Below are positions 1-64,000 of a stretch of DNA of 64,000 nt, one piece after another (within the stretch, counting starts at the first letter, position 1; the number at the start of each line of letters is the position of its first letter). The position numbers were made by a program, and so were the translations under genes. The stretch lies in assembly GCF_019711375.1 (NCBI RefSeq), contig NZ_CP081295.1:2641001-2705000 (forward strand), written 5' to 3'. The notes beneath the pieces are model-generated. The model saw only the letters and a program-made list of their open reading frames with translations, was not told the origin of the DNA and ran no database searches. Origin of the DNA: Qipengyuania aurantiaca. GTDB taxonomy: Bacteria > Pseudomonadota > Alphaproteobacteria > Sphingomonadales > Sphingomonadaceae.

Positions 1-122
1 AGGACCTCGCCGCCATGGGAGAGGCCGCGCGCCAGCGGGTGCTCGAACTCTATCCGCAGGATCGATTCAAGAGGGTCGCCGCCGAAATCGTCGAGCGTCT
101 GCGGCAACTCGCGCGCGGTTAA
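1..122 (+). CDS. Probable glycosyltransferase, C-terminal fragment
   Basis: The window opens inside a reading frame that gives 39 residues and ends with TAA at 120-122. The tail is a charged amphipathic helix (LELYPQDRFKRVAAEIVERL), as is usual at the end of GT4-type (group 1) glycosyltransferases. The family call is inference from this helix alone, since all catalytic parts lie before the window. Exosortase-A-associated genes begin at 3.2 kb, so a sugar transferase would suit the area. It converges on the HAD gene, and the two stop codons overlap by 4 bp. Confidence 0.45.
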   Translation, partial: DLAAMGEAARQRVLELYPQDRFKRVAAEIVERLRQLARG

Positions 123-757
123 AGACCTTCGATGACCCGCCATCCGCGCGCCTCGGCACGCGCCTTCTTGCGCGGGTTTGCGGTGACGAACACCGCATCA
201 TCCGCCTGTTCAAGCGAGGGGGCATCGGCAAAGCTGTCGCTGACGAAGCGGACCGAGGACACCTCGCCTTGCCCTTCCAGCCACTCGGCCACACGCCTGC
301 GTTTTTCCTCGCCGTAGCAATTGCCGCCCGGGATGCCGCTGCCGTCCCAGCGCGTGGCGATAACATCCTCAATGCCGAGCCGCCGGGCAAAGGCGCGTGC
401 GTAGAATTCGAAGGCTGCCGTGGCCACCACCAGCGCGGATCCCTCTGCACGGTCCTGTTCGACCATCGCCACGACCTTACCGATCCAGCCCGCTCGTTCG
501 AGGTGGTGTTCGGCAAACGCCTCCCCCACAGCTTCCAACCGGGCGAGATCGGGACGCCCCAGCATCAGATTCATCCCGCGCGTCTTGAGCGTGGTGCGGT
601 CGTAAAGGCCGAGGCGATACCCCACCATCATCAGCACCCAGACCGGCAGCATGACAAGCCGCCAGGGCGCAATCCGGCGCGCAGCGAAGGCTAGGAACGG
701 CGTGAAGGTCGCGCGCCGCACCAGCGTCTTGTCGAGATCGTAAATCGCCACTTTCAT
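119..757 (-). CDS. HAD-superfamily subfamily IB phosphatase
   Basis: A 212-aa protein. The nucleophile motif DLDKT lies at residues 7-11, and the acidic motif IV (SDSFADAP) near residue 175, so both ends of the HAD active site are present. A hydrophobic stretch at about residues 29-51 falls in the cap region and resembles the HAD-IB family that includes phosphoserine-phosphatase-like and CicA-like proteins. The substrate cannot be read from sequence; a small phosphomonoester or phospholipid-linked phosphate is possible. It is alone on the minus strand, and its stop codon overlaps that of the gene at the window start. Confidence 0.85.
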   Translation of the reverse strand: MKVAIYDLDKTLVRRATFTPFLAFAARRIAPWRLVMLPVWVLMMVGYRLGLYDRTTLKTRGMNLMLGRPDLARLEAVGEAFAEHHLERAGWIGKVVAMVEQDRAEGSALVVATAAFEFYARAFARRLGIEDVIATRWDGSGIPGGNCYGEEKRRRVAEWLEGQGEVSSVRFVSDSFADAPSLEQADDAVFVTANPRKKARAEARGWRVIEGL

Positions 758-881
758 CGCGCCGCTGACTGGCAGCTTCGCTTACATGCATCAAGCGATG
801 CGTAATTCGCGCCTTCCACCCCCTTGCGCCAAGCCGTGCAACAGCTAGAGAGGGCGCAACCGCAGTCAGGATCGATTACAC

Positions 882-1664
882 ATGGCGACCTTCACCCTTC
901 CGAAGAATTCGAAGATCACCGGCAAGTCCCGCGTGCACAAGGCCGAGGGCGCCGCGCGTGTGAAGAAGTTCAAGATCTACCGCTATGATCCCGACACCGG
1001 CGAAAACCCGCGTTACGACACGTTCGAGATCGACCTCGACGAATGCGGCCCGATGGTCCTCGACGCGCTGTTCAAGATCAAGAACGAGGTCGACCCGACG
1101 CTGACCTTCCGCCGCTCGTGCCGCGAAGGCATCTGCGGTTCGTGCTCGATGAATATGAACGGCAAGAACGGTCTCGCCTGCACCACCGCGATCGACGATC
1201 TGAAGGGCGAGATCCGCATCACCCCTCTGCCCCATATGGAAGTGATCAAGGACCTCGTTCCCGATTTCACGCACTTCTACGCGCAATACGCCAGCATCCG
1301 TCCGTGGCTGCAGACCGTGTCTACCACGCCCAGCGGCAAGGAACGCCTCCAGTCGCCCGAACAGCGCGAGAAGCTGGACGGTCTTTACGAATGCATTCTG
1401 TGCGCCTGCTGCTCGACCTCGTGCCCGAGTTATTGGTGGAACAGCGACAAGTTCCTCGGCCCCGCGATCCTGCTGCAGGCCTATCGCTGGCTCGCCGACA
1501 GCCGCGACGAGATGACCGGTGAGCGGCTCGACCAGCTGGAAGACCCCTTCCGCCTCTATCGCTGCCACACGATCATGAACTGCGCGAACGTCTGCCCCAA
1601 GGGCCTGAGCCCCGCCAAGGCGATCGCCGAAACCAAGAAGATGATGGCCGAACGCGCCATCTGA
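882..1664 (+). CDS. sdhB: Succinate dehydrogenase iron-sulfur subunit
   Basis: 260 aa. It carries electrons from SdhA flavin to quinone in complex II. The N-terminal plant-type ferredoxin domain has the [2Fe-2S] cysteines C80, C85, C88 and C100. The C-terminal half has [11 protein letters not shown] (C171-C181) and a second group around [12 protein letters not shown], which bind the [4Fe-4S] and [3Fe-4S] clusters. Length is normal. Its partners sdhC, sdhD and sdhA lie on the opposite strand at 57.3-59.9 kb, an unusual split. It leads an apparent operon: the thioesterase gene starts 3 bp after its stop, and zapE overlaps the thioesterase. Confidence 0.97.
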
Positions 1665-1667
1665 TTC

Positions 1668-2129
1668 GTGGCTTTAAGCGAAGACGTATTCGAGCACGGA
1701 CCCGACCCGGAAAATCCGGGCTGGCGGCACTGGAACCTCAAGGACGAAACGCTGTTCAACGGCGCGGTAATGGGCAAGCTCATCACCCGCCTCGATCCTG
1801 ACGGCGAACACGCGCGCCTGCGCATGTTTCCCGAGCGCCGCCACGAGAATCTGCAAGGTATCATCCACGGCGCGGTGACGCTGTCGCTGATCGACATTTC
1901 GCTCTTCACCACCATGCACACGCTGGGCAGCGGCAACGCCGGCCCTTCGGTGACGCTCGAACTTTCGACCCAGTTCACCGGCGGCGGCAAGCCCGACCGC
2001 CCGCTCGACGCGGTGACAGAGATCGTGAAGGAAACCGGCGGCCTCGTGTTCGTGCGCGGCAGGGTCGAGCAGGACGATCACGTGGTCGCCTCCTTCTCCG
2101 GCATCGTGAAGAAGATGCGTCCCAAATGA
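1668..2129 (+). CDS. PaaI-family hotdog thioesterase
   Basis: 153 aa from a GTG start only 3 bp after the sdhB stop. The sequence GIIHGAVTLSLIDISLF corresponds to the hotdog active-site helix (HGG in the family, HGA here) of PaaI/YbgC-type acyl-CoA thioesterases. Such enzymes hydrolyse short or aromatic acyl-CoA esters; the substrate is not known here. The start follows from the tight coupling to sdhB, because no ATG lies near the N-terminus. The stop overlaps the zapE start in an ATGA, so translational coupling is likely. Confidence 0.85.
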   Translation: MALSEDVFEHGPDPENPGWRHWNLKDETLFNGAVMGKLITRLDPDGEHARLRMFPERRHENLQGIIHGAVTLSLIDISLFTTMHTLGSGNAGPSVTLELSTQFTGGGKPDRPLDAVTEIVKETGGLVFVRGRVEQDDHVVASFSGIVKKMRPK

Positions 2130-3238
2130 CCGGCATGCTCGCGCGCTACGAGAAGCTTGTCGCCGCCGGCGAGCTTCGTGCCGATCCCGACCAGCGCCGC
2201 GCCGCCGAACGGCTCGACAAGCTGCAGAAGGACCTGGAGGCGGAGACCTCCGGCGGCATCCTTAGCCAGCTGTTCCGGCCCAAGAAAACCCGTCCGCAAG
2301 GTGTCTATATGTGGGGCGGCGTCGGGCGGGGGAAATCGATGCTGATGGATCTCTTCGTGGAAACGCTGGCCATCGCCGAGAAGCGCCGCGCCCACTTTCA
2401 CGAGTTCATGCTGGAGGTCGACCGCCTGATCCGCGAAGAGCGCAAGAAGGAGGCGGGTGACCCGATCGCTCCCGTCGCTGCGCGGCTTGCAAACGATGTC
2501 CGCTGCCTCGCCTTCGACGAAATGGTGGTCAATAACACCGCCGATGCCGCGATAATGGCGCGCCTGTTCACCGCGCTGATCTGCGACGAAGGTGTAAGCG
2601 TGGTGACTACCAGCAACCGGCCGCCGTCCGATCTTTACAAGGATGGCCTCAACCGCTCGCTCTTCCTGCCGTTCATCGACCTCATCCAGGCCGAACTCGA
2701 CGTGATGCCGCTGAACGGGCCGACCGATTACCGGCTCGACCGTCTGGGCGATCTCGACACCTGGCACACGCCGCTGGGCGATCCGGCCACCGCGCAGGTG
2801 CGCGAGGCTTTCTTCCGGCTGACCGACTACAGGCCCGAAGACGCCGAGCACGTCCCCAGCGGCGAAATCGATCTCGGCGGCGGACGGACGCTCCACGTCC
2901 CCAAGAGCCTAAAGGGTGTCGGCGTCTTCAGCTTCAAGCGTCTTTGCGGCGAAAACCGCGGCGCGGCGGATTATCTCGCCCTCGCCCACGCCTATCACAC
3001 GGTGATCGTGGTCGGCATCCCCCGCCTCTCGCCGGAAAACCGCAACGAGGCGATACGCTTCACCAAGCTGGTCGACGCGCTTTACGAAAACAACGTGAAG
3101 CTCTTCGCAACCGCGGCCGCCGAGCCGGAAGACCTCTACAAATCTGGCGATGGCGCGTTCGAATTCGAGCGCACCGTCAGCCGGCTCAAGGAAATGCAGA
3201 GCGCCGACTACATGGCGCGCGGCCACGGCCTCGCCTGA
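2126..3238 (+). CDS. zapE: Cell division protein ZapE (AFG1-like ATPase)
   Basis: 370 aa. ZapE/AFG1 proteins are AAA-type ATPases that bind FtsZ at the division site in bacteria and relate to mitochondrial Lace1/Afg1. Walker A is GGVGRGKS (residues 64-71) and Walker B is LAFDE (128-132). The family hallmarks YMWGGVGRGKSMLMDLF and the downstream DGLNRSLFLPFI are present, and the length is normal. It overlaps the thioesterase gene by 4 bp. The sdhB-thioesterase-zapE order places an FtsZ factor downstream of a respiratory gene. It converges on the ATPase gene with a 6-bp gap. Confidence 0.93.
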   Translation: MTGMLARYEKLVAAGELRADPDQRRAAERLDKLQKDLEAETSGGILSQLFRPKKTRPQGVYMWGGVGRGKSMLMDLFVETLAIAEKRRAHFHEFMLEVDRLIREERKKEAGDPIAPVAARLANDVRCLAFDEMVVNNTADAAIMARLFTALICDEGVSVVTTSNRPPSDLYKDGLNRSLFLPFIDLIQAELDVMPLNGPTDYRLDRLGDLDTWHTPLGDPATAQVREAFFRLTDYRPEDAEHVPSGEIDLGGGRTLHVPKSLKGVGVFSFKRLCGENRGAADYLALAHAYHTVIVVGIPRLSPENRNEAIRFTKLVDALYENNVKLFATAAAEPEDLYKSGDGAFEFERTVSRLKEMQSADYMARGHGLA

Positions 3239-3244
3239 GAAACG

Positions 3245-4456
3245 TCAGGCGGCGTTGCGCGTCGCGCTGCTTTCAAAATAGTCGATCATCATCGTCAGCA
3301 CGTGGCGCAGCGAGCGCTCCTGCTCGTCGAGCCGGGTTTCGATCGCCGCAAGACGCGCGTCGTGACTGGTATCGGAAGCCTCGGCAGGCGAAGCATCGCG
3401 AAGCTGTGCAACTTCCCGGCGTAGCGAGGCGATGACCTTGTCGCGCTGGGCGAAGGCTTCCTCGATGGCCGAAATCTGCGCGTCGAGCAGCGCACTGCCC
3501 TCGCCCTGCTCCGGCGCATCGTCCCACTCCTGATAGTCTTCCACTTCGGGAGCCGGATCGTCCTCGACCGGGGCCGACGGCATGGGCTGGAGGCCGGACT
3601 TTTCGGACTGGGGCGTGTATTCGCTCATCGGGGCCTCCTCGGGCGCCTTGCCGTTGATCTCGTCGATGACCGCCGCAACGAAAGCGTCGTCGATCACTTC
3701 GCGCTCTTCCACCGCGCCCTTCATCAGGACGCGGGACATGATGCGGTTGACGAGGCGCGGAATACCGCGGCTTTCACGCTGGATGCGCTGCCAGATCGCT
3801 TCTTCGAAGCGGGGCCGGAGCTTGTAACCGACATGCTCGAGCCGGTGCATCACATAGGGCTCGATTTCCTCCGGCTGCATCGCATCGAGATGGTGCGCCG
3901 CGATCACGCGCTGGCGCAATTGTTCGAGCTGGTCCCACTCGGACAGCAGCTGCTTGAATTCCGGCTGGCCGAGCAGGAGCATCTGCAACAGCGGTTGCGC
4001 GCCCAGATGGAAATTCGACAGCATCCGCAGTTCTTCGAGCGCGCCGACGGTGAGGTTCTGCGCCTCGTCCACCACGAGCAGCACCTTGCGCCCCGCGCGT
4101 GCTTCGTCCTGCAGGAAGTGTTCGATCTTCGAAAGCGCCCCGGCCTTGTCCGCGTGATCGACCTCCAGGCCGAAGCTGTGCGCGGCCATGGCAATCATTT
4201 CCTCGCTGCCGAGCGCGCTGGTGACGACCTCGCCCACGGTCACGCTGTTCCAGTCGAGCCGGTTGCGCAGATGGCCCACCAGCGTGGACTTGCCCGCCCC
4301 CACCTCGCCGGTGATGACGATGAAGCCTTCGCCCTGCTGGAGGCCGAAGCTGAGATAGCTCAGCGCCTTCTTGTGCGTGACGCTCTCGAAATAGAACGAG
4401 GGATCCGGCGTCAGCTGGAAGGGCCGCTCGCTAAATCCGTAGAAATCCTCGTACAT
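3245..4456 (-). CDS. ExeA/GspA-like AAA ATPase, exosortase-locus type
   Basis: 403 aa. The start MYEDFYGFSERPFQLTPDP is the signature of ExeA/GspA-like ATPases, including those in XrtA/PEP-CTERM loci. Walker A GEVGAGKS is at 50-57 and Walker B VLLVVDE at 125-131. An acidic, proline-rich linker follows the ATPase core at about residue 275, then a predicted coiled coil near 335-395. There is no peptidoglycan-binding domain. The exosortase assignment is inference from sequence style and from the neighbouring decarboxylase and ligase. In the family these proteins are thought to support polysaccharide or protein export. It probably has its own promoter in the 75-bp gap upstream. Confidence 0.8.
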   Translation of the reverse strand: MYEDFYGFSERPFQLTPDPSFYFESVTHKKALSYLSFGLQQGEGFIVITGEVGAGKSTLVGHLRNRLDWNSVTVGEVVTSALGSEEMIAMAAHSFGLEVDHADKAGALSKIEHFLQDEARAGRKVLLVVDEAQNLTVGALEELRMLSNFHLGAQPLLQMLLLGQPEFKQLLSEWDQLEQLRQRVIAAHHLDAMQPEEIEPYVMHRLEHVGYKLRPRFEEAIWQRIQRESRGIPRLVNRIMSRVLMKGAVEEREVIDDAFVAAVIDEINGKAPEEAPMSEYTPQSEKSGLQPMPSAPVEDDPAPEVEDYQEWDDAPEQGEGSALLDAQISAIEEAFAQRDKVIASLRREVAQLRDASPAEASDTSHDARLAAIETRLDEQERSLRHVLTMMIDYFESSATRNAA

Positions 4457-4531
4457 CGACTGCCTTCGACCAAACCTTCGTATGCGCGCGATCCCTACAG
4501 GGTAAATATGGTTAAATGGTTGATAGGTGCC
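4457..4531 (-). promoter_or_regulatory. Intergenic promoter region with a CtrA-like half site
   Basis: This 75-bp AT-richer gap precedes the ATPase gene. Read on the minus strand it holds TTAACCAT at 4508-4515, which equals the CtrA half-site consensus of alphaproteobacteria. A single half site occurs often by chance, so this is weak evidence. No clear sigma-70 -35/-10 pair stands out. Confidence 0.25.
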
Positions 4532-5758
4532 TCAAACCAGCATTTCTTCCGCCGGCCCCTGTCCGAGGAAGGCGCTGGGCGAGGCGCTGGCCCCATAGGC
4601 GCCGGCGCAGAACACGGCGACCAGATCGCCCACCTCGGCGTGCGGGAGATGCGCCTTGTCGGCCAACCTGTCGAGCGGAGTGCAGAGGCAGCCGACGACA
4701 TTGGCGACCTCGGTCGGCTCGGCACCGAAATGCGAGGCGATGGCGAGGGGGTAATTGCGCCGCACGACCGTGCCGAAATTGCCCGAGGCCGCGAGCTGGT
4801 GGTGGAGACCGCCATCGGTCACAAGATAGGTCTCGCCGTGGCTTTCCTTCCGGTCGAGGATGCGGGTGAGATAAACGCCTGCCTCGCCCACGATGTAACG
4901 GCCGAGTTCGATGAAGAGTTCAGCGCCCACGAGGGTGTCGGGAAGGTTTGCGAACCGTTCCTCCAGCGCCGCGCCGACCCGCTCGATGTCGAGCGGGGTA
5001 TCGCCGTTGAAGTAGGGAATGCCGTAGCCGCCGCCCATGTTGAGCTTGGGCAGGTCCAGACCCGCCTCGCTGGCAATCCGGTGTGCGAGATCGAGCGTGT
5101 TTGCCTGCGTTTCGATCACCGCGTCGGCGTCCAGCGCCTGGCTGCCGGTAAAGATATGGAGCCCGCGAAACTCGCAGCCTGCACCGATGATTTCCTTGGC
5201 CAGCGCAGGCACCCGCTCGGCATCGACGCCAAAGGGCTTGGCACCCCCGCCCATCTTCATGCCCGATCCCTTGAGCTCAAAATCGGGGTTCACGCGGATG
5301 GCGAGGCGCGGCGTGACGCCCAGCTTTTCCCCAATCGCGAGCGCACGGCGGGCCTCGTTCTCGCCTTCGAGATTGAGCGTCACGCCCGCGCGGATTGCCG
5401 CTTCGAGTTCCGCGTCGCGCTTGCCAGGACCGGCGAAACTGACCCGCTCGCCCGCGACACCCGCCGCCTCGACCATGGCGAGTTCCCCGCCAGAGGCGAT
5501 GTCCAGCCCGTCCACCAGCCCGGCCAGTTGGTCGAGCAGCGGCGCGTAGCTGTTCGCTTTGATTGCGTAATTGATCCGCAAGCGGTCGGGCATGGCAGCC
5601 CGCAGACGTGCAACACGCTCTTCGATCATCGCCCGCGAATAAACGAACAGCGGAGTGCGCCCGGCTTCAGCGGCAAGATCGCTCGCCTTACGGCCCGAAA
5701 TCGCCAGTTCGCCGTCGATCACTTCGAAACCGGCGGGAATGGGGCCCAATGGCTTCAC
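4532..5758 (-). CDS. PLP-dependent decarboxylase, exosortase-A-associated
   Basis: 408 aa, fold type III (alanine-racemase-like), related to diaminopimelate and ornithine decarboxylases. The PLP lysine is K67 in YAIKANS. The phosphate-binding glycine run MGGGYG and a C-terminal cysteine loop (GCLCTPLD) are present, so it looks active. It matches the decarboxylase type found beside exosortase A. The product is presumably an amine passed to the neighbouring ligase and carrier protein, which is inference. The start is GTG, overlapping the ligase stop in a GTGA, so the two genes form a coupled operon. Confidence 0.88.
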   Translation of the reverse strand: MKPLGPIPAGFEVIDGELAISGRKASDLAAEAGRTPLFVYSRAMIEERVARLRAAMPDRLRINYAIKANSYAPLLDQLAGLVDGLDIASGGELAMVEAAGVAGERVSFAGPGKRDAELEAAIRAGVTLNLEGENEARRALAIGEKLGVTPRLAIRVNPDFELKGSGMKMGGGAKPFGVDAERVPALAKEIIGAGCEFRGLHIFTGSQALDADAVIETQANTLDLAHRIASEAGLDLPKLNMGGGYGIPYFNGDTPLDIERVGAALEERFANLPDTLVGAELFIELGRYIVGEAGVYLTRILDRKESHGETYLVTDGGLHHQLAASGNFGTVVRRNYPLAIASHFGAEPTEVANVVGCLCTPLDRLADKAHLPHAEVGDLVAVFCAGAYGASASPSAFLGQGPAEEMLV

Positions 5759-7284
5759 GCGCCGATCTCCGCCGCGAGCGCCGTGCGGTCGATCTTGCCA
5801 TTGGGGTTGAGCGGCATCGCCTCGCGCCAGTGGATCACCTGGGGTTGCATGAAATTGGGAAGGTCCTTTGCAAGTTGGCGGGCGAGCCGGTCGGCCCCCG
5901 CGCCCTCATCGCCGCGCACGACGAGGTGGATCGCATGGCCCAACCGCGTGTCGGGCACACCCAACGCGACGGCTTCGGCCACCAGGCCCGTGGCCAGCGC
6001 GGCGCTTTCGATTTCCTGCGGGCTGATGCGATTGCCCGAAGACTTGATCATCGCATCGCGGCGGCCGACGAAATAGAGCAGGCCGTTCGCGTCGCGTTTC
6101 ACCCGGTCGCCGGACCACACCGCCGTACCGCCATAGGTTGAGGCGGCGGGCGCGGGCTTGAAGCGCTCTGTGGTCCGTTCTGGGTCGTTCCAGTACCCTT
6201 GTGCGACAAGCGGTCCGCAGTGGACCAATTCGCCCTCTTCTGCGGCTTCACACACATTGCCTTCGTCATCGATCACGAGGATTTCGGCGAAGGGAATAGC
6301 TCGACCCATCGAAGTGGGATGCTCCGCCACGAGGGCGGGATCAAGATAGGTCGACCGGAAAGCCTCGGTCAGGCCGTACATGGGAAATATCTTCGTATTC
6401 GGCAACTTAACCTGCAAACCTGAAATGATCTCCGAGGTCAGCGCGCCGCCGCTATTGGTCACGCGCCGCAACGACGTCACCGCCTCTTCCGGCCATTCTA
6501 CGTCGCCCAGCTGCACCCAGAGCGGCGGGACCGCTGCCAGCGTGGTCACACTTTGCTTGGCGCAGGCTTTCGCAACGTCGCGCGGGAAGAGATAGTCCAG
6601 CGGCACCACGCTCCCGCCTGCGTACCAAGTCGAAAGCAGCTGGCTTTGGCCGTAATCGAAACTGAGCGGCAAGACCGCGAGCGTCACGTCGTCATCTGCC
6701 AGCTCGAGGTAGTGCGCCACCGAAACCGCGCCAAGCCACATGTTGGCATGGCTCAGCATCACACCCTTGGGCTTGCCGGTCGACCCGCTAGTGTAGAGGA
6801 TCGCGGCAAGCTCCCCGGGGTCGCGTTCGGAGGGCGGAAGCATGGCGTCAACGCGTTCTGCCTCCTGCCACGCGTCCTCTTCGGACATTGCAACACATCC
6901 TGCAGGAATATCCTGTTCTTCCAGCGACTTGAGACGCGAAGCTGTCGCAAGGAGCGCACTTGCCCCGCTGTCCGACAGGATGTGCGCGACCTGCGCGCGT
7001 TTCAGCAGGGGATTGATCGGAACATGGACCATCCCTGCCCGCGCGGCCGCCAGCGGGAGGAGGCAGGTCAGTTCTCCCTTCGCCGCCCAGCTCGCGATCC
7101 GGTCCCCGGCGCTCCAACGGTTCGCCAGCCATCCGGCAAGCAGCGCCACGCGCGCGGCAAGATCGCGATGCGTCAGGATCCGGTCTCTCAAGACCAGGGC
7201 GGGCGCATCGCGCGTCCCACGCTCGGCAAGATGGTCGAGCGGACGCGGAACGGGATCGTGCGCGGGGTGATTGGATGCGGCCAT
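5755..7284 (-). CDS. AMP-forming acyl ligase, exosortase-A-associated
   Basis: 509 aa of the ANL superfamily. The ATP-binding P-loop TSGSTGKPKG is at 165-174. The C-terminal domain ends with NPNGKIDR, which carries the catalytic lysine. It resembles the acyl-CoA ligase (AMP-forming) paired with a PLP decarboxylase and an acyl carrier protein in XrtA loci. The likely job is to activate a carboxylate and load it on the carrier encoded divergently at 7410; substrate unknown. It is first gene of the ligase-decarboxylase operon, and a 125-bp divergent promoter region separates it from the carrier gene. Confidence 0.88.
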   Translation of the reverse strand: MAASNHPAHDPVPRPLDHLAERGTRDAPALVLRDRILTHRDLAARVALLAGWLANRWSAGDRIASWAAKGELTCLLPLAAARAGMVHVPINPLLKRAQVAHILSDSGASALLATASRLKSLEEQDIPAGCVAMSEEDAWQEAERVDAMLPPSERDPGELAAILYTSGSTGKPKGVMLSHANMWLGAVSVAHYLELADDDVTLAVLPLSFDYGQSQLLSTWYAGGSVVPLDYLFPRDVAKACAKQSVTTLAAVPPLWVQLGDVEWPEEAVTSLRRVTNSGGALTSEIISGLQVKLPNTKIFPMYGLTEAFRSTYLDPALVAEHPTSMGRAIPFAEILVIDDEGNVCEAAEEGELVHCGPLVAQGYWNDPERTTERFKPAPAASTYGGTAVWSGDRVKRDANGLLYFVGRRDAMIKSSGNRISPQEIESAALATGLVAEAVALGVPDTRLGHAIHLVVRGDEGAGADRLARQLAKDLPNFMQPQVIHWREAMPLNPNGKIDRTALAAEIGA

Positions 7285-7409
7285 TATCGCCCGCTATCCC
7301 TTTATCGCGCATCCAGCGCAAGAGGCGCTTCGCCCTGCCGCCTTGCACGCCCTCCCATGCGCCGCTAAGGGCAGGCCCGCCTTTGAGCTACGGGAAAACA
7401 GCCATCAGC
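7285..7409. promoter_or_regulatory. Divergent promoter region, ligase / acyl carrier protein
   Basis: These 125 bp lie between the divergent ligase and carrier genes and must hold both promoters. I see no convincing -35/-10 pair or dyad. An upstream extension of the carrier frame runs through part of it, but it codes for low-complexity residues unlike an acyl carrier protein, so I treat the stretch as non-coding. Confidence 0.4.
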
Positions 7410-7712
7410 ATGACCTGCGAGACCGTCACCGCCGAACCCACCGGCCCAAGCCGCAGCGCGATCGACGAGCGCCTGCGTGCGATCCTTGTCGACGTGCTTT
7501 CGCTGGACGCGGAACGGGTGGAGGAATTCGACGCGGAAACCGGCCTTTTCGGCCATCTTCCCGAACTCGACAGCATGGCCGTCGCCACGCTCTTTACCGA
7601 GATGGAAGACCGCCTCGGCATCGTGATCGAGGACGAGGACGTCGATGGCGAAATGCTCGAAACCTATGGCGGGCTGCTGGCCTTCGCCGAAGCCAAATGC
7701 GTCGAAGCCTGA
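7410..7712 (+). CDS. Acyl carrier protein, exosortase-A-associated
   Basis: 100 aa, acidic, four-helix carrier-type protein. The phosphopantetheine attachment serine is S55 in the motif LDSM, which replaces the common DSL. I chose the ATG at 7410 because the sequence upstream in the same frame is arginine- and serine-rich and does not resemble a carrier domain. It is divergent from the ligase that probably loads it. The carrier, ligase and decarboxylase together recall amino-acyl or acyl-amide assembly modules. It ends 3 bp from the stop of the convergent methyltransferase. Confidence 0.85.
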   Translation: MTCETVTAEPTGPSRSAIDERLRAILVDVLSLDAERVEEFDAETGLFGHLPELDSMAVATLFTEMEDRLGIVIEDEDVDGEMLETYGGLLAFAEAKCVEA

Positions 7713-7715
7713 AAC

Positions 7716-8909
7716 CTAGCGTGTGAAATAGCTGGTCAGCTCGACGTGGGTGGACCAGCGGAACTGTCCCACCGGCCGCAGCTTCTCCAGTCGGAACCCT
7801 GCATCCACCAAAGTCTTCGCGTCGCGCGCCCAGCTCGACGGATTGCAGCTGACATAGGCGACGCGGGAGACCGTACTCTGGGCGATTTGTGCCACCTGTT
7901 CGCGTGCTCCGGCGCGAGGGGGATCGAGCACAATCGCACCGAAACGCGAGACTTCGTCCGCCGTCAGCGGATTGCGGAACAGGTCGCGGTGCATTGCATG
8001 GACCGGAACGCCGCGCATATTGGCCGCGGCCTTGCAGGCGAGATGCGCATCGCGCGCCGCCTCTACCGCAAGCACCTTGGCAGGGTCGGCAAGCGCGAAG
8101 GCAAAGGTCCCGAGGCCTGCGAACAGATCGGCCACAGTCCGCGCCTCACCGAGGAACTCTCCCGTATCGGACACCAGCACCTGCTCCCCATCGCGCGTAG
8201 GTTGCAGGAACGAGTTCTGCGGTAGGCCCACGGGGATAGATCCGAGGGTGATCGTGACCGGCTCGGGCTCCCACAAGGTTTCCGCGCCATAGCCTTGATC
8301 GAGCGCAAGACGGGCAAGCCCACGGTCGCGCGCGAAATCGAGCAGCGCTTCGGTGGCGGCTAGCCCTTCGGCAGTGAAGCCCTTCAACTGGCAATCCACG
8401 CCCTGGTCCGCCAGCGTCAGCGAGATGTCGATGGGTTGCCTGCCCGAATGGTTGGCAATGAGACCCCGCAAGGGCGCGACCAATGCAAAGAGTTCGGGCG
8501 CGAGGATATGGCATTCGCGCATATCGACCACGCGGTTGCTGCGCGCTTCCCGAAAGCCGATGACCGCGCCCTTGCCGGCCTTCAACGCGTGGAGCGTGGC
8601 GCGGCGCCGCGTGCGCGGAGGGGAAAGATGCGTGGGGAGGAGTTCGCCCAGCTCCAGCTCCTGAGCTTCGGCGGCGAAAGCCACGCGCTCGGTCACGAAC
8701 TGGCGCAGCGCCGTTTCGTCGGCCTGCTGCAGCTGGCACCCGCCGCAGGTTCCGAAGTGGCGACAGGGCGCTTCGACGTGGTGCGGACCGGGGATGATCG
8801 TGCCGTCGTCGCGGACCGTGTCTCCCGTAACGGCTCCGGACACATGGCGGCCACTTTCGGTGACGCCATCGCCCTTGGCGGCAATCCGCAGGATGGTCTC
8901 TTTGCTCAC
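7716..8909 (-). CDS. RNA (uracil-C5)-methyltransferase, RlmD/TrmA family
   Basis: 397 aa from a GTG at 8909 that overlaps the upstream stop in a GTGA; a GTG four codons earlier is possible. The iron-sulfur motif has C49, C55 and C58 (CRHFGTCGGCQLQQ), with a fourth cysteine in the later MRECHI. The methyltransferase domain shows DPPRAG and the catalytic cysteine in YVSCNPSSWARD. Enzymes of this family make 5-methyluridine in 23S rRNA or tRNA; which target applies here cannot be told. The N-terminal TRAM domain is short. It is co-transcribed with the NAD(P)HX repair gene. Confidence 0.88.
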   Translation of the reverse strand: MSKETILRIAAKGDGVTESGRHVSGAVTGDTVRDDGTIIPGPHHVEAPCRHFGTCGGCQLQQADETALRQFVTERVAFAAEAQELELGELLPTHLSPPRTRRRATLHALKAGKGAVIGFREARSNRVVDMRECHILAPELFALVAPLRGLIANHSGRQPIDISLTLADQGVDCQLKGFTAEGLAATEALLDFARDRGLARLALDQGYGAETLWEPEPVTITLGSIPVGLPQNSFLQPTRDGEQVLVSDTGEFLGEARTVADLFAGLGTFAFALADPAKVLAVEAARDAHLACKAAANMRGVPVHAMHRDLFRNPLTADEVSRFGAIVLDPPRAGAREQVAQIAQSTVSRVAYVSCNPSSWARDAKTLVDAGFRLEKLRPVGQFRWSTHVELTSYFTR

Positions 8910-10294
8910 AGAAAGCTCCACAAGGCGTTGTTGACGCTTCGGGCCAGCGTTCCGGCGGTGAAGGCAGGACCGGCGAGCCGCGCTGCTTCATGATGGATCC
9001 ACACGGCCTCTTCGAGCGCCTGCTGCACTTCGCCCCGCACGGCGAGGCGCGCGGCAGCGATGCCCGCAAAGACATCGCCCGTGCCGGCAACGGAAAGCCA
9101 GCTGGATCCGCGTTCGAAGAAGAGCACTCCTTCGGGTCCCGCGAGTATGGTGTCGGGCCCCTTTGCCAGCACAGTCATACCCGTCTCCGCGTGGAGGGCC
9201 TCGGCTCGATCGAATTTGCTGGAAGCGTCGATCCCGAAGGCCTCGCACAGCTTGGCGAGTTCGCCTTCATGCGGGGTGAGGCCGATCTTGGCCGTGTTGC
9301 ATCCCGCGGTCATCGCAGGATCGAGGAGATGAAGCGCGTCGGCGTCGAGAATCGTGGGCCGCCCAGCCTCAAGCGCGGACCCGAGCGCATCGCGCGCTTT
9401 GTTCTTCCGCCCAAGCCCAGGCCCGACGAGGATGGCCGACAGGCGCTCGTCGGAAAGTGTTTTTCTCGTCGCGGCACTCTCGATGACAAGTTCGGCTGGC
9501 GCGTCGGGATGCGAATGATCGCTCAGCAGCTTCACATACCCTGCCCCGCTGCGCATCGCAGACTCTGCGGCGAGGAGCGGCGCGCCGGGCATTTCGCCAG
9601 CGACGATGGCGAGGAGACCGCGGCGATACTTATGCGCATCCGCAGCCGGAGCCGAGATGCGTGGCGCATCACTCAGGCGCGGAACATCGGCGGGAAGGTC
9701 CAGTCCGATGTCGACCACGCGCTTCACACCCATGGTGGCCATCACCGGCATGGTGAAGTGCGCCCTCTTCCAGCCTCCCAGAGCCAGTGTCAGATCGTAC
9801 TCGACTGGGGGACCGAGCCGCTCGCCCGTGTCGCTCGCGACGCTGCTCGGAACATCGATGGCAACCTTGTAGCCGGTCGCGTCCCGAAGGTTCTCCAGAA
9901 GCTGCGCAAACTCGCCGGTCACCTCGCGAGCGAGGCCGTAACCGAAGAGGCAGTCGACATAGACCTGATTGCGCGGAAGGCCCTCGGTCGAGACTTCACC
10001 TTTGTAAGCAGCCCGGGCGGTCCGTGCGGTTTCCGTGCCCGGTTCCTTGGGAGCGACGACATGCACCGTGTTCCCTCGGCGCCTCAGGCTCTCCGCAATG
10101 ACATAGCCATCTCCGCCGTTATTGCCGGGGCCGCAGAGGACGCAGACGTCGCGCCCACCCGCCATGCGCGCGATCCACTGGGCGGCACCCTCGCCGGCCC
10201 GCTGCATCAGCTCCCACTCGGAGGTTCCGGCAGACATCGCAGCCTGCTCGGCAGCGCGCATCTGGTCGACAGTGAGGACAGCGGTCGGAGACAT
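8906..10294 (-). CDS. nnr: Bifunctional NAD(P)H-hydrate epimerase / dehydratase
   Basis: 462 aa, the fused YjeF-type repair enzyme that restores damaged NADHX and NADPHX. The N-terminal epimerase domain has GPGNNGGDGYVIAESLRRRG near residue 55. The C-terminal ribokinase-like dehydratase domain has the GTGDVFAG loop near residue 400. Both halves look complete. The gene ends within the start of the methyltransferase gene. The gap to ilvD upstream is 38 bp, so one long minus-strand transcript from ilvD is plausible. Confidence 0.93.
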   Translation of the reverse strand: MSPTAVLTVDQMRAAEQAAMSAGTSEWELMQRAGEGAAQWIARMAGGRDVCVLCGPGNNGGDGYVIAESLRRRGNTVHVVAPKEPGTETARTARAAYKGEVSTEGLPRNQVYVDCLFGYGLAREVTGEFAQLLENLRDATGYKVAIDVPSSVASDTGERLGPPVEYDLTLALGGWKRAHFTMPVMATMGVKRVVDIGLDLPADVPRLSDAPRISAPAADAHKYRRGLLAIVAGEMPGAPLLAAESAMRSGAGYVKLLSDHSHPDAPAELVIESAATRKTLSDERLSAILVGPGLGRKNKARDALGSALEAGRPTILDADALHLLDPAMTAGCNTAKIGLTPHEGELAKLCEAFGIDASSKFDRAEALHAETGMTVLAKGPDTILAGPEGVLFFERGSSWLSVAGTGDVFAGIAAARLAVRGEVQQALEEAVWIHHEAARLAGPAFTAGTLARSVNNALWSFL

Positions 10295-10332
10295 GCGCGG
10301 CGGCTGCCACGCAATGCCGCGCGGGGCAAGCT

Positions 10333-12180
10333 CTAGCGGCGCTTCAGCTGCGAAACATCGCGGATCGCCCCGCGCGCGGCAGAGGTCGTCATCGCGGCGT
10401 AGGCTTCCAGAGCCTGGCTCACCTTGCGTCGGCGCGTCTTGGCCGGTGCCCAGCCCTGCTCCTCTCGCGGAGCGCGCCGCTCGGCGAGCACTTCGTCGGA
10501 CACAGCCAGATTGATGGTGCGGTCGGGAATAGAGATTTCGATGAGGTCGCCCTCTTCCACCAGTCCGATCTCCCCACCCTCGGCCGCTTCCGGTGAGACG
10601 TGTCCGATCGAGAGGCCGGACGTGCCGCCGGAAAAGCGCCCGTCGGTAAGCAGGGCGCAGGCCGCGCCCAGACCCTTCGATTTGAGATAGCTGGTCGGGT
10701 AGAGCATTTCCTGCATCCCCGGCCCGCCGCGCGGCCCTTCGTAGCGGATGACCACCACATCGCCTTCCACGACCTGTTCGGTGAGTATAGCGGTCACGGC
10801 GTCGTCCTGGCTCTCATAGACCTTGGCCGGGCCGGAGAAGGTCAGGATGCTCTCGTCCACACCGGCGGTCTTCACGATACAGCCGTCACGCGCGATGTTG
10901 CCGTAGAGGACAGCGAGCCCGCCATCCTTGCTGAAAGCGTGTTCGGCGCTGCGGATGACCCCGCTTTCGCGGTCGGTGTCGAGGCTTTCCCAACGTGCGG
11001 ACTGGCTGAACGCCGTCTGCGTAGGCACGCCTCCTGGCGCCGCCGCGTAGAATTCGCGGACCTTGTTGTTCTGCGTGCGCCCGATGTCCCAATCGTCGAG
11101 CGCGTCGCCCATGGTCGGGCTGTGCACGGTCGGCAACGCGGTGTGGAGGAGGCCCGCCTTTTCCAGCTCGCCGAGGATCGCCATGATGCCGCCGGCGCGG
11201 TGAACGTCTTCCATGTGCACGTCGCTTTTGGCCGGCGCGACCTTGGAGAGGCACGGCACTTTCCGGCTCAGCCGGTCGATGTCGGCCATGGTGAAATCGA
11301 CGCCCGCTTCTTGTGCGGCGGCAAGCAGGTGGAGCACGGTGTTGGTCGAACCACCCATGGCGATATCGAGGCTCATCGCGTTCTCGAACGCCTCGAAACT
11401 GGCGATGGACCGGGGGAGGACGCTTTCGTCGTCTTCCTCGTAATAGCGGCGTGCCAGTGTGACCGAGAGCCGGCCCGCGCGCTCGAACAGGCCCTGCCGG
11501 TCGGCATGGGTGGCCAGTGTCGATCCATTGCCCGGCAGCGATAGGCCCAGCGCCTCGGTGAGGCAGTTCATCGAGTTGGCGGTGAACATTCCCGAGCAGC
11601 TGCCGCAGGTCGGGCAGGCCGAACGCTCGATGGCGGTAACTTCCTCATCGGAGTAGCTCTCGTCCGCAGCGGCCACCATGGCATCGACGAGGTCGAGCGC
11701 GACCTCCTTGCCCTTCACCACGACCTTACCCGCTTCCATCGGGCCGCCCGATACGAAAACCGCCGGAATGTTGAGCCGCATGGCCGCCATGAGCATGCCG
11801 GGCGTGATCTTGTCGCAATTGGAGATGCACACCATCGCATCGGCGCAGTGGGCGTTGACCATATACTCCACGCTGTCGGCGATGAGATCGCGGCTGGGCA
11901 GCGAATAGAGCATGCCGTCGTGGCCCATGGCGATGCCGTCATCCACCGCGATGGTGTTGAATTCCTTGGCGACTCCGCCCGCCTTCTCGATCTCGCGCGC
12001 GACCAGCTGGCCGAGGTCCTTGAGGTGCACATGACCCGGCACGAACTGGGTGAAGCTGTTGACGACGGCAATGATCGGCTTGCCGAAATCCTCGTCCTTC
12101 ATGCCCGTCGCGCGCCACAGGCCGCGCGCGCCCGCCATGTTGCGGCCGTGAGTGGTGGTGCGGGAGCGGTAATGGGGCAT
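10333..12180 (-). CDS. ilvD: Dihydroxy-acid dehydratase
   Basis: 615 aa, full length. It makes the 2-oxo acids for valine and isoleucine from dihydroxy acids, in the cytoplasm. Iron-sulfur cysteines appear in [11 protein letters not shown] and [12 protein letters not shown]. The [12 protein letters not shown] and C-terminal [21 protein letters not shown] motifs are typical. An 88-bp gap upstream contains no clear leader peptide or attenuator, although CTCTC/GAGAG could pair next to the start. The genes after it (NAD(P)HX repair, RNA methyltransferase) are unrelated in pathway. Confidence 0.97.
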
Positions 12181-12268
12181 GACTGGTCTCTCGAAACGGG
12201 AGAGCCGGTTCTAGCAGAGGTTCGGAGCCGATTGTGCGAGAATTACCGCAGCGGCCCCAAGATCCGCT

Positions 12269-12997
12269 TTAGACTTCGAGCGCGACGCGCCCCATGACAT
12301 CGGCCAGCATCATCGCCCAGCGCGACTGGCCTGCCTCGGTCGTAATCTGGTCCTGCCGGATTTCCACGGTGCAATAGGGGATACCGTTGGCTTCCGCGTG
12401 GCGATCCATCGTCGCGTTCAACTGCTTTCCCGAATAAGGCTGGTTGTCGCCCACGGTCAGGCCCTGCTCGGCGAAGAGGCGGATGGCGTGACGCGCGGCG
12501 CGATCGTCCTGATTGTAGAGCAGCGAGACTTCCCAAGGGCGCTCATCGTCGCTGGTTTCCAGGCTCGGGGTGAAGCTGTGCAGCGCGACCAGCATGCGCG
12601 GTTTGACCTGCGCGATCATCTTGCCGAGCGCCTCGTGATAGGGCCGATGATAATTGGCTAGCCGCGCCTCGACATTGGCGCCGATGTTGCCGGGAATGAG
12701 TTTTCCGTCGCTCTCGGTCGGTACCACGGCGGCTTCGTCCTCGCGGCGATGGAAGTCGCAGACAAGGCGGCTGACGCAGGCGATATGGGCCGGCATATTG
12801 TGGCGGCGCGAGAGGCGGTCGGCGATGCCCTCCACCCCGATATCGAGCGCAATATGCTCGTTCATCAGCTTGGGATCGATGCCGAGTTCGATGCCTTCGG
12901 GCACGAAATTCGACGCGTGATCGGCCACGCACATCAGCCCGCCGGGCCGCACATCCTCCGCACCGACCTGGCGATACGGCAGATTGTCGATCATCAT
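12269..12997 (-). CDS. N-formylglutamate amidohydrolase
   Basis: 242 aa. Members hydrolyse N-formylglutamate at the end of one histidine degradation route. Family features seen are CVADHASNFVP near residue 23, SRLVCDFHRREDE near residue 76, and LVALHSFTP near residue 145, which supply metal and substrate ligands. No hut genes are nearby, so the true substrate may be another N-formyl amino acid. The start overlaps the ispE stop in an ATGA, which implies coupled translation with ispE. Confidence 0.87.
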   Translation of the reverse strand: MMIDNLPYRQVGAEDVRPGGLMCVADHASNFVPEGIELGIDPKLMNEHIALDIGVEGIADRLSRRHNMPAHIACVSRLVCDFHRREDEAAVVPTESDGKLIPGNIGANVEARLANYHRPYHEALGKMIAQVKPRMLVALHSFTPSLETSDDERPWEVSLLYNQDDRAARHAIRLFAEQGLTVGDNQPYSGKQLNATMDRHAEANGIPYCTVEIRQDQITTEAGQSRWAMMLADVMGRVALEV

Positions 12998-13806
12998 CGA
13001 AGATTACCCTTCATCTGCCACCAGTCCGGATGGTCGGCGGCGAGGCGCGCGGCGGCTTCGTCGCGCGCGAAATTGCTGTCGTAGAGCGCGAAACAGGTCG
13101 CGCCCGAACCGGACATACGGGCGAGAAACGGCGAAGTTCCGCGCAAGGCGGCGAGCACGCCTGCAATCGGGGGGCAAAGCGAGATGGCGGGCGCTTCGAG
13201 ATCGTTGCGCCCTTCGACCGCAATACGGAGGGTGTCGCCATCGGGAAGCGGCCCGCGATCGATCCCGTCCCACGCCTTGAAGACCGGCCCCGTGGCAAGC
13301 GGCGTGCGCGGATTGACGAGCAGGACGGGCGTATTCGCCATCGCTTCATCGGCGGGTTCAAGTTCGGTCCCTGTGCCGCGCCCCAGACAGGTCCGGCTTT
13401 CGACGCAGGCCGGGACGTCCGCGCCCAACTTGGCTGCGCGTGCCTGCCAGTCTTCGGGCAGACCATGCGACTGCTCGACCATCCGGAAAATGGCCCCCGC
13501 ATCGGCCGAACCGCCCCCAAGACCCGCTGCGACGGGGAGGTTCTTCTCGAGAGTGACCTCCAGACCGTCGGGCCGAGGCAAAGCCCCAAGCGCCTGCATC
13601 ACGATGTTATTGAAAGGATTGTCCAGCGCACCGCCGAATTCACCGATAGTGTTGAGGCTGTCCCGCTCAGCAGAATGCGCCGTCAGGCGATCCCCGCCAT
13701 TGACGAACGCGAAGACGGTTTCGAGCTCGTGATAGCCATCCTCGCGCCGCCTGCGGACATGCAGCGCGAGGTTTATCTTGGCGTAGGCGGCGTCTGTGAT
13801 CGTCAC
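12994..13806 (-). CDS. ispE: 4-diphosphocytidyl-2-C-methyl-D-erythritol kinase
   Basis: 270 aa GHMP kinase of the non-mevalonate isoprenoid pathway. The N-terminal AYAKINLALHV and the ATP loop LPVAAGLGGGSADAGAIF (near residue 90) are diagnostic, and the C-terminal GHMP motif ARMSGSGATCFALY is present. It starts with GTG. It feeds carotenoid, quinone and bactoprenol synthesis. It overlaps the amidohydrolase gene downstream and follows the small hypothetical gene by 15 bp. Confidence 0.96.
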   Translation of the reverse strand: MTITDAAYAKINLALHVRRRREDGYHELETVFAFVNGGDRLTAHSAERDSLNTIGEFGGALDNPFNNIVMQALGALPRPDGLEVTLEKNLPVAAGLGGGSADAGAIFRMVEQSHGLPEDWQARAAKLGADVPACVESRTCLGRGTGTELEPADEAMANTPVLLVNPRTPLATGPVFKAWDGIDRGPLPDGDTLRIAVEGRNDLEAPAISLCPPIAGVLAALRGTSPFLARMSGSGATCFALYDSNFARDEAAARLAADHPDWWQMKGNLR

Positions 13807-13821
13807 AAAGCAACCACGGGA

Positions 13822-14070
13822 TTAGGGCACTTCAATATTTTGCTCCGTCCCAGGAGGAAGCTCTTTCAGCTCAAGCTCCCATCGCTCGTTAACTCTCTCA
13901 ATTTGAATATGAAACGTGGGACCTTCACCGCCGCTATTCATATACCACAGATCAATGAGGTCACCTTCAACGGCGACAAACTGGATGAAATCCATATCGA
14001 CATAAGAGCCGATGTGTTCGGAAATCAGTTGCGCAATATCCAGCCCGCCGACTCTAGAAACCTTGCTCAC
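13822..14070 (-). CDS. Small hypothetical protein, AT-richer than neighbours
   Basis: 82 aa, not recognised. It is acidic, with the aromatic stretch DFIQFVAVEGDLIDLWYMN and the segment NERWELELKELPPGTEQNIEVP. There is no signal peptide or membrane segment. Many codons end in A or T, unlike the flanking ispE and ETF-QO genes, so recent acquisition is possible. It sits 6 bp after the ETF-QO stop and 15 bp before ispE on the same strand. A small cytoplasmic immunity-like or adaptor fold is conceivable, but no function can be given. Confidence 0.6.
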   Translation of the reverse strand: MSKVSRVGGLDIAQLISEHIGSYVDMDFIQFVAVEGDLIDLWYMNSGGEGPTFHIQIERVNERWELELKELPPGTEQNIEVP

Positions 14071-14076
14071 TGACCC

Positions 14077-15723
14077 TCACATATTCGGGTAGTTCGGGCC
14101 GCCGCCGCCTTCGGGCGTGGTCCATTCGATGTTCTGGTTCGGGTCCTTGATGTCGCAGGTCTTGCAATGCACGCAGTTCTGCGAGTTGATCTGGAACTTG
14201 GGCTCGGCGCCCTCCTCGATGATCCACTCGTAAACGCCTGCCGGGCAATAGCGGGCCGAAGGGCCGCCGTAGACTTCCAGCTCGCTTTCCCGCTGCAATT
14301 CGCGGTCGCAAACCTTGAGGTGGACCGGCTGGTCTTCGGCGTGATTGGTGTAGCTGAAGCTGACATTGGTCAGGCGGTCGAAGCTCAGCGTGCCGTCGGG
14401 CTTGGGGTATTTCACCGGCGCGAAGAGGTCGGCGCGTTCGAGCATCTCATGGTCACGGTGGTGCTTCATGGTGATCGGCAGGCCGATCTTGAGCGTGCGC
14501 ATCCACATGTCGATGCCGGCGAGCACGGTGCCGAGGTCCTCGCCATATTTGGCGACGGCGGGCTGCGCGTTCTTCACCTTCTTCAATTCGGTCGCGATCC
14601 AGCTGTCGCGCACGGCAGCGTCGTAATCCATCAGTTCGGTGTGCTCATGTCCCGCGGCGATGGCAGCCGCGATGCTTTCGGCGGCGAGCATGCCGCTCTT
14701 CATCGCCGTGTGCGTGCCCTTGATGCGCGGCACGTTCACGAAACCGGCCGAACAGCCGATCAGCGCACCGCCAGGAAAAGCGAGCTTCGGTACGGACTGC
14801 CAGCCACCTTCGTTGATGACGCGCGCGCCATAGGCCACGCGCTTACCGCCTTTAAGGATGGCGGCCACCTCGGGGTGGTGCTTCCAGCGCTGGAATTCCT
14901 GGTAAGGCGAAACGTAGGGATTCTTGTAATCGAGCGCGGTCACGAAGCCCAAGGCCACCTGTCCGTTCGCCTGGTGGTAGATGAAGCCGCCTCCCCATGT
15001 GCCGGTCTCGCTGAGCGGCCAGCCCTGCGTGTGGATGACCTTGCCCTGCTCGTAGACTTCAGGATCGACATCCCACAACTCCTTCACGCCAAGGCCATAG
15101 ACCTGCGGCTCGCAATCGGCCTCGAGGTCGAATTTCGCCTTCATCTTCTTGGTAAGATTGCCACGCGCGCCTTCTGCGAAGAGCGTGTATTTCGCGTGGA
15201 TTTCCATGCCGGGCTGGTAATCGGGCTTGTGGCTGCCATCCTCAGCAATACCCATGTCCTGCGTCACCACGCCGGCGACCGCGCCCTTGTCGTCGAAGAG
15301 GACTTCGGCGGCGGGGAAGCCGGGGAAGACCATCACACCCAGCCCCTCGGCCTGTTCGGCCAGCCAGCGGCAGGTGTTGCCGAGCGAGGCGGTGTAGTTG
15401 CCGTCATTGCTCATGAAGGGCGGCAGAAGGAATTCGGGCAAGTCGGACTTGCCGCCTTCGGAAAGCACCCAGTGGTGGTTCTCCGTCACCGGCGTTTCGG
15501 CGAGCGGGCAATCCATGTTCCGCCAGTCGGGGAAGAGCTCGTTCATGGCCTTGGGATCGACCACGGCGCCCGAGAGGATGTGCGCGCCGATCTCGCTGCC
15601 CTTTTCCAGCACGACAACCTCGAGGTCCTCGTTGATCTGCTTCAGTCGGATGGCCGCCGAAAGGCCGGCCGGGCCGCCGCCGATGATGACGACCTCGCAG
15701 GGCATCGATTCGCGTTCGCTCAT
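14077..15723 (-). CDS. Electron-transfer flavoprotein:ubiquinone oxidoreductase
   Basis: 548 aa. It passes electrons from ETF (fatty acid and amino acid oxidation) to ubiquinone at the inner membrane. It has an N-terminal FAD motif VVIIGGGPAGLSAAIRL, and a C-terminal [4Fe-4S] group in CPAGVYEW and CVHCKTCDIKDPNQNI. I chose the ATG at 15723 (MSERES) because a purine-rich GAGAGAGA lies just upstream; the open frame runs 21 codons further without a better start. It is divergent from the UDG-like gene, 82 bp away. Confidence 0.96.
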   Translation of the reverse strand: MSERESMPCEVVIIGGGPAGLSAAIRLKQINEDLEVVVLEKGSEIGAHILSGAVVDPKAMNELFPDWRNMDCPLAETPVTENHHWVLSEGGKSDLPEFLLPPFMSNDGNYTASLGNTCRWLAEQAEGLGVMVFPGFPAAEVLFDDKGAVAGVVTQDMGIAEDGSHKPDYQPGMEIHAKYTLFAEGARGNLTKKMKAKFDLEADCEPQVYGLGVKELWDVDPEVYEQGKVIHTQGWPLSETGTWGGGFIYHQANGQVALGFVTALDYKNPYVSPYQEFQRWKHHPEVAAILKGGKRVAYGARVINEGGWQSVPKLAFPGGALIGCSAGFVNVPRIKGTHTAMKSGMLAAESIAAAIAAGHEHTELMDYDAAVRDSWIATELKKVKNAQPAVAKYGEDLGTVLAGIDMWMRTLKIGLPITMKHHRDHEMLERADLFAPVKYPKPDGTLSFDRLTNVSFSYTNHAEDQPVHLKVCDRELQRESELEVYGGPSARYCPAGVYEWIIEEGAEPKFQINSQNCVHCKTCDIKDPNQNIEWTTPEGGGGPNYPNM

Positions 15724-15805
15724 ATCTCTCTCTTTTCGTCGCTTAAGCGTTGGGATTGCCTTGATTGCTGGGCGGTTTGAGGTCAAGACCTAGGGCGGAC
15801 GGAAA

Positions 15806-16591
15806 ATGATCGCAGACACACTGGAAACCCGCGAATTATCGCCTGCTGACGCGCTGGAAGCCGCGCTCGACTGGTGGCGCGAGGCGGGCGTCGAGGACGA
15901 TTATCGCGACGAGGCTACCAGCTGGCTGGCAGAGCCCGAAGAAAAGCAGGCCGTAGCGTCGCCCAAGGCGAAGAAACCGCCAGAAGAGCCCAGGCAGACC
16001 CCGCTGCAGCGCGCCTTCGAGGCGACGGCTCCGGCAGACAGGATCGGGGGCGCGCGAGAGGCCTATCCCGACAGTCTCGAAAAATTTCGCGAGTGGTGGC
16101 TGGTCGAGCCTTCGCTGGCCAGCGCAGGTCCGGAAAGCCGCCTGCCGCCGCGCGGAGTAGCGGGAGCGAAGCTCATGGTCCTCATCCCCGAACCGATGGA
16201 AGGCGATGGCGAGGCGCTCCTGTCCGGCGCGCCAGGCAAGTTTGTCGAGGCCATGCTGTCGGCCATGGGGATCGCCCCGCACGAAGCCTATCTGGCGAGC
16301 GCCCTGCCCGCCGGTGTCACCCTGCCCGACTGGGCCGATCTGTCGGCACGCGGCCTCGGGGACGTCACGCGGCACCATGTCGCACTGGCGCAGCCGCACC
16401 GCGTGCTCGCATTCGGGCGTTCGCTCGCCCCGCTCTTCGACATCGCGCCGGAAATGGCGCGCGAACCGGGCGTGATTAAGGCCGGCGACAAGACCCTGCC
16501 CCTGCTGCTCGCCCCCGAGCTTGCCGAACTCGCCCGGTCGGCCCCGCGCCGCCGCAATTTCTGGAACCGCTGGTTGGAATGGACCGCATGA
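15806..16591 (+). CDS. Uracil-DNA-glycosylase-like protein, active site degenerate
   Basis: 261 aa. The middle and end follow the family 4 UDG layout: a region where GEAPGxxED is expected reads IPEPMEGDGEALLSGAPGKF (about 133-152). Then comes an AMGIAPHEAYLASALP strand, and a C-terminal LLAPELAELARSAPRRRNFW where HPxxLLR is expected. The iron-sulfur cysteines of family 4 are absent; I see no cysteine anywhere in it. So it probably keeps the fold but not the usual chemistry. This alignment is by eye and is inference. The first 90 residues are a charged, proline-rich extension. Its stop overlaps the transglycosylase start in an ATGA. Confidence 0.6.
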   Translation: MIADTLETRELSPADALEAALDWWREAGVEDDYRDEATSWLAEPEEKQAVASPKAKKPPEEPRQTPLQRAFEATAPADRIGGAREAYPDSLEKFREWWLVEPSLASAGPESRLPPRGVAGAKLMVLIPEPMEGDGEALLSGAPGKFVEAMLSAMGIAPHEAYLASALPAGVTLPDWADLSARGLGDVTRHHVALAQPHRVLAFGRSLAPLFDIAPEMAREPGVIKAGDKTLPLLLAPELAELARSAPRRRNFWNRWLEWTA

Positions 16592-18303
16592 CCCTACGCC
16601 CCCTGCTCCTCGTTGCTGCTTCTGCGCTTGCGGGAATGGCCGCGCCGGTTGCCGCGCAATCGGACAGCGTCGCCTATTTCGGCCGTTCGCACGCGCAGGC
16701 GCTGCCGCAACTGCTTTCCGCCGACGATAGGCTCTATTATGCCTCGCTCTTCGACGCCCTCGAAGCGAAGAACTGGGACCGGTTCGAGCTTATGATCTCG
16801 CAGCGGCCCGAGGGTCCGCTGCACGGCGCCGCACTGGCGACCTATTTCCTCGATCCCGACAGCCCTCGCATCGAGCTCTCCCGCATCGAGGACTGGCTTC
16901 GCCGCTATCCGAACAATCCGCAGGTCGAAGGTATCGTGCGCCTTGGCCAGACGCGAGGCCTCTCCTGGACGCCGGACCTGCCGCGAGAGCGTGCGCTTTC
17001 CCGCCAACCCGGGCTCACACGGCGGGGCCTTCCCCCCACCATCAACGACGCGACCATGCCCGACAACGTGCGCAGCGCCATTCTCGAGCGGATCACCAAT
17101 GACGATCCCGATGGAGCCCGGCTGCTGCTCGACGGTGTCGATGCGTCGCTCTCGTCAGCCGCACGTGCCGAATGGCGGCGCCGGGTGGCGTGGAGCTACT
17201 ACATCGAGAACCGCGATGCCGAGGCCTATGGCATGGCACAGCTGGTCTCTCAGGGGTCCGGCCCCTGGGTGCCCGAAGGCGAATGGGTGGCGGGTCTTTC
17301 CGCTTGGCGGCTGGGCGATTACCGCCGCGCCGCCTACCATTTCGACGCTGCGGCAAGAGGAGCGAGCGACGCCGAACTCCAGACGGCGGCGCATTATTGG
17401 GCCGCGCGCAGCCTCATCCGCTGCCGCGACCCGCACCTTGCCGATGCGCATTTGCGCAGCGCCGCGCGGCACGACGAAACGCTCTACGGCATGCTGGCCA
17501 GCGAACGGCTCGGCAAGGCCCTGCCGGACGATCACAGCGCCCCCGATCTGACCGCTGCGGACTGGCAGCGCCTTGCGAACGAACCGGCAGTGCGCGAGGC
17601 GGTCATGCTCGCCGAAGCCGGGCGCCGCGATGTGGCCGACGAAGTGCTGCGCTGGCAGGTCCGCTACGGCGATCCCGACGATTTCGGCGCTCTGACCCGC
17701 CTTGCCCGGGCTTTGGGGCTTGCCGGGGCGCAGACCTACATGGCCTGTAACGCCCCGCGCGGCACCGCTTCACCGCCGAACCTGCGCTGGCCAGTCGCCT
17801 ATCACACCCCTCATGGCGGGTGGCGCATCGATCCGGCGCTCGCCTACGCACACGCGCTGCAGGAATCGAGTTTCCGCGAGCGCGTGGTCAGCCCCGCGAA
17901 CGCTATCGGGCTTATGCAAATTCGTCCGATCGCTGCGCGCGAATACGCCTCTTCGATCAACATGAGCGCCAATGCGGATCTGAAGGATCCCAAGACCAAC
18001 CTGGCCTTCGGACAGCGCACGCTGGAGGCGCTGGCGCAGGCTGGATACACGGGCGGCACATTGCCCAAGGTCATGGCCGCCTATAACGCCGGTCCCACGC
18101 CCGTCTCGCGGTGGAACGCCGAAGTAAACGACCAGGGCGATCCGCTGCTCTGGATGGAATCGATCCCTTATTGGGAAACCCGTTCCTACGTGGCGATCGT
18201 GATGCGCAACTACTGGATGTATTTGCGGCAGGCGCAGGCCGATGCGCCGAGCCGCGTGGACCTGGCCGAGAACGACTGGCCGCTGTTCCCGCGGACGCGT
18301 TAG
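16588..18303 (+). CDS. Soluble lytic murein transglycosylase
   Basis: About 571 aa with a signal peptide (MTLRPLLLVAASALAGMAAPVAAQ). A long alpha-helical TPR-like region fills the first two thirds. The C-terminal SLT domain has the catalytic glutamate in ALQESSFRERVVSPANAIGLMQ and a later MAAYNAGPTPVSRW motif. It cleaves peptidoglycan between MurNAc and GlcNAc in the periplasm, leaving 1,6-anhydro ends. The start at 16588 forms ATGA with the stop of the previous gene; an ATG three codons earlier is the alternative. moaB follows after 13 bp. Confidence 0.93.
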   Translation: MTLRPLLLVAASALAGMAAPVAAQSDSVAYFGRSHAQALPQLLSADDRLYYASLFDALEAKNWDRFELMISQRPEGPLHGAALATYFLDPDSPRIELSRIEDWLRRYPNNPQVEGIVRLGQTRGLSWTPDLPRERALSRQPGLTRRGLPPTINDATMPDNVRSAILERITNDDPDGARLLLDGVDASLSSAARAEWRRRVAWSYYIENRDAEAYGMAQLVSQGSGPWVPEGEWVAGLSAWRLGDYRRAAYHFDAAARGASDAELQTAAHYWAARSLIRCRDPHLADAHLRSAARHDETLYGMLASERLGKALPDDHSAPDLTAADWQRLANEPAVREAVMLAEAGRRDVADEVLRWQVRYGDPDDFGALTRLARALGLAGAQTYMACNAPRGTASPPNLRWPVAYHTPHGGWRIDPALAYAHALQESSFRERVVSPANAIGLMQIRPIAAREYASSINMSANADLKDPKTNLAFGQRTLEALAQAGYTGGTLPKVMAAYNAGPTPVSRWNAEVNDQGDPLLWMESIPYWETRSYVAIVMRNYWMYLRQAQADAPSRVDLAENDWPLFPRTR

Positions 18304-18316
18304 GAGGAGACAGGGC

Positions 18317-18844
18317 ATGGCCATAGACGAAAGCGCAGCCTTCAAGCCAGTTCATATCGCGCTGCTGACCATCTCGGACAGCCGCAAGCTCGACGATGAC
18401 ACGTCGGGCGATATCCTCGCCGAGCGCATCGGAACGGCCGGCCACCACCTCGCCGCGCGCGAAATCAGCCGCGACGACAAGAACGAGATCGCTGCCCATC
18501 TTCATCGCTGGATCGACGACGAGCAGATCGACGCGGTGATCACGACCGGCGGCACAGGCCTGACCGGCCGCGATGTCACGCCCGAGGCGCTCGACCGGGT
18601 GAAAGACAAGGACATTCCCGGCTTTGGCGAGCTTTTTCGCTGGCTCAGCTACGAGACCATCGGCACCAGCACCATCCAGAGCCGCGCCTGTGCCGTGATC
18701 GCGCGCGGCACCTACATCTTCGCCTTGCCCGGCTCGAACGGCGCGGTGAAGGATGGCTGGGACAAGATCCTCGCCGCCCAGCTCGACAGCCGCCACCGGC
18801 CTTGCAACTTCGTCGAGCTGATGCCCCGGCTGCGGGAGCGCTAG
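18317..18844 (+). CDS. moaB: Molybdenum cofactor biosynthesis protein B
   Basis: 175 aa MoaB/MogA-type protein that adenylylates molybdopterin. The MPT-binding loop [16 protein letters not shown] is near residue 75, followed by [33 protein letters not shown]. The ATG at 18317 has an AGGAGGA ribosome site just upstream, which decides the start. It follows the transglycosylase in the same direction. No other molybdopterin genes are present in the window. Its TAG overlaps the convergent neighbour's stop by 4 bp. Confidence 0.92.
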
Positions 18845-19353
18845 AGCGTATCGACCCCTGCTTCGGTAAGCTTGCGGATCAGGACCGCAGCATCTTCCCC
18901 CAGCGCAAGCTTGGGGACCGGATTGAAATAGGCTTCCGTCTGGCTGAGCAGGATCAGCCGGTCTGTCTCGGCCCAGGCGTATAACTCAGCGAATGGCAGC
19001 CGCGCATGACCCCGATCGCTCGAAAAGAAAATCGCTTCATCGTCGAACTCCAAGCGATGTTCATCGCGCAGGGCTGCGCTCTGCCGATACTGCCGTCGCA
19101 TCATCATGGGTGCGAGCAAATGCGGCACGAACCAGACCAGCGGTAGTCCGATCCCCAGCGACAGGAGCGACAGCAGGTTGATTGCGCCGTCTTCTATCAC
19201 ATCGAGAGCGATCAGGAGCAAGGCGCAAGCAATAAGGCCGAAAAGCAGGTAACGCGCCGGAGGCTGCGTGAGCCGCCGCCGGAAGAACAGCCGCCCCGCC
19301 GCCGCCAGGTCGCGCTCTTCGACGCGATAGATATAGGGTCCATGTCGTTCCAT
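18841..19353 (-). CDS. Hypothetical membrane protein, YcxB-like C-terminus
   Basis: 170 aa. Two transmembrane helices occur at about residues 34-50 and 60-80 (YLLFGLIACALLLIALDVI, then LLSLLSLGIGLPLVWFVP). A cytosolic beta-rich tail follows, with RLEFDDEAIFFSSDRGHARLPFAELYAWAETDRLILL. This resembles the YcxB-like domain (a PH-like fold) of small membrane proteins of unknown role. I chose the ATG at 19353; a GTG 11 codons earlier is possible. It is a single gene, convergent with moaB. Confidence 0.72.
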   Translation of the reverse strand: MERHGPYIYRVEERDLAAAGRLFFRRRLTQPPARYLLFGLIACALLLIALDVIEDGAINLLSLLSLGIGLPLVWFVPHLLAPMMMRRQYRQSAALRDEHRLEFDDEAIFFSSDRGHARLPFAELYAWAETDRLILLSQTEAYFNPVPKLALGEDAAVLIRKLTEAGVDTL

Positions 19354-19428
19354 CGGCGCAGCTTTGCCAGATCCCGCCAGATACACAATAGTTCTTGCTT
19401 TGTTCTTCCACGGACCTAGACTGACGGC

Positions 19429-20505
19429 ATGTCCCAGAGTGCAATCTCAGGACGCGGGGCTCAATCGGCCGCCGTGCCAACGCGATTCGGCCTCGCCACG
19501 CGAGAGGCCGATGGCGACTGGCGCGATCATATGGTCGCACTGGACGGTCCGCCGCCCAAATTGCGCACGCATGTGACGGATGAGCATCCGAAGACGATCC
19601 TCAGCTTCAACCAGTCGCACGACATCTTCTTCGACCGCTCGATCAACGCCTATCGCGGGTGTGAGCACGGCTGTGTCTATTGCTTTGCGCGCCCTACCCA
19701 TGCCTATCACGACCTCTCGCCGGGCCTTGACTTCGAGACGCAGCTGTTCGCCAAGCCCAATGCCGCCGAACTGCTCCGCGCAACGCTGGCCAAACCGAAA
19801 TACCGGCCCAAGCCGATTGCCATGGGGACCAACACCGATCCCTATCAGCCGATCGAGCGTGACTACCGGATCACGCGATCAATCTTGGAGGTGTGCCTCG
19901 ATGCGCGCCACCCGGTGACGATCACGACAAAGTCCGACCGCGTGCTGGACGATCTAGACTTGCTGGCGGAGATGGCCGAGCGGCGCCTTGTCGCAGTGGC
20001 GATATCGGTGACGAGCCTCGACCCGAAGCTTTCGGGCAAGCTCGAACCACGCGCAGCTTCCCCGGCCAAACGACTCGCAGCATTGCAGAAACTGGTCGAA
20101 GCAGGCGTGCCCAGCCACTGCTCGGTCGCACCCGTCATCCCGGCCATCACCGACGAGTTCATGGAGGAGATAGTCCAGCGCGCCGCCGCCATCGGGGTCG
20201 ACAGCGTGGGCTGGATCCCGCTGCGCCTGCCGCATGAGGTCGCACCGCTCTTTCGCGAGTGGCTCTCCGTCCACTACCCGGAACGCGGCGATAAGGTGAT
20301 GAGCATCGTCCAGTCGATCCGCAACGGAAAAGACAACGACCCCAATTTCTTCTCGCGCCTCAAACCGACCGGCGTCTGGGCCGACCTCTTTCGCGCACGG
20401 TTCCGCCTAGCCTGCAAGCGCGCGGGACTGGGCAAGGCGAAGTTCGAACTGGATTGCACGCAGTTCAGGCCGCCCGCTGTCGGAGGGCAGTTGCGGTTGC
20501 TCTAG
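19429..20505 (+). CDS. Radical SAM protein, PA0069 / SplB-like family
   Basis: 358 aa. The radical SAM cluster motif is CEHGCVYC, within YRGCEHGCVYCFARPTHAYHDL. The family is distantly related to spore photoproduct lyase, but its reaction in non-sporulating bacteria is unknown. A second conserved area, KPIAMGTNTDPYQPIERDYRITR, follows as in the family. It is divergent from the YcxB-like gene, 75 bp away, and its TAG overlaps the stop of the convergent DUF1330 gene. Confidence 0.88.
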   Translation: MSQSAISGRGAQSAAVPTRFGLATREADGDWRDHMVALDGPPPKLRTHVTDEHPKTILSFNQSHDIFFDRSINAYRGCEHGCVYCFARPTHAYHDLSPGLDFETQLFAKPNAAELLRATLAKPKYRPKPIAMGTNTDPYQPIERDYRITRSILEVCLDARHPVTITTKSDRVLDDLDLLAEMAERRLVAVAISVTSLDPKLSGKLEPRAASPAKRLAALQKLVEAGVPSHCSVAPVIPAITDEFMEEIVQRAAAIGVDSVGWIPLRLPHEVAPLFREWLSVHYPERGDKVMSIVQSIRNGKDNDPNFFSRLKPTGVWADLFRARFRLACKRAGLGKAKFELDCTQFRPPAVGGQLRLL

Positions 20506-20933
20506 AAGCCCTCCCCCGCATCGCCCGGTGCAAATCGCACCAGTCGGCTGTCGGCCAAGGCCGCCGTGCGATTGACTACCGCCTTCTGATAGTCCGGGTC
20601 CTTGATCATCTCGAAGAAAGCGCCCGAGTTCGGATATTGCGCGACGAAACCGTCGTGCCATTGCATCGCCTCGGGACCCGTCACCACCGTCTGGAAGGCG
20701 CCGCGCCAGACGATGCTGCCGCCCACTCGGCGAAAGATCGGGCCACTGGTCTTGCCGTACTCTTGATAGGCGCGGCGGCCACTCCATCCCTTCCCCGCGT
20801 TCTCGTGACCAGCGGGATAAGCGGCTTCTTCGCGATAACGCAGGAGGTTGAGCATATGGATCGGCTCGTCGCGTGGCAGGTCCTTGAACGCCTGGAAATT
20901 CGCGGGGCTTGGGTCGATGTAGGTCTTGGTCAC
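20502..20933 (-). CDS. DUF1330-type small protein
   Basis: 143 aa, a ferredoxin-like (dimeric alpha-beta barrel) fold by its pattern. MLNLLRYREEAAYPAG and MQWHDGFVAQYPNSGAFFEMIKDPDYQKAVVNRTAALADSRLVR are the DUF1330/EthD-like hallmarks. I chose the GTG at 20933, which has GAGGAG just upstream and lies 10 bp after the rluE stop; the longer ATG start would overlap rluE. It is the last gene of the dnaE-ligase-lipoprotein-rluE series. Function unknown. Confidence 0.78.
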   Translation of the reverse strand: MTKTYIDPSPANFQAFKDLPRDEPIHMLNLLRYREEAAYPAGHENAGKGWSGRRAYQEYGKTSGPIFRRVGGSIVWRGAFQTVVTGPEAMQWHDGFVAQYPNSGAFFEMIKDPDYQKAVVNRTAALADSRLVRFAPGDAGEGF

Positions 20934-20943
20934 ACTGCTCTCC

Positions 20944-21489
20944 TCATACCTCGATTTCACGATAGGTGCCCGGCGCGATGCCCTCGACGCTCCACTCTCC
21001 GATCCGCCAACGGATGAGGCGAAGTGTCGGCAGGCCCACGGCGGCCGTCATGCGGCGGACCTGTCGGTTTCGTCCCTCGTTAATCTCCAGCGCAATCCAG
21101 CTGTCAGGCACGCTCTTGCGATAGCGCACGGGCGGGTCGCGCTCCCACACGGGCGGCGGATCGATACGTTTTGCGCGGGCGGGTCGGGTCATACCGTCTT
21201 TGAGTTGGACGCCGCGGGCCAGCTGCTCAAGAGCCTCATCCCCCACCTCCCCTTCCACCTGCACAAGATAAGTCTTCGCCATCTTGTAGCGCGGCTCGGC
21301 GATTCGCGACTGGAGCCGCCCGTCATCGGTCAGCAGGAGCAGCCCCTCGCTGTCCTTGTCCAGGCGCCCCGCAGGATAGACCTCCGGAACGTCCACCAGG
21401 TGCGCGAGCGTGTCCTCGACACCCTCCCTGCCCCCGGTGAATTGCGACAGCACACCGAAGGGCTTGTTGAGCAGGATCAGGCGGCTCAC
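20944..21489 (-). CDS. rluE: 23S rRNA pseudouridine synthase, RluE type
   Basis: 181 aa RsuA/RluB/E/F-family pseudouridine synthase without an S4 domain. The start LILLNKPFGVLSQF, the catalytic aspartate D44 in GRLDKDSEGLLLL, and RKSVPDSWIALEINEGRNRQVRRMTAAVGLPTLRLIR fit RluE, which modifies U2457 of E. coli 23S rRNA. The GTG start at 21489 overlaps the upstream lipoprotein stop as GTGA. The longer frame codes for unrelated arginine-rich residues. Confidence 0.9.
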   Translation of the reverse strand: MSRLILLNKPFGVLSQFTGGREGVEDTLAHLVDVPEVYPAGRLDKDSEGLLLLTDDGRLQSRIAEPRYKMAKTYLVQVEGEVGDEALEQLARGVQLKDGMTRPARAKRIDPPPVWERDPPVRYRKSVPDSWIALEINEGRNRQVRRMTAAVGLPTLRLIRWRIGEWSVEGIAPGTYREIEV

Positions 21490-22121
21490 AGCCCCTCGAT
21501 CGAACGATACCGGTAGTCGAAAGTGCGCACGCCATCTTCTACCACCACCCGGTAAGCGAGCGGCATTCCGTCTACCGTGCGCCAATCGCTGAACCGGGCG
21601 ACAATCGGGGACTGACCCTTTCGATAGGCGAGGATGGCGAATGGGATACCCGTTCGAGGGTCTGACTGCAGGGCCCGGTAGTGCACACCGAAGAACCGCG
21701 ACCCCTCGTTCCCGATTTTTTCACGGCAGGGGGCGTCCTCCGTTCCGCAGGAGCGGATCATCGATACACCCTCGTTTAGCTCGGCAAATTCGGAAACTTG
21801 CGCGTGAAACAGCTGCGATTCGATGTGAAAGATATAGCTTTCCGGGATTTCGGTGCGCTCGCCGCCCTCAAGCGAATACGCCGTTTCGCCATCGGTGGAG
21901 TAATGCACGATCCGGTCGGAATATTCGGCCTTGTAGAAGGCACCGCGCGGGCCATAACCGGTCGTCACGCTGTACTGCGTGCCATCCGACACGGTGACAT
22001 CGGCAATCGTCAGTAAGACCGGCCTGTCGGGAAGCGCCGCGATCCCCTTGTCGGACACGGCGCAGCCCCCAAGCGCGAGGCTTGCCGAAACGACCGATGC
22101 TGCAAGATTTCGTCTGTTCAT
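21486..22121 (-). CDS. Hypothetical lipoprotein
   Basis: 211 aa, not recognised. The N-terminus MNRRNLAASVVSASLALGGC is a lipoprotein signal, with the lipobox LGGC placing the acylated cysteine at residue 20. The mature part is beta-rich (TIADVTVSDGTQYSVTTGYG, VHYSTDGETAYSLEGG) and has two close cysteines in SCGTEDAPC. The start at 22121 overlaps the ligase stop as TAATG. It lies between an acyl-CoA ligase and rluE in one transcript. An outer-membrane location is inferred from the lipobox. Confidence 0.7.
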   Translation of the reverse strand: MNRRNLAASVVSASLALGGCAVSDKGIAALPDRPVLLTIADVTVSDGTQYSVTTGYGPRGAFYKAEYSDRIVHYSTDGETAYSLEGGERTEIPESYIFHIESQLFHAQVSEFAELNEGVSMIRSCGTEDAPCREKIGNEGSRFFGVHYRALQSDPRTGIPFAILAYRKGQSPIVARFSDWRTVDGMPLAYRVVVEDGVRTFDYRYRSIEGL

Positions 22122-23719
22122 TACGCCTCGAGCTTGTAGTCGGCGAACCGGTCGCGCAGGTCTTTCTTGCTGATCTTTCCGGTGGCGGTGTGCGGGATAT
22201 CGTCCACGAACTCGACCGCATCGGGCAGCCACCATTTGGCGACCTTGTCGGAGAGGAAATTGAGGATCGACTTGTCGTCGCAATCCTGCCCTTCCTTTTT
22301 CACCACGAACAGCACCGGGCGCTCGTCCCATTTGGGATGGAACATGCCGATGCAGGCCGCTTCGGCCACCGCCGGGTGGCCGACGGCGGCGTTTTCCAGC
22401 TCCACCGAGGAAATCCACTCACCGCCCGATTTGATCACGTCCTTGGTGCGGTCGGTGAGTTGCAGCGTGCCGTCGGGATGGAGCATGCCGACATCGCCGG
22501 TGTTGAACCAGCCATCCTCGGTCACCGCGTCTTCCTCGGCCTTGAAGTAGCGCTTCACGACCCAAGGGCCGCGAATCTGAAGCGCGCCGCTGGTCTTGCC
22601 ATCGCGCGGCAAGACCTTGGTCGGATCGTCGAGATCGACCGTGCGCAGTTCGACGCCGAAGATCGGGCGGCCCTGCATCATCGTCTTGGCGACCTGCTCC
22701 TCGAAGGAAAGCTGGTCCCAATCGTGGGTGGGGCCGCCAACCGTGCCGATCGGGCTGGTCTCGGTCATGCCCCAGGCGTGCTGGACGCGCGTGCCGTTCT
22801 TCATCAGCCGTTCGATCATGAACTTGGGCGCGGCCGAGCCGCCGATGGTCGCCGCCCGCAGTTTGGGCAGTTCGAGATTATTGGCGTCGCAATACTGGAA
22901 ATGCGCCAGCCAGACGGTCGGTACACCGGCGCTGTCGGTCACGCCTTCGCGCTTCATCAGCATATCGAGCACCGCGGGATCGTTGACCTGGCTGAAGACG
23001 AACTTCATCCCCGCCATTGCGCCGGCATAGGGCAGACCCCAGCTGGCGGCATGGAACATCGGCACGACGGGGAGATAAACCGAAGAGGTCATGCAGTTTA
23101 GCGCGCTCGGCTGGAGGCCCGCCATGGCGTGCAGGATCGTGCTGCGATGCTCGTACTGCACGCCCTTGGGATTGCCCGTGGTGCCGCTGGTGTAGCAGAT
23201 CATGCAGGGTTCGCGCTCGTCGCCCTCGACCCACTCAAACTCGCCATCCTCGGCGCCGATCCAGTCCTCGAACGAGGTGGTGTGTTCACCGCTGTCGAAG
23301 CAGATGTAGTGCTCCACCTTCGGCCAGCGATCTTTCATCTTGTCGATGATCGGCTGAAACATGGCGTCGTAAATCACCACGCGGTCGTCGGCGTGGTTGA
23401 TGATGTATTCGAGCTGGTCCTCGAACAGGCGCGGATTCACCGTGTGGAGGACGCCGCCCATGCCCGCGACGCCAAACCAGCTGACGAGGTGCCGCGCGTG
23501 GTTCATCGCGATACTGGCGACCTTGTCTCCCGGCTTCAGCCCCAGCCTTTGTAGCGCCTGCGCCATCTTGAGCGCGTCGCGGCGAATGCCGGCCCAGTCG
23601 GTGCGGGTTTCCGTCCCGTCCGCCCAATAGGTGAGGATTTCGCGGGTCCCCGCCTCACGTGCCGCGTGGTCGATCACATGCGTCACGCGCATGGTCCATT
23701 CCTGCATCGCTCCGAGCAT
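22121..23719 (-). CDS. AlkK-like medium/long-chain acyl-CoA ligase
   Basis: 532 aa ANL-superfamily enzyme. The P-loop CYTSGTTGNPKGVQYEHRS is near residue 180, the acyl-adenylate motif AWGMTETSP near 325, and the catalytic lysine lies in PHTATGKISKKDLRDRF. It is close to AlkK-type fatty acyl-CoA synthetases, which activate medium-chain acids from alkane or fatty-acid oxidation. Several upstream start codons are possible; I keep the first ATG. It follows dnaE by 47 bp and overlaps the lipoprotein gene. Confidence 0.9.
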   Translation of the reverse strand: MLGAMQEWTMRVTHVIDHAAREAGTREILTYWADGTETRTDWAGIRRDALKMAQALQRLGLKPGDKVASIAMNHARHLVSWFGVAGMGGVLHTVNPRLFEDQLEYIINHADDRVVIYDAMFQPIIDKMKDRWPKVEHYICFDSGEHTTSFEDWIGAEDGEFEWVEGDEREPCMICYTSGTTGNPKGVQYEHRSTILHAMAGLQPSALNCMTSSVYLPVVPMFHAASWGLPYAGAMAGMKFVFSQVNDPAVLDMLMKREGVTDSAGVPTVWLAHFQYCDANNLELPKLRAATIGGSAAPKFMIERLMKNGTRVQHAWGMTETSPIGTVGGPTHDWDQLSFEEQVAKTMMQGRPIFGVELRTVDLDDPTKVLPRDGKTSGALQIRGPWVVKRYFKAEEDAVTEDGWFNTGDVGMLHPDGTLQLTDRTKDVIKSGGEWISSVELENAAVGHPAVAEAACIGMFHPKWDERPVLFVVKKEGQDCDDKSILNFLSDKVAKWWLPDAVEFVDDIPHTATGKISKKDLRDRFADYKLEA

Positions 23720-23766
23720 TCCAGCCTCTCTCCTTGCCTCGTGCGCCTCTCTCCGGCGCGTGTCGG

Positions 23767-26700
23767 TCAGGCGACGAGGCGAAGGTGCGAGCCGCCGCGC
23801 CGCTTGTCGAGCTGCACCTTGGCAAGGCCCGGCACGCTTGCCAAGCGTTCTGCAAGCTCCCCGTCGAGCGCGAAGTCGCGTCCCAGTCGCATGGCAGGTT
23901 CAAGCTCGCCGCCGATCCGTAGCGTCACGAGCACTTCGTCCTGTCCCTTGCCCGCCTCCGACAATTCCGCACTGAGCGTTTCGACCGCAGCGATATCGAG
24001 GATATCGAGCGTCAGGATCATCGGCGTGGCGCCTTTGACCTCCGCCAGCGGAGTACCGCCGCGCACGGTGATGCGGGGCGGTTCGTCGGGACTCGGCAAA
24101 TCGAGTTCGACCTGGAGGAGGACGCAGGTCTGCTCCTCGGCCCATTTAAGGAAGCGTTCGACCATGCCTTCTTCGAAGCAAGCCGCGCTGAACTGGCCGG
24201 TCGCGTCGGAGAAATCGGCGCGGATGAAGGGTTTGCCGCGGCGCGTGGTGCCCTTGTTCACCTTCTCGACCATGGCCGCCATCACCGCGTTGGAGCGGCC
24301 ACCGGAGGGCGCCCCGCCCGACATCAGTGAGGCATACGTTCTCGCACCATTGGCCGAAGCGATGTCCTTCCACGCGGCAACCGGATGGGCGGAGAAATAG
24401 AAGCCGAAATTCTCGCGTTCGCGCGCCATGCGTTCGGCGCGCGGCCAGTCCTCGACCTCGCGCAGGCGCAGTGTCTCGCCCGGAGCATCCTCGCCGCCGA
24501 ACATGCTCGCCTGACCGCTGGTGCGTTCACGATCGGCCGCATCGGCGACCGCCAGCAGCATGTCGGCGTTCTCGAAGACCTTGGCGCGGTTGGGCTCGAG
24601 ACTGTCGAGCGCACCCGCACAGGCCAGCGCTTCCAGCTGGCGCGAATTCATCGAGCCCTTGGGAATCCGCTCGAAGAGGTCCTGGAGGCTGTCGAACTGG
24701 CCGGATACCTCACGCTCGGCGACGATATTCTCCATCGCCTTCTCGCCGACATTGCGGATGCCTGCGAGCGCGTACCGCACGGCGTAGCCCGTATCGGTCT
24801 GCTCGACGGTAAACTCGGCTTCGGACTTGTTGAGGCACGGCGGCTCGACCGCGATGCCCTGCCTGCGCGCGTCGTCGACGAAGATCGTCAGCTTCTCCGA
24901 CTGGTGCATGTCGAAGCACATGGATGCGGCAAAAAACTCTTCTGGGTAATGCGCCTTCAGCCACGCGGTCTGATACGCGAGCAGCGCGTAAGCGGCGGCG
25001 TGCGACTTGTTGAAGCCATAGCCTGCGAACTTGTCGATCAAGTCGAACAGCTCGTTGGCCTTGGCTTTCTCGATGCCGCTGACTTCCTTACACCCCTCCA
25101 CGAAGCGTTCGCGCTGGATGTCCATTTCGGCCTGGACTTTCTTACCCATCGCGCGGCGCAGCAAGTCTGCATCGCCGAGCGAATATCCGGCGAGGATCTG
25201 CGCGGCCTGCATGACCTGTTCCTGGTAGACGAAGATGCCGTAGGTTTCGGCGAGGATGCCTTCGAGCTTCTCGTGCGGGTACTCGATTTCGACTTCGCCC
25301 GCCTTGCGCTTGCCGAACAGCGGGATGTTGTCCATCGGACCCGGCCGGTAAAGCGAGACTAGCGCGATGATGTCGCCGAAATTGGTCGGCTTCACTGCGG
25401 TCAGCGTGCGCCGCATCCCTTCCGATTCCAGCTGGAACACGCCGACGGTGTTACCCGCCTTCATCAGTTCGTAGACTGCCGGATCGTCCAGTTCGAGCTG
25501 CGACAGGTCGATCGTGATATCGCGCTTCTTGAGCAGGTCGGTCGCCTTCTTGAGGACCGACAGCGTCTTGAGGCCGAGGAAGTCGAATTTGACGAGGCCG
25601 CTGCTCTCGACATTTTTCATGTCGTACTGCGTCACCGGCATGTCGGAACGCGGGTCGCGGTAGAGCGGGACCAGCTGCGCCAGCGGCCGGTCGCCGATCA
25701 CCACGCCGGCCGCGTGGGTCGAGCTGTTGCGCGGGAAGCCTTCCAGCTGCATCGCGAGGTCGATCAGGCGCTTGACCTCGTTGTCGTTGTCGTACTCGGC
25801 CTTGAAGTCGGCCGCCCCATTGAGCGCGCGCGGCAGCGTCCAGGGGTCGGTCGGATGGTTCGGCACCATCTTGCAGATGCGGTCGACATGACCGTAGCTC
25901 ATCTGGAGGATGCGGCCCGTATCGCGCAACACGGCGCGGGCCTTCAGCTTACCGAAGGTGATGATCTGCGCGACATGGTCGTGGCCGTACTTGGCCTGCA
26001 CATAGCGGATCACCTCGCCGCGGCGGGTTTCGCAGAAGTCGATGTCGAAGTCGGGCATCGAGACGCGTTCCGGGTTGAGGAAGCGTTCGAACAGCAGGCC
26101 AAGCTTGATCGGATCGAGGTCGGTGATCGTCAGCGCCCACGCAACGAGGCTGCCTGCACCCGAACCACGGCCCGGCCCCACCGGAATATCGTGGTCCTTT
26201 GCCCATTTGATGAAGTCGGCAACGATCAGGAAGTAGCCGGGAAAGCCCATCTGGTTGATGATCCCGACCTCGTAATCGAGGCGGTCGAAATAGACCTTGC
26301 GCTCGTCCTCCGGCAATTCGCCATAGGGTTCAAGCCGCGCTTCGAGGCCGCGCCGCGCATCCTCTTCCAGCATCTTCGCCTCGCCTTCGAGGTCACCGGC
26401 GAGGCTGGGGAGGATAGGCTTGCGATAAGGCGGCGCATAGGCACAGCGCTGGGCGATGACGAGCGTGTTGGCGGTGGCTTCGGGCAGGTCGTCGAAGGCC
26501 TCGTCCATCATGTGCGCGGTCTTGACGTAAGCCTCGGGATTGGACTTCGGGCGCTCGTCCGCATCGACATGGGTCGAGTTCGCGATACACAGCATGGCGT
26601 CATGCGCCTTGTACATATGCGGCTCGGCGAAATTGGCGGGATTGGTGGCAACGAGCGGGAGGTCGCGCTCATAGGCGAGGTCGACCAGCGCCGCCTCCGC

Positions 26701-27240
26701 GGCTTCCTCGACCGAGTTTCCGCGGCGGGCGAGCTCGATGTAGAGGCGGTCCGGGAACAGCGCCTGCAATTTGTCGAGCAGCGCGGTGGCGTGGCTCGTC
26801 TGGCCTTCCGCAAGCAGTCGGGTGACGCCGCCCTCGCTCGCGCCGGTGAGTGCGATCAGGCCCTCGGTGCGCCCTTCAAGTTCGCTCATCTGGATATGCG
26901 GCTCGAACTCCAGCGGGCGTTCCAGATGCGCTTTCGACACGAGGTGGCAGAGATTGTCATAGCCCGCCTCGCTCTGTGCATAGAGCGGCAAATAGTCGAC
27001 CACCCGGCCTTCCTCGTCGCGCGCCACGCCGAGCAGTGTGCCGGTAATCGGCTGAATTCCCTCCGCCTTGCAGGCGTTGGCAAACATGACCGCGCCGTAG
27101 AGGCCGTTGCGGTCCGCAATCGCGATGGCGGGAAAGCCGCGCTCCTTCGCCAGCTTGGCCATGGCCTTGGGGTCGATCGCCCCTTCGAGCATCGAATAGG
27201 CCGAGAGCACACGCAGCGGGACGAAAGGCTTGTAGGGCAT
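23767..27240 (-). CDS. dnaE: DNA polymerase III alpha subunit
   Basis: 1157 aa, full-length DnaE1. It is the catalytic subunit of the replicative polymerase. The N-terminal PHP domain (FVPLRVLSAYSMLEGAIDP), the polymerase motif VGPGRGSGAGSLVAWAL and the catalytic region PDFDIDFCETRRGEVIRYV are all present, followed by the tandem HhH and OB-fold C-terminus. I chose the ATG at 27240 (MPYKPF) since the family begins there; the frame is open 20 codons further. It is the first gene of the minus-strand series that runs down to the DUF1330 gene. Confidence 0.97.
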   Translation of the reverse strand: MPYKPFVPLRVLSAYSMLEGAIDPKAMAKLAKERGFPAIAIADRNGLYGAVMFANACKAEGIQPITGTLLGVARDEEGRVVDYLPLYAQSEAGYDNLCHLVSKAHLERPLEFEPHIQMSELEGRTEGLIALTGASEGGVTRLLAEGQTSHATALLDKLQALFPDRLYIELARRGNSVEEAAEAALVDLAYERDLPLVATNPANFAEPHMYKAHDAMLCIANSTHVDADERPKSNPEAYVKTAHMMDEAFDDLPEATANTLVIAQRCAYAPPYRKPILPSLAGDLEGEAKMLEEDARRGLEARLEPYGELPEDERKVYFDRLDYEVGIINQMGFPGYFLIVADFIKWAKDHDIPVGPGRGSGAGSLVAWALTITDLDPIKLGLLFERFLNPERVSMPDFDIDFCETRRGEVIRYVQAKYGHDHVAQIITFGKLKARAVLRDTGRILQMSYGHVDRICKMVPNHPTDPWTLPRALNGAADFKAEYDNDNEVKRLIDLAMQLEGFPRNSSTHAAGVVIGDRPLAQLVPLYRDPRSDMPVTQYDMKNVESSGLVKFDFLGLKTLSVLKKATDLLKKRDITIDLSQLELDDPAVYELMKAGNTVGVFQLESEGMRRTLTAVKPTNFGDIIALVSLYRPGPMDNIPLFGKRKAGEVEIEYPHEKLEGILAETYGIFVYQEQVMQAAQILAGYSLGDADLLRRAMGKKVQAEMDIQRERFVEGCKEVSGIEKAKANELFDLIDKFAGYGFNKSHAAAYALLAYQTAWLKAHYPEEFFAASMCFDMHQSEKLTIFVDDARRQGIAVEPPCLNKSEAEFTVEQTDTGYAVRYALAGIRNVGEKAMENIVAEREVSGQFDSLQDLFERIPKGSMNSRQLEALACAGALDSLEPNRAKVFENADMLLAVADAADRERTSGQASMFGGEDAPGETLRLREVEDWPRAERMARERENFGFYFSAHPVAAWKDIASANGARTYASLMSGGAPSGGRSNAVMAAMVEKVNKGTTRRGKPFIRADFSDATGQFSAACFEEGMVERFLKWAEEQTCVLLQVELDLPSPDEPPRITVRGGTPLAEVKGATPMILTLDILDIAAVETLSAELSEAGKGQDEVLVTLRIGGELEPAMRLGRDFALDGELAERLASVPGLAKVQLDKRRGGSHLRLVA

Positions 27241-27315
27241 CCCCACAAGGTAGGATTTCGCGCGCCAATCGCAAAGCGCCGGCGGCGGGTTATTCTCCAC
27301 CGCTTGTGGAGAAAA

Positions 27316-27645
27316 TCACTCCTCGTCGGGCGCGGCGATCTTGCGGCGGGTGTCGCGGATCGTCGACCACGCCCCGTAGACGACCAGCGCGGCGAGGAAG
27401 ATCCACACCCAGACCGGGATATTCCGCCCTGCAATCGCAAGATAGATATAGGCCGAAACGAAGAAAAACCCGGCGGCGAGCGTCGGGACCACGGTCGAGC
27501 GCCCCGCCCTCGCCCGCTTCACCAGCCAGGCGATCGAGGCGAGGAAGAAGGGGATCGCACCCACATAGATCCCGCCGAAGATATAGGGGTTCACGCCGTA
27601 TTCGGCGCCGAGCGAGAGAAACCACTGGTTGATATCGGAAAGCAT
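27316..27645 (-). CDS. Hypothetical three-helix membrane protein
   Basis: 109 aa. Three hydrophobic helices are seen at about 17-40 (PYIFGGIYVGAIPFFLASIA), 52-71 (VPTLAAGFFFVSAYIYLAIA) and 76-93. The end is short, charged and cytosolic (RDTRRKIAAPDEE). I do not recognise it. It lies between the glutathione peroxidase gene (31 bp upstream) and dnaE on the same strand, so it may share a transcript with the former. Confidence 0.7.
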   Translation of the reverse strand: MLSDINQWFLSLGAEYGVNPYIFGGIYVGAIPFFLASIAWLVKRARAGRSTVVPTLAAGFFFVSAYIYLAIAGRNIPVWVWIFLAALVVYGAWSTIRDTRRKIAAPDEE

Positions 27646-27676
27646 GACCCGCCTTTCGAACGCCGCTGCAATCCGG

Positions 27677-28156
27677 TTACAGCAGCTTCTCGATATCCTT
27701 CGCGATACCCGCCGGAGCGTCGGCCGGGCCGTAGCGCTTCACGACATTCCCCTCGCGGTCGATCAGGAACTTGGTGAAGTTCCACTTGATCGCTTTCGAC
27801 CCCATCAGGCCGGGCGCTTCCTTTTTCATCCAGTCGAACAGCGGGCTGGCCTCGTCGCCGTTCACGTCGACCTTTTGCATCAGCGGGAAAGTGAGGCCGA
27901 AATTGACCTTGCAGAACTGCTCGATCTCCTCCGCATCGCCCGGTTCCTGCGCGCCGAACTGGTTGCAGGGAAAGGCGAGCACTTCGAAGCCCTTGTCGCC
28001 ATAGTCCTGGTAAAGCTTTTCCAGCCCGTCGTACTGCGGAGTGAAACCGCATTTGCTGGCGGTGTTGACGACCAGCAGCACCTTGCCGAGCTTCTCCTGA
28101 AGTTCGAGCTCCTCGCCCTTGTTGGTGGCGACGGTGAAATCGGCAATCGTGGTCAT
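27677..28156 (-). CDS. Glutathione peroxidase family protein (cysteine type)
   Basis: 159 aa thioredoxin-fold peroxidase. The peroxidatic cysteine lies in VNTASKCGFTPQYDGL (residue 36), the Gln/Trp partners in LAFPCNQFGAQEPG and WNFTKFLIDREG. A second cysteine, in AFPCNQF, is in the position that serves as partner in thioredoxin-dependent members. It reduces hydroperoxides in the cytoplasm. The DUF1579-like gene lies 7 bp upstream on the same strand. Confidence 0.92.
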   Translation of the reverse strand: MTTIADFTVATNKGEELELQEKLGKVLLVVNTASKCGFTPQYDGLEKLYQDYGDKGFEVLAFPCNQFGAQEPGDAEEIEQFCKVNFGLTFPLMQKVDVNGDEASPLFDWMKKEAPGLMGSKAIKWNFTKFLIDREGNVVKRYGPADAPAGIAKDIEKLL

Positions 28157-28163
28157 CGGCGGG

Positions 28164-28685
28164 TCAGTCCTTGCGGCGATAGATCAGGTCGAAATAGTCG
28201 GTCCAGGTAGGGCCGTGGTCCTTGCTGGCCTGTCCGTGTTGGCGCACGCTGCCGTCGTCACGCAAACTATATGTCATTCGCACGAGCAAAGGCGTTCCAT
28301 CGGCAGCCTTGCCCCATGGGCCGGTGAGGATCATTTTTCCGTCGACCGGGCCTCCGTCGAAGAACACGCGACCCGGTGTGCCCCCGACCCACAGCTGATG
28401 CCAGCCCTCGGTATCGGGATCGTAGGCGGAAAGGCTCGTGCCGCCCCGCCCCCGAAGCGGCATCCAGGTTTCCCGGATCGCACAGCCAGCGCTCACTTTT
28501 TCGATACGGCTTTCGGCCACCTTTGCGGGCTCGCCATCGGCACGGTGGGGATAAACATCCCACTCACCGACCCAGAAATCGAAAGCCTCGTAAGGCTCTC
28601 CTTCGCATTTCGGGGGAGTCGGCGGCGGCGCTGCTGCGTCCGGCGCAGCGGCCTGTGCCGTCAGCAAGATCAGGAATTCGAGCAT
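28164..28685 (-). CDS. Secreted DUF1579-like protein
   Basis: 173 aa. The first 18 residues (MLEFLILLTAQAAAPDAA) look like a short export signal, followed by a proline-rich linker. The phrase AFDFWVGEWDVYPH is the start seen in DUF1579-like beta-barrel domains, and the rest is beta-rich (GGTSLSAYDPDTEGWHQLWVG). These domains have no established reaction. It comes just before the glutathione peroxidase gene, so a shared transcript is probable. Family placement is by eye. Confidence 0.68.
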   Translation of the reverse strand: MLEFLILLTAQAAAPDAAAPPPTPPKCEGEPYEAFDFWVGEWDVYPHRADGEPAKVAESRIEKVSAGCAIRETWMPLRGRGGTSLSAYDPDTEGWHQLWVGGTPGRVFFDGGPVDGKMILTGPWGKAADGTPLLVRMTYSLRDDGSVRQHGQASKDHGPTWTDYFDLIYRRKD

Positions 28686-28763
28686 GATGTAACCTCCCTC
28701 ACCTCAAGCCTAGCTGGGTGAAGCCGAAAGGCCAGAGTTCATCGGCCAAGGGCGCAAAGGCGC

Positions 28764-29042
28764 TTACGAAGGGGGAAAGCCATCGCTGCGCGAAAGATCG
28801 ATGATCTCCTCGATATGGTATTCGCGATCGCCCAGTTTCTCGATGTAGTAATCGGAACGCTCTGCTTGGGGCAGCAGCATGACATGACGGATAAGTTCGG
28901 CGAAGGTGCCGCTGCGCAGCCCCTTGGCACCGTCGAGCACGCCGTCGCCATCGCCCTTGCGATGAAGGGCCGCGCGGTCATCCCACTGGATACCCTTATG
29001 CTGCGTAGCATCGCCCTTGTAGGTGCTCGGATGGTCGGTCAT
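28764..29042 (-). CDS. Small hypothetical protein with strong ribosome site
   Basis: 92 aa, unrecognised, no membrane segment. The C-terminal half (AELIRHVMLLPQAERSDYYIEKLGDREYHIEEIIDLSR) looks like a compact helical domain. The start at 29042 is set by an AGGAGG eight bases upstream, among the best ribosome sites in the window, which suggests strong expression. It sits downstream of lolD on the same strand, with a 50-bp gap. Confidence 0.7.
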   Translation of the reverse strand: MTDHPSTYKGDATQHKGIQWDDRAALHRKGDGDGVLDGAKGLRSGTFAELIRHVMLLPQAERSDYYIEKLGDREYHIEEIIDLSRSDGFPPS

Positions 29043-29092
29043 GCAAAATTCCTCCTTTTGCCTGACCAACGGCTGAGACGCGTTCCGGGTCC

Positions 29093-29779
29093 TTATTCGA
29101 GCACGCCTTCGTGCAGGCGCACTACGCGGTCCATGCGCGCTGCGAGCCGTTCGTTATGCGTGGCAATCAGCGCCGCACTGCCCTCGCCCCGCACCAGCGC
29201 GAGGAATTGCTCGAGCACGCGGTCCGAGGTGGCCTCGTCGAGGTTGCCGGTCGGCTCATCCGCCAGCACGAGATCGGGCCGGTTCGCCAATCCGCGGGCC
29301 ACGGCAACACGCTGCTGCTCGCCGCCCGAAAGCTGGCTCGGGCGGTGATCGAGGCGATGCTCGAGACCGAGCGCGGTAAGGAGTTCCTCCGCGCGCGCTT
29401 CGGCGTCCTTGCGCGGCGTTCCTGCCACGAGCTGCGGCAGCACCACGTTCTCGCGCGCGTCGAAGTCGGGCAGGAGATGGTGGAACTGGTAGACGAAGCC
29501 AAGGTGATCGCGGCGCAGGGAAGTGCGCGCGTTGGCGTTGCTCTTCTCGGCCGAGTGCCCGGCAATCAGGATTTCGCCGCCGAAGCCGCCCTCGAGCAGT
29601 CCCACCGCCTGCAAGAGCGTCGACTTGCCCGAACCGGAAGGCCCCAACAGGGCGACGATTTCGCCCGGCATGATGTCGAGATTTACCCCGCGCAGTACGT
29701 CGATACGCACGCCGCCCTGCTCGAAGCTACGAGTAAGGCCGCGCAATTCGACCACGGGGCGCAGATGGGCGTTACTCAT
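29093..29779 (-). CDS. lolD: Lipoprotein-releasing ABC transporter ATPase
   Basis: 228 aa. Walker [10 protein letters not shown] is at about 45, the ABC signature [19 protein letters not shown] near 145, and Walker [14 protein letters not shown] near 170. With the membrane subunit encoded just upstream it extracts lipoproteins from the inner membrane and hands them to LolA. lolD overlaps the permease gene by 8 bp, so the two are coupled. Confidence 0.93.
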
Positions 29780-31013
29780 AGCGCAGGACCTGTACCGGAT
29801 CGGTGCTTGCCGCCTTGAGCGCCGGGTAAAGCGTCGCGAGGAAGCTCATCACCAGCGCGAGCCCGACGATCATGGCAATCTCCACCGGATCGGGCTTGGA
29901 AGGAATGGTGCTGAGAAAGCGCACCTGCGGGTCCCACAGATCGGCTCCGGTCAGCCAGCTGATGCCCGCCACGATCTGCTCGCGGAAGCCGAGAACCAGC
30001 GCGCCCAAGATGAGGCCGGCAATCGTACCAAGCGCCCCGACCGTAAAGCCGGTGGTGACAAAAATTTTCGTCAGGCTGCGGCGGGTCGCCCCCATGGTGC
30101 GCATGATCGCAATGTCGCGCGTTTTTGCGCGCACCAGCATGACAAGGCTCGAAAGAATGTTGAATGCGGCAACCAAGACCATAAAACTCAAGGCAAAAGC
30201 CATGGCCGCGCGTTCGACCTGAAGCGCCTCGAACAGCGTCGCGTTGATCGTCTTCCAGTCGCGCACCACGGCCCGTCCGGCGAGACTTTCCTGAACCGGT
30301 GCGAGGATTTCGCCGACCTCGTCCGGATCGGTCACCTGCACTTCGATCATGCCGATCTTGTCGCCGGTGAGAAGGAGCGTCTGCGCGTCCTGCATCGGCA
30401 TGACGACGAAGGCGCCGTCGTAATCGTAGACGCCGACCTCGAAGATCGCGGCGACCTCGTAGCCTACCTGGCGAGGTACCGTGCCGAAGGGCGTCGAGCG
30501 GCCCTGCGGGTTGATGATCGTGATCGTATCGCCGACGCGCGCGCCGATATTTTCCGCGAGGCGAACCCCGATGGCGACCTTGCTCGCGCCGGGCTGCAGC
30601 GCGTCCATGTTGCCGCTGATCGACTTTTCGCCGAGTTCGCGAATGTCCATCTGTGTGTTTCCTCGCAGCAGGATCGCCTCGACGCGGCCGTTGAAGGTGG
30701 TCAGCAGCGGCTGTTCGATAAGCGGCGAGGCTTCGACCACGCCGGGGGTCTGCCGGACCTCCTCGAGCACATTCTCCCAATCGTCGAGACGACCGCCATA
30801 GGCCTGAACGATGGCATGGCCGTTGAGGCCGACGATCTTGTCCAGCAGCTCGGCGCGGAAGCCGTTCATCACGCTCATCACGATCACCAGCATGGCGACA
30901 GAGAGCATGACGACCGTTATGGAAATGCCCGCCACGAGCGCGATGAACGCCTCGCTCCTGCCGGGAAGCAGGTAGCGCTTGGCGATGGTTCGTTCGAAAG
31001 GTGAAAGCAGCAA
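29772..31013 (-). CDS. lolC: Lipoprotein-releasing ABC transporter permease
   Basis: 413 aa LolC/E-type permease. Four transmembrane helices are seen: one after [24 protein letters not shown], and three near residues 280-400. A large periplasmic MacB-like core lies between. I chose TTG at 31013 because it has AAGGG six bases upstream and yields the family start [18 protein letters not shown]; the open frame runs much further upstream without family similarity. Only one permease gene is present, so the transporter may be a homodimer of it. Confidence 0.9.
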
Positions 31014-31184
31014 GGCGACCCTTGGCGATAATTTGGCGTTGGATGGGGCGTTTAGGCACAGTTTCGTGGCGGCGCAATGAACGGGCGCAAAATCTCCCCC
31101 GCCGCCTGTCTCACAAACCTTGTAATCGCGCCGTAACATCGCCATTGGGGCCGCATTCGGTTGGCAGCGCGGACGAGCCCCCAC
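31014..31184. promoter_or_regulatory. Divergent promoter region, lolC / purF
   Basis: 171 bp between two divergent genes. It is AT-richer near 31025-31060. I see no PurR-type palindrome or purine-riboswitch-like fold, and no clear -35/-10 pair. Confidence 0.35.
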
Positions 31185-32675
31185 ATGAATACGCCCCTCG
31201 GGAACTGCACTCACCCCTTCCTCGACGAGGATGGCGACAAACTCCGCGAAGAATGCGGCGTGTTCGGCGCGATCAACGCGGCCGATGCGACCGCGGTCAC
31301 CGCGCTCGGCCTCCACGCCTTGCAGCATCGCGGACAGGAAGCGGCCGGGATCGTCGCCTGGGACGGGGCGGAGTTCCGCGTTCGCCGCGGCCTCGGGCAC
31401 GTGGCGGAGAACTTCTCCTCTTCCGAAGCGATTGCCGAATTGCCCGGCCATATGGCGGCGGGACACGTGCGCTATTCAACGACCGGCGGATCGGGCCTGC
31501 GCAATGTGCAGCCGCTTTACGCCGACCTTGCGAGCGGCGGCTTCGCCGTGGCGCATAACGGCAATATCTCCAACGCCGGCACGCTGCGCGAAGAACTGGT
31601 CCAGCGCGGGGCGATCTTCCAGTCGACGTCCGACACCGAGGTGATCATCCACCTCGTCGCGACCAGTCGCTATCCCACCATTGTCGACCGGTTGATCGAC
31701 GCGCTGCGCCTGCTCGAAGGTGCCTATGCGCTGATCGTGATGACGCCCGAGGGCATGATCGCCTGCCGCGATCCGCTGGGCATTCGTCCGCTGGTCATGG
31801 GCCGCATCGGCGATGCCACGGTCTTCGCCAGTGAGAGCGTCGCTTTCGATGTGGTCGGCGCGGAAATGGTTCGCGAGGTCGAGCCGGGCGAGCTGATCAA
31901 GGTCGATTACGACGGCAACATCGATTCTTTGCATCCCTTCGGATCGCACAAGCCCCGCCCCTGCATTTTCGAACACGTCTATTTCAGCCGCCCCGACAGC
32001 TTCTTTGCCGGACGCAGCGTGTACGAAGCGCGCAAGGCCATCGGCGCGGAGCTCGCCAAGGAAAGCCCGGTGGAGGCCGATCTGGTCGTCCCCGTGCCCG
32101 ACAGCGGCGTTCCCGCAGCCATCGGCTATGCGCAGGAAGCCGGTATCCCCTTCGAGCTGGGCATCATCCGCTCGCACTATGTCGGGCGCACTTTCATCCA
32201 GCCATCGGACGGCGCGCGGCACGCAGGGGTGAAGCGCAAGCACAACGCCAACCGCAATCTCGTCGCGGGCAAGCGGATCGTCCTGATCGACGATTCCATC
32301 GTGCGCGGCACCACCTCGCTGCAGATCGTCGAGATGATGCGCGATGCGGGCGCGAAGGAAGTCCATTTCCGCGTCGCCAGCCCGCCGACGGCGCACAGCT
32401 GCTTTTACGGCGTCGACACGCCCGAGCGCAGCAAGCTGCTCGCCGCGCGCATGGATGTCGAACCCATGTGCGAATTCATCAAGGCCGACACGCTCGCCTT
32501 CGTGTCGATCGACGGCCTCTACCGCGCCGTGGGCGAAAAGCCGCGCGTGAAGGAATGCCCGCAATTTTGCGACGCCTGCTTCACCGGCGATTACCCGACC
32601 TCGCTGACCGACCTCAACCGCCGCGAGGATAAGCAGCACGAACTCGCGCTACCCGTTGGAAAAAACGCCGCCTGA
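31185..32675 (+). CDS. purF: Amidophosphoribosyltransferase
   Basis: 496 aa. It makes phosphoribosylamine from PRPP and glutamine, the first step of purine synthesis. The N-terminal glutaminase begins after a short propeptide, with the nucleophile cysteine in EECGVFGAI. The PRPP loop is in VLIDDSIVRGTTS. Late cysteines (CPQFCDACF) fit the iron-sulfur class of PurF. I chose the ATG at 31185; a TTG eight codons earlier is possible. The SDR gene follows after 1 bp. Confidence 0.95.
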   Translation: MNTPLGNCTHPFLDEDGDKLREECGVFGAINAADATAVTALGLHALQHRGQEAAGIVAWDGAEFRVRRGLGHVAENFSSSEAIAELPGHMAAGHVRYSTTGGSGLRNVQPLYADLASGGFAVAHNGNISNAGTLREELVQRGAIFQSTSDTEVIIHLVATSRYPTIVDRLIDALRLLEGAYALIVMTPEGMIACRDPLGIRPLVMGRIGDATVFASESVAFDVVGAEMVREVEPGELIKVDYDGNIDSLHPFGSHKPRPCIFEHVYFSRPDSFFAGRSVYEARKAIGAELAKESPVEADLVVPVPDSGVPAAIGYAQEAGIPFELGIIRSHYVGRTFIQPSDGARHAGVKRKHNANRNLVAGKRIVLIDDSIVRGTTSLQIVEMMRDAGAKEVHFRVASPPTAHSCFYGVDTPERSKLLAARMDVEPMCEFIKADTLAFVSIDGLYRAVGEKPRVKECPQFCDACFTGDYPTSLTDLNRREDKQHELALPVGKNAA

Positions 32676-32676
32676 C

Positions 32677-33384
32677 ATGACCAAGTCGCTTGAAAACAAG
32701 CTCGCCCTCGTAACCGGCGCCAGCAAGGGCATTGGCGCTGCCACTGCTCTCGCCCTGGCCGAAGCCGGTGCGCACGTTGTGCTAACGGGCCGCGATGTCC
32801 GCGCGCTCGAGGCGGTCGAGGACCGGATCCACGATGCGGGTGGCGCTTCTACCATTGCGCCGGTCGACCTTGGCGAAAGCGACGGGATTGCCCGCCTCGC
32901 CTCCGCCATTGCGAGCCGCTGGGACAAGCTCGACATCCTCGTGATCTCGGCCGCCTACCTCCCTACCCTCACGCCCGTGACGCAGATCGACGGGAAGCAA
33001 TTCAGCCAGGCGGTCACCACCAACCTCCTCGCCACGCAGGCGCTGCTGGCGAATTTCGATCCGCTGCTCAAGCGCGCCGAGGCCGGACGCGTGATCGGCC
33101 TTACCAGCAGCGTAGGTAAAGACCCGAGGGCGTATTGGTCCGCCTATGGTGCTACCAAGGCTGCGTTCGACAATCTGCTCGATAGCTACGCGCAGGAAGT
33201 CGAAAAGATCGGCAATGTCCGCGTGGCGGTGCTCGATCCCGGCGCGACTCGCACCGCGATGCGGGCAAAAGCCTATCCGGGCGAAGACCCGAAAACGGTG
33301 AAAGGGCCCGAAGTGGTCGGAAATCGCATCGTCGAGCTGGTTGTTAACGATTATCCCACGCGCCACCGAGAGCGGGTGGAATAA
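32677..33384 (+). CDS. SDR-family NAD(P)-dependent oxidoreductase
   Basis: 235 aa Rossmann-fold enzyme. The cofactor loop TGASKGIG is near residue 14, the catalytic serine in GLTSSVG, and the Tyr/Lys pair in YWSAYGATKAAFDNLL. It is full length and looks active; the substrate is unknown. The start ATG lies 1 bp after the purF stop, so the two genes are probably co-transcribed. Confidence 0.88.
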   Translation: MTKSLENKLALVTGASKGIGAATALALAEAGAHVVLTGRDVRALEAVEDRIHDAGGASTIAPVDLGESDGIARLASAIASRWDKLDILVISAAYLPTLTPVTQIDGKQFSQAVTTNLLATQALLANFDPLLKRAEAGRVIGLTSSVGKDPRAYWSAYGATKAAFDNLLDSYAQEVEKIGNVRVAVLDPGATRTAMRAKAYPGEDPKTVKGPEVVGNRIVELVVNDYPTRHRERVE

Positions 33385-33505
33385 GCCGTTAACCCTGCCC
33401 CGTGACCTTTCCTTAAGCCCGACGCGAGAGATTCCGATAAATGTCGCGCGCGTCTCCGGTGCGTGGCGAAACGGTACTCGGACTCAGGGCAAAAGGTCGG
33501 CGGAC

Positions 33506-33853
33506 ATGAACTACCAGACGCAAGATCGCTACACGATGGTCGCGCAAGAAGATCGCTGCGCGCCTCGCACGAAACTCACCATTCCCGGACAACTGCGCGC
33601 CAGCGGTGGCCGCGCCTTCCAGACGGTCGTTCACGACCTCTCGATCTCGGGCTTCTCGGCTGCGGCGATCAACCGCATGCACGAAGGTCAGATGTGCTGG
33701 CTGACGCTGCCGGGCTTGGAATCGCTCCAGGCGCAGGTCGTCTGGTGGGAAAACTGCATGGTCGGCTGCGCTTTCAACGAGCTGCTCTCGCCGATCGTGC
33801 ACGACAACATCCTCGCGCGTTACAGCGGTCAGGGCGCCTACCGCCCTTACTGA
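33506..33853 (+). CDS. PilZ-domain protein, putative c-di-GMP receptor
   Basis: 115 aa, almost entirely one PilZ domain. The c-di-GMP contacts are visible: RCAPR (the RxxxR motif, about residues 17-21) and DLSISGFS (the D/NxSxxG motif). It has no attached output domain, so it is a single-domain PilZ adaptor. The upstream 120 bp could hold its own promoter. No diguanylate cyclase or motility gene lies in the window. Start chosen at MNYQTQ because the longer frame before it is not conserved-looking. Confidence 0.85.
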   Translation: MNYQTQDRYTMVAQEDRCAPRTKLTIPGQLRASGGRAFQTVVHDLSISGFSAAAINRMHEGQMCWLTLPGLESLQAQVVWWENCMVGCAFNELLSPIVHDNILARYSGQGAYRPY

Positions 33854-33938
33854 TCCAGACGAGCAAGGCGACGACACCGACAGCTTTGGCGGCGGCCTGA
33901 TGGGCCTGGCCTGAACCGTGTCCGGATGGCTCGTCGTC

Positions 33939-33969
33939 GGTGGCGGTGAGCCTTACGGCCTCCGCCACC
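33939..33969. terminator. GC-rich hairpin between convergent genes
   Basis: An 8-bp perfect stem (GGTGGCGG with CCGCCACC) and 15-bp loop lie in the 131-bp gap between the PilZ gene and the serine hydrolase gene, which converge. No T-tract follows on either strand, so it may be a Rho-assisted or structural element and not a classic terminator. Confidence 0.35.
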
Positions 33970-33984
33970 ACTCGCATCGAGAGA

Positions 33985-35187
33985 CTACTGCGCGCTGAGC
34001 GCGATCTGACGCACCAGCTCCTGAAACTTGTTGCGATTGGCGGCGCTCGTCGCGGTCGGCCAATTGCTGACCACCGCGACCACGAGACCCTGTTCGGGCA
34101 CGATGGTGATGGCCTGTCCGAAAATACCCTGCGCGCCGTAGGTGTTACCGGGGTAGGACCACCACTGATACCCATAGCCATAGCCGGGAGCGCGCGGCCC
34201 GAAATCGACCTGCGGCGCGCCCGCCTCGGCGAACCAGCCTTCGGGAACGACACCCTCGCCGCCCTCCAGTACGAACTGACCGAAGCGCGCATAGTCGGGC
34301 AGGCTGAGCGACAGGCAGCACCCGCCGATATTCCCGCCCGTCAGGTCCTGCATCCAGAACAGGCCGTTCTCGAAGCCTGACGGCTCGACGATCTTCTCGG
34401 CGGCATAGGCTGCCAGCGACTTGCCCGTGGCTTCCTCGACGATCAGGCCGAGGAGATTGGTCTCGAGCGTCTTGTAGACCCACTTGTCCCCCGCCGGAGC
34501 CTCGCGCGTCAGCGTGCGGGCATAGGTCACCGCCTGCGACTCCCCCGCAACAGGCGTAACGGCGAGCATCTTGGCGACATCGCTATCGGGATCGGTGTAA
34601 TCCTCGTTCCACGCCACGCCGGAGGTCATGGTCGCGATCTGGCCGACCGTGACACCGTCATAGGCGGTCCCTGCCAGAGCAGGGATGATACCGGTCACGG
34701 GCGCATCGAGGCTCTCGATATATCCGTCCGCAATGGCGGCACCCAGCAGGGTCGAGGTGAAGCTCTTGGCAACCGAGAAGCTGGTCCAGCGCTGGTCGGG
34801 CGCAAAACCGAGGCCGTACTCCTCGTAAACGACCTTACCGTCTTTCAGGACCATCACGCCAGCAGCAGCCGTCTCGGCCATGAATTGCCGCGCCTTGGCC
34901 GCGCTAGCTTCATCGAGGGGCGTTCCGGCAGGAAAATTGCGTGTCTGGTTTGCAGGCGCGACTTCGAGACCCGGAAAGAGGCTCTCCATGTCGCGGAATG
35001 CGGCCGAGCGGCGTTCGTCGCTCCAGAACAGGATCGAGTCCGACGGATCGAGGCTCGCCATGGTCTGCGGCGTCGATTGCGTGACGGCCGGGACCGTTGG
35101 CATTGCAGGTGCAATCGCAGGCTCATCGTAGGTGCTCACGCAAGCGCTCAAGGCCAGTGCCAGTGTCGAAACCAGAACGGTCCGCAT
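33985..35187 (-). CDS. Serine hydrolase lipoprotein, beta-lactamase class C fold
   Basis: 400 aa. The signal MRTVLVSTLALALSAC ends in a lipobox with cysteine 16. The SxxK motif is SVAK in RWTSFSVAKSFTSTLLG, and a beta-lactamase/transpeptidase-like domain fills the rest. This group includes esterases and 6-aminohexanoate-dimer hydrolases, so it need not act on beta-lactams. The start at 35187 overlaps the cfa stop as TAATG. It is the third gene in the phr-cfa-hydrolase series. A membrane-anchored periplasmic location is inferred from the lipobox. Confidence 0.85.
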   Translation of the reverse strand: MRTVLVSTLALALSACVSTYDEPAIAPAMPTVPAVTQSTPQTMASLDPSDSILFWSDERRSAAFRDMESLFPGLEVAPANQTRNFPAGTPLDEASAAKARQFMAETAAAGVMVLKDGKVVYEEYGLGFAPDQRWTSFSVAKSFTSTLLGAAIADGYIESLDAPVTGIIPALAGTAYDGVTVGQIATMTSGVAWNEDYTDPDSDVAKMLAVTPVAGESQAVTYARTLTREAPAGDKWVYKTLETNLLGLIVEEATGKSLAAYAAEKIVEPSGFENGLFWMQDLTGGNIGGCCLSLSLPDYARFGQFVLEGGEGVVPEGWFAEAGAPQVDFGPRAPGYGYGYQWWSYPGNTYGAQGIFGQAITIVPEQGLVVAVVSNWPTATSAANRNKFQELVRQIALSAQ

Positions 35188-36434
35188 TATTCTTCTCCCT
35201 CTTTCACCAGCGTCACCTGGTGGACATCGATGCCCCCGCCGCGGAAGCCGCCCTCGCAATACATCAGGTAGTAGCGCCACAGATCGCAGAACCGCGCGTC
35301 GAAGCCCGCGGGCAAGCGCCCCTCTTCCACGGCGCGGTCGAAATTAGCGCGCCATTCCAGCAGCGTCTCGGCGTAATCGAGGCCGAAATCCTTCTGGTCG
35401 GTCCATTGGAGCCCCCGCTCCTCTGCCAACTTGCGGAATTCGCTGGTGCGGATCAGCAGGCCACCGGGGAAGATATAGGCCTGAATGAAATCGGCGCTCT
35501 TTGCGTATTCCTCGAACAATTCGTCGCGGATCGAGATGTACTGGATCGCCGCACGCCCGCCGTGTTTCAGGTTTCGAGCAACGCAATCCATGAAGGTCGG
35601 CCAGTATTCCCGGCCCAGCGCTTCGACCATCTCGACGCTGACGATGGCATCGTATTGCCCCGAAGTGTCGCGATAATCCTGCTTGCGGAAATCGATGGCG
35701 CTCGCATGGTGCGACCGCGCCCAGGCCAGTTGCTCGTCCGAGAGGCTGATGGCGGTCACATGGCTCCCGCGCGCCTGCAGGTAATCGGCGAGAGCGCCCC
35801 AGCCGCAGCCGATCTCCAGCACCGTCTCCGCATCGCCCATACGTTCGTACAGTGCCGCCCACTTGCGCTTCTGCGCGGCTTCCAGAGCATCGTCGGCCAC
35901 GGCCAGCGCGGACGAATAGCTCATCGTTGGGTCGAGCCATGCCGCGTAGAAATCGTTGCCGAGGTCGTAATGCGCGGCAATGTTGCGTTGCGCGCCCTCA
36001 TGCGTGTTGCGATTGAAGAGATGCGCCAGCTTCAGCGCCCGGCGGAACGGACCTTTGGCGCGCGCGGTGTCGCCCATCCGTTCGGCGTGCTCCATGAACA
36101 TGGCGAAGAGCGGGACGGGATCGGGGCTCCACCACTCCCCCGTTTCCCAGCCTTGGTAGAGGCCGACCGAGCCATTCGTCGCGATGCGGACCAGTGCGCG
36201 GTAGCTGCGCAGTTCGAAGACGCATTCGAAGCCGGGCGCACGGCCACCCAAGGTGCGCGGCGTGCCGTCGGGGAGCGTGCCGTGGATGGTCCCGGTAACC
36301 AGCGCCTCGTCGATGCGCGAGAGCATCTTCTCGACACCCGGCGCAAGCAAGCGCGCCAGCAGGCCGGGCTTGCGCGCAAAGGGCTTTGCGCCCTCGACAA
36401 GGCTGCGTCCGCGCGGGCTGGTCTGCATATCCAT
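35187..36434 (-). CDS. cfa: Cyclopropane-fatty-acyl-phospholipid synthase
   Basis: 415 aa. A short N-terminal lipid-binding region precedes a SAM methyltransferase domain with VLEIGCGWGALADYL (motif I), preceded by AAHYDLGNDFY, which is the CFA signature. It adds a methylene bridge to membrane phospholipid double bonds and stiffens membranes under stress. It lies between photolyase and a lipoprotein hydrolase. The photolyase-CFA pair recalls singlet-oxygen and light-stress regulons of alphaproteobacteria. The start could also be six bases later. Confidence 0.92.
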   Translation of the reverse strand: MDMQTSPRGRSLVEGAKPFARKPGLLARLLAPGVEKMLSRIDEALVTGTIHGTLPDGTPRTLGGRAPGFECVFELRSYRALVRIATNGSVGLYQGWETGEWWSPDPVPLFAMFMEHAERMGDTARAKGPFRRALKLAHLFNRNTHEGAQRNIAAHYDLGNDFYAAWLDPTMSYSSALAVADDALEAAQKRKWAALYERMGDAETVLEIGCGWGALADYLQARGSHVTAISLSDEQLAWARSHHASAIDFRKQDYRDTSGQYDAIVSVEMVEALGREYWPTFMDCVARNLKHGGRAAIQYISIRDELFEEYAKSADFIQAYIFPGGLLIRTSEFRKLAEERGLQWTDQKDFGLDYAETLLEWRANFDRAVEEGRLPAGFDARFCDLWRYYLMYCEGGFRGGGIDVHQVTLVKEGEE

Positions 36435-36475
36435 CCGCGCGCCTATGCCGCGCCGCAAAGCAAGCGGCAAGTCCG

Positions 36476-37870
36476 CTACGTCTTGCTTGCCCGATAGGCT
36501 TCGAGCGCCCGCTCGCGCGCTTCCTTGTGACCGATCATCTTGGCGGGATAGTCGCCACGCTTGTCGTCGGGCGGGTCGTGGATGCAGTCGTCGTCCAGAT
36601 CGGCCAGTTCCGGCACATATTCGCGGATATAGGATGCCGCGTCGAACTTCTCGCTCTGGCTGAGCGGCGCCATGATCCGGCTAAACATATTGCTGTCGAC
36701 GCCCGTGCCCGAAATCCACTGCCAGTTTACGCCGTTATTCCCGTAGTCCGCGTCGACGAGGCAATCCCAATACCACTGCTCGCCGTGGCGCCAGTCGATC
36801 AGCAGGTGCTTCACGAGGAAGCTGGCGCAAATCATGCGCACGCGGTTGTGGATCCAGCCCGTCTGCCACAGCTGGCGCATTCCGGCATCGACGATGGGGT
36901 AGCCGGTCGTCCCGCGCTGCCAGCATTCGAGGTCCTCCTCGATCAGATGGCCGGCATTGGGGTTTCGCCACAAGGTTCGTTCGTCATAATCGCGATAGCT
37001 CTCACGCGGGTAATCGGGAAACTGGTCGATGACGTTCTGCGCATAGTCGCGCCAGATAATTTCCTTGGCGAAGGTCTTCCAACCGTCGCTCCGCTTGTCC
37101 TTGAGCGCATGCCACACTTGCGCGGGACTGATCTCGCCCCAATGGAGGTGCGGCGAGAGGCGCGAGGTGATGTCCTTCGAGGGCAAGTTGCGGCCATCGT
37201 CATAATTGGCGACCTCGTCAGCCCACCAGTCGAGGCGGTCGTGGGCGGCCGCCTCGCCAAACTCCCAGAATTCGCGGATGCCGCCCGCCCAGTCGGGCTT
37301 TGTCGGGAGCAAGCCCCAGTCGTCGAGGTCATCGCTCTCCGGCCAGCTGTCGGGAGAGGAGATCGTCTCCGGCTCCCCCAGAACATCGCGCGGCGGCATG
37401 ACCTCCAGCATCGATTTCGAGAACGGCGTGTAGATCTTGTACGGATCGCCCGAGCCGGTCGTCACCGATCCCGGTGGCAGCAGGTAATTGCCGTCGTAGA
37501 GACACAGCTTCCGCTCTTCTCCGAGAGCATCGCGCAACTCGTCTTCTGCTTCCTTCCACCAGGGCTCGTAATGACGGACAGCGTGGATGCAGCTGGCGCC
37601 TACCTCATCAGCCATGGAGGCCAGCACTTGCGGCGCATCGCCCTTGCGCAGGACGATCTTCGAGCGGCGGCTGCCGAAGCTCTTGCCCAGGCTCTCCAGC
37701 GAATAGTGCAACCACACCAGCGACGCGCCACCATAGGCGTGGTCGCCCGCGCGCTCGCTATCGAGCACGAAAACCGGTATGACGGGACCTGCTTGCGCGG
37801 CGGCATGGAGGGCGGGCTGGTCGGCCAAGCGCAGGTCGCGCCGCAGCCAGACGATCTGGGGGGAACTCAT
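36476..37870 (-). CDS. phr: Deoxyribodipyrimidine photolyase
   Basis: 464 aa class I CPD photolyase/cryptochrome-family enzyme. The N-terminal antenna domain begins IVWLRRDLRLADQPAL. The C-terminal FAD domain has YWDCLVDADYGNNGVNWQW and MFSRIMAPLSQSEKFD. It repairs UV pyrimidine dimers using light. The start is ATG at 37870. The upstream gap holds a GGAAC/CGTT stress-type promoter whose -10 ends 8 bases before the ATG. cfa and a lipoprotein gene follow closely on the same strand. Confidence 0.95.
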   Translation of the reverse strand: MSSPQIVWLRRDLRLADQPALHAAAQAGPVIPVFVLDSERAGDHAYGGASLVWLHYSLESLGKSFGSRRSKIVLRKGDAPQVLASMADEVGASCIHAVRHYEPWWKEAEDELRDALGEERKLCLYDGNYLLPPGSVTTGSGDPYKIYTPFSKSMLEVMPPRDVLGEPETISSPDSWPESDDLDDWGLLPTKPDWAGGIREFWEFGEAAAHDRLDWWADEVANYDDGRNLPSKDITSRLSPHLHWGEISPAQVWHALKDKRSDGWKTFAKEIIWRDYAQNVIDQFPDYPRESYRDYDERTLWRNPNAGHLIEEDLECWQRGTTGYPIVDAGMRQLWQTGWIHNRVRMICASFLVKHLLIDWRHGEQWYWDCLVDADYGNNGVNWQWISGTGVDSNMFSRIMAPLSQSEKFDAASYIREYVPELADLDDDCIHDPPDDKRGDYPAKMIGHKEARERALEAYRASKT

Positions 37871-37876
37871 GCCAGC

Positions 37877-37904
37877 GGAACGGAAACACGCGGCCAAATG
37901 TTCC
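37877..37904. promoter_or_regulatory. Symmetrical GGAAC/GTTCC element: two-way ECF-type promoter
   Basis: GGAAC at 37877-37881 and GTTCC at 37900-37904 form an inverted pair. On the minus strand it reads GGAAC, 17 bases, CGTT (37879-37882), an exact match to the EcfG general-stress promoter consensus of alphaproteobacteria, pointing at phr. On the plus strand it reads GGAAC, 17 bases, TGTT (37899-37902), pointing at the PAP2 gene. Each -10 ends 8-9 bases before an ATG, so the messages could be nearly leaderless. The match is seen; promoter function is inferred. Confidence 0.5.
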
Positions 37905-37911
37905 TCCCCTC

Positions 37912-38682
37912 ATGGAAAGCACGCAAACCGCCGCCGTAGAGCAGGACGAAGCCCCCATCCCCGCCGAGGCCATTGTAGTCCCGGAGCGCGGCTTTACGAT
38001 CAACCGCAAGAAGGCGCTGATTGTTGCGGCGTTCTGCTGGATCGGCTTTGCCATCATGGTCTACGCTGTCACCCACGGCATGACCGGGAATTTCGACGAG
38101 CGCGGCCTCCTTTCCTATCGCACCGGAGAAGCACTCGGTCCGAGCGGCCCCAAGCTCATCTTCGAGAGCGTGCGCGACGTGACGGCATTAGGCGGCGTGT
38201 TTCTGCGCAACCTCTTCGCGCTGGTAGCCGTGGTTGCGCTGCTATTCCTCAAGCTGCGGCGCGAGGCGTTTCTCTACGCGGCGACGGTTATCACCGGCTG
38301 GCTCGCCAACACCGGCGTCAAGCTTCTGGTCGGGCGCGAGCGCCCGCAGATCGTGCCGCATTTGACCGAGGCTGGCGGCGAGAGCTTTCCCAGCGGCCAC
38401 AGCTTCTCGGCAGCCGTGGTCTATATCGGCATGGCCATCGCCTTTGCCGCGCTGAGCAAGAACCACACGGTGCGCTACACCGTGATCGGTTTTGCCATGG
38501 CGCTCTCCGCTATGGTCGCCTGGAGCCGCGTTATGCTCGGCGTGCACTTCCCGAGCGATGTGACGGCGGGCTGGCTGGGCGGCGCCGGCTGGGCGTTCTT
38601 GGCGGCGGCCCTGTTCTATGCACCCGCAAAAGCTGCGGCGGATAGCGAGGCAGGCAAGAAAATCGGACCGCGTACGCCTTAG
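37912..38682 (+). CDS. PAP2-family membrane phosphatase
   Basis: 256 aa with about six membrane helices. The phosphatase motifs are KLLVGRERP, SFPSGHSFSAAV (catalytic histidine) and SRVMLGVHFPSDV. It should act on lipid phosphates such as phosphatidic acid, diacylglycerol pyrophosphate or undecaprenyl pyrophosphate, with its site on the periplasmic side. It begins at the divergent GGAAC element and its stop overlaps that of the next gene. A paralogue lies at 39677. Confidence 0.88.
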   Translation: MESTQTAAVEQDEAPIPAEAIVVPERGFTINRKKALIVAAFCWIGFAIMVYAVTHGMTGNFDERGLLSYRTGEALGPSGPKLIFESVRDVTALGGVFLRNLFALVAVVALLFLKLRREAFLYAATVITGWLANTGVKLLVGRERPQIVPHLTEAGGESFPSGHSFSAAVVYIGMAIAFAALSKNHTVRYTVIGFAMALSAMVAWSRVMLGVHFPSDVTAGWLGGAGWAFLAAALFYAPAKAAADSEAGKKIGPRTP

Positions 38683-39626
38683 CGGAAGAATTCGGTGCAC
38701 GTGTTCTCAGGTAAGCGAACTGAGAACCGGTCACCCACGCGAGGGTCGACAAACCGTGCGTCACGAAGCCACAACTCATCTTCATCGCGTCGCTCGACAA
38801 ATGGAACTCGCGACCAGAACAGGAATGCTTCGATCTCCGAATCTGCCCGGGCTGCGCCTTCCAGATCGCAGGAAGGAAGCCAGGCGTCTCCCAAAGAGTC
38901 CATCCGACCTTTTGCTTGTTTCCGGAAGCCCGAAATAGTGCCGTGTCGACCGTTGCGATTGACGAAGATAACATCCCGCGTGCGGGGGTCGAAAACAACC
39001 GGTGCCGCAATCGTTTCGCCGACCTCCATGTTCAAGGAATCCATCCGCTCTACATCGCGGGTAATCATCCAGTTCACGCCGATATACGCCAGCGCCCCGA
39101 CGATCGCGACACGCGCAGGCCGCTTCCACTCCCCGCCCCGCCTCTCGCGCCGGAGCGAGAGCCATGTCGCAAAGCCCATCAGCGCCCAGAGCCAGACGTC
39201 GATGATGAACAGCGTGTCGCCATAGAACCATTGGCTGGAGAACGGCTCGAGCAGGCGGATGCCGTAGACGTTGAGCCAATCGAGCGCCGGGTGGGTAAGG
39301 CAGCCGATGAAGCTCAGCAGGAACAGCCATTTAAAGCTGACCGGCAGCCGGTCCTCGGGCCGCTTGCCGCGCTTCGCCTGCCAGTGGTCGAAACCGTAGA
39401 GCAACCCTGCAAGGATCAGCGGCAGCAGCACCAAGGCAGGCGGGCCATGCGTGATGCCGCGGCGAAAGCCGAGATGTTCCGCGCCCTCAAGCCAGAAGAA
39501 GCACGCCGCATCCACATCGGGCAGGTTCGCCCCGATGATGAGCGCGGGCATCGCAAAGCCGGTCTTCTTCTTGAGCCCCGCCTGCCCGATCAGCGCGCCA
39601 ACGAGGCTGTGTGTCAGATTGTCCAG
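38679..39626 (-). CDS. Membrane-bound metal-dependent hydrolase, YdjM/DUF457 family
   Basis: 315 aa if translation begins at a CTG codon at 39626. That start yields MDNLTHSLVGALIGQAGLKK, the usual family beginning with the metal-binding histidine in THSLVG. The frame holds no ATG, GTG or TTG before residue 26, and a TGA lies 18 codons upstream. GGGAGAGG precedes the CTG. Other motifs are GANLPDVDA, RGITHGPPALVLLPLI and LTHPALDWLN. There are four hydrophobic segments in the first half and a soluble tail. The true substrate is unknown. Confidence 0.82.
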   Translation of the reverse strand: MDNLTHSLVGALIGQAGLKKKTGFAMPALIIGANLPDVDAACFFWLEGAEHLGFRRGITHGPPALVLLPLILAGLLYGFDHWQAKRGKRPEDRLPVSFKWLFLLSFIGCLTHPALDWLNVYGIRLLEPFSSQWFYGDTLFIIDVWLWALMGFATWLSLRRERRGGEWKRPARVAIVGALAYIGVNWMITRDVERMDSLNMEVGETIAAPVVFDPRTRDVIFVNRNGRHGTISGFRKQAKGRMDSLGDAWLPSCDLEGAARADSEIEAFLFWSRVPFVERRDEDELWLRDARFVDPRVGDRFSVRLPENTCTEFFR

Positions 39627-39676
39627 AGGTCCTCTCCCGCCCTTACCCCTTTTCCCGCCTCGCGAGTTGGGCTTTC

Positions 39677-40429
39677 ATGAGCACTCCAAGATCGGTTCGC
39701 ATCGCGCAAGGCCTTTGGCAGAAAATAGAGTATGAATACCGGCTGCTGCTGGGCTTCGTGGTCGCCATCGGCCTCGCCGTAACCTTCGGCGCGCTGGCAG
39801 GCGAAATGATGGAGGGCGATTTCCGGGCCTTCGACAGGAATTTCCTGCTGGCGCTGCGCCATTCGGACGATCTCGCCACACCCATCGGGCCTCAATTCAT
39901 CGAGACGGCCATGGTGGACATCACAGCCCTTGGCAGCGAAACGATCCTGACGCTTGTCACGCTGATCGCTCTGGGCTTCCTGGTGCTGCGCAAACGCTAT
40001 CGCCAGACGCTGCTGGTCGCGGCTGCCGTGGGCGGCGGGGCCATGATAAGCGGCATCCTGAAATCGCTCTTCTCGCGCGCCCGCCCGGATGTCGTGCCCC
40101 ATCTTGTTCCGGTGAGTTCGGGCAGCTTTCCCAGCGGCCATGCGATGAACAGCGCGATCATCTTTCTCACGCTCGCAGTGCTTATCGCCCGTAGTTACGA
40201 AGACGCGCGCACGCGCAGCTTCATTGTCGGGCTGGCGGCGCTGGCGACGCTGACGATCGGCTTTTCGCGCCTTTATCTCGGCGTTCACTGGCCGACCGAC
40301 GTAGCCGCTGGCTGGCTGGTCGGTCTCGCGTGGGCGCTGCTGATGGGGATGATTGCCATCACCCTGCAGAAACGCCGCAAGATCGAACAGCCGGTCGACG
40401 ATACGACCGAAAGCGAGGAAAAGCTCTAG
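39677..40429 (+). CDS. PAP2-family membrane phosphatase (second copy)
   Basis: 250 aa, with about six membrane helices. It shares the motifs of the gene at 37912: KSLFSRARPDVVPHL, SFPSGHAMNSAI and SRLYLGVHWPTDV. Start chosen at MSTPRS (39677), since the longer frame before it is unlike PAP2 proteins. It starts 50 bp from the divergent hydrolase start and ends in a 4-bp stop overlap with korB. The two PAP2 genes and the hydrolase may act on the same lipid or undecaprenyl carrier, which is inference. Confidence 0.88.
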   Translation: MSTPRSVRIAQGLWQKIEYEYRLLLGFVVAIGLAVTFGALAGEMMEGDFRAFDRNFLLALRHSDDLATPIGPQFIETAMVDITALGSETILTLVTLIALGFLVLRKRYRQTLLVAAAVGGGAMISGILKSLFSRARPDVVPHLVPVSSGSFPSGHAMNSAIIFLTLAVLIARSYEDARTRSFIVGLAALATLTIGFSRLYLGVHWPTDVAAGWLVGLAWALLMGMIAITLQKRRKIEQPVDDTTESEEKL

Positions 40430-41460
40430 ACCGGATCCTGCGCCGTGCCGCTGACGGTCCAGGTCTGGCCCTTGCCGAGCAGCTTGGCGAGGTTTGCTTC
40501 CTTGCCCTCGCTCGACAGTTTGCGCTCTTCGATCACCGCGTCCTCGAAAGTCGGGTGCGGATCGTCGTAGAGGACGCCCAGCGCCATCGGGAACGGGCCG
40601 AAGGGCATTTCGACCAGCATATGCGCGATCGATCGGTTCTTGACCTCGTGGACGATGACATCGGCAGCTTCCCAGTCGCCATCGACCACGTCGACCACTT
40701 CGAGGCTGAGGGTCTCGCGGTTGAGCGTGATGCCCTTGGTGTCCTTGGCGAACAACATGGGCTTGCCGTCTTCCAGCCAGAGCTGCCGGTCCTCGGCGCC
40801 CTTGGGCGCGGCGAAGTCGTTGAAGACGTCCTTGTTGTAGACGATGCAGTTCTGGAAGATCTCGATGAAAGCCGCGCCCTTGTGGGCGTGCGCGGCCTTG
40901 AGCACGTCGGGCAGGTTCTTCGAGACGTCGAACCCACGGCCCACAAAGCGCGCACCCGCACCCAGCGCGAAGGCGGCCGGGCGGGCGGGATGATCGTAAC
41001 TGCCGATCGGGGTCGAAGGCGACTTGGTGCCTTCGCGGCTGGTCGGCGAAGCCTGCCCCTTGGTGAGGCCGTAGATCTCGTTGTTGAACAGCATGATCTG
41101 CATGTTCACGTTGCGGCGAAGCACATGCATCAGATGGTTGCCACCGATGGACAGCCCGTCGCCATCGCCCGTTACCAGCCAGATATCGAGTTCCGGATTG
41201 GCGAGCTTCGCGCCGGTCGCAAATGCGGGGGCACGGCCATGGATGGTGTGGAAGCCGTAGGTCTCCATGTAATAAGGGAAACGGCTCGAACAGCCGATGC
41301 CGGAGATGAACACGGTCTTGGCCGGATCACACCCAAGCTGCGGCAACGTGCGCTGCACGGCCTTGAGGATGGCGTAGTCGCCGCAACCCGGGCACCAGCG
41401 AACCTCCTGGTCGGTTTCCCAGTCCTTGAGCGTGGTTTCGATCTTAGCGGGTGCGTTCAT
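40426..41460 (-). CDS. korB: 2-oxoacid:ferredoxin oxidoreductase beta subunit (KorB type)
   Basis: 344 aa. The TPP-binding part starts with VRWCPGCGDYAILKAVQ and contains GDGDGLSIGGNHL, the TPP motif. An N-terminal CxxC supplies cluster ligands. With KorA it oxidises 2-oxoglutarate to succinyl-CoA with ferredoxin as acceptor. Its ATG overlaps the korA stop as TAATG, which fixes the start. The C-terminal domain is intact. No ferredoxin gene is nearby. Confidence 0.93.
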   Translation of the reverse strand: MNAPAKIETTLKDWETDQEVRWCPGCGDYAILKAVQRTLPQLGCDPAKTVFISGIGCSSRFPYYMETYGFHTIHGRAPAFATGAKLANPELDIWLVTGDGDGLSIGGNHLMHVLRRNVNMQIMLFNNEIYGLTKGQASPTSREGTKSPSTPIGSYDHPARPAAFALGAGARFVGRGFDVSKNLPDVLKAAHAHKGAAFIEIFQNCIVYNKDVFNDFAAPKGAEDRQLWLEDGKPMLFAKDTKGITLNRETLSLEVVDVVDGDWEAADVIVHEVKNRSIAHMLVEMPFGPFPMALGVLYDDPHPTFEDAVIEERKLSSEGKEANLAKLLGKGQTWTVSGTAQDPV

Positions 41461-43397
41461 TAGTCGTTCTCCGCCTTGGGGCTGGGAAGCTGCTGGTCGT
41501 TGACCGCGACCTCGCCGCCTTCATTACCGTCGATCCCGTCGAAATACTTGCCGATCTCTTCTTCGAGTTCCGCGATCTGGAACGGCTGGCCGCTGGTCTT
41601 TGTCAGCGCCTGCGCGTCGACGAGGAACTGGTCGCGCAGGACGGTCTTGAACTGGCCGGTGTTCATTTCGGGGACGAGGATGTTGTCATAACCGCACAGC
41701 AGTTCGCCCATGTTCCTGGGCATCGGCCAGATGTGGCGCACGTGGATGTGGCTGACGTCCAGCCCCTTGCGGCGGCAATTGTCGACCGCGCGGTGGATCG
41801 GGCCGAAAGTCGAGCCCCAGCCGACCACGGCCAGCTTGCCCGAAGTCTCGCCGAGGCAGACCTCCTGCTCGGGCACGACGATGCCCTCCACCTTGTTCTT
41901 GCGCGCATCGGTCATGCGCTGGTGGTTGTCGGGCGAGTAATCGATATTGCCGGTCAGCTCGTGTTTCTCGATCCCGCCGATACGGTGCATCAGGCCGGGC
42001 GTGCCGGGCTTTACCCAAGGGCGCGCTCCCTTCGCGTCCCGCTTGTAAGGCAGGAAGTTCTCGCCATCATTGGGCTGGTCGAGGAATGTGGCCGGGAACG
42101 GCTCAAATGTGTCCGGGTCCGGGACTTTCCACGGCTCTGCGGCATTCGCAATGTAGCCGTCGGTCAGCAGCATCACCGGGGTCATGTATTCGACCGCGAT
42201 GCGGCAGGCCTCGATGGCCACTTCGAACGCGTCCGAGGGACTGCGGGCGGCGATCACCGGCATGGGCGCATCGCCGTTGCGGCCATAGACGGCCTGGTAG
42301 AGGTCGCTCTGCTCGGTCTTGGTCGGCAGGCCTGTGGAGGGGCCGCCGCGTTGCGAGTTCACGATCACCAGCGGCAGCTCGGTCATGATGCCAAGGCCAA
42401 TGGCTTCGGTTTTCAGCGCGATACCCGGACCGGAAGAACTGGTCACACCCAGTTGCCCTGCCCAGCTCGCCCCGATGGCGGCGCAGACGGCGGCAATCTC
42501 GTCTTCTGCCTGGAAGGTCGTGACGCCGAATTCCTTCAGCCGCGCGAGATGATGGAGGATCGCCGAAGCGGGCGTGATCGGATAGCCGCCGAAAAACATC
42601 GGCAATTCGGCCAACTGCGCACCAGCGACAAGACCGAGGCTGACGGCTTCCGCACCCGTAACAGTGCGATAGAGGCCGGGCTCGCTGGGAACGGGATCGA
42701 CATGAACCTGCTTGAGCGGTCCGGCGAGTTCCGCAGTTTCGCCGTAGGCATGGCCAGCATCCAATGCCGCGATGTTCGCATCGGCGATATCGGGCTTGGA
42801 CTTGAACTTCGCCTTCAGCCAGTCGTGGATCGGCTCGCGCGGACGATCGAACATCCACAGGGCGAGGCCCAGCGTCCACATATTCTTGGAGCGCAGCGCG
42901 TCCTTGTTGCCAAGGCCATAGGGCTTTACGGCCTCGATCGTCTTCTCGCTAATGTCGAAGGCGAGCACGTCGAACTTCGCAAGACTGCCGTCCTCGAGTG
43001 GATTGGCCTCGTAATGCGCCTTGTCGAGATTGCGTTTGGTGAAGGCGCCGGTATCGGCGATGATGAGGCCGCCGGGCTTCAATGCTGCAAGGTTCACCTT
43101 CAGCGCCGCCGGGTTCATCGCCACCAGCACATCGGGCGCGTCGCCGGCGGTGTTGATCTCTCTGGATCCGAAATTGATCTGAAAGGCCGAGACACCGAAC
43201 AACGTGCCCTGCGGGGCGCGGATCTCTGCCGGGAAATCGGGGAAGGTCGAAAGGTCGTTTCCGGCCAGCGCGGTGGAAAGCGTGAACTGCCCACCGGTGA
43301 GCTGCATCCCGTCGCCTGAGTCGCCGGCGAACCGCACGACGATGGCTTCGGGGCTTTCGTGGAGACCGTGGGGGCCTTCGGTGGCGGCTGTTGCCAT
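41460..43397 (-). CDS. korA: 2-oxoacid:acceptor oxidoreductase alpha subunit with fused gamma domain
   Basis: 645 aa. The first 200 residues form the gamma domain (SGDGMQLTGGQFTLSTALAG), and the rest is the pyrimidine-binding alpha domain (GGYPITPASAILHHLARL, with TSSSGPGIALKTEAIGLG). The fusion is typical of the Kor type in Actinobacteria and many alphaproteobacteria. It is first in the korAB pair. The 172-bp gap upstream separates it from a divergent esterase gene and contains a 7-bp GGGAGCG/CGCTCCC hairpin at 43443-43468. Confidence 0.93.
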   Translation of the reverse strand: MATAATEGPHGLHESPEAIVVRFAGDSGDGMQLTGGQFTLSTALAGNDLSTFPDFPAEIRAPQGTLFGVSAFQINFGSREINTAGDAPDVLVAMNPAALKVNLAALKPGGLIIADTGAFTKRNLDKAHYEANPLEDGSLAKFDVLAFDISEKTIEAVKPYGLGNKDALRSKNMWTLGLALWMFDRPREPIHDWLKAKFKSKPDIADANIAALDAGHAYGETAELAGPLKQVHVDPVPSEPGLYRTVTGAEAVSLGLVAGAQLAELPMFFGGYPITPASAILHHLARLKEFGVTTFQAEDEIAAVCAAIGASWAGQLGVTSSSGPGIALKTEAIGLGIMTELPLVIVNSQRGGPSTGLPTKTEQSDLYQAVYGRNGDAPMPVIAARSPSDAFEVAIEACRIAVEYMTPVMLLTDGYIANAAEPWKVPDPDTFEPFPATFLDQPNDGENFLPYKRDAKGARPWVKPGTPGLMHRIGGIEKHELTGNIDYSPDNHQRMTDARKNKVEGIVVPEQEVCLGETSGKLAVVGWGSTFGPIHRAVDNCRRKGLDVSHIHVRHIWPMPRNMGELLCGYDNILVPEMNTGQFKTVLRDQFLVDAQALTKTSGQPFQIAELEEEIGKYFDGIDGNEGGEVAVNDQQLPSPKAEND

Positions 43398-43569
43398 CCA
43401 GAAAATTCCTTGTCGCGCGCCGTGTGTCCGGCGCTGTTCATCGGGAGCGCCACCTAGGAGCCGCTCCCTCCTCTCACAACGAAGTTTCTCTGCTAGCCGG
43501 AAAAAGGCAGGTGGAAAAGCGCCGAGCCTTCGCTAAGTCTCATTTTGCAACGCGAAGGGAGAGAGACCG
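43398..43569. promoter_or_regulatory. Divergent promoter region, korA / esterase
   Basis: 172 bp. A GGGAGCG/CGCTCCC inverted repeat with a 12-bp loop sits at 43443-43468. It could be an operator or part of the korA leader. AAGGGAGAGAG before the esterase ATG is a good ribosome site. No other structure is evident. Confidence 0.3.
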
Positions 43570-44520
43570 ATGGCGACAGACGAACACTTCGTGCGCGAGG
43601 ATGTACGCGCTTTCCTCGATATGCTCGAGGCGATGGGCGGCAAGGGCGTGGAGGAAGTCGGCGCCGTCGAAGGCCGCACCCAGATGAAAACTTTGGGGTC
43701 GCTAGCCGAAGCGCCGGCCCGCGACTTGGCGGTAATCCGCGACTTGTCCTGCCCTGGCCCCGATGGCGATATCCCGCTGCGCTTCTACGACGCGAAGGAA
43801 AGCCGCGAGGCCGGGCCGTGCGTGGTTTTCATCCACGGCGGCGGCTTCGTGATCGGCGACCGCGATGTTTACAACGCTCTGTGTACCGAGATCGCCTACC
43901 GGCTCGATTTGCCGGTGGTCTCGGTCGAATACCGCCTCGCCCCTGAAGACCCCTTCCCCGCCGCGCCCGACGATTGCGAAGCGGCAGCGCGTTGGGTCGC
44001 CTCTTCGCCAGATGCGCTGGGCCTCAACATCACAGGTCTTGTGATCACGGGCGACAGCGCGGGCGGCAATCTCACTATCGTCACCACCAACCAGCTGGTG
44101 AACGACCCTGCCGATGTGCCCGTCATCGTGCAGGCGCCGATCTATCCGGTGGCGAGCGACGTCTCGAAACACCGCTCGCGCAAGGATTTCGGCGACGGCT
44201 ACCTACTGACCGGCGCGGCGATGAACTGGTTTACCGAGCAATACGCCGCCGACCCCGAAGACCCGCGCAATCTGCCGATGATCGGCGACTGCTCGAACAC
44301 GCCGCCCACGGTGGTCTGCACCGCCGGTCTCGATCCCTTGCGCGATTCCGGCCGTGAATACGCTGCGCATCTGATCGAGCAGGGCACCGAGGTCGTCTAT
44401 CTCGAATTTCCCGGGATCATTCATGGCTTTACAACGCTGCGCAAGGCGATACCGAGCGGGCAGAAAGACCTCGACGCGTTTCTCGATGCGGTCGAACTGA
44501 TGGTGGAGCGTTACAAGTGA
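43570..44520 (+). CDS. Alpha/beta hydrolase, hormone-sensitive-lipase family
   Basis: 316 aa. The oxyanion motif HGGGFVIGDRD and the nucleophile motif GDSAGGNL place it in the HSL family (bacterial family IV esterases). A late HGF supplies the catalytic histidine (GIIHGFTTL). It probably cleaves short acyl esters in the cytoplasm. No signal peptide. A GAGAGAG ribosome site precedes the ATG. Its TGA overlaps the rppH start as GTGA. Confidence 0.9.
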   Translation: MATDEHFVREDVRAFLDMLEAMGGKGVEEVGAVEGRTQMKTLGSLAEAPARDLAVIRDLSCPGPDGDIPLRFYDAKESREAGPCVVFIHGGGFVIGDRDVYNALCTEIAYRLDLPVVSVEYRLAPEDPFPAAPDDCEAAARWVASSPDALGLNITGLVITGDSAGGNLTIVTTNQLVNDPADVPVIVQAPIYPVASDVSKHRSRKDFGDGYLLTGAAMNWFTEQYAADPEDPRNLPMIGDCSNTPPTVVCTAGLDPLRDSGREYAAHLIEQGTEVVYLEFPGIIHGFTTLRKAIPSGQKDLDAFLDAVELMVERYK

Positions 44521-44990
44521 ACGAACTGGGATACCGGCCTTGCGTCGGCGTGATGCTGGTGAACAGCGAAGGCCGTGTCTTCGTCGGGCGGCGGATCGAC
44601 AACAAGGAAGGCGACTGGTGGCAGATGCCGCAGGGCGGCGTCGACGAAGGCGAGGATCTGAAGGACGCGGCTCTACGCGAATTGGCCGAAGAAACCGGCG
44701 CGCGCGAGGAGCATGTCACGCTGATCCGGCAAACCGCCGAACCCATCCGCTACGACTTACCCGAGGAGCTGATCGGCAAGCTCTGGGGTGGCAAGTACCG
44801 CGGTCAGGAACAGGTGTGGTTCCTCGCCCGCTTCTCCGGTTCGGATGCGGACATCGATCTCGAAGCGCATGATCCGCCCGAGTTCTGCGACTGGAAATGG
44901 GTGGAGGCCGAGACGCTTCCCGACCTCATCATTCCCTTCAAGAAGCGCGTCTACCGCGCTGTTCTGGAAGAGTTTCGCGAGCTGGTCTGA
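44517..44990 (+). CDS. rppH: RNA pyrophosphohydrolase
   Basis: 157 aa Nudix enzyme. It begins YRPCVGVMLVN and has the box GGVDEGEDLKDAALRELAEETGA, which fits GX5EX7REUXEEXGU. It removes pyrophosphate from 5'-triphosphorylated RNA or cleaves dinucleoside polyphosphates. WYEFCDWKWVE-type residues (EFCDWKWVEAETLP) fit RppH. The GTG start overlaps the esterase stop. It ends 3 bp from the stop of the convergent TPR gene. Confidence 0.92.
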   Translation: MNELGYRPCVGVMLVNSEGRVFVGRRIDNKEGDWWQMPQGGVDEGEDLKDAALRELAEETGAREEHVTLIRQTAEPIRYDLPEELIGKLWGGKYRGQEQVWFLARFSGSDADIDLEAHDPPEFCDWKWVEAETLPDLIIPFKKRVYRAVLEEFRELV

Positions 44991-44993
44991 GGG

Positions 44994-45494
44994 TCAGTTC
45001 GACTGCGGCTGCGGCTGGACCACGGCCTCTGCCGTCATGACCGGCTGACGCGGACCCGCAGCGATGGCCGCAGCGAGTTCGCGCGTTTCGGGGCAGCTAT
45101 CTCCGCACAGCGACTGGACCTTGGCAAGGCTGAGCCGGGCCTTCTCGATCGCACCCTTTTCGGCCATGGCCGCCCCCTCGCCCGCGATGGCGGCGAGGTT
45201 GTTGGGATCGCGCGCCAGCGCTTCGCGGTAGTAGCGGATGGCCTTGCCCTGAAGCTCGTCCGCGCGCGCGGCTTCGGCGAGATGGATGAAGATCGGCGTG
45301 TAGCCTGGGTCGACCGTCAACGCGGCTTCATAGGCATCGATGGCGCCTTGCGTGTCGCCCGCTGCCAAGGCCGACTGCCCTTCGGCAATCAGCATCCCCG
45401 CCCGCGGGTCCGGATCGCGCGATTGCCCGAGGCTGACGCTGGCGGTCATGGCAAGGGCCAGTGACAGGGCGGCGGCGGCAGGGGCAAAACGCAT
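44994..45494 (-). CDS. Secreted tetratricopeptide-repeat protein
   Basis: 166 aa. The signal peptide is MRFAPAAAALSLALAMTASVSLG. Two or three TPR units follow (GQSALAAGDTQGAIDAYEAALTVDPGYTP and GKAIRYYREALARDPNNLAA). Two close cysteines (LCGDSCPE) may form a disulfide. The tail is glutamine- and proline-rich. I chose the ATG at 45494 because GGAGA lies upstream and it gives the signal peptide. It probably acts in the periplasm as a scaffold; partner unknown. It follows the rsmB-like gene. Confidence 0.8.
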   Translation of the reverse strand: MRFAPAAAALSLALAMTASVSLGQSRDPDPRAGMLIAEGQSALAAGDTQGAIDAYEAALTVDPGYTPIFIHLAEAARADELQGKAIRYYREALARDPNNLAAIAGEGAAMAEKGAIEKARLSLAKVQSLCGDSCPETRELAAAIAAGPRQPVMTAEAVVQPQPQSN

Positions 45495-45552
45495 AATCGT
45501 CTCCGTTAGCGATGATCTCGCGGAAGGCTGGTCGTTAGCCATACCAAGAAAG

Positions 45553-46734
45553 CTAACACGATCTATCTGCACGGGCGATGAAAAATCCGTCCGTACCGTC
45601 GTGATACGGTGTCAAGCGGATGCCGTTCCCGCGCGGGCGACCGGCGGGCAGAGAAATACCCTGCGGGGAGAAGGTGTTAACCCTCTCCAAGAACGCTTCA
45701 AACTGCCCTGCCCCTTCCTCGTCGAGCAGCGAGCATGTGACATAGATGATACGCCCGCCCGGTTTCACGAGGCGCGTCGCGAGATCCAGAAGCTCCGATT
45801 GCAGCGCCGTGAGCCGCGCCAGTTCTGCCTCGTCGAGCCGCCAGCGCGCCTCGGGATTGCGGCGCCATGTGCCCGTGCCGGAGCAGGGGGCATCGATCAT
45901 GACGGCGTCGGCCTGGCCTTCCAGATCGGCCAGCGCTTCGAACTCGCGCTTGGGATCGAGGAGACGGGTCTCGATGATGGTGGCTCCGGCCCGTTCCGCG
46001 CGCGGCGCAAGGCGCGACAGGCGGCCGCGGTCTGTGTCCGAAGCGATCAACCGGCCGAGATTGTCCATTGCCGCTGCCAGCGCGAGCGTCTTGCCCCCGC
46101 CGCCGGCGCACAGATCGATCACCGTCTCGCCCGGTTTGGCATCGACCGCGAGGCAGGCGAGCTGCGAGCCCGTGTCCTGAACCTCGAACGCGCCCTCGCG
46201 CCATTCGGCCCATTGCTCGACCTGCGTGCCGGGTTCGAGGCGAAGGCCATGCGGCGCGTCGGTGTTGGCGGTCTCCACCGGCAGCGCCAGTGTAGCGCGA
46301 TCGGCCTTGAGCGTGTTCACGCGCAGGTCCAGCGGCGCGCGACCGAGAAGTGCCTCGGCTTCCGCACCCTCGATGTCCGACTGGGAGAGGCGCTGGGCGA
46401 GCCACGCGGGCGCCACGCCGCCTTCCGCCGCCGCCTCCCCGGCACCGATCGGCGCAGGGCCGTAATTCGAGCCATCGAACAGCGGCGCAAGGCTGGCGTC
46501 GCTTTCGGCGAAGCGCAGCATGGCCGCGCGGCCACTGTCCGGCACCGGACCGCAGGCGCGGATGGCGGAATAGACCAGCTCGCGGATGGCGCGGCGGTCT
46601 TTCGATCCAGCAAAGCGGTTGTTGCGAAACCACTCGGCGAGGATACGGTCGGCGGGCGCACCCTTGCTGCGCGCAGCCTCGATGATCGCGTCGAGCAGTT
46701 CGATGGAGGTCTGGACGCGGGCGGCGGGTGTCAT
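45553..46734 (-). CDS. RsmB-type rRNA cytosine-C5-methyltransferase
   Basis: 393 aa. An N-terminal NusB-like helical region (RAIRELVYSAIRACG) precedes a methyltransferase core. Motif I is VIDLCAGGGGKTLALAA, motif IV is MIDAPCSGTGTWRRNPEARW and motif VI is IYVTCSLLDEEG, with the catalytic cysteines in the last two. E. coli RsmB makes m5C967 of 16S rRNA; the target here is inferred from family. It ends 58 bp before the TPR start and starts 15 bp after the guaB stop, so guaB, this gene and the TPR gene could form one transcript. Confidence 0.88.
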   Translation of the reverse strand: MTPAARVQTSIELLDAIIEAARSKGAPADRILAEWFRNNRFAGSKDRRAIRELVYSAIRACGPVPDSGRAAMLRFAESDASLAPLFDGSNYGPAPIGAGEAAAEGGVAPAWLAQRLSQSDIEGAEAEALLGRAPLDLRVNTLKADRATLALPVETANTDAPHGLRLEPGTQVEQWAEWREGAFEVQDTGSQLACLAVDAKPGETVIDLCAGGGGKTLALAAAMDNLGRLIASDTDRGRLSRLAPRAERAGATIIETRLLDPKREFEALADLEGQADAVMIDAPCSGTGTWRRNPEARWRLDEAELARLTALQSELLDLATRLVKPGGRIIYVTCSLLDEEGAGQFEAFLERVNTFSPQGISLPAGRPRGNGIRLTPYHDGTDGFFIARADRSC

Positions 46735-46749
46735 CGCTCCCCTCCCCGA

Positions 46750-48276
<1,527 letters not shown>

Positions 48277-48295
48277 CTAGTGTATAACCCGCTCA

Positions 48296-48328
48296 CGTCA
48301 CCCCGGGCTTGACCCGGGGTCCCGCTTC
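48296..48328 (+). repeat. 33-bp palindromic repeat, left copy
   Basis: It begins CGTCACCCCGGGCTTGAC and ends CCCGCTTC. Internally it folds as an 8-bp stem (ACCCCGGG with CCCGGGGT) and CTTGA loop. It is the exact reverse complement of 48648-48680, so the two face each other across the GIY-YIG gene. It resembles a REP-type intergenic repeat. Confidence 0.95.
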
Positions 48329-48343
48329 CTTCTTCTACGAGCA

Positions 48344-48643
48344 ATGGAAGAAGGGAAGCTCTGCGGCTGGGTTTACATCATGGCTAACCGGTATCGAGGC
48401 ACGATGTACGTCGGCGTTACGGCACATCTGCCTCTTCGTATCCAACAGCATCGCGACGGCAAGGGTTCCGATTTCTGCGCGAAATACGGATTGACCAAGC
48501 TTGTGTGGGCGGAATTCGCCAAAGATATCGAAGCGTGCATCGCGCAGGAAAAGCGCATCAAGCGCTGGAAGCGGGAATGGAAGTTCGAGCTGATTGAGCG
48601 TGCCAATCCTGACTGGGATGATCTGTTCGATACCTTGGTCTGA
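48344..48643 (+). CDS. GIY-YIG nuclease-domain protein flanked by inverted repeats
   Basis: 99 aa, one small GIY-YIG domain of the YhbQ/UvrC-like size. The GIY motif is VYI (10-12), the YIG motif is MYVGV (21-25), with the catalytic arginine R32, H36 and glutamate E69 in AQEKRIKRWK. All key residues are present, so it can be active. A positively charged helix (KRWKREWKFELIERANPDW) may bind DNA. A perfect 33-bp inverted repeat lies 15 bp before its start and 4 bp after its stop. Its role with the repeats is inference. It sits between the guaB 5' end and the 3' end of the 3-hydroxybutyrate dehydrogenase gene. Confidence 0.88.
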   Translation: MEEGKLCGWVYIMANRYRGTMYVGVTAHLPLRIQQHRDGKGSDFCAKYGLTKLVWAEFAKDIEACIAQEKRIKRWKREWKFELIERANPDWDDLFDTLV

Positions 48644-48647
48644 AAGA

Positions 48648-48680
48648 GAAGCGGGACCCCGGGTCAAGCCCGGGGTGACG
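48648..48680 (-). repeat. 33-bp palindromic repeat, right copy (inverted)
   Basis: It is an exact reverse complement of the left copy at 48296-48328, with no mismatch over 33 bp. Bases directly outside differ, so the identity ends sharply at both edges. It starts 4 bp after the GIY-YIG stop codon and could also act as transcription terminator stem. Confidence 0.95.
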
Positions 48681-48697
48681 GCAGTTCCGTAACCCAT

Positions 48698-48727
48698 GTC
48701 ACCCCGGCCCCCGAGCCGGGGTCCCGC
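48698..48727 (+). repeat. Related third palindrome
   Basis: It begins GTCACCCCGGCC and ends GGGGTCCCGCG. It shares the outer GTCACCCCGG and GGGGTCCCGC of the left copy, but the middle differs (stem ACCCCGGC with GCCGGGGT, loop CCCCGA). It lies 17 bp from the right copy in the opposite orientation, so the two form a head-to-head pair, as in BIME-type REP clusters. Confidence 0.85.
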
Positions 48728-48732
48728 GCCTA

Positions 48733-49488
48733 CTACTCCGCAGTCCACCCGCCATCGACGCTCCAGTTCGCACCGTTCACATTCTGCGCTTCGTCGCGGC
48801 AGAGGAATACGGTGAGGGCGGCGATTTCCTCGGGCTGGACGAATTTCTTGGTCGCCTGTTTCACCAGCAGCACGTCGTTGATGACTTCCTCGCGGCTCAT
48901 TCCGCGGGCCTTCATCGTGTCGGGGATCTGGTTCTCCACCAGCGGGGTCCAGACGTAGCCGGGGCTGATGCAATTGGCGGTGATGCCGTCGGCGGCCAGT
49001 TCGAGCGCGATGGTCTTGGTAAAACCGTCGAGGCCGTGCTTGGCCGAATTATAGGCGCTCTTGAAGGGCGAGGCGACCTTTGAGTGGGCGCTGGCGGTGT
49101 TGATGATGCGGCCCCAGCCTTTCTCCTTCATCCCCGGCACGGCGAGGCGCGTGGTGTGGAAGGCGGCGGTGAGGTTGAGCGCGATGATCGTGTCCCACTT
49201 GGCCACGGGAAATTCCTCGACGGGCGCGACGTGCTGCATGCCCGCGTTGTTGACGAGGATGTCGATCCCGCCGGCTTGCTCCATCATCTCCTCGATCTGG
49301 GCCACCTCGGTAAGATCCGCGCCCGAATGGGTTGCGCCCAGTTCCTCGCACAGCTGCGCGATTTCCGCCTCGTCGCCGAAGCCGTTGAGAACGACGCTTG
49401 CACCCTCCTTTGCCAGCGCGCGGGCGATGGCGAGGCCGATGCCGCTGGTCGATCCGGTGACAAGCGCGCGCTTACCTTCGAGAAACAT
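48733..49488 (-). CDS. 3-hydroxybutyrate dehydrogenase (SDR)
   Basis: 251 aa. NAD loop TGSTSGIG near residue 11, NNAG near 85, catalytic Ser in NTASAHSKVASPFKSAYNSAKHG with Tyr and Lys. The motif GYVWTPLVENQIPDTMKARGMS matches bacterial 3-hydroxybutyrate dehydrogenases, which interconvert 3-hydroxybutyrate and acetoacetate, linked to PHB turnover. No phaC or phaZ lies in the window. It is convergent with the GIY-YIG element. Confidence 0.9.
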   Translation of the reverse strand: MFLEGKRALVTGSTSGIGLAIARALAKEGASVVLNGFGDEAEIAQLCEELGATHSGADLTEVAQIEEMMEQAGGIDILVNNAGMQHVAPVEEFPVAKWDTIIALNLTAAFHTTRLAVPGMKEKGWGRIINTASAHSKVASPFKSAYNSAKHGLDGFTKTIALELAADGITANCISPGYVWTPLVENQIPDTMKARGMSREEVINDVLLVKQATKKFVQPEEIAALTVFLCRDEAQNVNGANWSVDGGWTAE

Positions 49489-49577
49489 TTGGCTCTCCGA
49501 GCGTTAGGGGAACAATCACATACGGCCATCGCGCACGGGGAGCGTGCTGTAAAGCGGCCAAACGCAAGGGGAGTAGA

Positions 49578-50429
49578 ATGCGGCTCAATCCGTTCAACAC
49601 CGGCAATATCCAGGTCAAGGGCAGCAGCGGCGGAGGAGTCGGCAAGGCGGGCGGCCTTGGCTGCGGCACGATCATCATCGCCGCACTCGGCTATTTCGTC
49701 TTCGGCCTCGACCCGTTCCAGACCGCGGCCACGGTGGAGAGCGTGCAACAGGGCTCGCAAAGCTCCGGCGGCACCGAAATGAGCGAGCAGGAAGCTTGCA
49801 CCGCGAACGAATATTCGCGCGAGGCCTGCGACGGGCTCCAGTCGCTCAACCAGACCTGGGCGCGCGTCTTCCAGGAGCAGGGGCTCGGCGATCGGTTCCA
49901 GCAGCCGACCCTACACCTCTACAGCGGCGGCGTGCGCACGGCCTGCGGCAACGGCAGCGCGAACATGGGACCGTTCTACTGCCCCAGCGACCAGACGATC
50001 TACATCGACACCAGCTTTTACGACCAGCTCGCCCGCATGGCCGGCGGTGGCGGCGATTTTGCGCGTTACTATGTCCTCGCGCATGAGTACGGCCATCACA
50101 TCCAGACGATCACCGGTATCTCCGGCCAGATCCGCAGCCAGCAGCAACGCGTGAGCCGCGGGCAGGCGAACCAGCTCAATGTCCGCATGGAATTGCAAGC
50201 CGATTGCTACGCCGGTGTCTGGGCGGGCAAGAACCGCAATCTGATCGAGCCGGGCGATATCGAAGAAGGCATGCGCGCCGCCTCGGCCATTGGCGACGAC
50301 AAGCTGACCGGCGGCCGAGTTTCTTCGGAAAACTTCACCCACGGCACCAGCGCCCAGCGCAGCGAGGCGCTTCGCACGGGTCTTCGCGGTGACGATAGCG
50401 CCTGCGACGCGTACACTATCGTTAGCTAA
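49578..50429 (+). CDS. Neutral zinc metallopeptidase, YpfJ family
   Basis: 283 aa. The zinc motif HEYGHH occurs in YYVLAHEYGHHIQTITGIS near residue 170, and the third ligand glutamate in MELQADCYAGVWAG. An N-terminal hydrophobic helix (LGCGTIIIAALGYFVFGL, residues 32-49) anchors it or exports it. The rest is serine- and glycine-rich linker, then peptidase domain. The family is widespread, but its substrates are unknown. It converges on creD with a strong hairpin between. Confidence 0.88.
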   Translation: MRLNPFNTGNIQVKGSSGGGVGKAGGLGCGTIIIAALGYFVFGLDPFQTAATVESVQQGSQSSGGTEMSEQEACTANEYSREACDGLQSLNQTWARVFQEQGLGDRFQQPTLHLYSGGVRTACGNGSANMGPFYCPSDQTIYIDTSFYDQLARMAGGGGDFARYYVLAHEYGHHIQTITGISGQIRSQQQRVSRGQANQLNVRMELQADCYAGVWAGKNRNLIEPGDIEEGMRAASAIGDDKLTGGRVSSENFTHGTSAQRSEALRTGLRGDDSACDAYTIVS

Positions 50430-50445
50430 GGTCTCTGGCTCCCAC

Positions 50446-50482
50446 GAAAAAGGGGCGCGAACCAACTCCGGTCCGCGCCCCT
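50446..50482. terminator. Bidirectional rho-independent terminator, zincin / creD
   Basis: A stem of AGGGGCGCG (50451-50459) with CGCGCCCCT (50474-50482), plus a short inner ACC/GGT pair, forms a strong hairpin. On the minus strand it is followed by TTTTT (50446-50450 complement), the classic terminator for creD. On the plus strand the stem is followed by CTTGCTT, a weaker tail, which may end the metallopeptidase message. Confidence 0.85.
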
Positions 50483-50502
50483 CTTGCTTAAGACTTCCGC
50501 AC

Positions 50503-51885
50503 TTACTCGTAGTCCTCGTCACCTCCGACGGCTGACCAGTCGACATTGCGGGTCGCATACATCACGCCCGCCAGTGCGGCGAACATCAGCAGCGATCCGA
50601 CGATCAGCGCCGCCGCTTCGAGGCTGAGCAGCACATACAAAACGCCATAGAGCGCAACGAGCATGGCGCCGACGAAAGACGCCCTGCGCCACCCGCCAAG
50701 AACAGCCGCGCTGTAAGCGGTCAGCAACGAGATGATCGCGGCGCTGGCAATGACATAGGCCAACGCAAAGCCGGTCCATTCCGCAAACGCCAGGAGCAGC
50801 ACGAAGAACAGCACCAGACCGGCTCCGGTGAGCAGATACTCCGCCGCCGCCACACGCGCGCCGCCGACCACATCGAAGAGGAAAAAGGCGACGAAGGTGA
50901 AGCCGATGAAGAGGAATCCGTACTTCACGCTGCGATCGACCTGGGCGTAGATATCCGCCGGCTCGATGAGGCTGATAACCGCCGTACGCGCCTCGCCCGC
51001 TTCGCTGGATCGCTCGTCGACCATCGCTTCATAGGCTCGCCCCTCGAAGTCGGACGGTTGGGTGAGATCCTGGCTCATGACCATCGGCTGGCCGAGAGCG
51101 AGATTGCCGACGGACCACTTCGCGGTGAAGCCGTCATCGCCGATATCGCTCGTATCGGGCAGGAAGCTTCCGCTGAATCCCGGGTGCTTCCATGGCGAGG
51201 TAACCGTCAGGTCGGTCTGTCCTCCGCGCGGGATCAGGGTCAGCTTGCGGCTCCCGCGGATGGCGTAGCTGTAGTCGATGGCGAGCGCCTCGCCCTCGCT
51301 CCAGTCGATTTCGCCGTGGAAGCCGGAACCGCCGCTGGCGCGTACGCCCTCGCCCGGTTCGAGGTCGAGCGGTGCGCCATCGACACGCACGTCGGCTGCG
51401 GCCCTCAATCCCCTGGGGTCCGAAGTCCCGAAGCGGACCTGCGTTTCGTCGAGCAGCAGGCGATCGGGGTTGATGCCGAAACGCGCAAGATCGTCCGGCA
51501 TCACGAAGCGCGCCCTGCCCTCCACCTGAGCCAAGTAAAGGACGGTTTCGTATTGCGCCTTTTTCTTACGCTCGGGTTCGAGCGCGGTATCCACCGTGTG
51601 TTCGGCAGGCGAAAGATAGAACTCTCCGCGCTCGGTCGACGTGCGCCGGGTGACCTTGCCATCCACCGTTTCGCTGATCGTCTTGTCCACCTCATACGGA
51701 ACGACGAGCACCGGGCCGGAGAGGATCTGGGGGCCGCCCGACCCGGCGGTGATCGTGTCCTGCGCAATCCGCGCCTGATGCTGCCGGTCGGAGACCAGAC
51801 CGTAGATCAGCAAGAGGGGTATCACCAGCAGGAGGCCGACAAAGCCGGCCAAAAACAGTTTGAAACCGGCAGATCTCTTTCGCAT
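50503..51885 (-). CDS. creD: Inner membrane protein CreD-like
   Basis: 460 aa. An N-terminal membrane helix (FKLFLAGFVGLLLVIPLLLIYGLV) precedes a large periplasmic beta domain, and five hydrophobic helices end the protein. The signature RSVKYGFLFIGFTFVAFFLFDVV is that of CreD, a membrane protein tied to CreBC signalling and beta-lactam response in Gammaproteobacteria. I chose the ATG at 51885 (codon 6 of the frame), since AGGAG precedes it. It follows blaR1-like but is separated by a terminator. No creBC is present. Confidence 0.88.
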   Translation of the reverse strand: MRKRSAGFKLFLAGFVGLLLVIPLLLIYGLVSDRQHQARIAQDTITAGSGGPQILSGPVLVVPYEVDKTISETVDGKVTRRTSTERGEFYLSPAEHTVDTALEPERKKKAQYETVLYLAQVEGRARFVMPDDLARFGINPDRLLLDETQVRFGTSDPRGLRAAADVRVDGAPLDLEPGEGVRASGGSGFHGEIDWSEGEALAIDYSYAIRGSRKLTLIPRGGQTDLTVTSPWKHPGFSGSFLPDTSDIGDDGFTAKWSVGNLALGQPMVMSQDLTQPSDFEGRAYEAMVDERSSEAGEARTAVISLIEPADIYAQVDRSVKYGFLFIGFTFVAFFLFDVVGGARVAAAEYLLTGAGLVLFFVLLLAFAEWTGFALAYVIASAAIISLLTAYSAAVLGGWRRASFVGAMLVALYGVLYVLLSLEAAALIVGSLLMFAALAGVMYATRNVDWSAVGGDEDYE

Positions 51886-51960
51886 TCTCATTCTCCTCAC
51901 AGCTGCGATAAAGCGTTCTCTGTGAGCGACGAGTTGAATTCCAGCTTAACTTTTGGACTC

Positions 51961-51997
51961 AAAAAGGCGGCCAGCGTCGAAAAGAAGCCGGCCGCCT
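51961..51997 (-). terminator. Rho-independent terminator after blaR1-like gene
   Basis: On the minus strand, downstream of the stop at 52013, the sequence AGGCGGCC (51997 to 51990) and GGCCGCCT (51972 to 51965) form an 8-bp GC stem with a short interrupted extension. A TTTTT run (51965-51961 complement) follows directly. It separates blaR1-like from creD. Confidence 0.88.
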
Positions 51998-52012
51998 AGA
52001 AACCGCGCCAAA

Positions 52013-53713
52013 TTATAGAGCGCGGCGAAGCTCCGCGATCTCACGATCGAGTTCGCGCACGATCTCTTCGCGGATCGCCGCGTCGATCGCGCCGTCGGAA
52101 CTGATCGACAACCGGGTCGACTGAAGCGCCGAGATGGCGATACGAGTACCCGCGCTCTCGCAGACGTAAAGCTTCACCTTGCCGTCTGCCGTGTGTTTCG
52201 TGACGACAGGCTGTTCCGGTTCGACGCATTTCTCGATGACCTCGGGCACATGGGTCATGCTGGAGGCGACTGCGTGAGCGGTTGCGGTGCGGGTGACCTC
52301 GTCGGCGTGCGCGCGCGCCCAAGCTTCGCGTTCGGCCGCCCACTGCTTGCGACCCTCGGCCCATTGCTTGCGCCCTTCGGCCCACTGGATGCGACCGTCG
52401 GCCCAGGCACGGCGACCGTCGGCATAAGCGATGCGGCCTTCCGCCCACTCCCTGCGCCCCTCGGCATAGGAACGCGCATGCTCGCTATCGCTCCAGCCTT
52501 TCCATTCGCGATGGGCCTCTTCGCGCGCCAGTTCCATATCGCGGCGCGCTTCGGCCATATCTGCTTCGGCTTCGATCATGTCGAGCCGCTGCTCTTCAAG
52601 ATCGGCCATGGCTTCCATTTCCACCTCGGCCTCTTCCTGCCGGAGCTCATCCTGCTCCTGCTGGACATCGGCCTCGGTCCATTCCTCGACATCGGCAATG
52701 GCCATCTGGTGGTCGGAGGGAGCTGCCGTGGCGTAGCTGATTGATGCGGTGAGCGGCACTGCCAGGAAGACAGCGGCCAGTGATACGCGGCCGGCAGTGC
52801 GGCGGCGCGGCGAAAGTTCGGACATGGATAAATTCCTCAAACGATGGATTATCGACTTGTCCCCCAGAACCGGGCAGGCCATCGGCGCCGCCAGCGCAGG
52901 GCGCGGCGTGAGCGACGGACGGCGTGCGAAATCGGCAATGATGCCGGCATAGGCGGCGCGCTCTTCCTGCGGACGCGCGCTGACGACGCGCGCGTCGCAA
53001 AACGCCTCCTGATCGCGGCGCAGCGCGTGCCATCCCAGCCACCCGAGCGGGTTGAACCAGTGAATGGCAAACAGCGGCTGCACCGCCATGTTGACGAGCA
53101 GATCCCCGCCGCGATGGTGCGCGAGTTCATGCTCGATGGCGAGATCGCGGTGCTGGCGCTCGCGCGTGGCCATGAAGCCGTCGGGCAAGGCAATCACGCG
53201 ATCAAGCACGCCGAAGGCCATCGGACCGGAGATAGCGCGTGTTTCGATCAGGCGGATCGAGCCAATCTCGCCAACCGGGCGCGCATCCGAGAGGAGCTCG
53301 CTTCGCAGCTGGAAATAGAGATGGAAACGGCGGATCAGCATGATGGCCGCGCCGACCAGCCACAGGGCCACCAGCGGCATTAATATGTCGGACAGCTCCC
53401 ATCCGGGAGCGGTCGTCGGAACGGTGATCGAGGCGGCCTCAATCACCGGAGCGGCCAGAGGCTCTGCCGCAGGGACTGCCATATCGACCGGCGCGAGCGC
53501 AGCCTCGCTCGCCGGTGCCATCCAGTTCGGAAGCGTCACCGGCGGCAGCAACAAGCGCCCCAGCGGCAGGAACCACAGCGCATAGGCCGCGCCCGCCCCG
53601 AAAAACCGCGCCACCGGGCGCCGCAAGATCATGACCAGCGCGATCAGCGCGCCTGTCCAGAGCAGCGTGTCGAACAGGAACCCGTCCCACGCCTCGCGTA
53701 GCAAATCGGTCAT
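52013..53713 (-). CDS. BlaR1/MecR1-like M56 membrane metallopeptidase with W/Y heptad repeats
   Basis: 566 aa. Membrane helices lie near 15-60, 110-126, 210-225 and 308-330. The zinc motif HELAH (195-199) and the DQEAFCD segment (234-240) give an M56 peptidase domain. A classical BlaR1 has a C-terminal penicillin-binding domain with SxxK; I see none here. Instead come an acidic coiled coil (341-400), a run of 7-residue units with Trp or Tyr at each repeat (about 416-466), and a 100-residue tail with two cysteines (C496 and C518). So the sensor differs. The ATG overlaps the blaI stop as ATGA, so the pair is coupled. Confidence 0.87.
   Translation of the reverse strand: MTDLLREAWDGFLFDTLLWTGALIALVMILRRPVARFFGAGAAYALWFLPLGRLLLPPVTLPNWMAPASEAALAPVDMAVPAAEPLAAPVIEAASITVPTTAPGWELSDILMPLVALWLVGAAIMLIRRFHLYFQLRSELLSDARPVGEIGSIRLIETRAISGPMAFGVLDRVIALPDGFMATRERQHRDLAIEHELAHHRGGDLLVNMAVQPLFAIHWFNPLGWLGWHALRRDQEAFCDARVVSARPQEERAAYAGIIADFARRPSLTPRPALAAPMACPVLGDKSIIHRLRNLSMSELSPRRRTAGRVSLAAVFLAVPLTASISYATAAPSDHQMAIADVEEWTEADVQQEQDELRQEEAEVEMEAMADLEEQRLDMIEAEADMAEARRDMELAREEAHREWKGWSDSEHARSYAEGRREWAEGRIAYADGRRAWADGRIQWAEGRKQWAEGRKQWAAEREAWARAHADEVTRTATAHAVASSMTHVPEVIEKCVEPEQPVVTKHTADGKVKLYVCESAGTRIAISALQSTRLSISSDGAIDAAIREEIVRELDREIAELRRAL
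52316..52468 (-). repeat. Coding heptad repeat, W/Y-A-E/D-G-R
   Basis: Within the BlaR1-like gene, residues 416-466, seven units of seven residues start at Y416, W423, Y430, W437, W444, W451 and W458. Typical unit: WAEGRKQ. At DNA level the 21-bp periodicity is visible (gcccac or gcccat, each followed by a GGCC-type pattern), so recent slippage or tandem duplication is likely. Confidence 0.85.
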
Positions 53714-54099
53714 TTGCGCATCCCCTTCAACAGCGCCTCGATTTCCTCGAGGTCGTCGTCGCTCAAAGCCTCGCTCTCGGCCAGCTGCGCAAACAGGGGC
53801 GCAGCACGGCCGCCGAACAGCCGGTCGACCAGACGGCGGCTTTCACCCCCGACATAGTCCGACCGCTCGATCAGCGGGTGATACAGGAATTTGCGGCCAT
53901 CGGGCTCGGTCCCCACAGCACCCTTGGCAACGAGACGGCTGAGCAGAGTCTTTACGGTCGGGATAGACCAGTCGTTTGCGGAGCAGACGCGGTCACAGAC
54001 ATCGGCGGCCGCCAGTGGACTCTTGTCCCACAGCGCTTCCATTACAGCGTGCTCGGCTTCGCTGATGCGTTCCCCGATCGCCTGTTTGCGCTTCGCCAT
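53710..54099 (-). CDS. blaI: BlaI/MecI/CopY-family repressor
   Basis: 129 aa winged-helix repressor. The motif ISEAEHAVMEALWDKSPLAAADVC starts the DNA-binding domain, and VKTLLSRLVAKGAVGTEPDGRKFLYHPL is the recognition region. A C-terminal helical dimer domain follows. In the family, the paired M56 protease cuts the repressor after ligand sensing. I chose the ATG at 54099 since BlaI proteins begin there. It precedes the blaR1-like gene with a 4-bp overlap. A 21-bp dyad upstream may be its own operator. Confidence 0.93.
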   Translation of the reverse strand: MAKRKQAIGERISEAEHAVMEALWDKSPLAAADVCDRVCSANDWSIPTVKTLLSRLVAKGAVGTEPDGRKFLYHPLIERSDYVGGESRRLVDRLFGGRAAPLFAQLAESEALSDDDLEEIEALLKGMRK

Positions 54100-54154
54100 G
54101 TCCGACTCACTCCCGATAGACTTGATATTGCGCAGCCTCCTACCGGCCACGACT

Positions 54155-54175
54155 ACGAATGTAAACACTATTCGT
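54155..54175. promoter_or_regulatory. Candidate BlaI operator dyad
   Basis: An inverted repeat ACGAAT-9 bp-ATTCGT lies in the divergent gap between blaI and the ClpP-like gene, with a TGTA in the centre half. BlaI operators are dyads with TACA/TGTA cores, so the fit is partial. Its place 56 bp from blaI and 77 bp from the ClpP-like gene suits autoregulation. Function is inferred. Confidence 0.4.
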
Positions 54176-54251
54176 CGCGGTAGACTTTCAGGAACATCGA
54201 GCACTGCCGATCACTGGAGCTAGGCCAGCGACAAAAGGAAGCGCTCATTTC

Positions 54252-54812
54252 ATGGATAACGACGACCGCAACGCCGTTCTTACTGCACCGCAGATCCGGC
54301 TGGTCGGTAGCGTGGACGAGGCGATGTATGCCGAGTTCCGCAACCAGCTTGGCGCCTCGCCGACCGATGGGCCGTTGGTGATTGCTCTTACCACCCTGGG
54401 CGGCAATCCGGAAATTGCCCGCGCCATGGCCGACGACGTCCGGTTGCTTCGCGAAGCGGGACGCACGATTTATTTCCTCGGCAAAGCGGCCGTCTACTCG
54501 GCCGGTGCGACCTTCATGGCGGGGTTCCCGATTGCCTGCCGGTTTCTCACGCAAGACACCACCCTGCTGATCCACGAACGGCAGATCAGCAGGACCATCT
54601 CGCTTTCCGGCCCCTTGCGCAGCTGCACCAACCAGCTGAAGGCAGCGCTCAACGAAATCGAGCAGTCGATCGCGATCGAGGAGGCGGGGTTCCGCGCGCT
54701 GGCGGAGGGGTCAAAGGTCGATCTCGACGAAATACGCGAGAAGGCCCCCGACAACTGGTACCTCGGATGCGAGAAGGCAAAAGAACTCGGCCTCATCGCG
54801 GATGTCATCTGA
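54252..54812 (+). CDS. ClpP-like (crotonase-fold) serine protease
   Basis: 186 aa. The ClpP layout is visible: a candidate nucleophile S83 in VYSAGATFMAG, histidine H108 in LLIHERQ, and D167 in the PDNWYLGCEKAKELGLIADVI tail, which matches the end of ClpP. It diverges from housekeeping ClpP, and is shorter, with no long propeptide. It could be a small accessory ClpP or a paralogue with its own substrates. No ClpX or ClpA lies nearby. It is divergent from blaI across the candidate operator. Confidence 0.75.
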   Translation: MDNDDRNAVLTAPQIRLVGSVDEAMYAEFRNQLGASPTDGPLVIALTTLGGNPEIARAMADDVRLLREAGRTIYFLGKAAVYSAGATFMAGFPIACRFLTQDTTLLIHERQISRTISLSGPLRSCTNQLKAALNEIEQSIAIEEAGFRALAEGSKVDLDEIREKAPDNWYLGCEKAKELGLIADVI

Positions 54813-54837
54813 CGCGCGAATGGGTTAGGCTGGGTCC

Positions 54838-55476
54838 ATGATGAAAGCGATCCTTCCCGCCCTCACCCTCCTCGCCGCGCCGCTGGCTGCGCAGGAAGCC
54901 GCGCCGCCCGGCGATCCTCCGGACACCACGCTTGTTGTGATCGAAACGACCATGGGCGACATCACCGTGGCGCTCGAGACCGAGCGCGCACCGGTCACCG
55001 CCGGCAATTTCCTGCGTTATGCCGACGAGGATCGCTTCGACGGCACGGTCTTCTACCGCGCCATGCACCTCGACTGGGGCGAGCCGCCCAATGGCCTGCT
55101 GCAGGGCGGGACGCAGAACGATCCCGAGCGCATTCTTGACGGTATCGCGCACGAGCCGACCAGCGAGACCGGCCTCAGCCACACGGACGGGGCACTCTCC
55201 ATGGCGCGGCTCGATCCGGGCACGGCAACGGGCGATTTCTCGATCATGATCAAGGACCAGTCCGGCCTCGACGCGCATCCCGACAGCTCGGACCCGAACC
55301 TGCAACTCGGCTATGCAGTCTTCGGCTATGTGGTCGACGGCATGGAGGTCGTGCGCGCGATCCACGCCACCCCGCGTGATCCCGAAGCCGGCGAAGGCTG
55401 GATGAAGGGCCAGATGCTGGCCGAGCCTGTGAAGATCGTGGATGTGCGTCGGGTCGAGGACGGAAGCGCCGACTAG
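54838..55476 (+). CDS. Secreted cyclophilin-type peptidyl-prolyl isomerase
   Basis: 212 aa. The signal peptide (MMKAILPALTLLAAPLAAQE) leads to a cyclophilin domain: VVIETTMGDITVALETERAPVTAGNFLRY, then FYRAMH and LLQGGTQNDPERIL. The usual FHRVIxxFMIQGGD is altered to FYRAMH...GLLQGGTQ, so activity may be modified. Location is periplasmic. It follows the ClpP-like gene by 25 bp. Its stop overlaps the convergent lipoprotein's stop by 4 bp. Confidence 0.87.
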   Translation: MMKAILPALTLLAAPLAAQEAAPPGDPPDTTLVVIETTMGDITVALETERAPVTAGNFLRYADEDRFDGTVFYRAMHLDWGEPPNGLLQGGTQNDPERILDGIAHEPTSETGLSHTDGALSMARLDPGTATGDFSIMIKDQSGLDAHPDSSDPNLQLGYAVFGYVVDGMEVVRAIHATPRDPEAGEGWMKGQMLAEPVKIVDVRRVEDGSAD

Positions 55477-56336
55477 CACTCTTCGGCGGTATTCTCCGGC
55501 GGCGGTCCCGGCGGAACGCGCGCGGCGCTCATCCAGAAGGGATCGGACTTGAGGCGGTGCGTGTCGCCATAGGCCTTGCCGAGCGCGGCATAGAGGCGCG
55601 GGTCATAGGCTTCGAGGTCCGGATGGTTGAGGATCTGCCGCCCGTCGACCACCACGAGCCGGTTCGAATTGAACCAGATTTGCGTGCCCTCTGCCCAGTA
55701 TTCCTGGATGGTGGTGGTGGCGTATTCGTTGAGCCAGAGATCGTTCGCCAGCGCGTTCGCATAGGCCGCCTCCACCTCGGCATAGAGCGGCGGGTCGACC
55801 GCTTCGATGGCGAAGAGGATATTGTGCGCCATCTCGTGGACGAAGATCGTCTCGCCCCAATAGCGTGTCGAATAGAGGCCGAGCACGTCCTCCTCCGAAC
55901 CCACCGTTCGCGGCCCGCCGATTCCGCGCGCGCGCTCGTCCCAATACTGCCGGTCGGACTTCGCCCCGATCCGCTCGTCGTAATGCTTGAGCTCGCAGCG
56001 GGTCAGCCGCGGATCCTCCCGCGCAGGCTTGGTCCAATGCGCCTTGTCCGGAAGGTCGAGCAGCGCCTCTTCGTCCGCAATGATGGCGACGCGGTAGTCG
56101 TTGGCGACAAGCCATTCGGCGAATTCGGGGCGATGCGCCAAGAGGCCAGACGCCATGTCCCGCGCCGCGGAAAGCGCTTCATCGGGCACGCGAGTGGACG
56201 AGAGGATCGGCACGCCGCGGGCCGACACGTACTTTGTATAAAATGTCTCGGCAGACAATGCCTCGGGCGGTGGCGAAGGCGCGCTAGCGCAACCGCCGAG
56301 GACCAATGCAAGAAGGGCGAGCCTAACTATTTGCAC
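55473..56336 (-). CDS. Putative zincin lipoprotein (HExxH), unrecognised family
   Basis: 287 aa from a GTG at 56336; a longer start at 56384 is open. The signal VQIVRLALLALVLGGC has a lipobox. Near residue 180, TIFVHEMAHNILF holds HExxH, and downstream residues NEYATTTIQEYWAEGTQIWF could supply the third ligand, in the style of M3/gluzincin-like peptidases. I do not know the family. The start of the gene overlaps the preceding DUF4349-like gene by 14 bp. It is likely a periplasmic metalloprotease, by motif only. Confidence 0.7.
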   Translation of the reverse strand: MQIVRLALLALVLGGCASAPSPPPEALSAETFYTKYVSARGVPILSSTRVPDEALSAARDMASGLLAHRPEFAEWLVANDYRVAIIADEEALLDLPDKAHWTKPAREDPRLTRCELKHYDERIGAKSDRQYWDERARGIGGPRTVGSEEDVLGLYSTRYWGETIFVHEMAHNILFAIEAVDPPLYAEVEAAYANALANDLWLNEYATTTIQEYWAEGTQIWFNSNRLVVVDGRQILNHPDLEAYDPRLYAALGKAYGDTHRLKSDPFWMSAARVPPGPPPENTAEEC

Positions 56337-57171
56337 GGACTTCCATGGACCTCTCCGGTTCGCCTGCAGAGCTGTCATCCGCATACTTGCGGCGCCAGAA
56401 CTTGCGGAAGCGCAAAAAGGCTGTGCCGAGTATCCCGAAGTATACCGCAGTCAGGATCGCGACACCGAATACGGCAGCGAGCGAAAAGAAGAACATCGTC
56501 AGGACTTCGTCGATGGCGTCACTCAACCTGTCGCGTTGGGGGCCGCCGGCCTGCGAATTGTAATTGATCCGCACGGTGACCGCGCCTGGGGTTTCGCCCT
56601 GCTCTGCGAGCGTTTCCGCCACTTCGGTTTCCAACCGTTCAATCTGTGAATCGATTGATCGCAATTGCCGGCGCGCAGCGGCGCGCATGGCCGCGTCCTC
56701 GCCGTCGATAATCGCTTCTAGCGACTCTCGCTGGAGCGTGAGGAGACGTCTCTCGACCGCCTGCTCTTCCGGGCTTTGCCGCGGCTGCCCCCTTCGGGAC
56801 TGATCGTTCAGGTTTACCGAAATTCCGTCGTCAAATTCGACATCGGTCAATTGCTGGACAAACGCATCCACCCTGTCTGGCGCGACGGCCATGATGAGAT
56901 GTCCGCTGTTACGATCGTACTCGTTGATCGAGAAGCCGAGAACCTGACAATCGGGAAGTCCGATCTCGTCGCACTGCTGTTTGTGCTTCTTCAAGTAAGC
57001 GGCGACCCGCTGCTCGGCGGAAGCTCGGTCGAAGCTGAACAAGACGAATTTGTCGCCGCTCGGCAGCGGAGTTACCGGTTCCGCTGACCGACTTATGGGG
57101 ATCGTCTCCGACGCCGCAGGGGTAGCCGCCATAAGACCAGCGATGAAAACGCCGAGTGCTGTGACACGCAA
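56323..57171 (-). CDS. DUF4349-like periplasmic coiled-coil membrane protein
   Basis: 282 aa from a TTG start (LRVTALGVFIAGLMAATPAAS gives the signal peptide); no ATG lies in the right place. The middle holds a coiled coil (about 135-205, EEQAVERRLLTLQRESLEAIIDGE) and a single membrane helix near 230-255 (VLTMFFFSLAAVFGVAILTAVYFG). This order matches DUF4349 proteins; the match is by eye. Two cysteines, QQCDEIGLPDCQ, could form a disulfide. It overlaps the zincin lipoprotein gene, so they may work together. Confidence 0.65.
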   Translation of the reverse strand: MRVTALGVFIAGLMAATPAASETIPISRSAEPVTPLPSGDKFVLFSFDRASAEQRVAAYLKKHKQQCDEIGLPDCQVLGFSINEYDRNSGHLIMAVAPDRVDAFVQQLTDVEFDDGISVNLNDQSRRGQPRQSPEEQAVERRLLTLQRESLEAIIDGEDAAMRAAARRQLRSIDSQIERLETEVAETLAEQGETPGAVTVRINYNSQAGGPQRDRLSDAIDEVLTMFFFSLAAVFGVAILTAVYFGILGTAFLRFRKFWRRKYADDSSAGEPERSMEVRANS

Positions 57172-57236
57172 AGGAGTTTCTCCTCCAAAAATCAGATGGC
57201 TTGAATGGAGGATATAGTATCACATAGCAAGATGCA

Positions 57237-57269
57237 AAAAGAGAACTTCCGCCCCCCAAGAGGCGAAAG
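57237..57269 (-). terminator. Terminator after sdhA
   Basis: On the minus strand after the sdhA stop (57295), CTTTCGCC (57269 to 57262) pairs with GGCGGAAG (57253 to 57246) with one mismatch, followed by TTCTCTTTTT (57245 to 57236 region). It ends the sdhCDA transcript, which explains why sdhB is not read through from it. Confidence 0.75.
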
Positions 57270-57294
57270 CTCCCTATATTGCCAATCCGGAAGA

Positions 57295-59136
57295 TCAGTA
57301 GACCCGCTTCTTCGGCTCGATATACTTCACATCGTCCGTCAGCGTGTATTCGTGCACCGGGCGATAGTCGATCTTCACGCCGCCGCCCTGGCCGCCCCAG
57401 CCATCGAACCATGCGATGGTGTGCTTCATCCAGTTGGCGTCGTCACGCTCGGGGAAGTCTTCGTGCGCGTGGGCGCCGCGGCTTTCCTTGCGGTTTTCGG
57501 CCGATGCCATGGTGACGTTGGCCTGCGCCATGAGATTGTCGAGTTCGAGCGTCTCGATGAGGTCGCTGTTCCAGATCAGCGAGCGGTCGAAGACCTTGAT
57601 GTCTTCCATCCGCTTGTTGACGGTCTTGAGGACCTCGACACCTTCGGCCAGCAGCTTGCTGTCGCGGAAGACGGCGGCGTGCTTCTGCATGCCCTTCTGC
57701 ATTTCCGCGCGCACCTCTGCCGTGGGCGAAGCGCCGTCGGCATGGCGGAAGTGGTCGAGACGACCGAGGGCCATGTCGGCGCTGTCCTTGGGCAGTTCGG
57801 CGTGGCTCGCGCCGGGCTTCACGATTTCCTTCAGGCGATGGCCGGTCGCGCGGCCGAAGACCACGAGGTCGATCAGCGAGTTCGAGCCGAGACGGTTCGC
57901 GCCGTGGACCGACACGCAGGCCGCCTCGCCGACCGCGAACAGGCCGGGGACGATCTTTTCCGAATCCTTCGGATCGCCCGCCATGACTTCGCCGTGGAAG
58001 TTACAGGGGATGCCGCCCATGTTGTAATGCACCGTCGGCGTGACCGGCAGCGGCTGCTTTGTGAGGTCCACACCGGCGAAGATCTTGCCGCTTTCGGTGA
58101 TCCCCGGCAGACGCTCGCCCAGCACCTTGGGATCGATGTGGTCGAGGTGGAGGAAGATGTGGTCGCCATCGGGGCCGACACCGCGGCCTTCGCGCATTTC
58201 CAGCGCCATCGAACGCGACACGACGTCGCGCGAGGCGAGGTCCTTGGCGGAAGGCGCATAGCGTTCCATGAACCGCTCGCCCTCGGAGTTGGTGAGATAC
58301 CCACCTTCGCCGCGCGCGCCTTCGGTGATGAGCACGCCCGCACCGTAGATCCCGGTCGGGTGGAACTGGACGAACTCCATGTCCTGCAGCGGCAGGCCCG
58401 CGCGCAGCACCATGCCACCACCGTCGCCGGTGCAGGTGTGGGCGCTGGTCGCGGTGAAGTAACAGCGGCCATAACCGCCCGTCGCCAGCACCACGGCCTG
58501 GCTGCGGAAGCGGTGGATGGTCCCGTCGTCGAGGCACATGGCGATGACGCCGCGGCATACCTTGCCGTCAGGGCCGTCTTCCATGATCAGGTCGAGCGCG
58601 AAATATTCGATGAAGAAGTCCGCGTCATACTTCAGGCTCTGCTGGTAGAGCGCGTGGAGCATGGCGTGGCCGGTGCGGTCGGCCGCGGCGCAGGTGCGCT
58701 GCACCGGCGGGCCTTCGCCCATGTTCTGCATGTGGCCGCCGAACGGACGCTGGTAAATCGTGCCGTCGTCGTTGCGGCTGAAGGGCACACCGGCGTGCTC
58801 CAGCTCGTAAACCGCCTGCGGGGCTTCACGGACCATGTATTCGATCGCGTCCTGGTCGCCGAGCCAGTCGGAGCCCTTCACCGTATCGTACATGTGCCAC
58901 GACCAATGGTCGGGCGTGTTGTTGCCGAGGCTGGCGGCGATGCCGCCCTGCGCTGCAACGGTGTGCGAACGGGTCGGGAAGACCTTGGTGATGCAGGCCG
59001 TCTTGAGGCCCGCTTCGGCGCTGCCCATGGTGGCGCGCAGGCCCGAGCCGCCGGCGCCTACGACGACGGTGTCATAGGTGTGGTCGATGATCGGGTAGCT
59101 ACGACCGCCGATTTCGAAAGTGTCGGTGCGGGCCAT
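57295..59136 (-). CDS. sdhA: Succinate dehydrogenase flavoprotein subunit
   Basis: 613 aa. It oxidises succinate with covalent FAD. FAD-binding [21 protein letters not shown] lies near residue 22, the flavinylated histidine in [17 protein letters not shown] (near 57), and the catalytic HPTGIYGAG and [16 protein letters not shown] motifs later. Length is normal. The ATG at 59136 overlaps the sdhD stop in an ATGA. It is last of sdhC-sdhD-sdhA. sdhB, which normally follows, lies at 882 on the other strand. Confidence 0.97.
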
Positions 59137-59522
59137 CAGGCGGCTCCTCCGAGGGCGATGCGGGCGATCGACACGAGGCCGAAGGCTGCGCCGCCGATTG
59201 TTGCAAGGTTGAGAAGGACGAGCGTGGCAAACTTGGTGCCCGCTTCGTGGACATAGTCTTCGACCAGCACCTGCAGGCCGAGGCGCGCGTGCCAGAACAC
59301 GCTGACGATCAGCAGCGCCAGCGCGGTGGCGGGCAGCGTCTGCGAAGCCCATTTGGTCATGCTGGCGTAGTCATAGGCCGGGAGCAGCGCGAGGCTGGTC
59401 ACGAGGAAAAGCATCAGCACCAGATTGCCGATGGCGGTGAAGCGCTGCACCAGCCAGTGATGCGCGCCCTCATGCGCCGAGCCGAGCCCGCGCACGCGTT
59501 TGATAGGAGTGTCGTGTGCCAT
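59136..59522 (-). CDS. sdhD: Succinate dehydrogenase membrane anchor subunit
   Basis: 128 aa, three membrane helices (about 30-50, 60-80, 100-120). The segment [21 protein letters not shown] is the usual start of the alphaproteobacterial SdhD, and [16 protein letters not shown] holds a heme/quinone-side histidine. It anchors SdhAB to the inner membrane. The start is ATG at 59522; a longer open frame upstream is out of family. It follows sdhC by 14 bp. Confidence 0.92.
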
Positions 59523-59536
59523 GTGGTGCGAGACCC

Positions 59537-59917
59537 TTAGCGAAGCAGGACGACCGCCCAGAAGGCGATCGTGAGGAAAATGGCGAGGATGGGCGATGCG
59601 ATCGACCACATCTTGTTCGTGTCGAGTTCGTAGCCTGCGCCGATATCGAGCACGAAGTGGCGAAGGCCGCTCATCATGTGGGTGAAGAACGCCCAGCTGA
59701 GGCCGACCAGCACGATCATGCCGATGGGCGAACCCATGACCTCGGCGAAGGTCGCATAGGACGCTTCGCCCCCAGCCATCGCACCCAGCCACCAGAGCAG
59801 CACGGCGAGACCGACGATGGCCAGCCCGTCGCCGGTGACACGGTGAAGGATCGAGACCAGCATGTGCGGGCCCCATTTCCAGATCTGCAAATGCGGTGAA
59901 AGCGGGCGGTTTGCCAT
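59537..59917 (-). CDS. sdhC: Succinate dehydrogenase cytochrome b556 subunit
   Basis: 126 aa, three membrane helices. It begins RPLSPHLQIWKWGPHMLVSILHRVTGDGL, with the heme-binding and quinone-site residues S27, R31 and H84-like (SGLRHFVLDIGAGYE). It forms the heme b anchor with SdhD. The ATG at 59917 begins the family. It is the first gene of sdhCDA; the 112-bp gap upstream leads to the divergent SDR gene and may hold the promoter, with no obvious consensus seen. Confidence 0.93.
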   Translation of the reverse strand: MANRPLSPHLQIWKWGPHMLVSILHRVTGDGLAIVGLAVLLWWLGAMAGGEASYATFAEVMGSPIGMIVLVGLSWAFFTHMMSGLRHFVLDIGAGYELDTNKMWSIASPILAIFLTIAFWAVVLLR

Positions 59918-60029
59918 GGATACGCGTGTCCGTTGCGATGAATTTCGTCGCGCCTCCTTAGCGAAGCTGTCGCCTCGTGCAAGGCGCGCGGCCTCGACAT
60001 TTGTCGCAAAGTTTCGAATAGCGTGATGC

Positions 60030-60740
60030 ATGACATGCATTCTCCTCACCGGCTCGTCGCGCGGAATTGGCGCTGCGGCCAAGACGGCGCTCGAAGCGCG
60101 CGGGGCCAAGGTCGTCGGGCAGGCGACCTCCAGCGACAGCACCGACACGGTCCCGGCCGACTTTTACGAACCCAATGCGCCGCAGGAATTGTGGGAGGCG
60201 GCGCTTGCCCGCGCGGGCGGCAAAATCGACGTGCTGGTGAACAACGCCGGCCTGTTCGACCCAAATCCGATCGAGCGGTCGGACATCGAATGGCTCGACG
60301 CGTGGGAGGACACCATGCGGATCAACCTCACCGCCGCGGCGCAGCTCAGCCGGTTCGCGGTCAGGCACTGGCAGGAACGCGGGTGCGAGGGCCGCATCGT
60401 CCATGTCGCCAGCCGCGCCGGCCACCGCGGCGATTCGCCCGCACACTGGCACTATGCGGCCAGCAAGGGCGGCATGCTGGCGATGCACAAGAGCATCGCG
60501 CGCGCCTATGCAGCCGAGAAGATCTACAGCTTCGCCATCACCCCCGGCTTCACCGACACGGCGATGGCGGGGGATTATCTCGACAGCCGCGGCGGGCCGG
60601 GCCTGCTCGCCGACATCCCACTGGGCCGCGTAGCGGAGCCGGAGGAAATCGCCAGGCTGGTCGAATTCTGTGCACTCGACGCGCCGCCCAGCATGACGGG
60701 AGCGACCCTTGATGCGAATGGGGCGAGCTATGTCCGTTAA
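60030..60740 (+). CDS. SDR-family oxidoreductase
   Basis: 236 aa. TGSSRGIG near residue 7 is the cofactor loop, NNAG near 72, and the active site has HVASRAGHRGDSPAHWHYAASKGG with Ser, Tyr and Lys. Residues ILLTGSSRGIGAAAK look like NADPH-type. Function in the operon is unknown. Its end overlaps the B3 beta-lactamase start by 11 bp, so the two are coupled. Confidence 0.87.
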   Translation: MTCILLTGSSRGIGAAAKTALEARGAKVVGQATSSDSTDTVPADFYEPNAPQELWEAALARAGGKIDVLVNNAGLFDPNPIERSDIEWLDAWEDTMRINLTAAAQLSRFAVRHWQERGCEGRIVHVASRAGHRGDSPAHWHYAASKGGMLAMHKSIARAYAAEKIYSFAITPGFTDTAMAGDYLDSRGGPGLLADIPLGRVAEPEEIARLVEFCALDAPPSMTGATLDANGASYVR

Positions 60741-61668
60741 AACACTCCTCGTCGCCGCGCTCTCGCTGGCTGCGACAGCCTGCGCCAACACGGCCGCGCA
60801 GCCTGCTTCCGATCCCGTCGTCGCGCCCCCTGCATCCGAGACGGCGCCGACCCCGCGAGAGCGTGTCGCCGCTTTTCTCGAGACGTGCGAAGAATGGGAC
60901 GAGTGGGACAAGCCTGCCCCGCCCTTCCAGATCCTCGGCAACACCTGGTATGTCGGCACCTGCGGCATTTCCGCCATCCTGGTGACGAGTCCGGAAGGCC
61001 ATGCCCTAATCGACAGCGGAACCGAAAGAGGCGCGGAGATCGTGCTCGCGAATATCGAGGCCGCGGGCTTCGCTCCGAGGGACGTGCGCTATCTCCTGCC
61101 CAGCCACGAGCATTTCGACCACGTCGGCGGTTTCGCAAAAATCCGGGAAGCGACGGGTGCGGATGTCGTTGCATCAAGCATCGCAGCGCAGGTCTTTCGC
61201 AGCGGAATTGCAAGCCAAGACGACCCGCAGGCTGCTATGCTTGATCCCATAGCCCCCGTCGAAGTCGCCCGCGTGGTCGGCAACGGCGAGGTCCTGCAGC
61301 TCGGCGACATGGAATTCACCGCCCATGCCACGCCGGGTCACACACCCGGCGCGCTCAGTTGGACCTGGACCGCTTGCAGCAATCCGGGCGAGCCGCCGAT
61401 TTGCCGCCGCATCGCCTATGTCGACAGCCTCTCTCCCATTGCGGCGGACGGCTACCGGTTCAGCGATCATCCGGCTTATGTCGGCGCGTTCCGTACGAGC
61501 ATCGACCGCGTGCGCGCCCTGCCCTGCGACGAACTCTACACGCCCCACCCTTCGGCCAGCGGGATGATAGGGAACATGCGCACGGGGAAAATCGCGTCCT
61601 GCACCGATTACGCGGCTGCCCTGACCCGCAAGCTCGATGAGCGCCTTGCGAAAGAAGCTGCGCAATGA
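60730..61668 (+). CDS. Subclass B3 metallo-beta-lactamase
   Basis: 312 aa with a signal peptide ending in a possible lipobox (LAATAC, C18). The zinc ligands of B3 are complete: H126, H128, D130, H131 (in SHEHFDH), H204 (TPGHTPGA) and H273 (YTPHPS), the last being the B3-specific position. So it should hydrolyse beta-lactams, perhaps including carbapenems; this is family knowledge. Chromosomal B3 enzymes are known from Erythrobacter species. The ATG at 60730 is preferred over a TTG seven codons upstream. It is second of four coupled genes. Confidence 0.92.
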   Translation: MSVKTLLVAALSLAATACANTAAQPASDPVVAPPASETAPTPRERVAAFLETCEEWDEWDKPAPPFQILGNTWYVGTCGISAILVTSPEGHALIDSGTERGAEIVLANIEAAGFAPRDVRYLLPSHEHFDHVGGFAKIREATGADVVASSIAAQVFRSGIASQDDPQAAMLDPIAPVEVARVVGNGEVLQLGDMEFTAHATPGHTPGALSWTWTACSNPGEPPICRRIAYVDSLSPIAADGYRFSDHPAYVGAFRTSIDRVRALPCDELYTPHPSASGMIGNMRTGKIASCTDYAAALTRKLDERLAKEAAQ

Positions 61669-62567
61669 GCGCGTGGAAACTTTCCGGCGAAGCCGACAAG
61701 AAGACCGTGCAGGCCGCCCTGCTCGCGCATGACGAGGCTTGGGATTTTCCCGAGGAGCTGGTCGTCTCAGGCCGCGAGATTGCGGAAGACAAGCCCGACG
61801 ACTGGATCCTCGAAGTCTGGCTCGACCACAAGCCGACCGCGGCTGACAGGAGAGCCGTCGCGGGGTTGTTTGCCGATGGCGCGCCCGATCTCTCGGCGGA
61901 GAAACTGCCCGAACAGGACTGGGTGACGCTCAGCCAGCAGGGTGTCGAACCGATCCGCGCGGGCTGCTTCCATGTCCGCACGCCCGACTATCCGGCCGAC
62001 GACACGCTGGTCGATTTCATCATCCCCGCCAGCCAGGCCTTCGGGACCGGTCAGCACGAGACCACCGCCGCCTGCCTCGCCATGCTCGATCTGATGAAGC
62101 GCGAGGGGCTGGTGGTGAAGAACCACGCCGACATTGGCACGGGCACGGGCCTGCTCGCCTTTGCCGCCATGCACCTGTGGCCGCACGCCAAGGCGATCGC
62201 TTCGGATATCGACTATGTCTGTGCCGGCGTGGTCGCGGATAATTGCGCCGCCAACGCGGTGGCCATGGGGTCAGGCCCCGGCGAGCTCACCATGGTCATC
62301 GCGCCGGGCACGGACGATCCACTGATAGAAGCCCGCGCGCCCTACGACCTGCTGATCGCCAATATCCTCGCCGGGCCACTGGTGGAGCTTGCCCCCGACT
62401 TCGCCGCAGTCGTGACGCCGGGCGGCAGCCTGCTCCTGGCCGGCTTGCTTCAGACGCAGGAGGCCGAGGTGCGCGCGGCCTACCGCAGGCAGGGCTTTCG
62501 CCTCGCCCGGCGCGTCACCAATGGCGACTGGTCGATCCTCTGGCTGCGCAAGAGCCGCGTGCGGTGA
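61665..62567 (+). CDS. prmA: Ribosomal protein L11 methyltransferase
   Basis: 300 aa. An N-terminal substrate-recognition domain is followed by a methyltransferase with motif I ADIGTGTGLLAFAAMHLW and GQHETTAACLAML, and NILAGPLVELAPDF, the PrmA signature. It trimethylates L11. Start ATGA overlap with the beta-lactamase stop; the stop overlaps the next start as GTGA. A ribosomal-protein modifier co-transcribed with a lactamase is an odd pairing. Confidence 0.94.
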   Translation: MSAWKLSGEADKKTVQAALLAHDEAWDFPEELVVSGREIAEDKPDDWILEVWLDHKPTAADRRAVAGLFADGAPDLSAEKLPEQDWVTLSQQGVEPIRAGCFHVRTPDYPADDTLVDFIIPASQAFGTGQHETTAACLAMLDLMKREGLVVKNHADIGTGTGLLAFAAMHLWPHAKAIASDIDYVCAGVVADNCAANAVAMGSGPGELTMVIAPGTDDPLIEARAPYDLLIANILAGPLVELAPDFAAVVTPGGSLLLAGLLQTQEAEVRAAYRRQGFRLARRVTNGDWSILWLRKSRVR

Positions 62568-63244
62568 CACGCAAGCGAGCGGTTCGCATTGCGGCGTGGG
62601 CTTTCGGCGTGCCCATCCTCGCCATGCTGCTGTTCCTTTTGTCCGCATGGATAGGCAGCTCGATCCCGCGCAATTCCGACTGGAGCGAGCCGGAAATCGG
62701 CATCGAGATCATGGTCGGCGACAACGGCATCCACACCGAAATCGTCATGCCGCTGGTCAGCAATGTGAAGGACTGGCGCGAGACCTTCCCGGCAAGCGAC
62801 CTTCCCAAGCCCTACCGCCCATACACCCATGTCGCGGTAAGCTGGGGCGAACGCGAAGTGTTTCTCAACACACCGACCTGGGCGGATCTTAGCATCCCCA
62901 CCGCTGTCAACGCAGCGACGGGCGGCGACGGTCTGGTCCACGCGGCGCATTACGTCCGCCCTGCCCCCAGCACAACCAACCGCCCCCTCCGCCTGACCGA
63001 GGGGCAGTACAGGCGGCTGGTGGAAGCGATCGAAGCGCAGGTGCCCTCGCCCGGCAACCGCGAAGTCTATCCGGGCTATGCGAGCTACGACGTGTTTTAC
63101 GACGCGCCCGGCACCTATCACCTCGGCAACACCTGCAACCAGTGGACGGGCGACACGCTGGCCCATGCCGGTGTGAAGATAGGACACTGGACGCCGCTGC
63201 CCGGCGGCGTGATGAAGTGGATATCCGATCCGGAGGCGAATTAG
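62564..63244 (+). CDS. DUF2459 (TIGR02117-family) membrane-anchored protein
   Basis: 226 aa. It starts with GTG, overlapping the prmA stop. An N-terminal hydrophobic helix (AAWAFGVPILAMLLFLLSAWIG, residues 8-29) anchors or exports it. The motif VGDNGIHTEIVMPL is the DUF2459 hallmark, and the later GNTCNQWTGDTLAHAGVKIG includes a cysteine-asparagine pair that may be catalytic, as in NlpC-like folds. Function is unknown. Its TAG overlaps the convergent class A-like gene. Confidence 0.85.
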   Translation: MTRKRAVRIAAWAFGVPILAMLLFLLSAWIGSSIPRNSDWSEPEIGIEIMVGDNGIHTEIVMPLVSNVKDWRETFPASDLPKPYRPYTHVAVSWGEREVFLNTPTWADLSIPTAVNAATGGDGLVHAAHYVRPAPSTTNRPLRLTEGQYRRLVEAIEAQVPSPGNREVYPGYASYDVFYDAPGTYHLGNTCNQWTGDTLAHAGVKIGHWTPLPGGVMKWISDPEAN

Positions 63245-64000
63245 GCCTCGACGTTGCTCTCGCGCGCCTCGTGGTAGCGGACCACTCTCCGGGTAACATC
63301 CTGCATCATCTCCATCCGCGCAGCATAGGACGCGCGCGTCTGGCCGATCAGCACCACCAGCGCATAGCGCGTGCCGTCGGGGGCGGTGAGGATGCCGACA
63401 TCGTTATAGCCGGACTGTACGCCGTCAAAGAACTGGCCGGTCCCGGTCTTGTGACCGAACTCCCATCCGGCAGGCACACCGCCCTTGAGGCGTCGCGGAC
63501 CCGATTTCGTGCGCGACATAGTTTCCAGCAGAAGCTGGGTCGATTCTTCCGATAGTAGGTCCCCTCGTGCCAGCCTTGCCAACGCACGTGCTAGACCTTC
63601 TGCGGTTGCACCATCCATCGGGTTGTCGAGATAGTCCTCGAACGCCGCACGGCGATCCGCCTCCGGCACCTCGTCACGCGCGTCGTAGAAAGTGTTGCCT
63701 TGCGAATAGGACTGACGCCATTCGAGCCCGGCGATGCGGCTTTGCTTGGTCCGCTCATCCGTCCCGAATTGCACGCCCTCAATGGCGTTGCGGCGCAGGA
63801 AGCCCTCGACCGCCTGCACCCCACCGACATGGCGCAGGAGGCGGTCGTTGGCGGTGTTGTCGCTCTGCGTGATCGCGCGATCAATCAGGTCGCCATAATC
63901 CGTGGTGAACGATCCGCGCGCCTTCACGATATTGCGGATCGGCTGGTAGAAAACGGTCAGGTCCTCGCGCCCGATGGTGACCCGTTCGGACAAGTCCAGC
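63241..64000 (-). CDS. Class A beta-lactamase-like serine hydrolase, partial
   Basis: The N-terminus is past the window end; 252 residues are seen. The frame stays open to base 64000, so the TTG at 63993 is not a real start. Motifs: SDNTAN (the SDN triad part) and the KTG motif in EFGHKTGTGQFFDGVQSGYNDVG. The SxxK serine must lie outside the window. In the omega-loop area (YDARDEVPEADRRAAFEDYLDNP) the usual E166 motif is not obvious, so lactam hydrolysis is uncertain. It is convergent with DUF2459. Confidence 0.82.
   Translation of the reverse strand, partial: LDLSERVTIGREDLTVFYQPIRNIVKARGSFTTDYGDLIDRAITQSDNTANDRLLRHVGGVQAVEGFLRRNAIEGVQFGTDERTKQSRIAGLEWRQSYSQGNTFYDARDEVPEADRRAAFEDYLDNPMDGATAEGLARALARLARGDLLSEESTQLLLETMSRTKSGPRRLKGGVPAGWEFGHKTGTGQFFDGVQSGYNDVGILTAPDGTRYALVVLIGQTRASYAARMEMMQDVTRRVVRYHEARESNVEA

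Follow-up and report, generated by a model that had tools for sequence, protein, structure and literature searches.

We found in the window (the whole 64-kb stretch of Qipengyuania aurantiaca DNA that was analyzed) what is most probably a small mobile unit, in which a gene for a GIY-YIG nuclease lies between a CGTC-tagged REP and a second, inverted CGTC-tagged REP. The nuclease would be the cognate enzyme of these repeats, and the gene-less REP dimers would be non-autonomous relatives of the unit. Comparisons of genes and repeats point to this reading through the bracketing of the gene, the recurrence of that arrangement, the co-divergence of gene and REP, the dispersal of copies, their allelic presence and absence, the conservation of catalytic residues, and a second bracketed subfamily.

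Organization of the unit

The unit lies between two genes that served as anchors for allelic comparison and that, by our reading of their sequences, we take to be guaB and an SDR-family dehydrogenase gene. The features are as follows.

46750..48213, minus strand: presumed guaB (IMP dehydrogenase), left neighbor, outside the unit
48296..48328, plus strand: left CGTC-tagged REP (tag 48296-48299; 8-bp stem 48300-48307/48313-48320; 5-nt loop; tail CCCGCTTC)
48344..48643, plus strand: GIY-YIG nuclease gene, 99 aa, catalytic residues intact
48648..48680, minus strand: right CGTC-tagged REP, exact reverse complement of the left REP
48697..48727, plus strand: third REP, "A" type, with a TGTC tag and a 6-nt loop
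48733..49488, minus strand: presumed SDR-family dehydrogenase gene, right neighbor, outside the unit

The terminal inverted repeats are exact over 33 bp, the two arms (48296-48328 and 48648-48680, 33 nt each) being 100% complementary and 319 nt apart. Each arm folds into a CGTC tag, an 8-bp stem closed by a 5-nt loop, and a tail (DNA fold z of -3.05, with an equally good fold in 1 of 200 shuffles). The third hairpin (48697-48727; fold z of -2.77) stands tag to tag with the right copy, so that the left, right, and third REPs carry the tags CGTC, CGTC, and TGTC. A REP pattern with up to 3 mismatches matched only the two arms in the 64-kb window and nothing in 100 shuffles; the third hairpin was missed because its loop is longer. 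Arm complementarity, folding, and the intact gene thus confirm what an earlier note on this DNA had described, namely, exact 33-bp inverted repeats, both hairpins, flanking a complete 99-aa GIY-YIG gene, and the third palindrome does lie head-to-head with the right copy, as it had also stated. No target-site duplication was evident by eye at the copies compared, the borders of which are not exact.

REPs across the genome

The host genome (2.83 Mb, one contig) contains 17 REPs according to a wider pattern, the reversed-pattern control giving 0. Fourteen of them form seven gene-less inverted dimers, and the other three are those at the GIY-YIG gene. Each dimer joins one A-type REP (CCCCCGAG-like loop) and one B-type REP with tags outward and a start-to-start distance of 58 to 68 bp; the B-type REPs, the flanks of which were examined in all seven dimers, have ACTTGAT in six and ACGTGAT in one. 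At the gene, two B-like REPs surround the coding sequence and one A-type REP lies beyond, the A type of this third REP being the one found elsewhere as half of the seven A/B dimers. The unit is therefore built like a REP dimer, with the gene replacing the short spacer. No match to a Y1_Tnp (HUH) transposase was found in this genome.

By-eye comparison of REP pairs with gene matches across genomes gave, among the matches listed, outward-tag pairs 350 to 750 bp apart with the gene inside in this genome (G000) and in G002, G033, G098, G135 (C240), G165, G186 (twice), G224, G234 (C44), and G252. On contig C326 of G116, the pair is 273 bp apart and no gene lies there among the matches listed.

Identity of the repeats

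Judged by sequence, the repeats bracketing the gene fit the CGTC-tagged REP superfamily (Di Nocera et al. 2013, PMC3733652), for which the passages of that paper drawn on here report no associated transposase. The traits given there are an unpaired CGTC (or TGTC/CCTC) end tag, a stem of 8 to 9 bp with A-T pairs at its first two positions, a loop of 4 to 5 nt, a tail near CCA, and dispersed copies that are mostly inverted dimers (PMC3733652). We obtained a hairpin in 161 of 171 bracketed loci (those of the enlarged set described below), and 154 of these have a loop of 4 or 5 nt. Immediately 5' of the stem, 107 of the 161 have GTC (CGTC in 88, TGTC in 15), and 8 more have GAC immediately 3' of it; the tail starts with CCC (48) or CCA (44) in 92 of the 161. 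The left and right REPs of the window, with their 8-bp stem and 5-nt loop, are within the range of the superfamily, and the third has a loop of 6 nt; the first stem pair is A-T, the second is C-G, and the tail is CCC, whereas the consensus of 2013 has CCA. Both sets of repeats share the CGTC/TGTC tag, the stem of 8 to 9 bp, the loop of 4 to 5 nt, the short tail, and the dimers, and both occur mostly in alphaproteobacteria, with several families in one genome. They differ in that the CGTC REPs of 2013 had no transposase, whereas here a GIY-YIG gene is bracketed by such REPs. The earlier note was right to call the palindromes REP-like but did not name this published superfamily.

Rickettsia RPE-4/RPE-6 and Neisseria dRS3 are counted as CGTC REPs in the same paper, which equates CGTCATTCCCGC-type repeats with dRS3 (PMC3733652, in the parts concerned). 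A Neisseria gonorrhoeae record (L236) codes at 1501-1770 for a 44% identical relative adjoining CGTCATTCCCGC-type repeats. A repeat of Rickettsia japonica classed as RPE-6, hence a CGTC REP by the count of Di Nocera et al., is listed inside a gene called excinuclease ABC subunit C (PMC3767692, in the list cited). The GIY-YIG gene of Sphingobium plasmids goes by that name as well; the R. japonica gene could belong to the GIY-YIG family of the unit or be a plain UvrC.

Recurrence of the bracketing

Relatives were collected by protein alone, giving 79 loci, of which 75 were testable after 4 edge loci were dropped, and a locus was counted as bracketed at an inverted-repeat score of at least 20 over 300-bp flanks. 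A strong inverted repeat surrounds the gene in 54 of the 75 loci; among the controls, 2 of 625 neighboring ORFs in these loci and 4 of 1973 random intervals have one. The earlier note had asked whether GIY-YIG genes lie beside the palindromes beyond chance, and in this comparison, based on the protein-found 79-locus set only, they do.

In an enlarged set of 222 loci, 171 of 218 (4 edge loci left out) score at least 20. This set keeps some lookalike loci, partly from the same place (L027/L193, L013/L092, L021/L112, L218/L233); L097, L100, L109, and L113 (duplicates), L232 (frameshifted), and L250 (near-identical to L012) were dropped from it. Most of 30 flanks inspected have a CGTC- or TGTC-fronted hairpin with a stem that differs between lineages, and a few, such as L035 and L039, have none. 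The density of perfect GTC-hairpins is 44-fold higher near the gene (57 in 36,000 bp, within 300 bp) than beyond 1 kb (28 in 781,139 bp), and 31 of the 60 loci that span at least 9 kb have one or more such hairpins near the gene. Among non-edge loci labeled outside the alphaproteobacteria (the labels being those of MAG records), 11 of 16 score at least 20, in bins that include Bacteroidota, Anaerolineaceae, WOR-3, Ignavibacteria, and LCP-89; Phycisphaerae, Cyclobacteriaceae, Gemmatimonadetes, and both Gracilibacteria loci are below 20. In viral contigs, 11 stretches matched a pattern and none codes for a relative.

Many sphingomonad units (L120-L137) are framed by an outer inverted motif, GCGGACRTT/AAYGTCCGC, about 15 to 45 bp outside the REPs, with 10 matches to the GCGGAC motif within 300 bp of 18 units versus 3 in 97.2 kb elsewhere; this could be either an extra terminal repeat or a target preference. 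On plasmid AZO_p3 of Azospirillum lipoferum 4B (L241), a unit with CGTC REPs on both sides sits between sufB and sufC, inside the suf gene row; A. lipoferum is in the species list of Di Nocera et al. (PMC3733652, list as given there).

Pairing of gene and repeat

Protein identity correlates with tag-free REP identity (Mantel r of 0.614, permutation maximum of 0.122, n = 114), and the median REP identity is 0.61 to 0.65 for proteins less than 60% identical, 0.83 for those at 60 to 70%, and 0.96 to 1.00 above 70%. Since host descent could yield such a correlation, we compared paralogues within one genome: over 16 genomes, the REP of a gene more closely resembled the REP of that gene's closest protein relative from a different genome in 34 cases and that of a genome-mate in 6, with 2 ties. 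G071 and G111 contain two gene lineages, each with its own REP type. Gene and REP co-diverge.

Among 199 genomes of the family, the exact REP is present in 26 of the 30 with a close gene (best E of ≤1e-36, a cut chosen afterwards) versus 39 of the 169 others (p = 4e-11), and at least three REPs are present in 18 of 30 versus 14 of 169, an association raised partly by construction because two REPs flank each gene. Within the genus, the link is weaker (15/33 versus 5/27, p = 0.03); only one REP type was scanned, so that genes with other types count as misses. Genomes with at least five REPs have a gene of the family (E of ≤1e-20) in 22 of 24 cases versus 95 of 175 others (p = 3e-4) and a Y1 transposase in 6 of 24 versus 25 of 175 (p = 0.22), all Fisher tests treating genomes as independent, kinship ignored. 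The earlier note had counted a palindrome common without any GIY-YIG link against the idea of a unit, and this is partly what we see: REPs of this type do occur in 39 of the 169 family genomes without a close gene. REPs without a close gene are as expected of non-autonomous copies or gene loss, which is an expectation rather than a proof.

Mobility and allelic sites

Near-identical copies at unrelated places, together with gene-less alleles in congeners and sister plasmids, indicate that the units move. G071 has four copies that are 96 to 98% identical, and their flanks 150 to 500 bp out align at 56 to 63% (55 to 60% for the shuffled flanks of one pair). G139 has five copies at 93 to 97%, three of them with an in-frame stop, while G111 and G021 have one pair each at 98 to 99% (in G021 over 198 bases matched). 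In-frame stops are present in 13 of 222 copies and a frameshift in one plasmid copy.

Sites with and without the unit, a comparison proposed in the earlier note, both exist. At the guaB-SDR site, for which we examined 30 loci of 59 genomes with a guaB match, the unit is present in its own genome and one congener and absent in 28. The SDR gene ends 74 to 145 bp from the guaB start in 12 of the 28 (in one of these, L160, inspection by eye shows a REP-like remnant), and the remaining 16 contain different DNA. One site of Sphingobium megaplasmids is occupied in 7 records (4 sequences examined, the other three being 100% matches over the full query) and gene-less in 4, of which two have a single double-tag palindrome and two have unrelated hairpins. 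The palindrome of TomTYG64 consists of the left REP's outer arm joined to the right REP's end across an 8-bp direct repeat (ACCCCGGG); this allele looks like a collapse of the unit onto one palindrome, representing either a loss or a pre-insertion state. Double-tag palindromes, found in 21 of 199 family genomes, fit collapse products and are no proof of excision. For the Rhizobium loci L240 and L237, no informative gene-less allele appeared among the best 30 of 145 and 30 of 174 records, respectively. The control comparison and the near-identical copies at unrelated places support the central proposal of the earlier note, a compact mobile unit made up of REP-like palindromes and a GIY-YIG enzyme, the latter standing in for a RAYT.

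The family genome G163 has 78 exact REPs, the most of the 199 scanned, together with 14 double-tag palindromes (more than any other genome) and 2 gene matches; it is not among the 31 family genomes with a Y1 transposase match.

The GIY-YIG protein

The 99-aa protein matches Pfam GIY-YIG (PF01541, 2.9e-12) and has the GIY-YIG fold with the catalytic residues Y, Y, R, H, E, and N. Among intact stretches, the window's own included (199, or 222 loci minus 23 with stops or less than 75 aa), Y11 is conserved in 195 of 197, Y22 in 198 of 199, R32 in 198 of 199, H36 in 195 of 199, E69 in 198 of 199, and N88 in 199 of 199; R32, H36, and E69 had been picked out from the window alone, and all three are there. 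The predicted structure (pLDDT of 94.2) has an Slx1-like fold. Compared with the Slx1 and UvrC GIY-YIG nucleases, the window protein is a stand-alone domain in a mobile unit, with 14 to 17% identity to Slx1. The sole PDB sequence match is the UPF0213 family (BH0048, PDB 1zg2; E of 4.3e-4), also small stand-alone GIY-YIG proteins but distant, and to our knowledge with no reported tie to repeats. NCBIfam has no model for the window protein. Comparison with the copy that Erythrobacter vulgaris has at this site (dN of 0.069, dS of 0.80) reveals purifying selection on the window gene.

A second bracketed lineage

Another small GIY-YIG stretch of this genome, outside the window (L228, G000:C1:459202-459414), is 35% identical and is bracketed by a different, CCGTTCG-fronted palindrome in which 32 of 36 positions are paired arm to arm. 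It opens a 419-aa frame, the rest of which is presumably an RluD-like sequence. We sampled this lineage with the genome's own copy and 20 of the 28 other distant matches listed, taken from the top with few skipped; 19 of these 20 distant loci of the genus (L295-L314) score at least 20, compared with 11.5 for a UvrC-like frame of the same genome, the brackets being judged by analogy with the ORF controls of the first-lineage test. Their palindromes are mostly CCGTTCG- or CCGCTC-fronted and vary between proteins; one of the 20 loci, L295, is of another type. The arrangement therefore extends beyond a single enzyme lineage and beyond CGTC REPs, which slightly raises the odds that the enzyme is the cognate mover. 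It seems fairly likely that REP DNA is moved by GIY-YIG nucleases in much of the bacterial domain, CGTC REPs by the first lineage and at least one other palindrome family (CCGTTCG/CCGCTC-fronted) by the second.

Relation to known systems

The best reading of these units is that they are analogous to RAYT REPtrons, the nearest known kind (PMC8266576, as described there), and built on GIY-YIG enzymes. RAYT/TnpA-REP REPtrons (GTAG REPs) likewise have a gene bordered by its own palindromic repeats, enzyme-REP co-divergence, and gene-less inverted dimers elsewhere. However, a Y1 HUH transposase lies between their GTAG-tagged REPs, whereas here the protein encoded between the CGTC-tagged REPs is a GIY-YIG enzyme, often multicopy; RAYTs are in most cases single copy (PMC8266576, in the passages cited). 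IS elements and MITEs also have terminal inverted repeats, dispersed copies, and non-autonomous relatives, but no DDE or HUH transposase is present in the unit and no target-site duplication was seen.

Among the matches listed, we found no open-access full text that joins GIY-YIG enzymes with REPs (subscription papers and preprints being outside reach). Three candidates were set aside on the parts of their text that matched: a Moraxella pangenome that has a RayT gene and, separately, a GIY-YIG gene among its clade-specific genes, a restriction-enzyme model in which Repin is an author name, and a study of casposons, one of which carries a GIY-YIG gene. None makes the link.

Function and mechanism

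The GIY-YIG enzyme is likely to be the cognate mover of these REPs. One alternative is a free-standing homing endonuclease that cuts a fixed target, the REPs being merely its landing site. GIY-YIG is a homing-enzyme fold, hydrolysis plus repair would explain copying, and the outer GCGGAC motif around several sphingomonad units also favors this idea; free-standing GIY-YIG homing endonucleases, for example, those of phage T4, are similarly nuclease-only genes that spread by cutting and copying, but we know of none with a palindromic REP frame or a gene-less repeat family. Most of our loci have two REPs of the same type, inverted and changing with the protein, and the sites occupied in a given genome show no relationship farther out than a few dozen bases, which makes this alternative unlikely, even if it overlaps the cognate-mover reading because both have a homing-like copying step.

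In a second, very unlikely alternative, the GIY-YIG gene is a passenger caught between two REPs, and the spread of REPs and dimers is due to something else (RAYT/HUH, another transposase, or host repair). REPs in family genomes without a close gene would agree with this, as would the broad range of transposases that Di Nocera et al. thought CGTC REPs may use, their paper closing on what moves them (PMC3733652, in the passages concerned). Nevertheless, a single gene family lies between lineage-specific REPs and co-diverges with them, a second subfamily has the same build with other palindromes, and the gene is often multicopy with conserved catalytic residues. In the one class examined, Y1, there is no match in this genome and no significant excess in REP-rich genomes, and a RAYT as the mover is disfavored for that reason.

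A domesticated host enzyme that trims or resolves REP cruciforms, protecting replication, would agree with the purifying selection relative to the E. vulgaris copy, with the Slx1-like fold, and with the description of RAYTs as close to housekeeping genes (PMC8266576, in the part cited). Its patchy distribution in one genus (any match in 37 of 60 genomes, 0 to 9 per genome, distant GIY-YIG included) and the near-identical dispersed copies and in-frame stops, which suit a mobile element better, make domestication highly improbable. Chance neighborhood in repeat-rich intergenic DNA, where both REPs and small genes lie, is refuted by the ORFs of the same loci and has a negligible probability.

Returning to the nuclease as mover, we tentatively favor a cut-and-repair (homing-like) cycle on REP hairpins as the likeliest route. 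The palindromes would be extruded on the lagging strand or in supercoiled DNA, and the Slx1-like enzyme would recognize tag plus hairpin and cut there. GIY-YIG enzymes hydrolyze DNA, and we know of no covalent intermediate or strand transfer, so host repair would finish the move. The cell's own repair might make the unit collapse to a single palindrome, an outcome that the TomTYG64 allele resembles, or alternatively copy the unit into a cut target, a homing-like break-and-copy event rather than transposase strand transfer. Gene-less dimers would be mobilized in trans.

CGTC REPs are one of the two great REP superfamilies, and a specific, tiny enzyme is now proposed for them in culturable bacteria (Novosphingobium aromaticivorans, Sphingobium, Azospirillum). 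If this is true, REP systems have more than one origin and rely on unrelated nucleases. The units would then parallel the RAYT/REPIN system through independent, convergent evolution and would form a class of mobile DNA whose movement depends on hydrolytic hairpin cutting and host repair, without a transposase of any known chemistry. Rickettsia RPE-4/RPE-6 and Neisseria dRS3 may share the mechanism, and many of the small genes that annotations call GIY-YIG nuclease, putative endonuclease, or even excinuclease ABC subunit C would belong to mobile elements.
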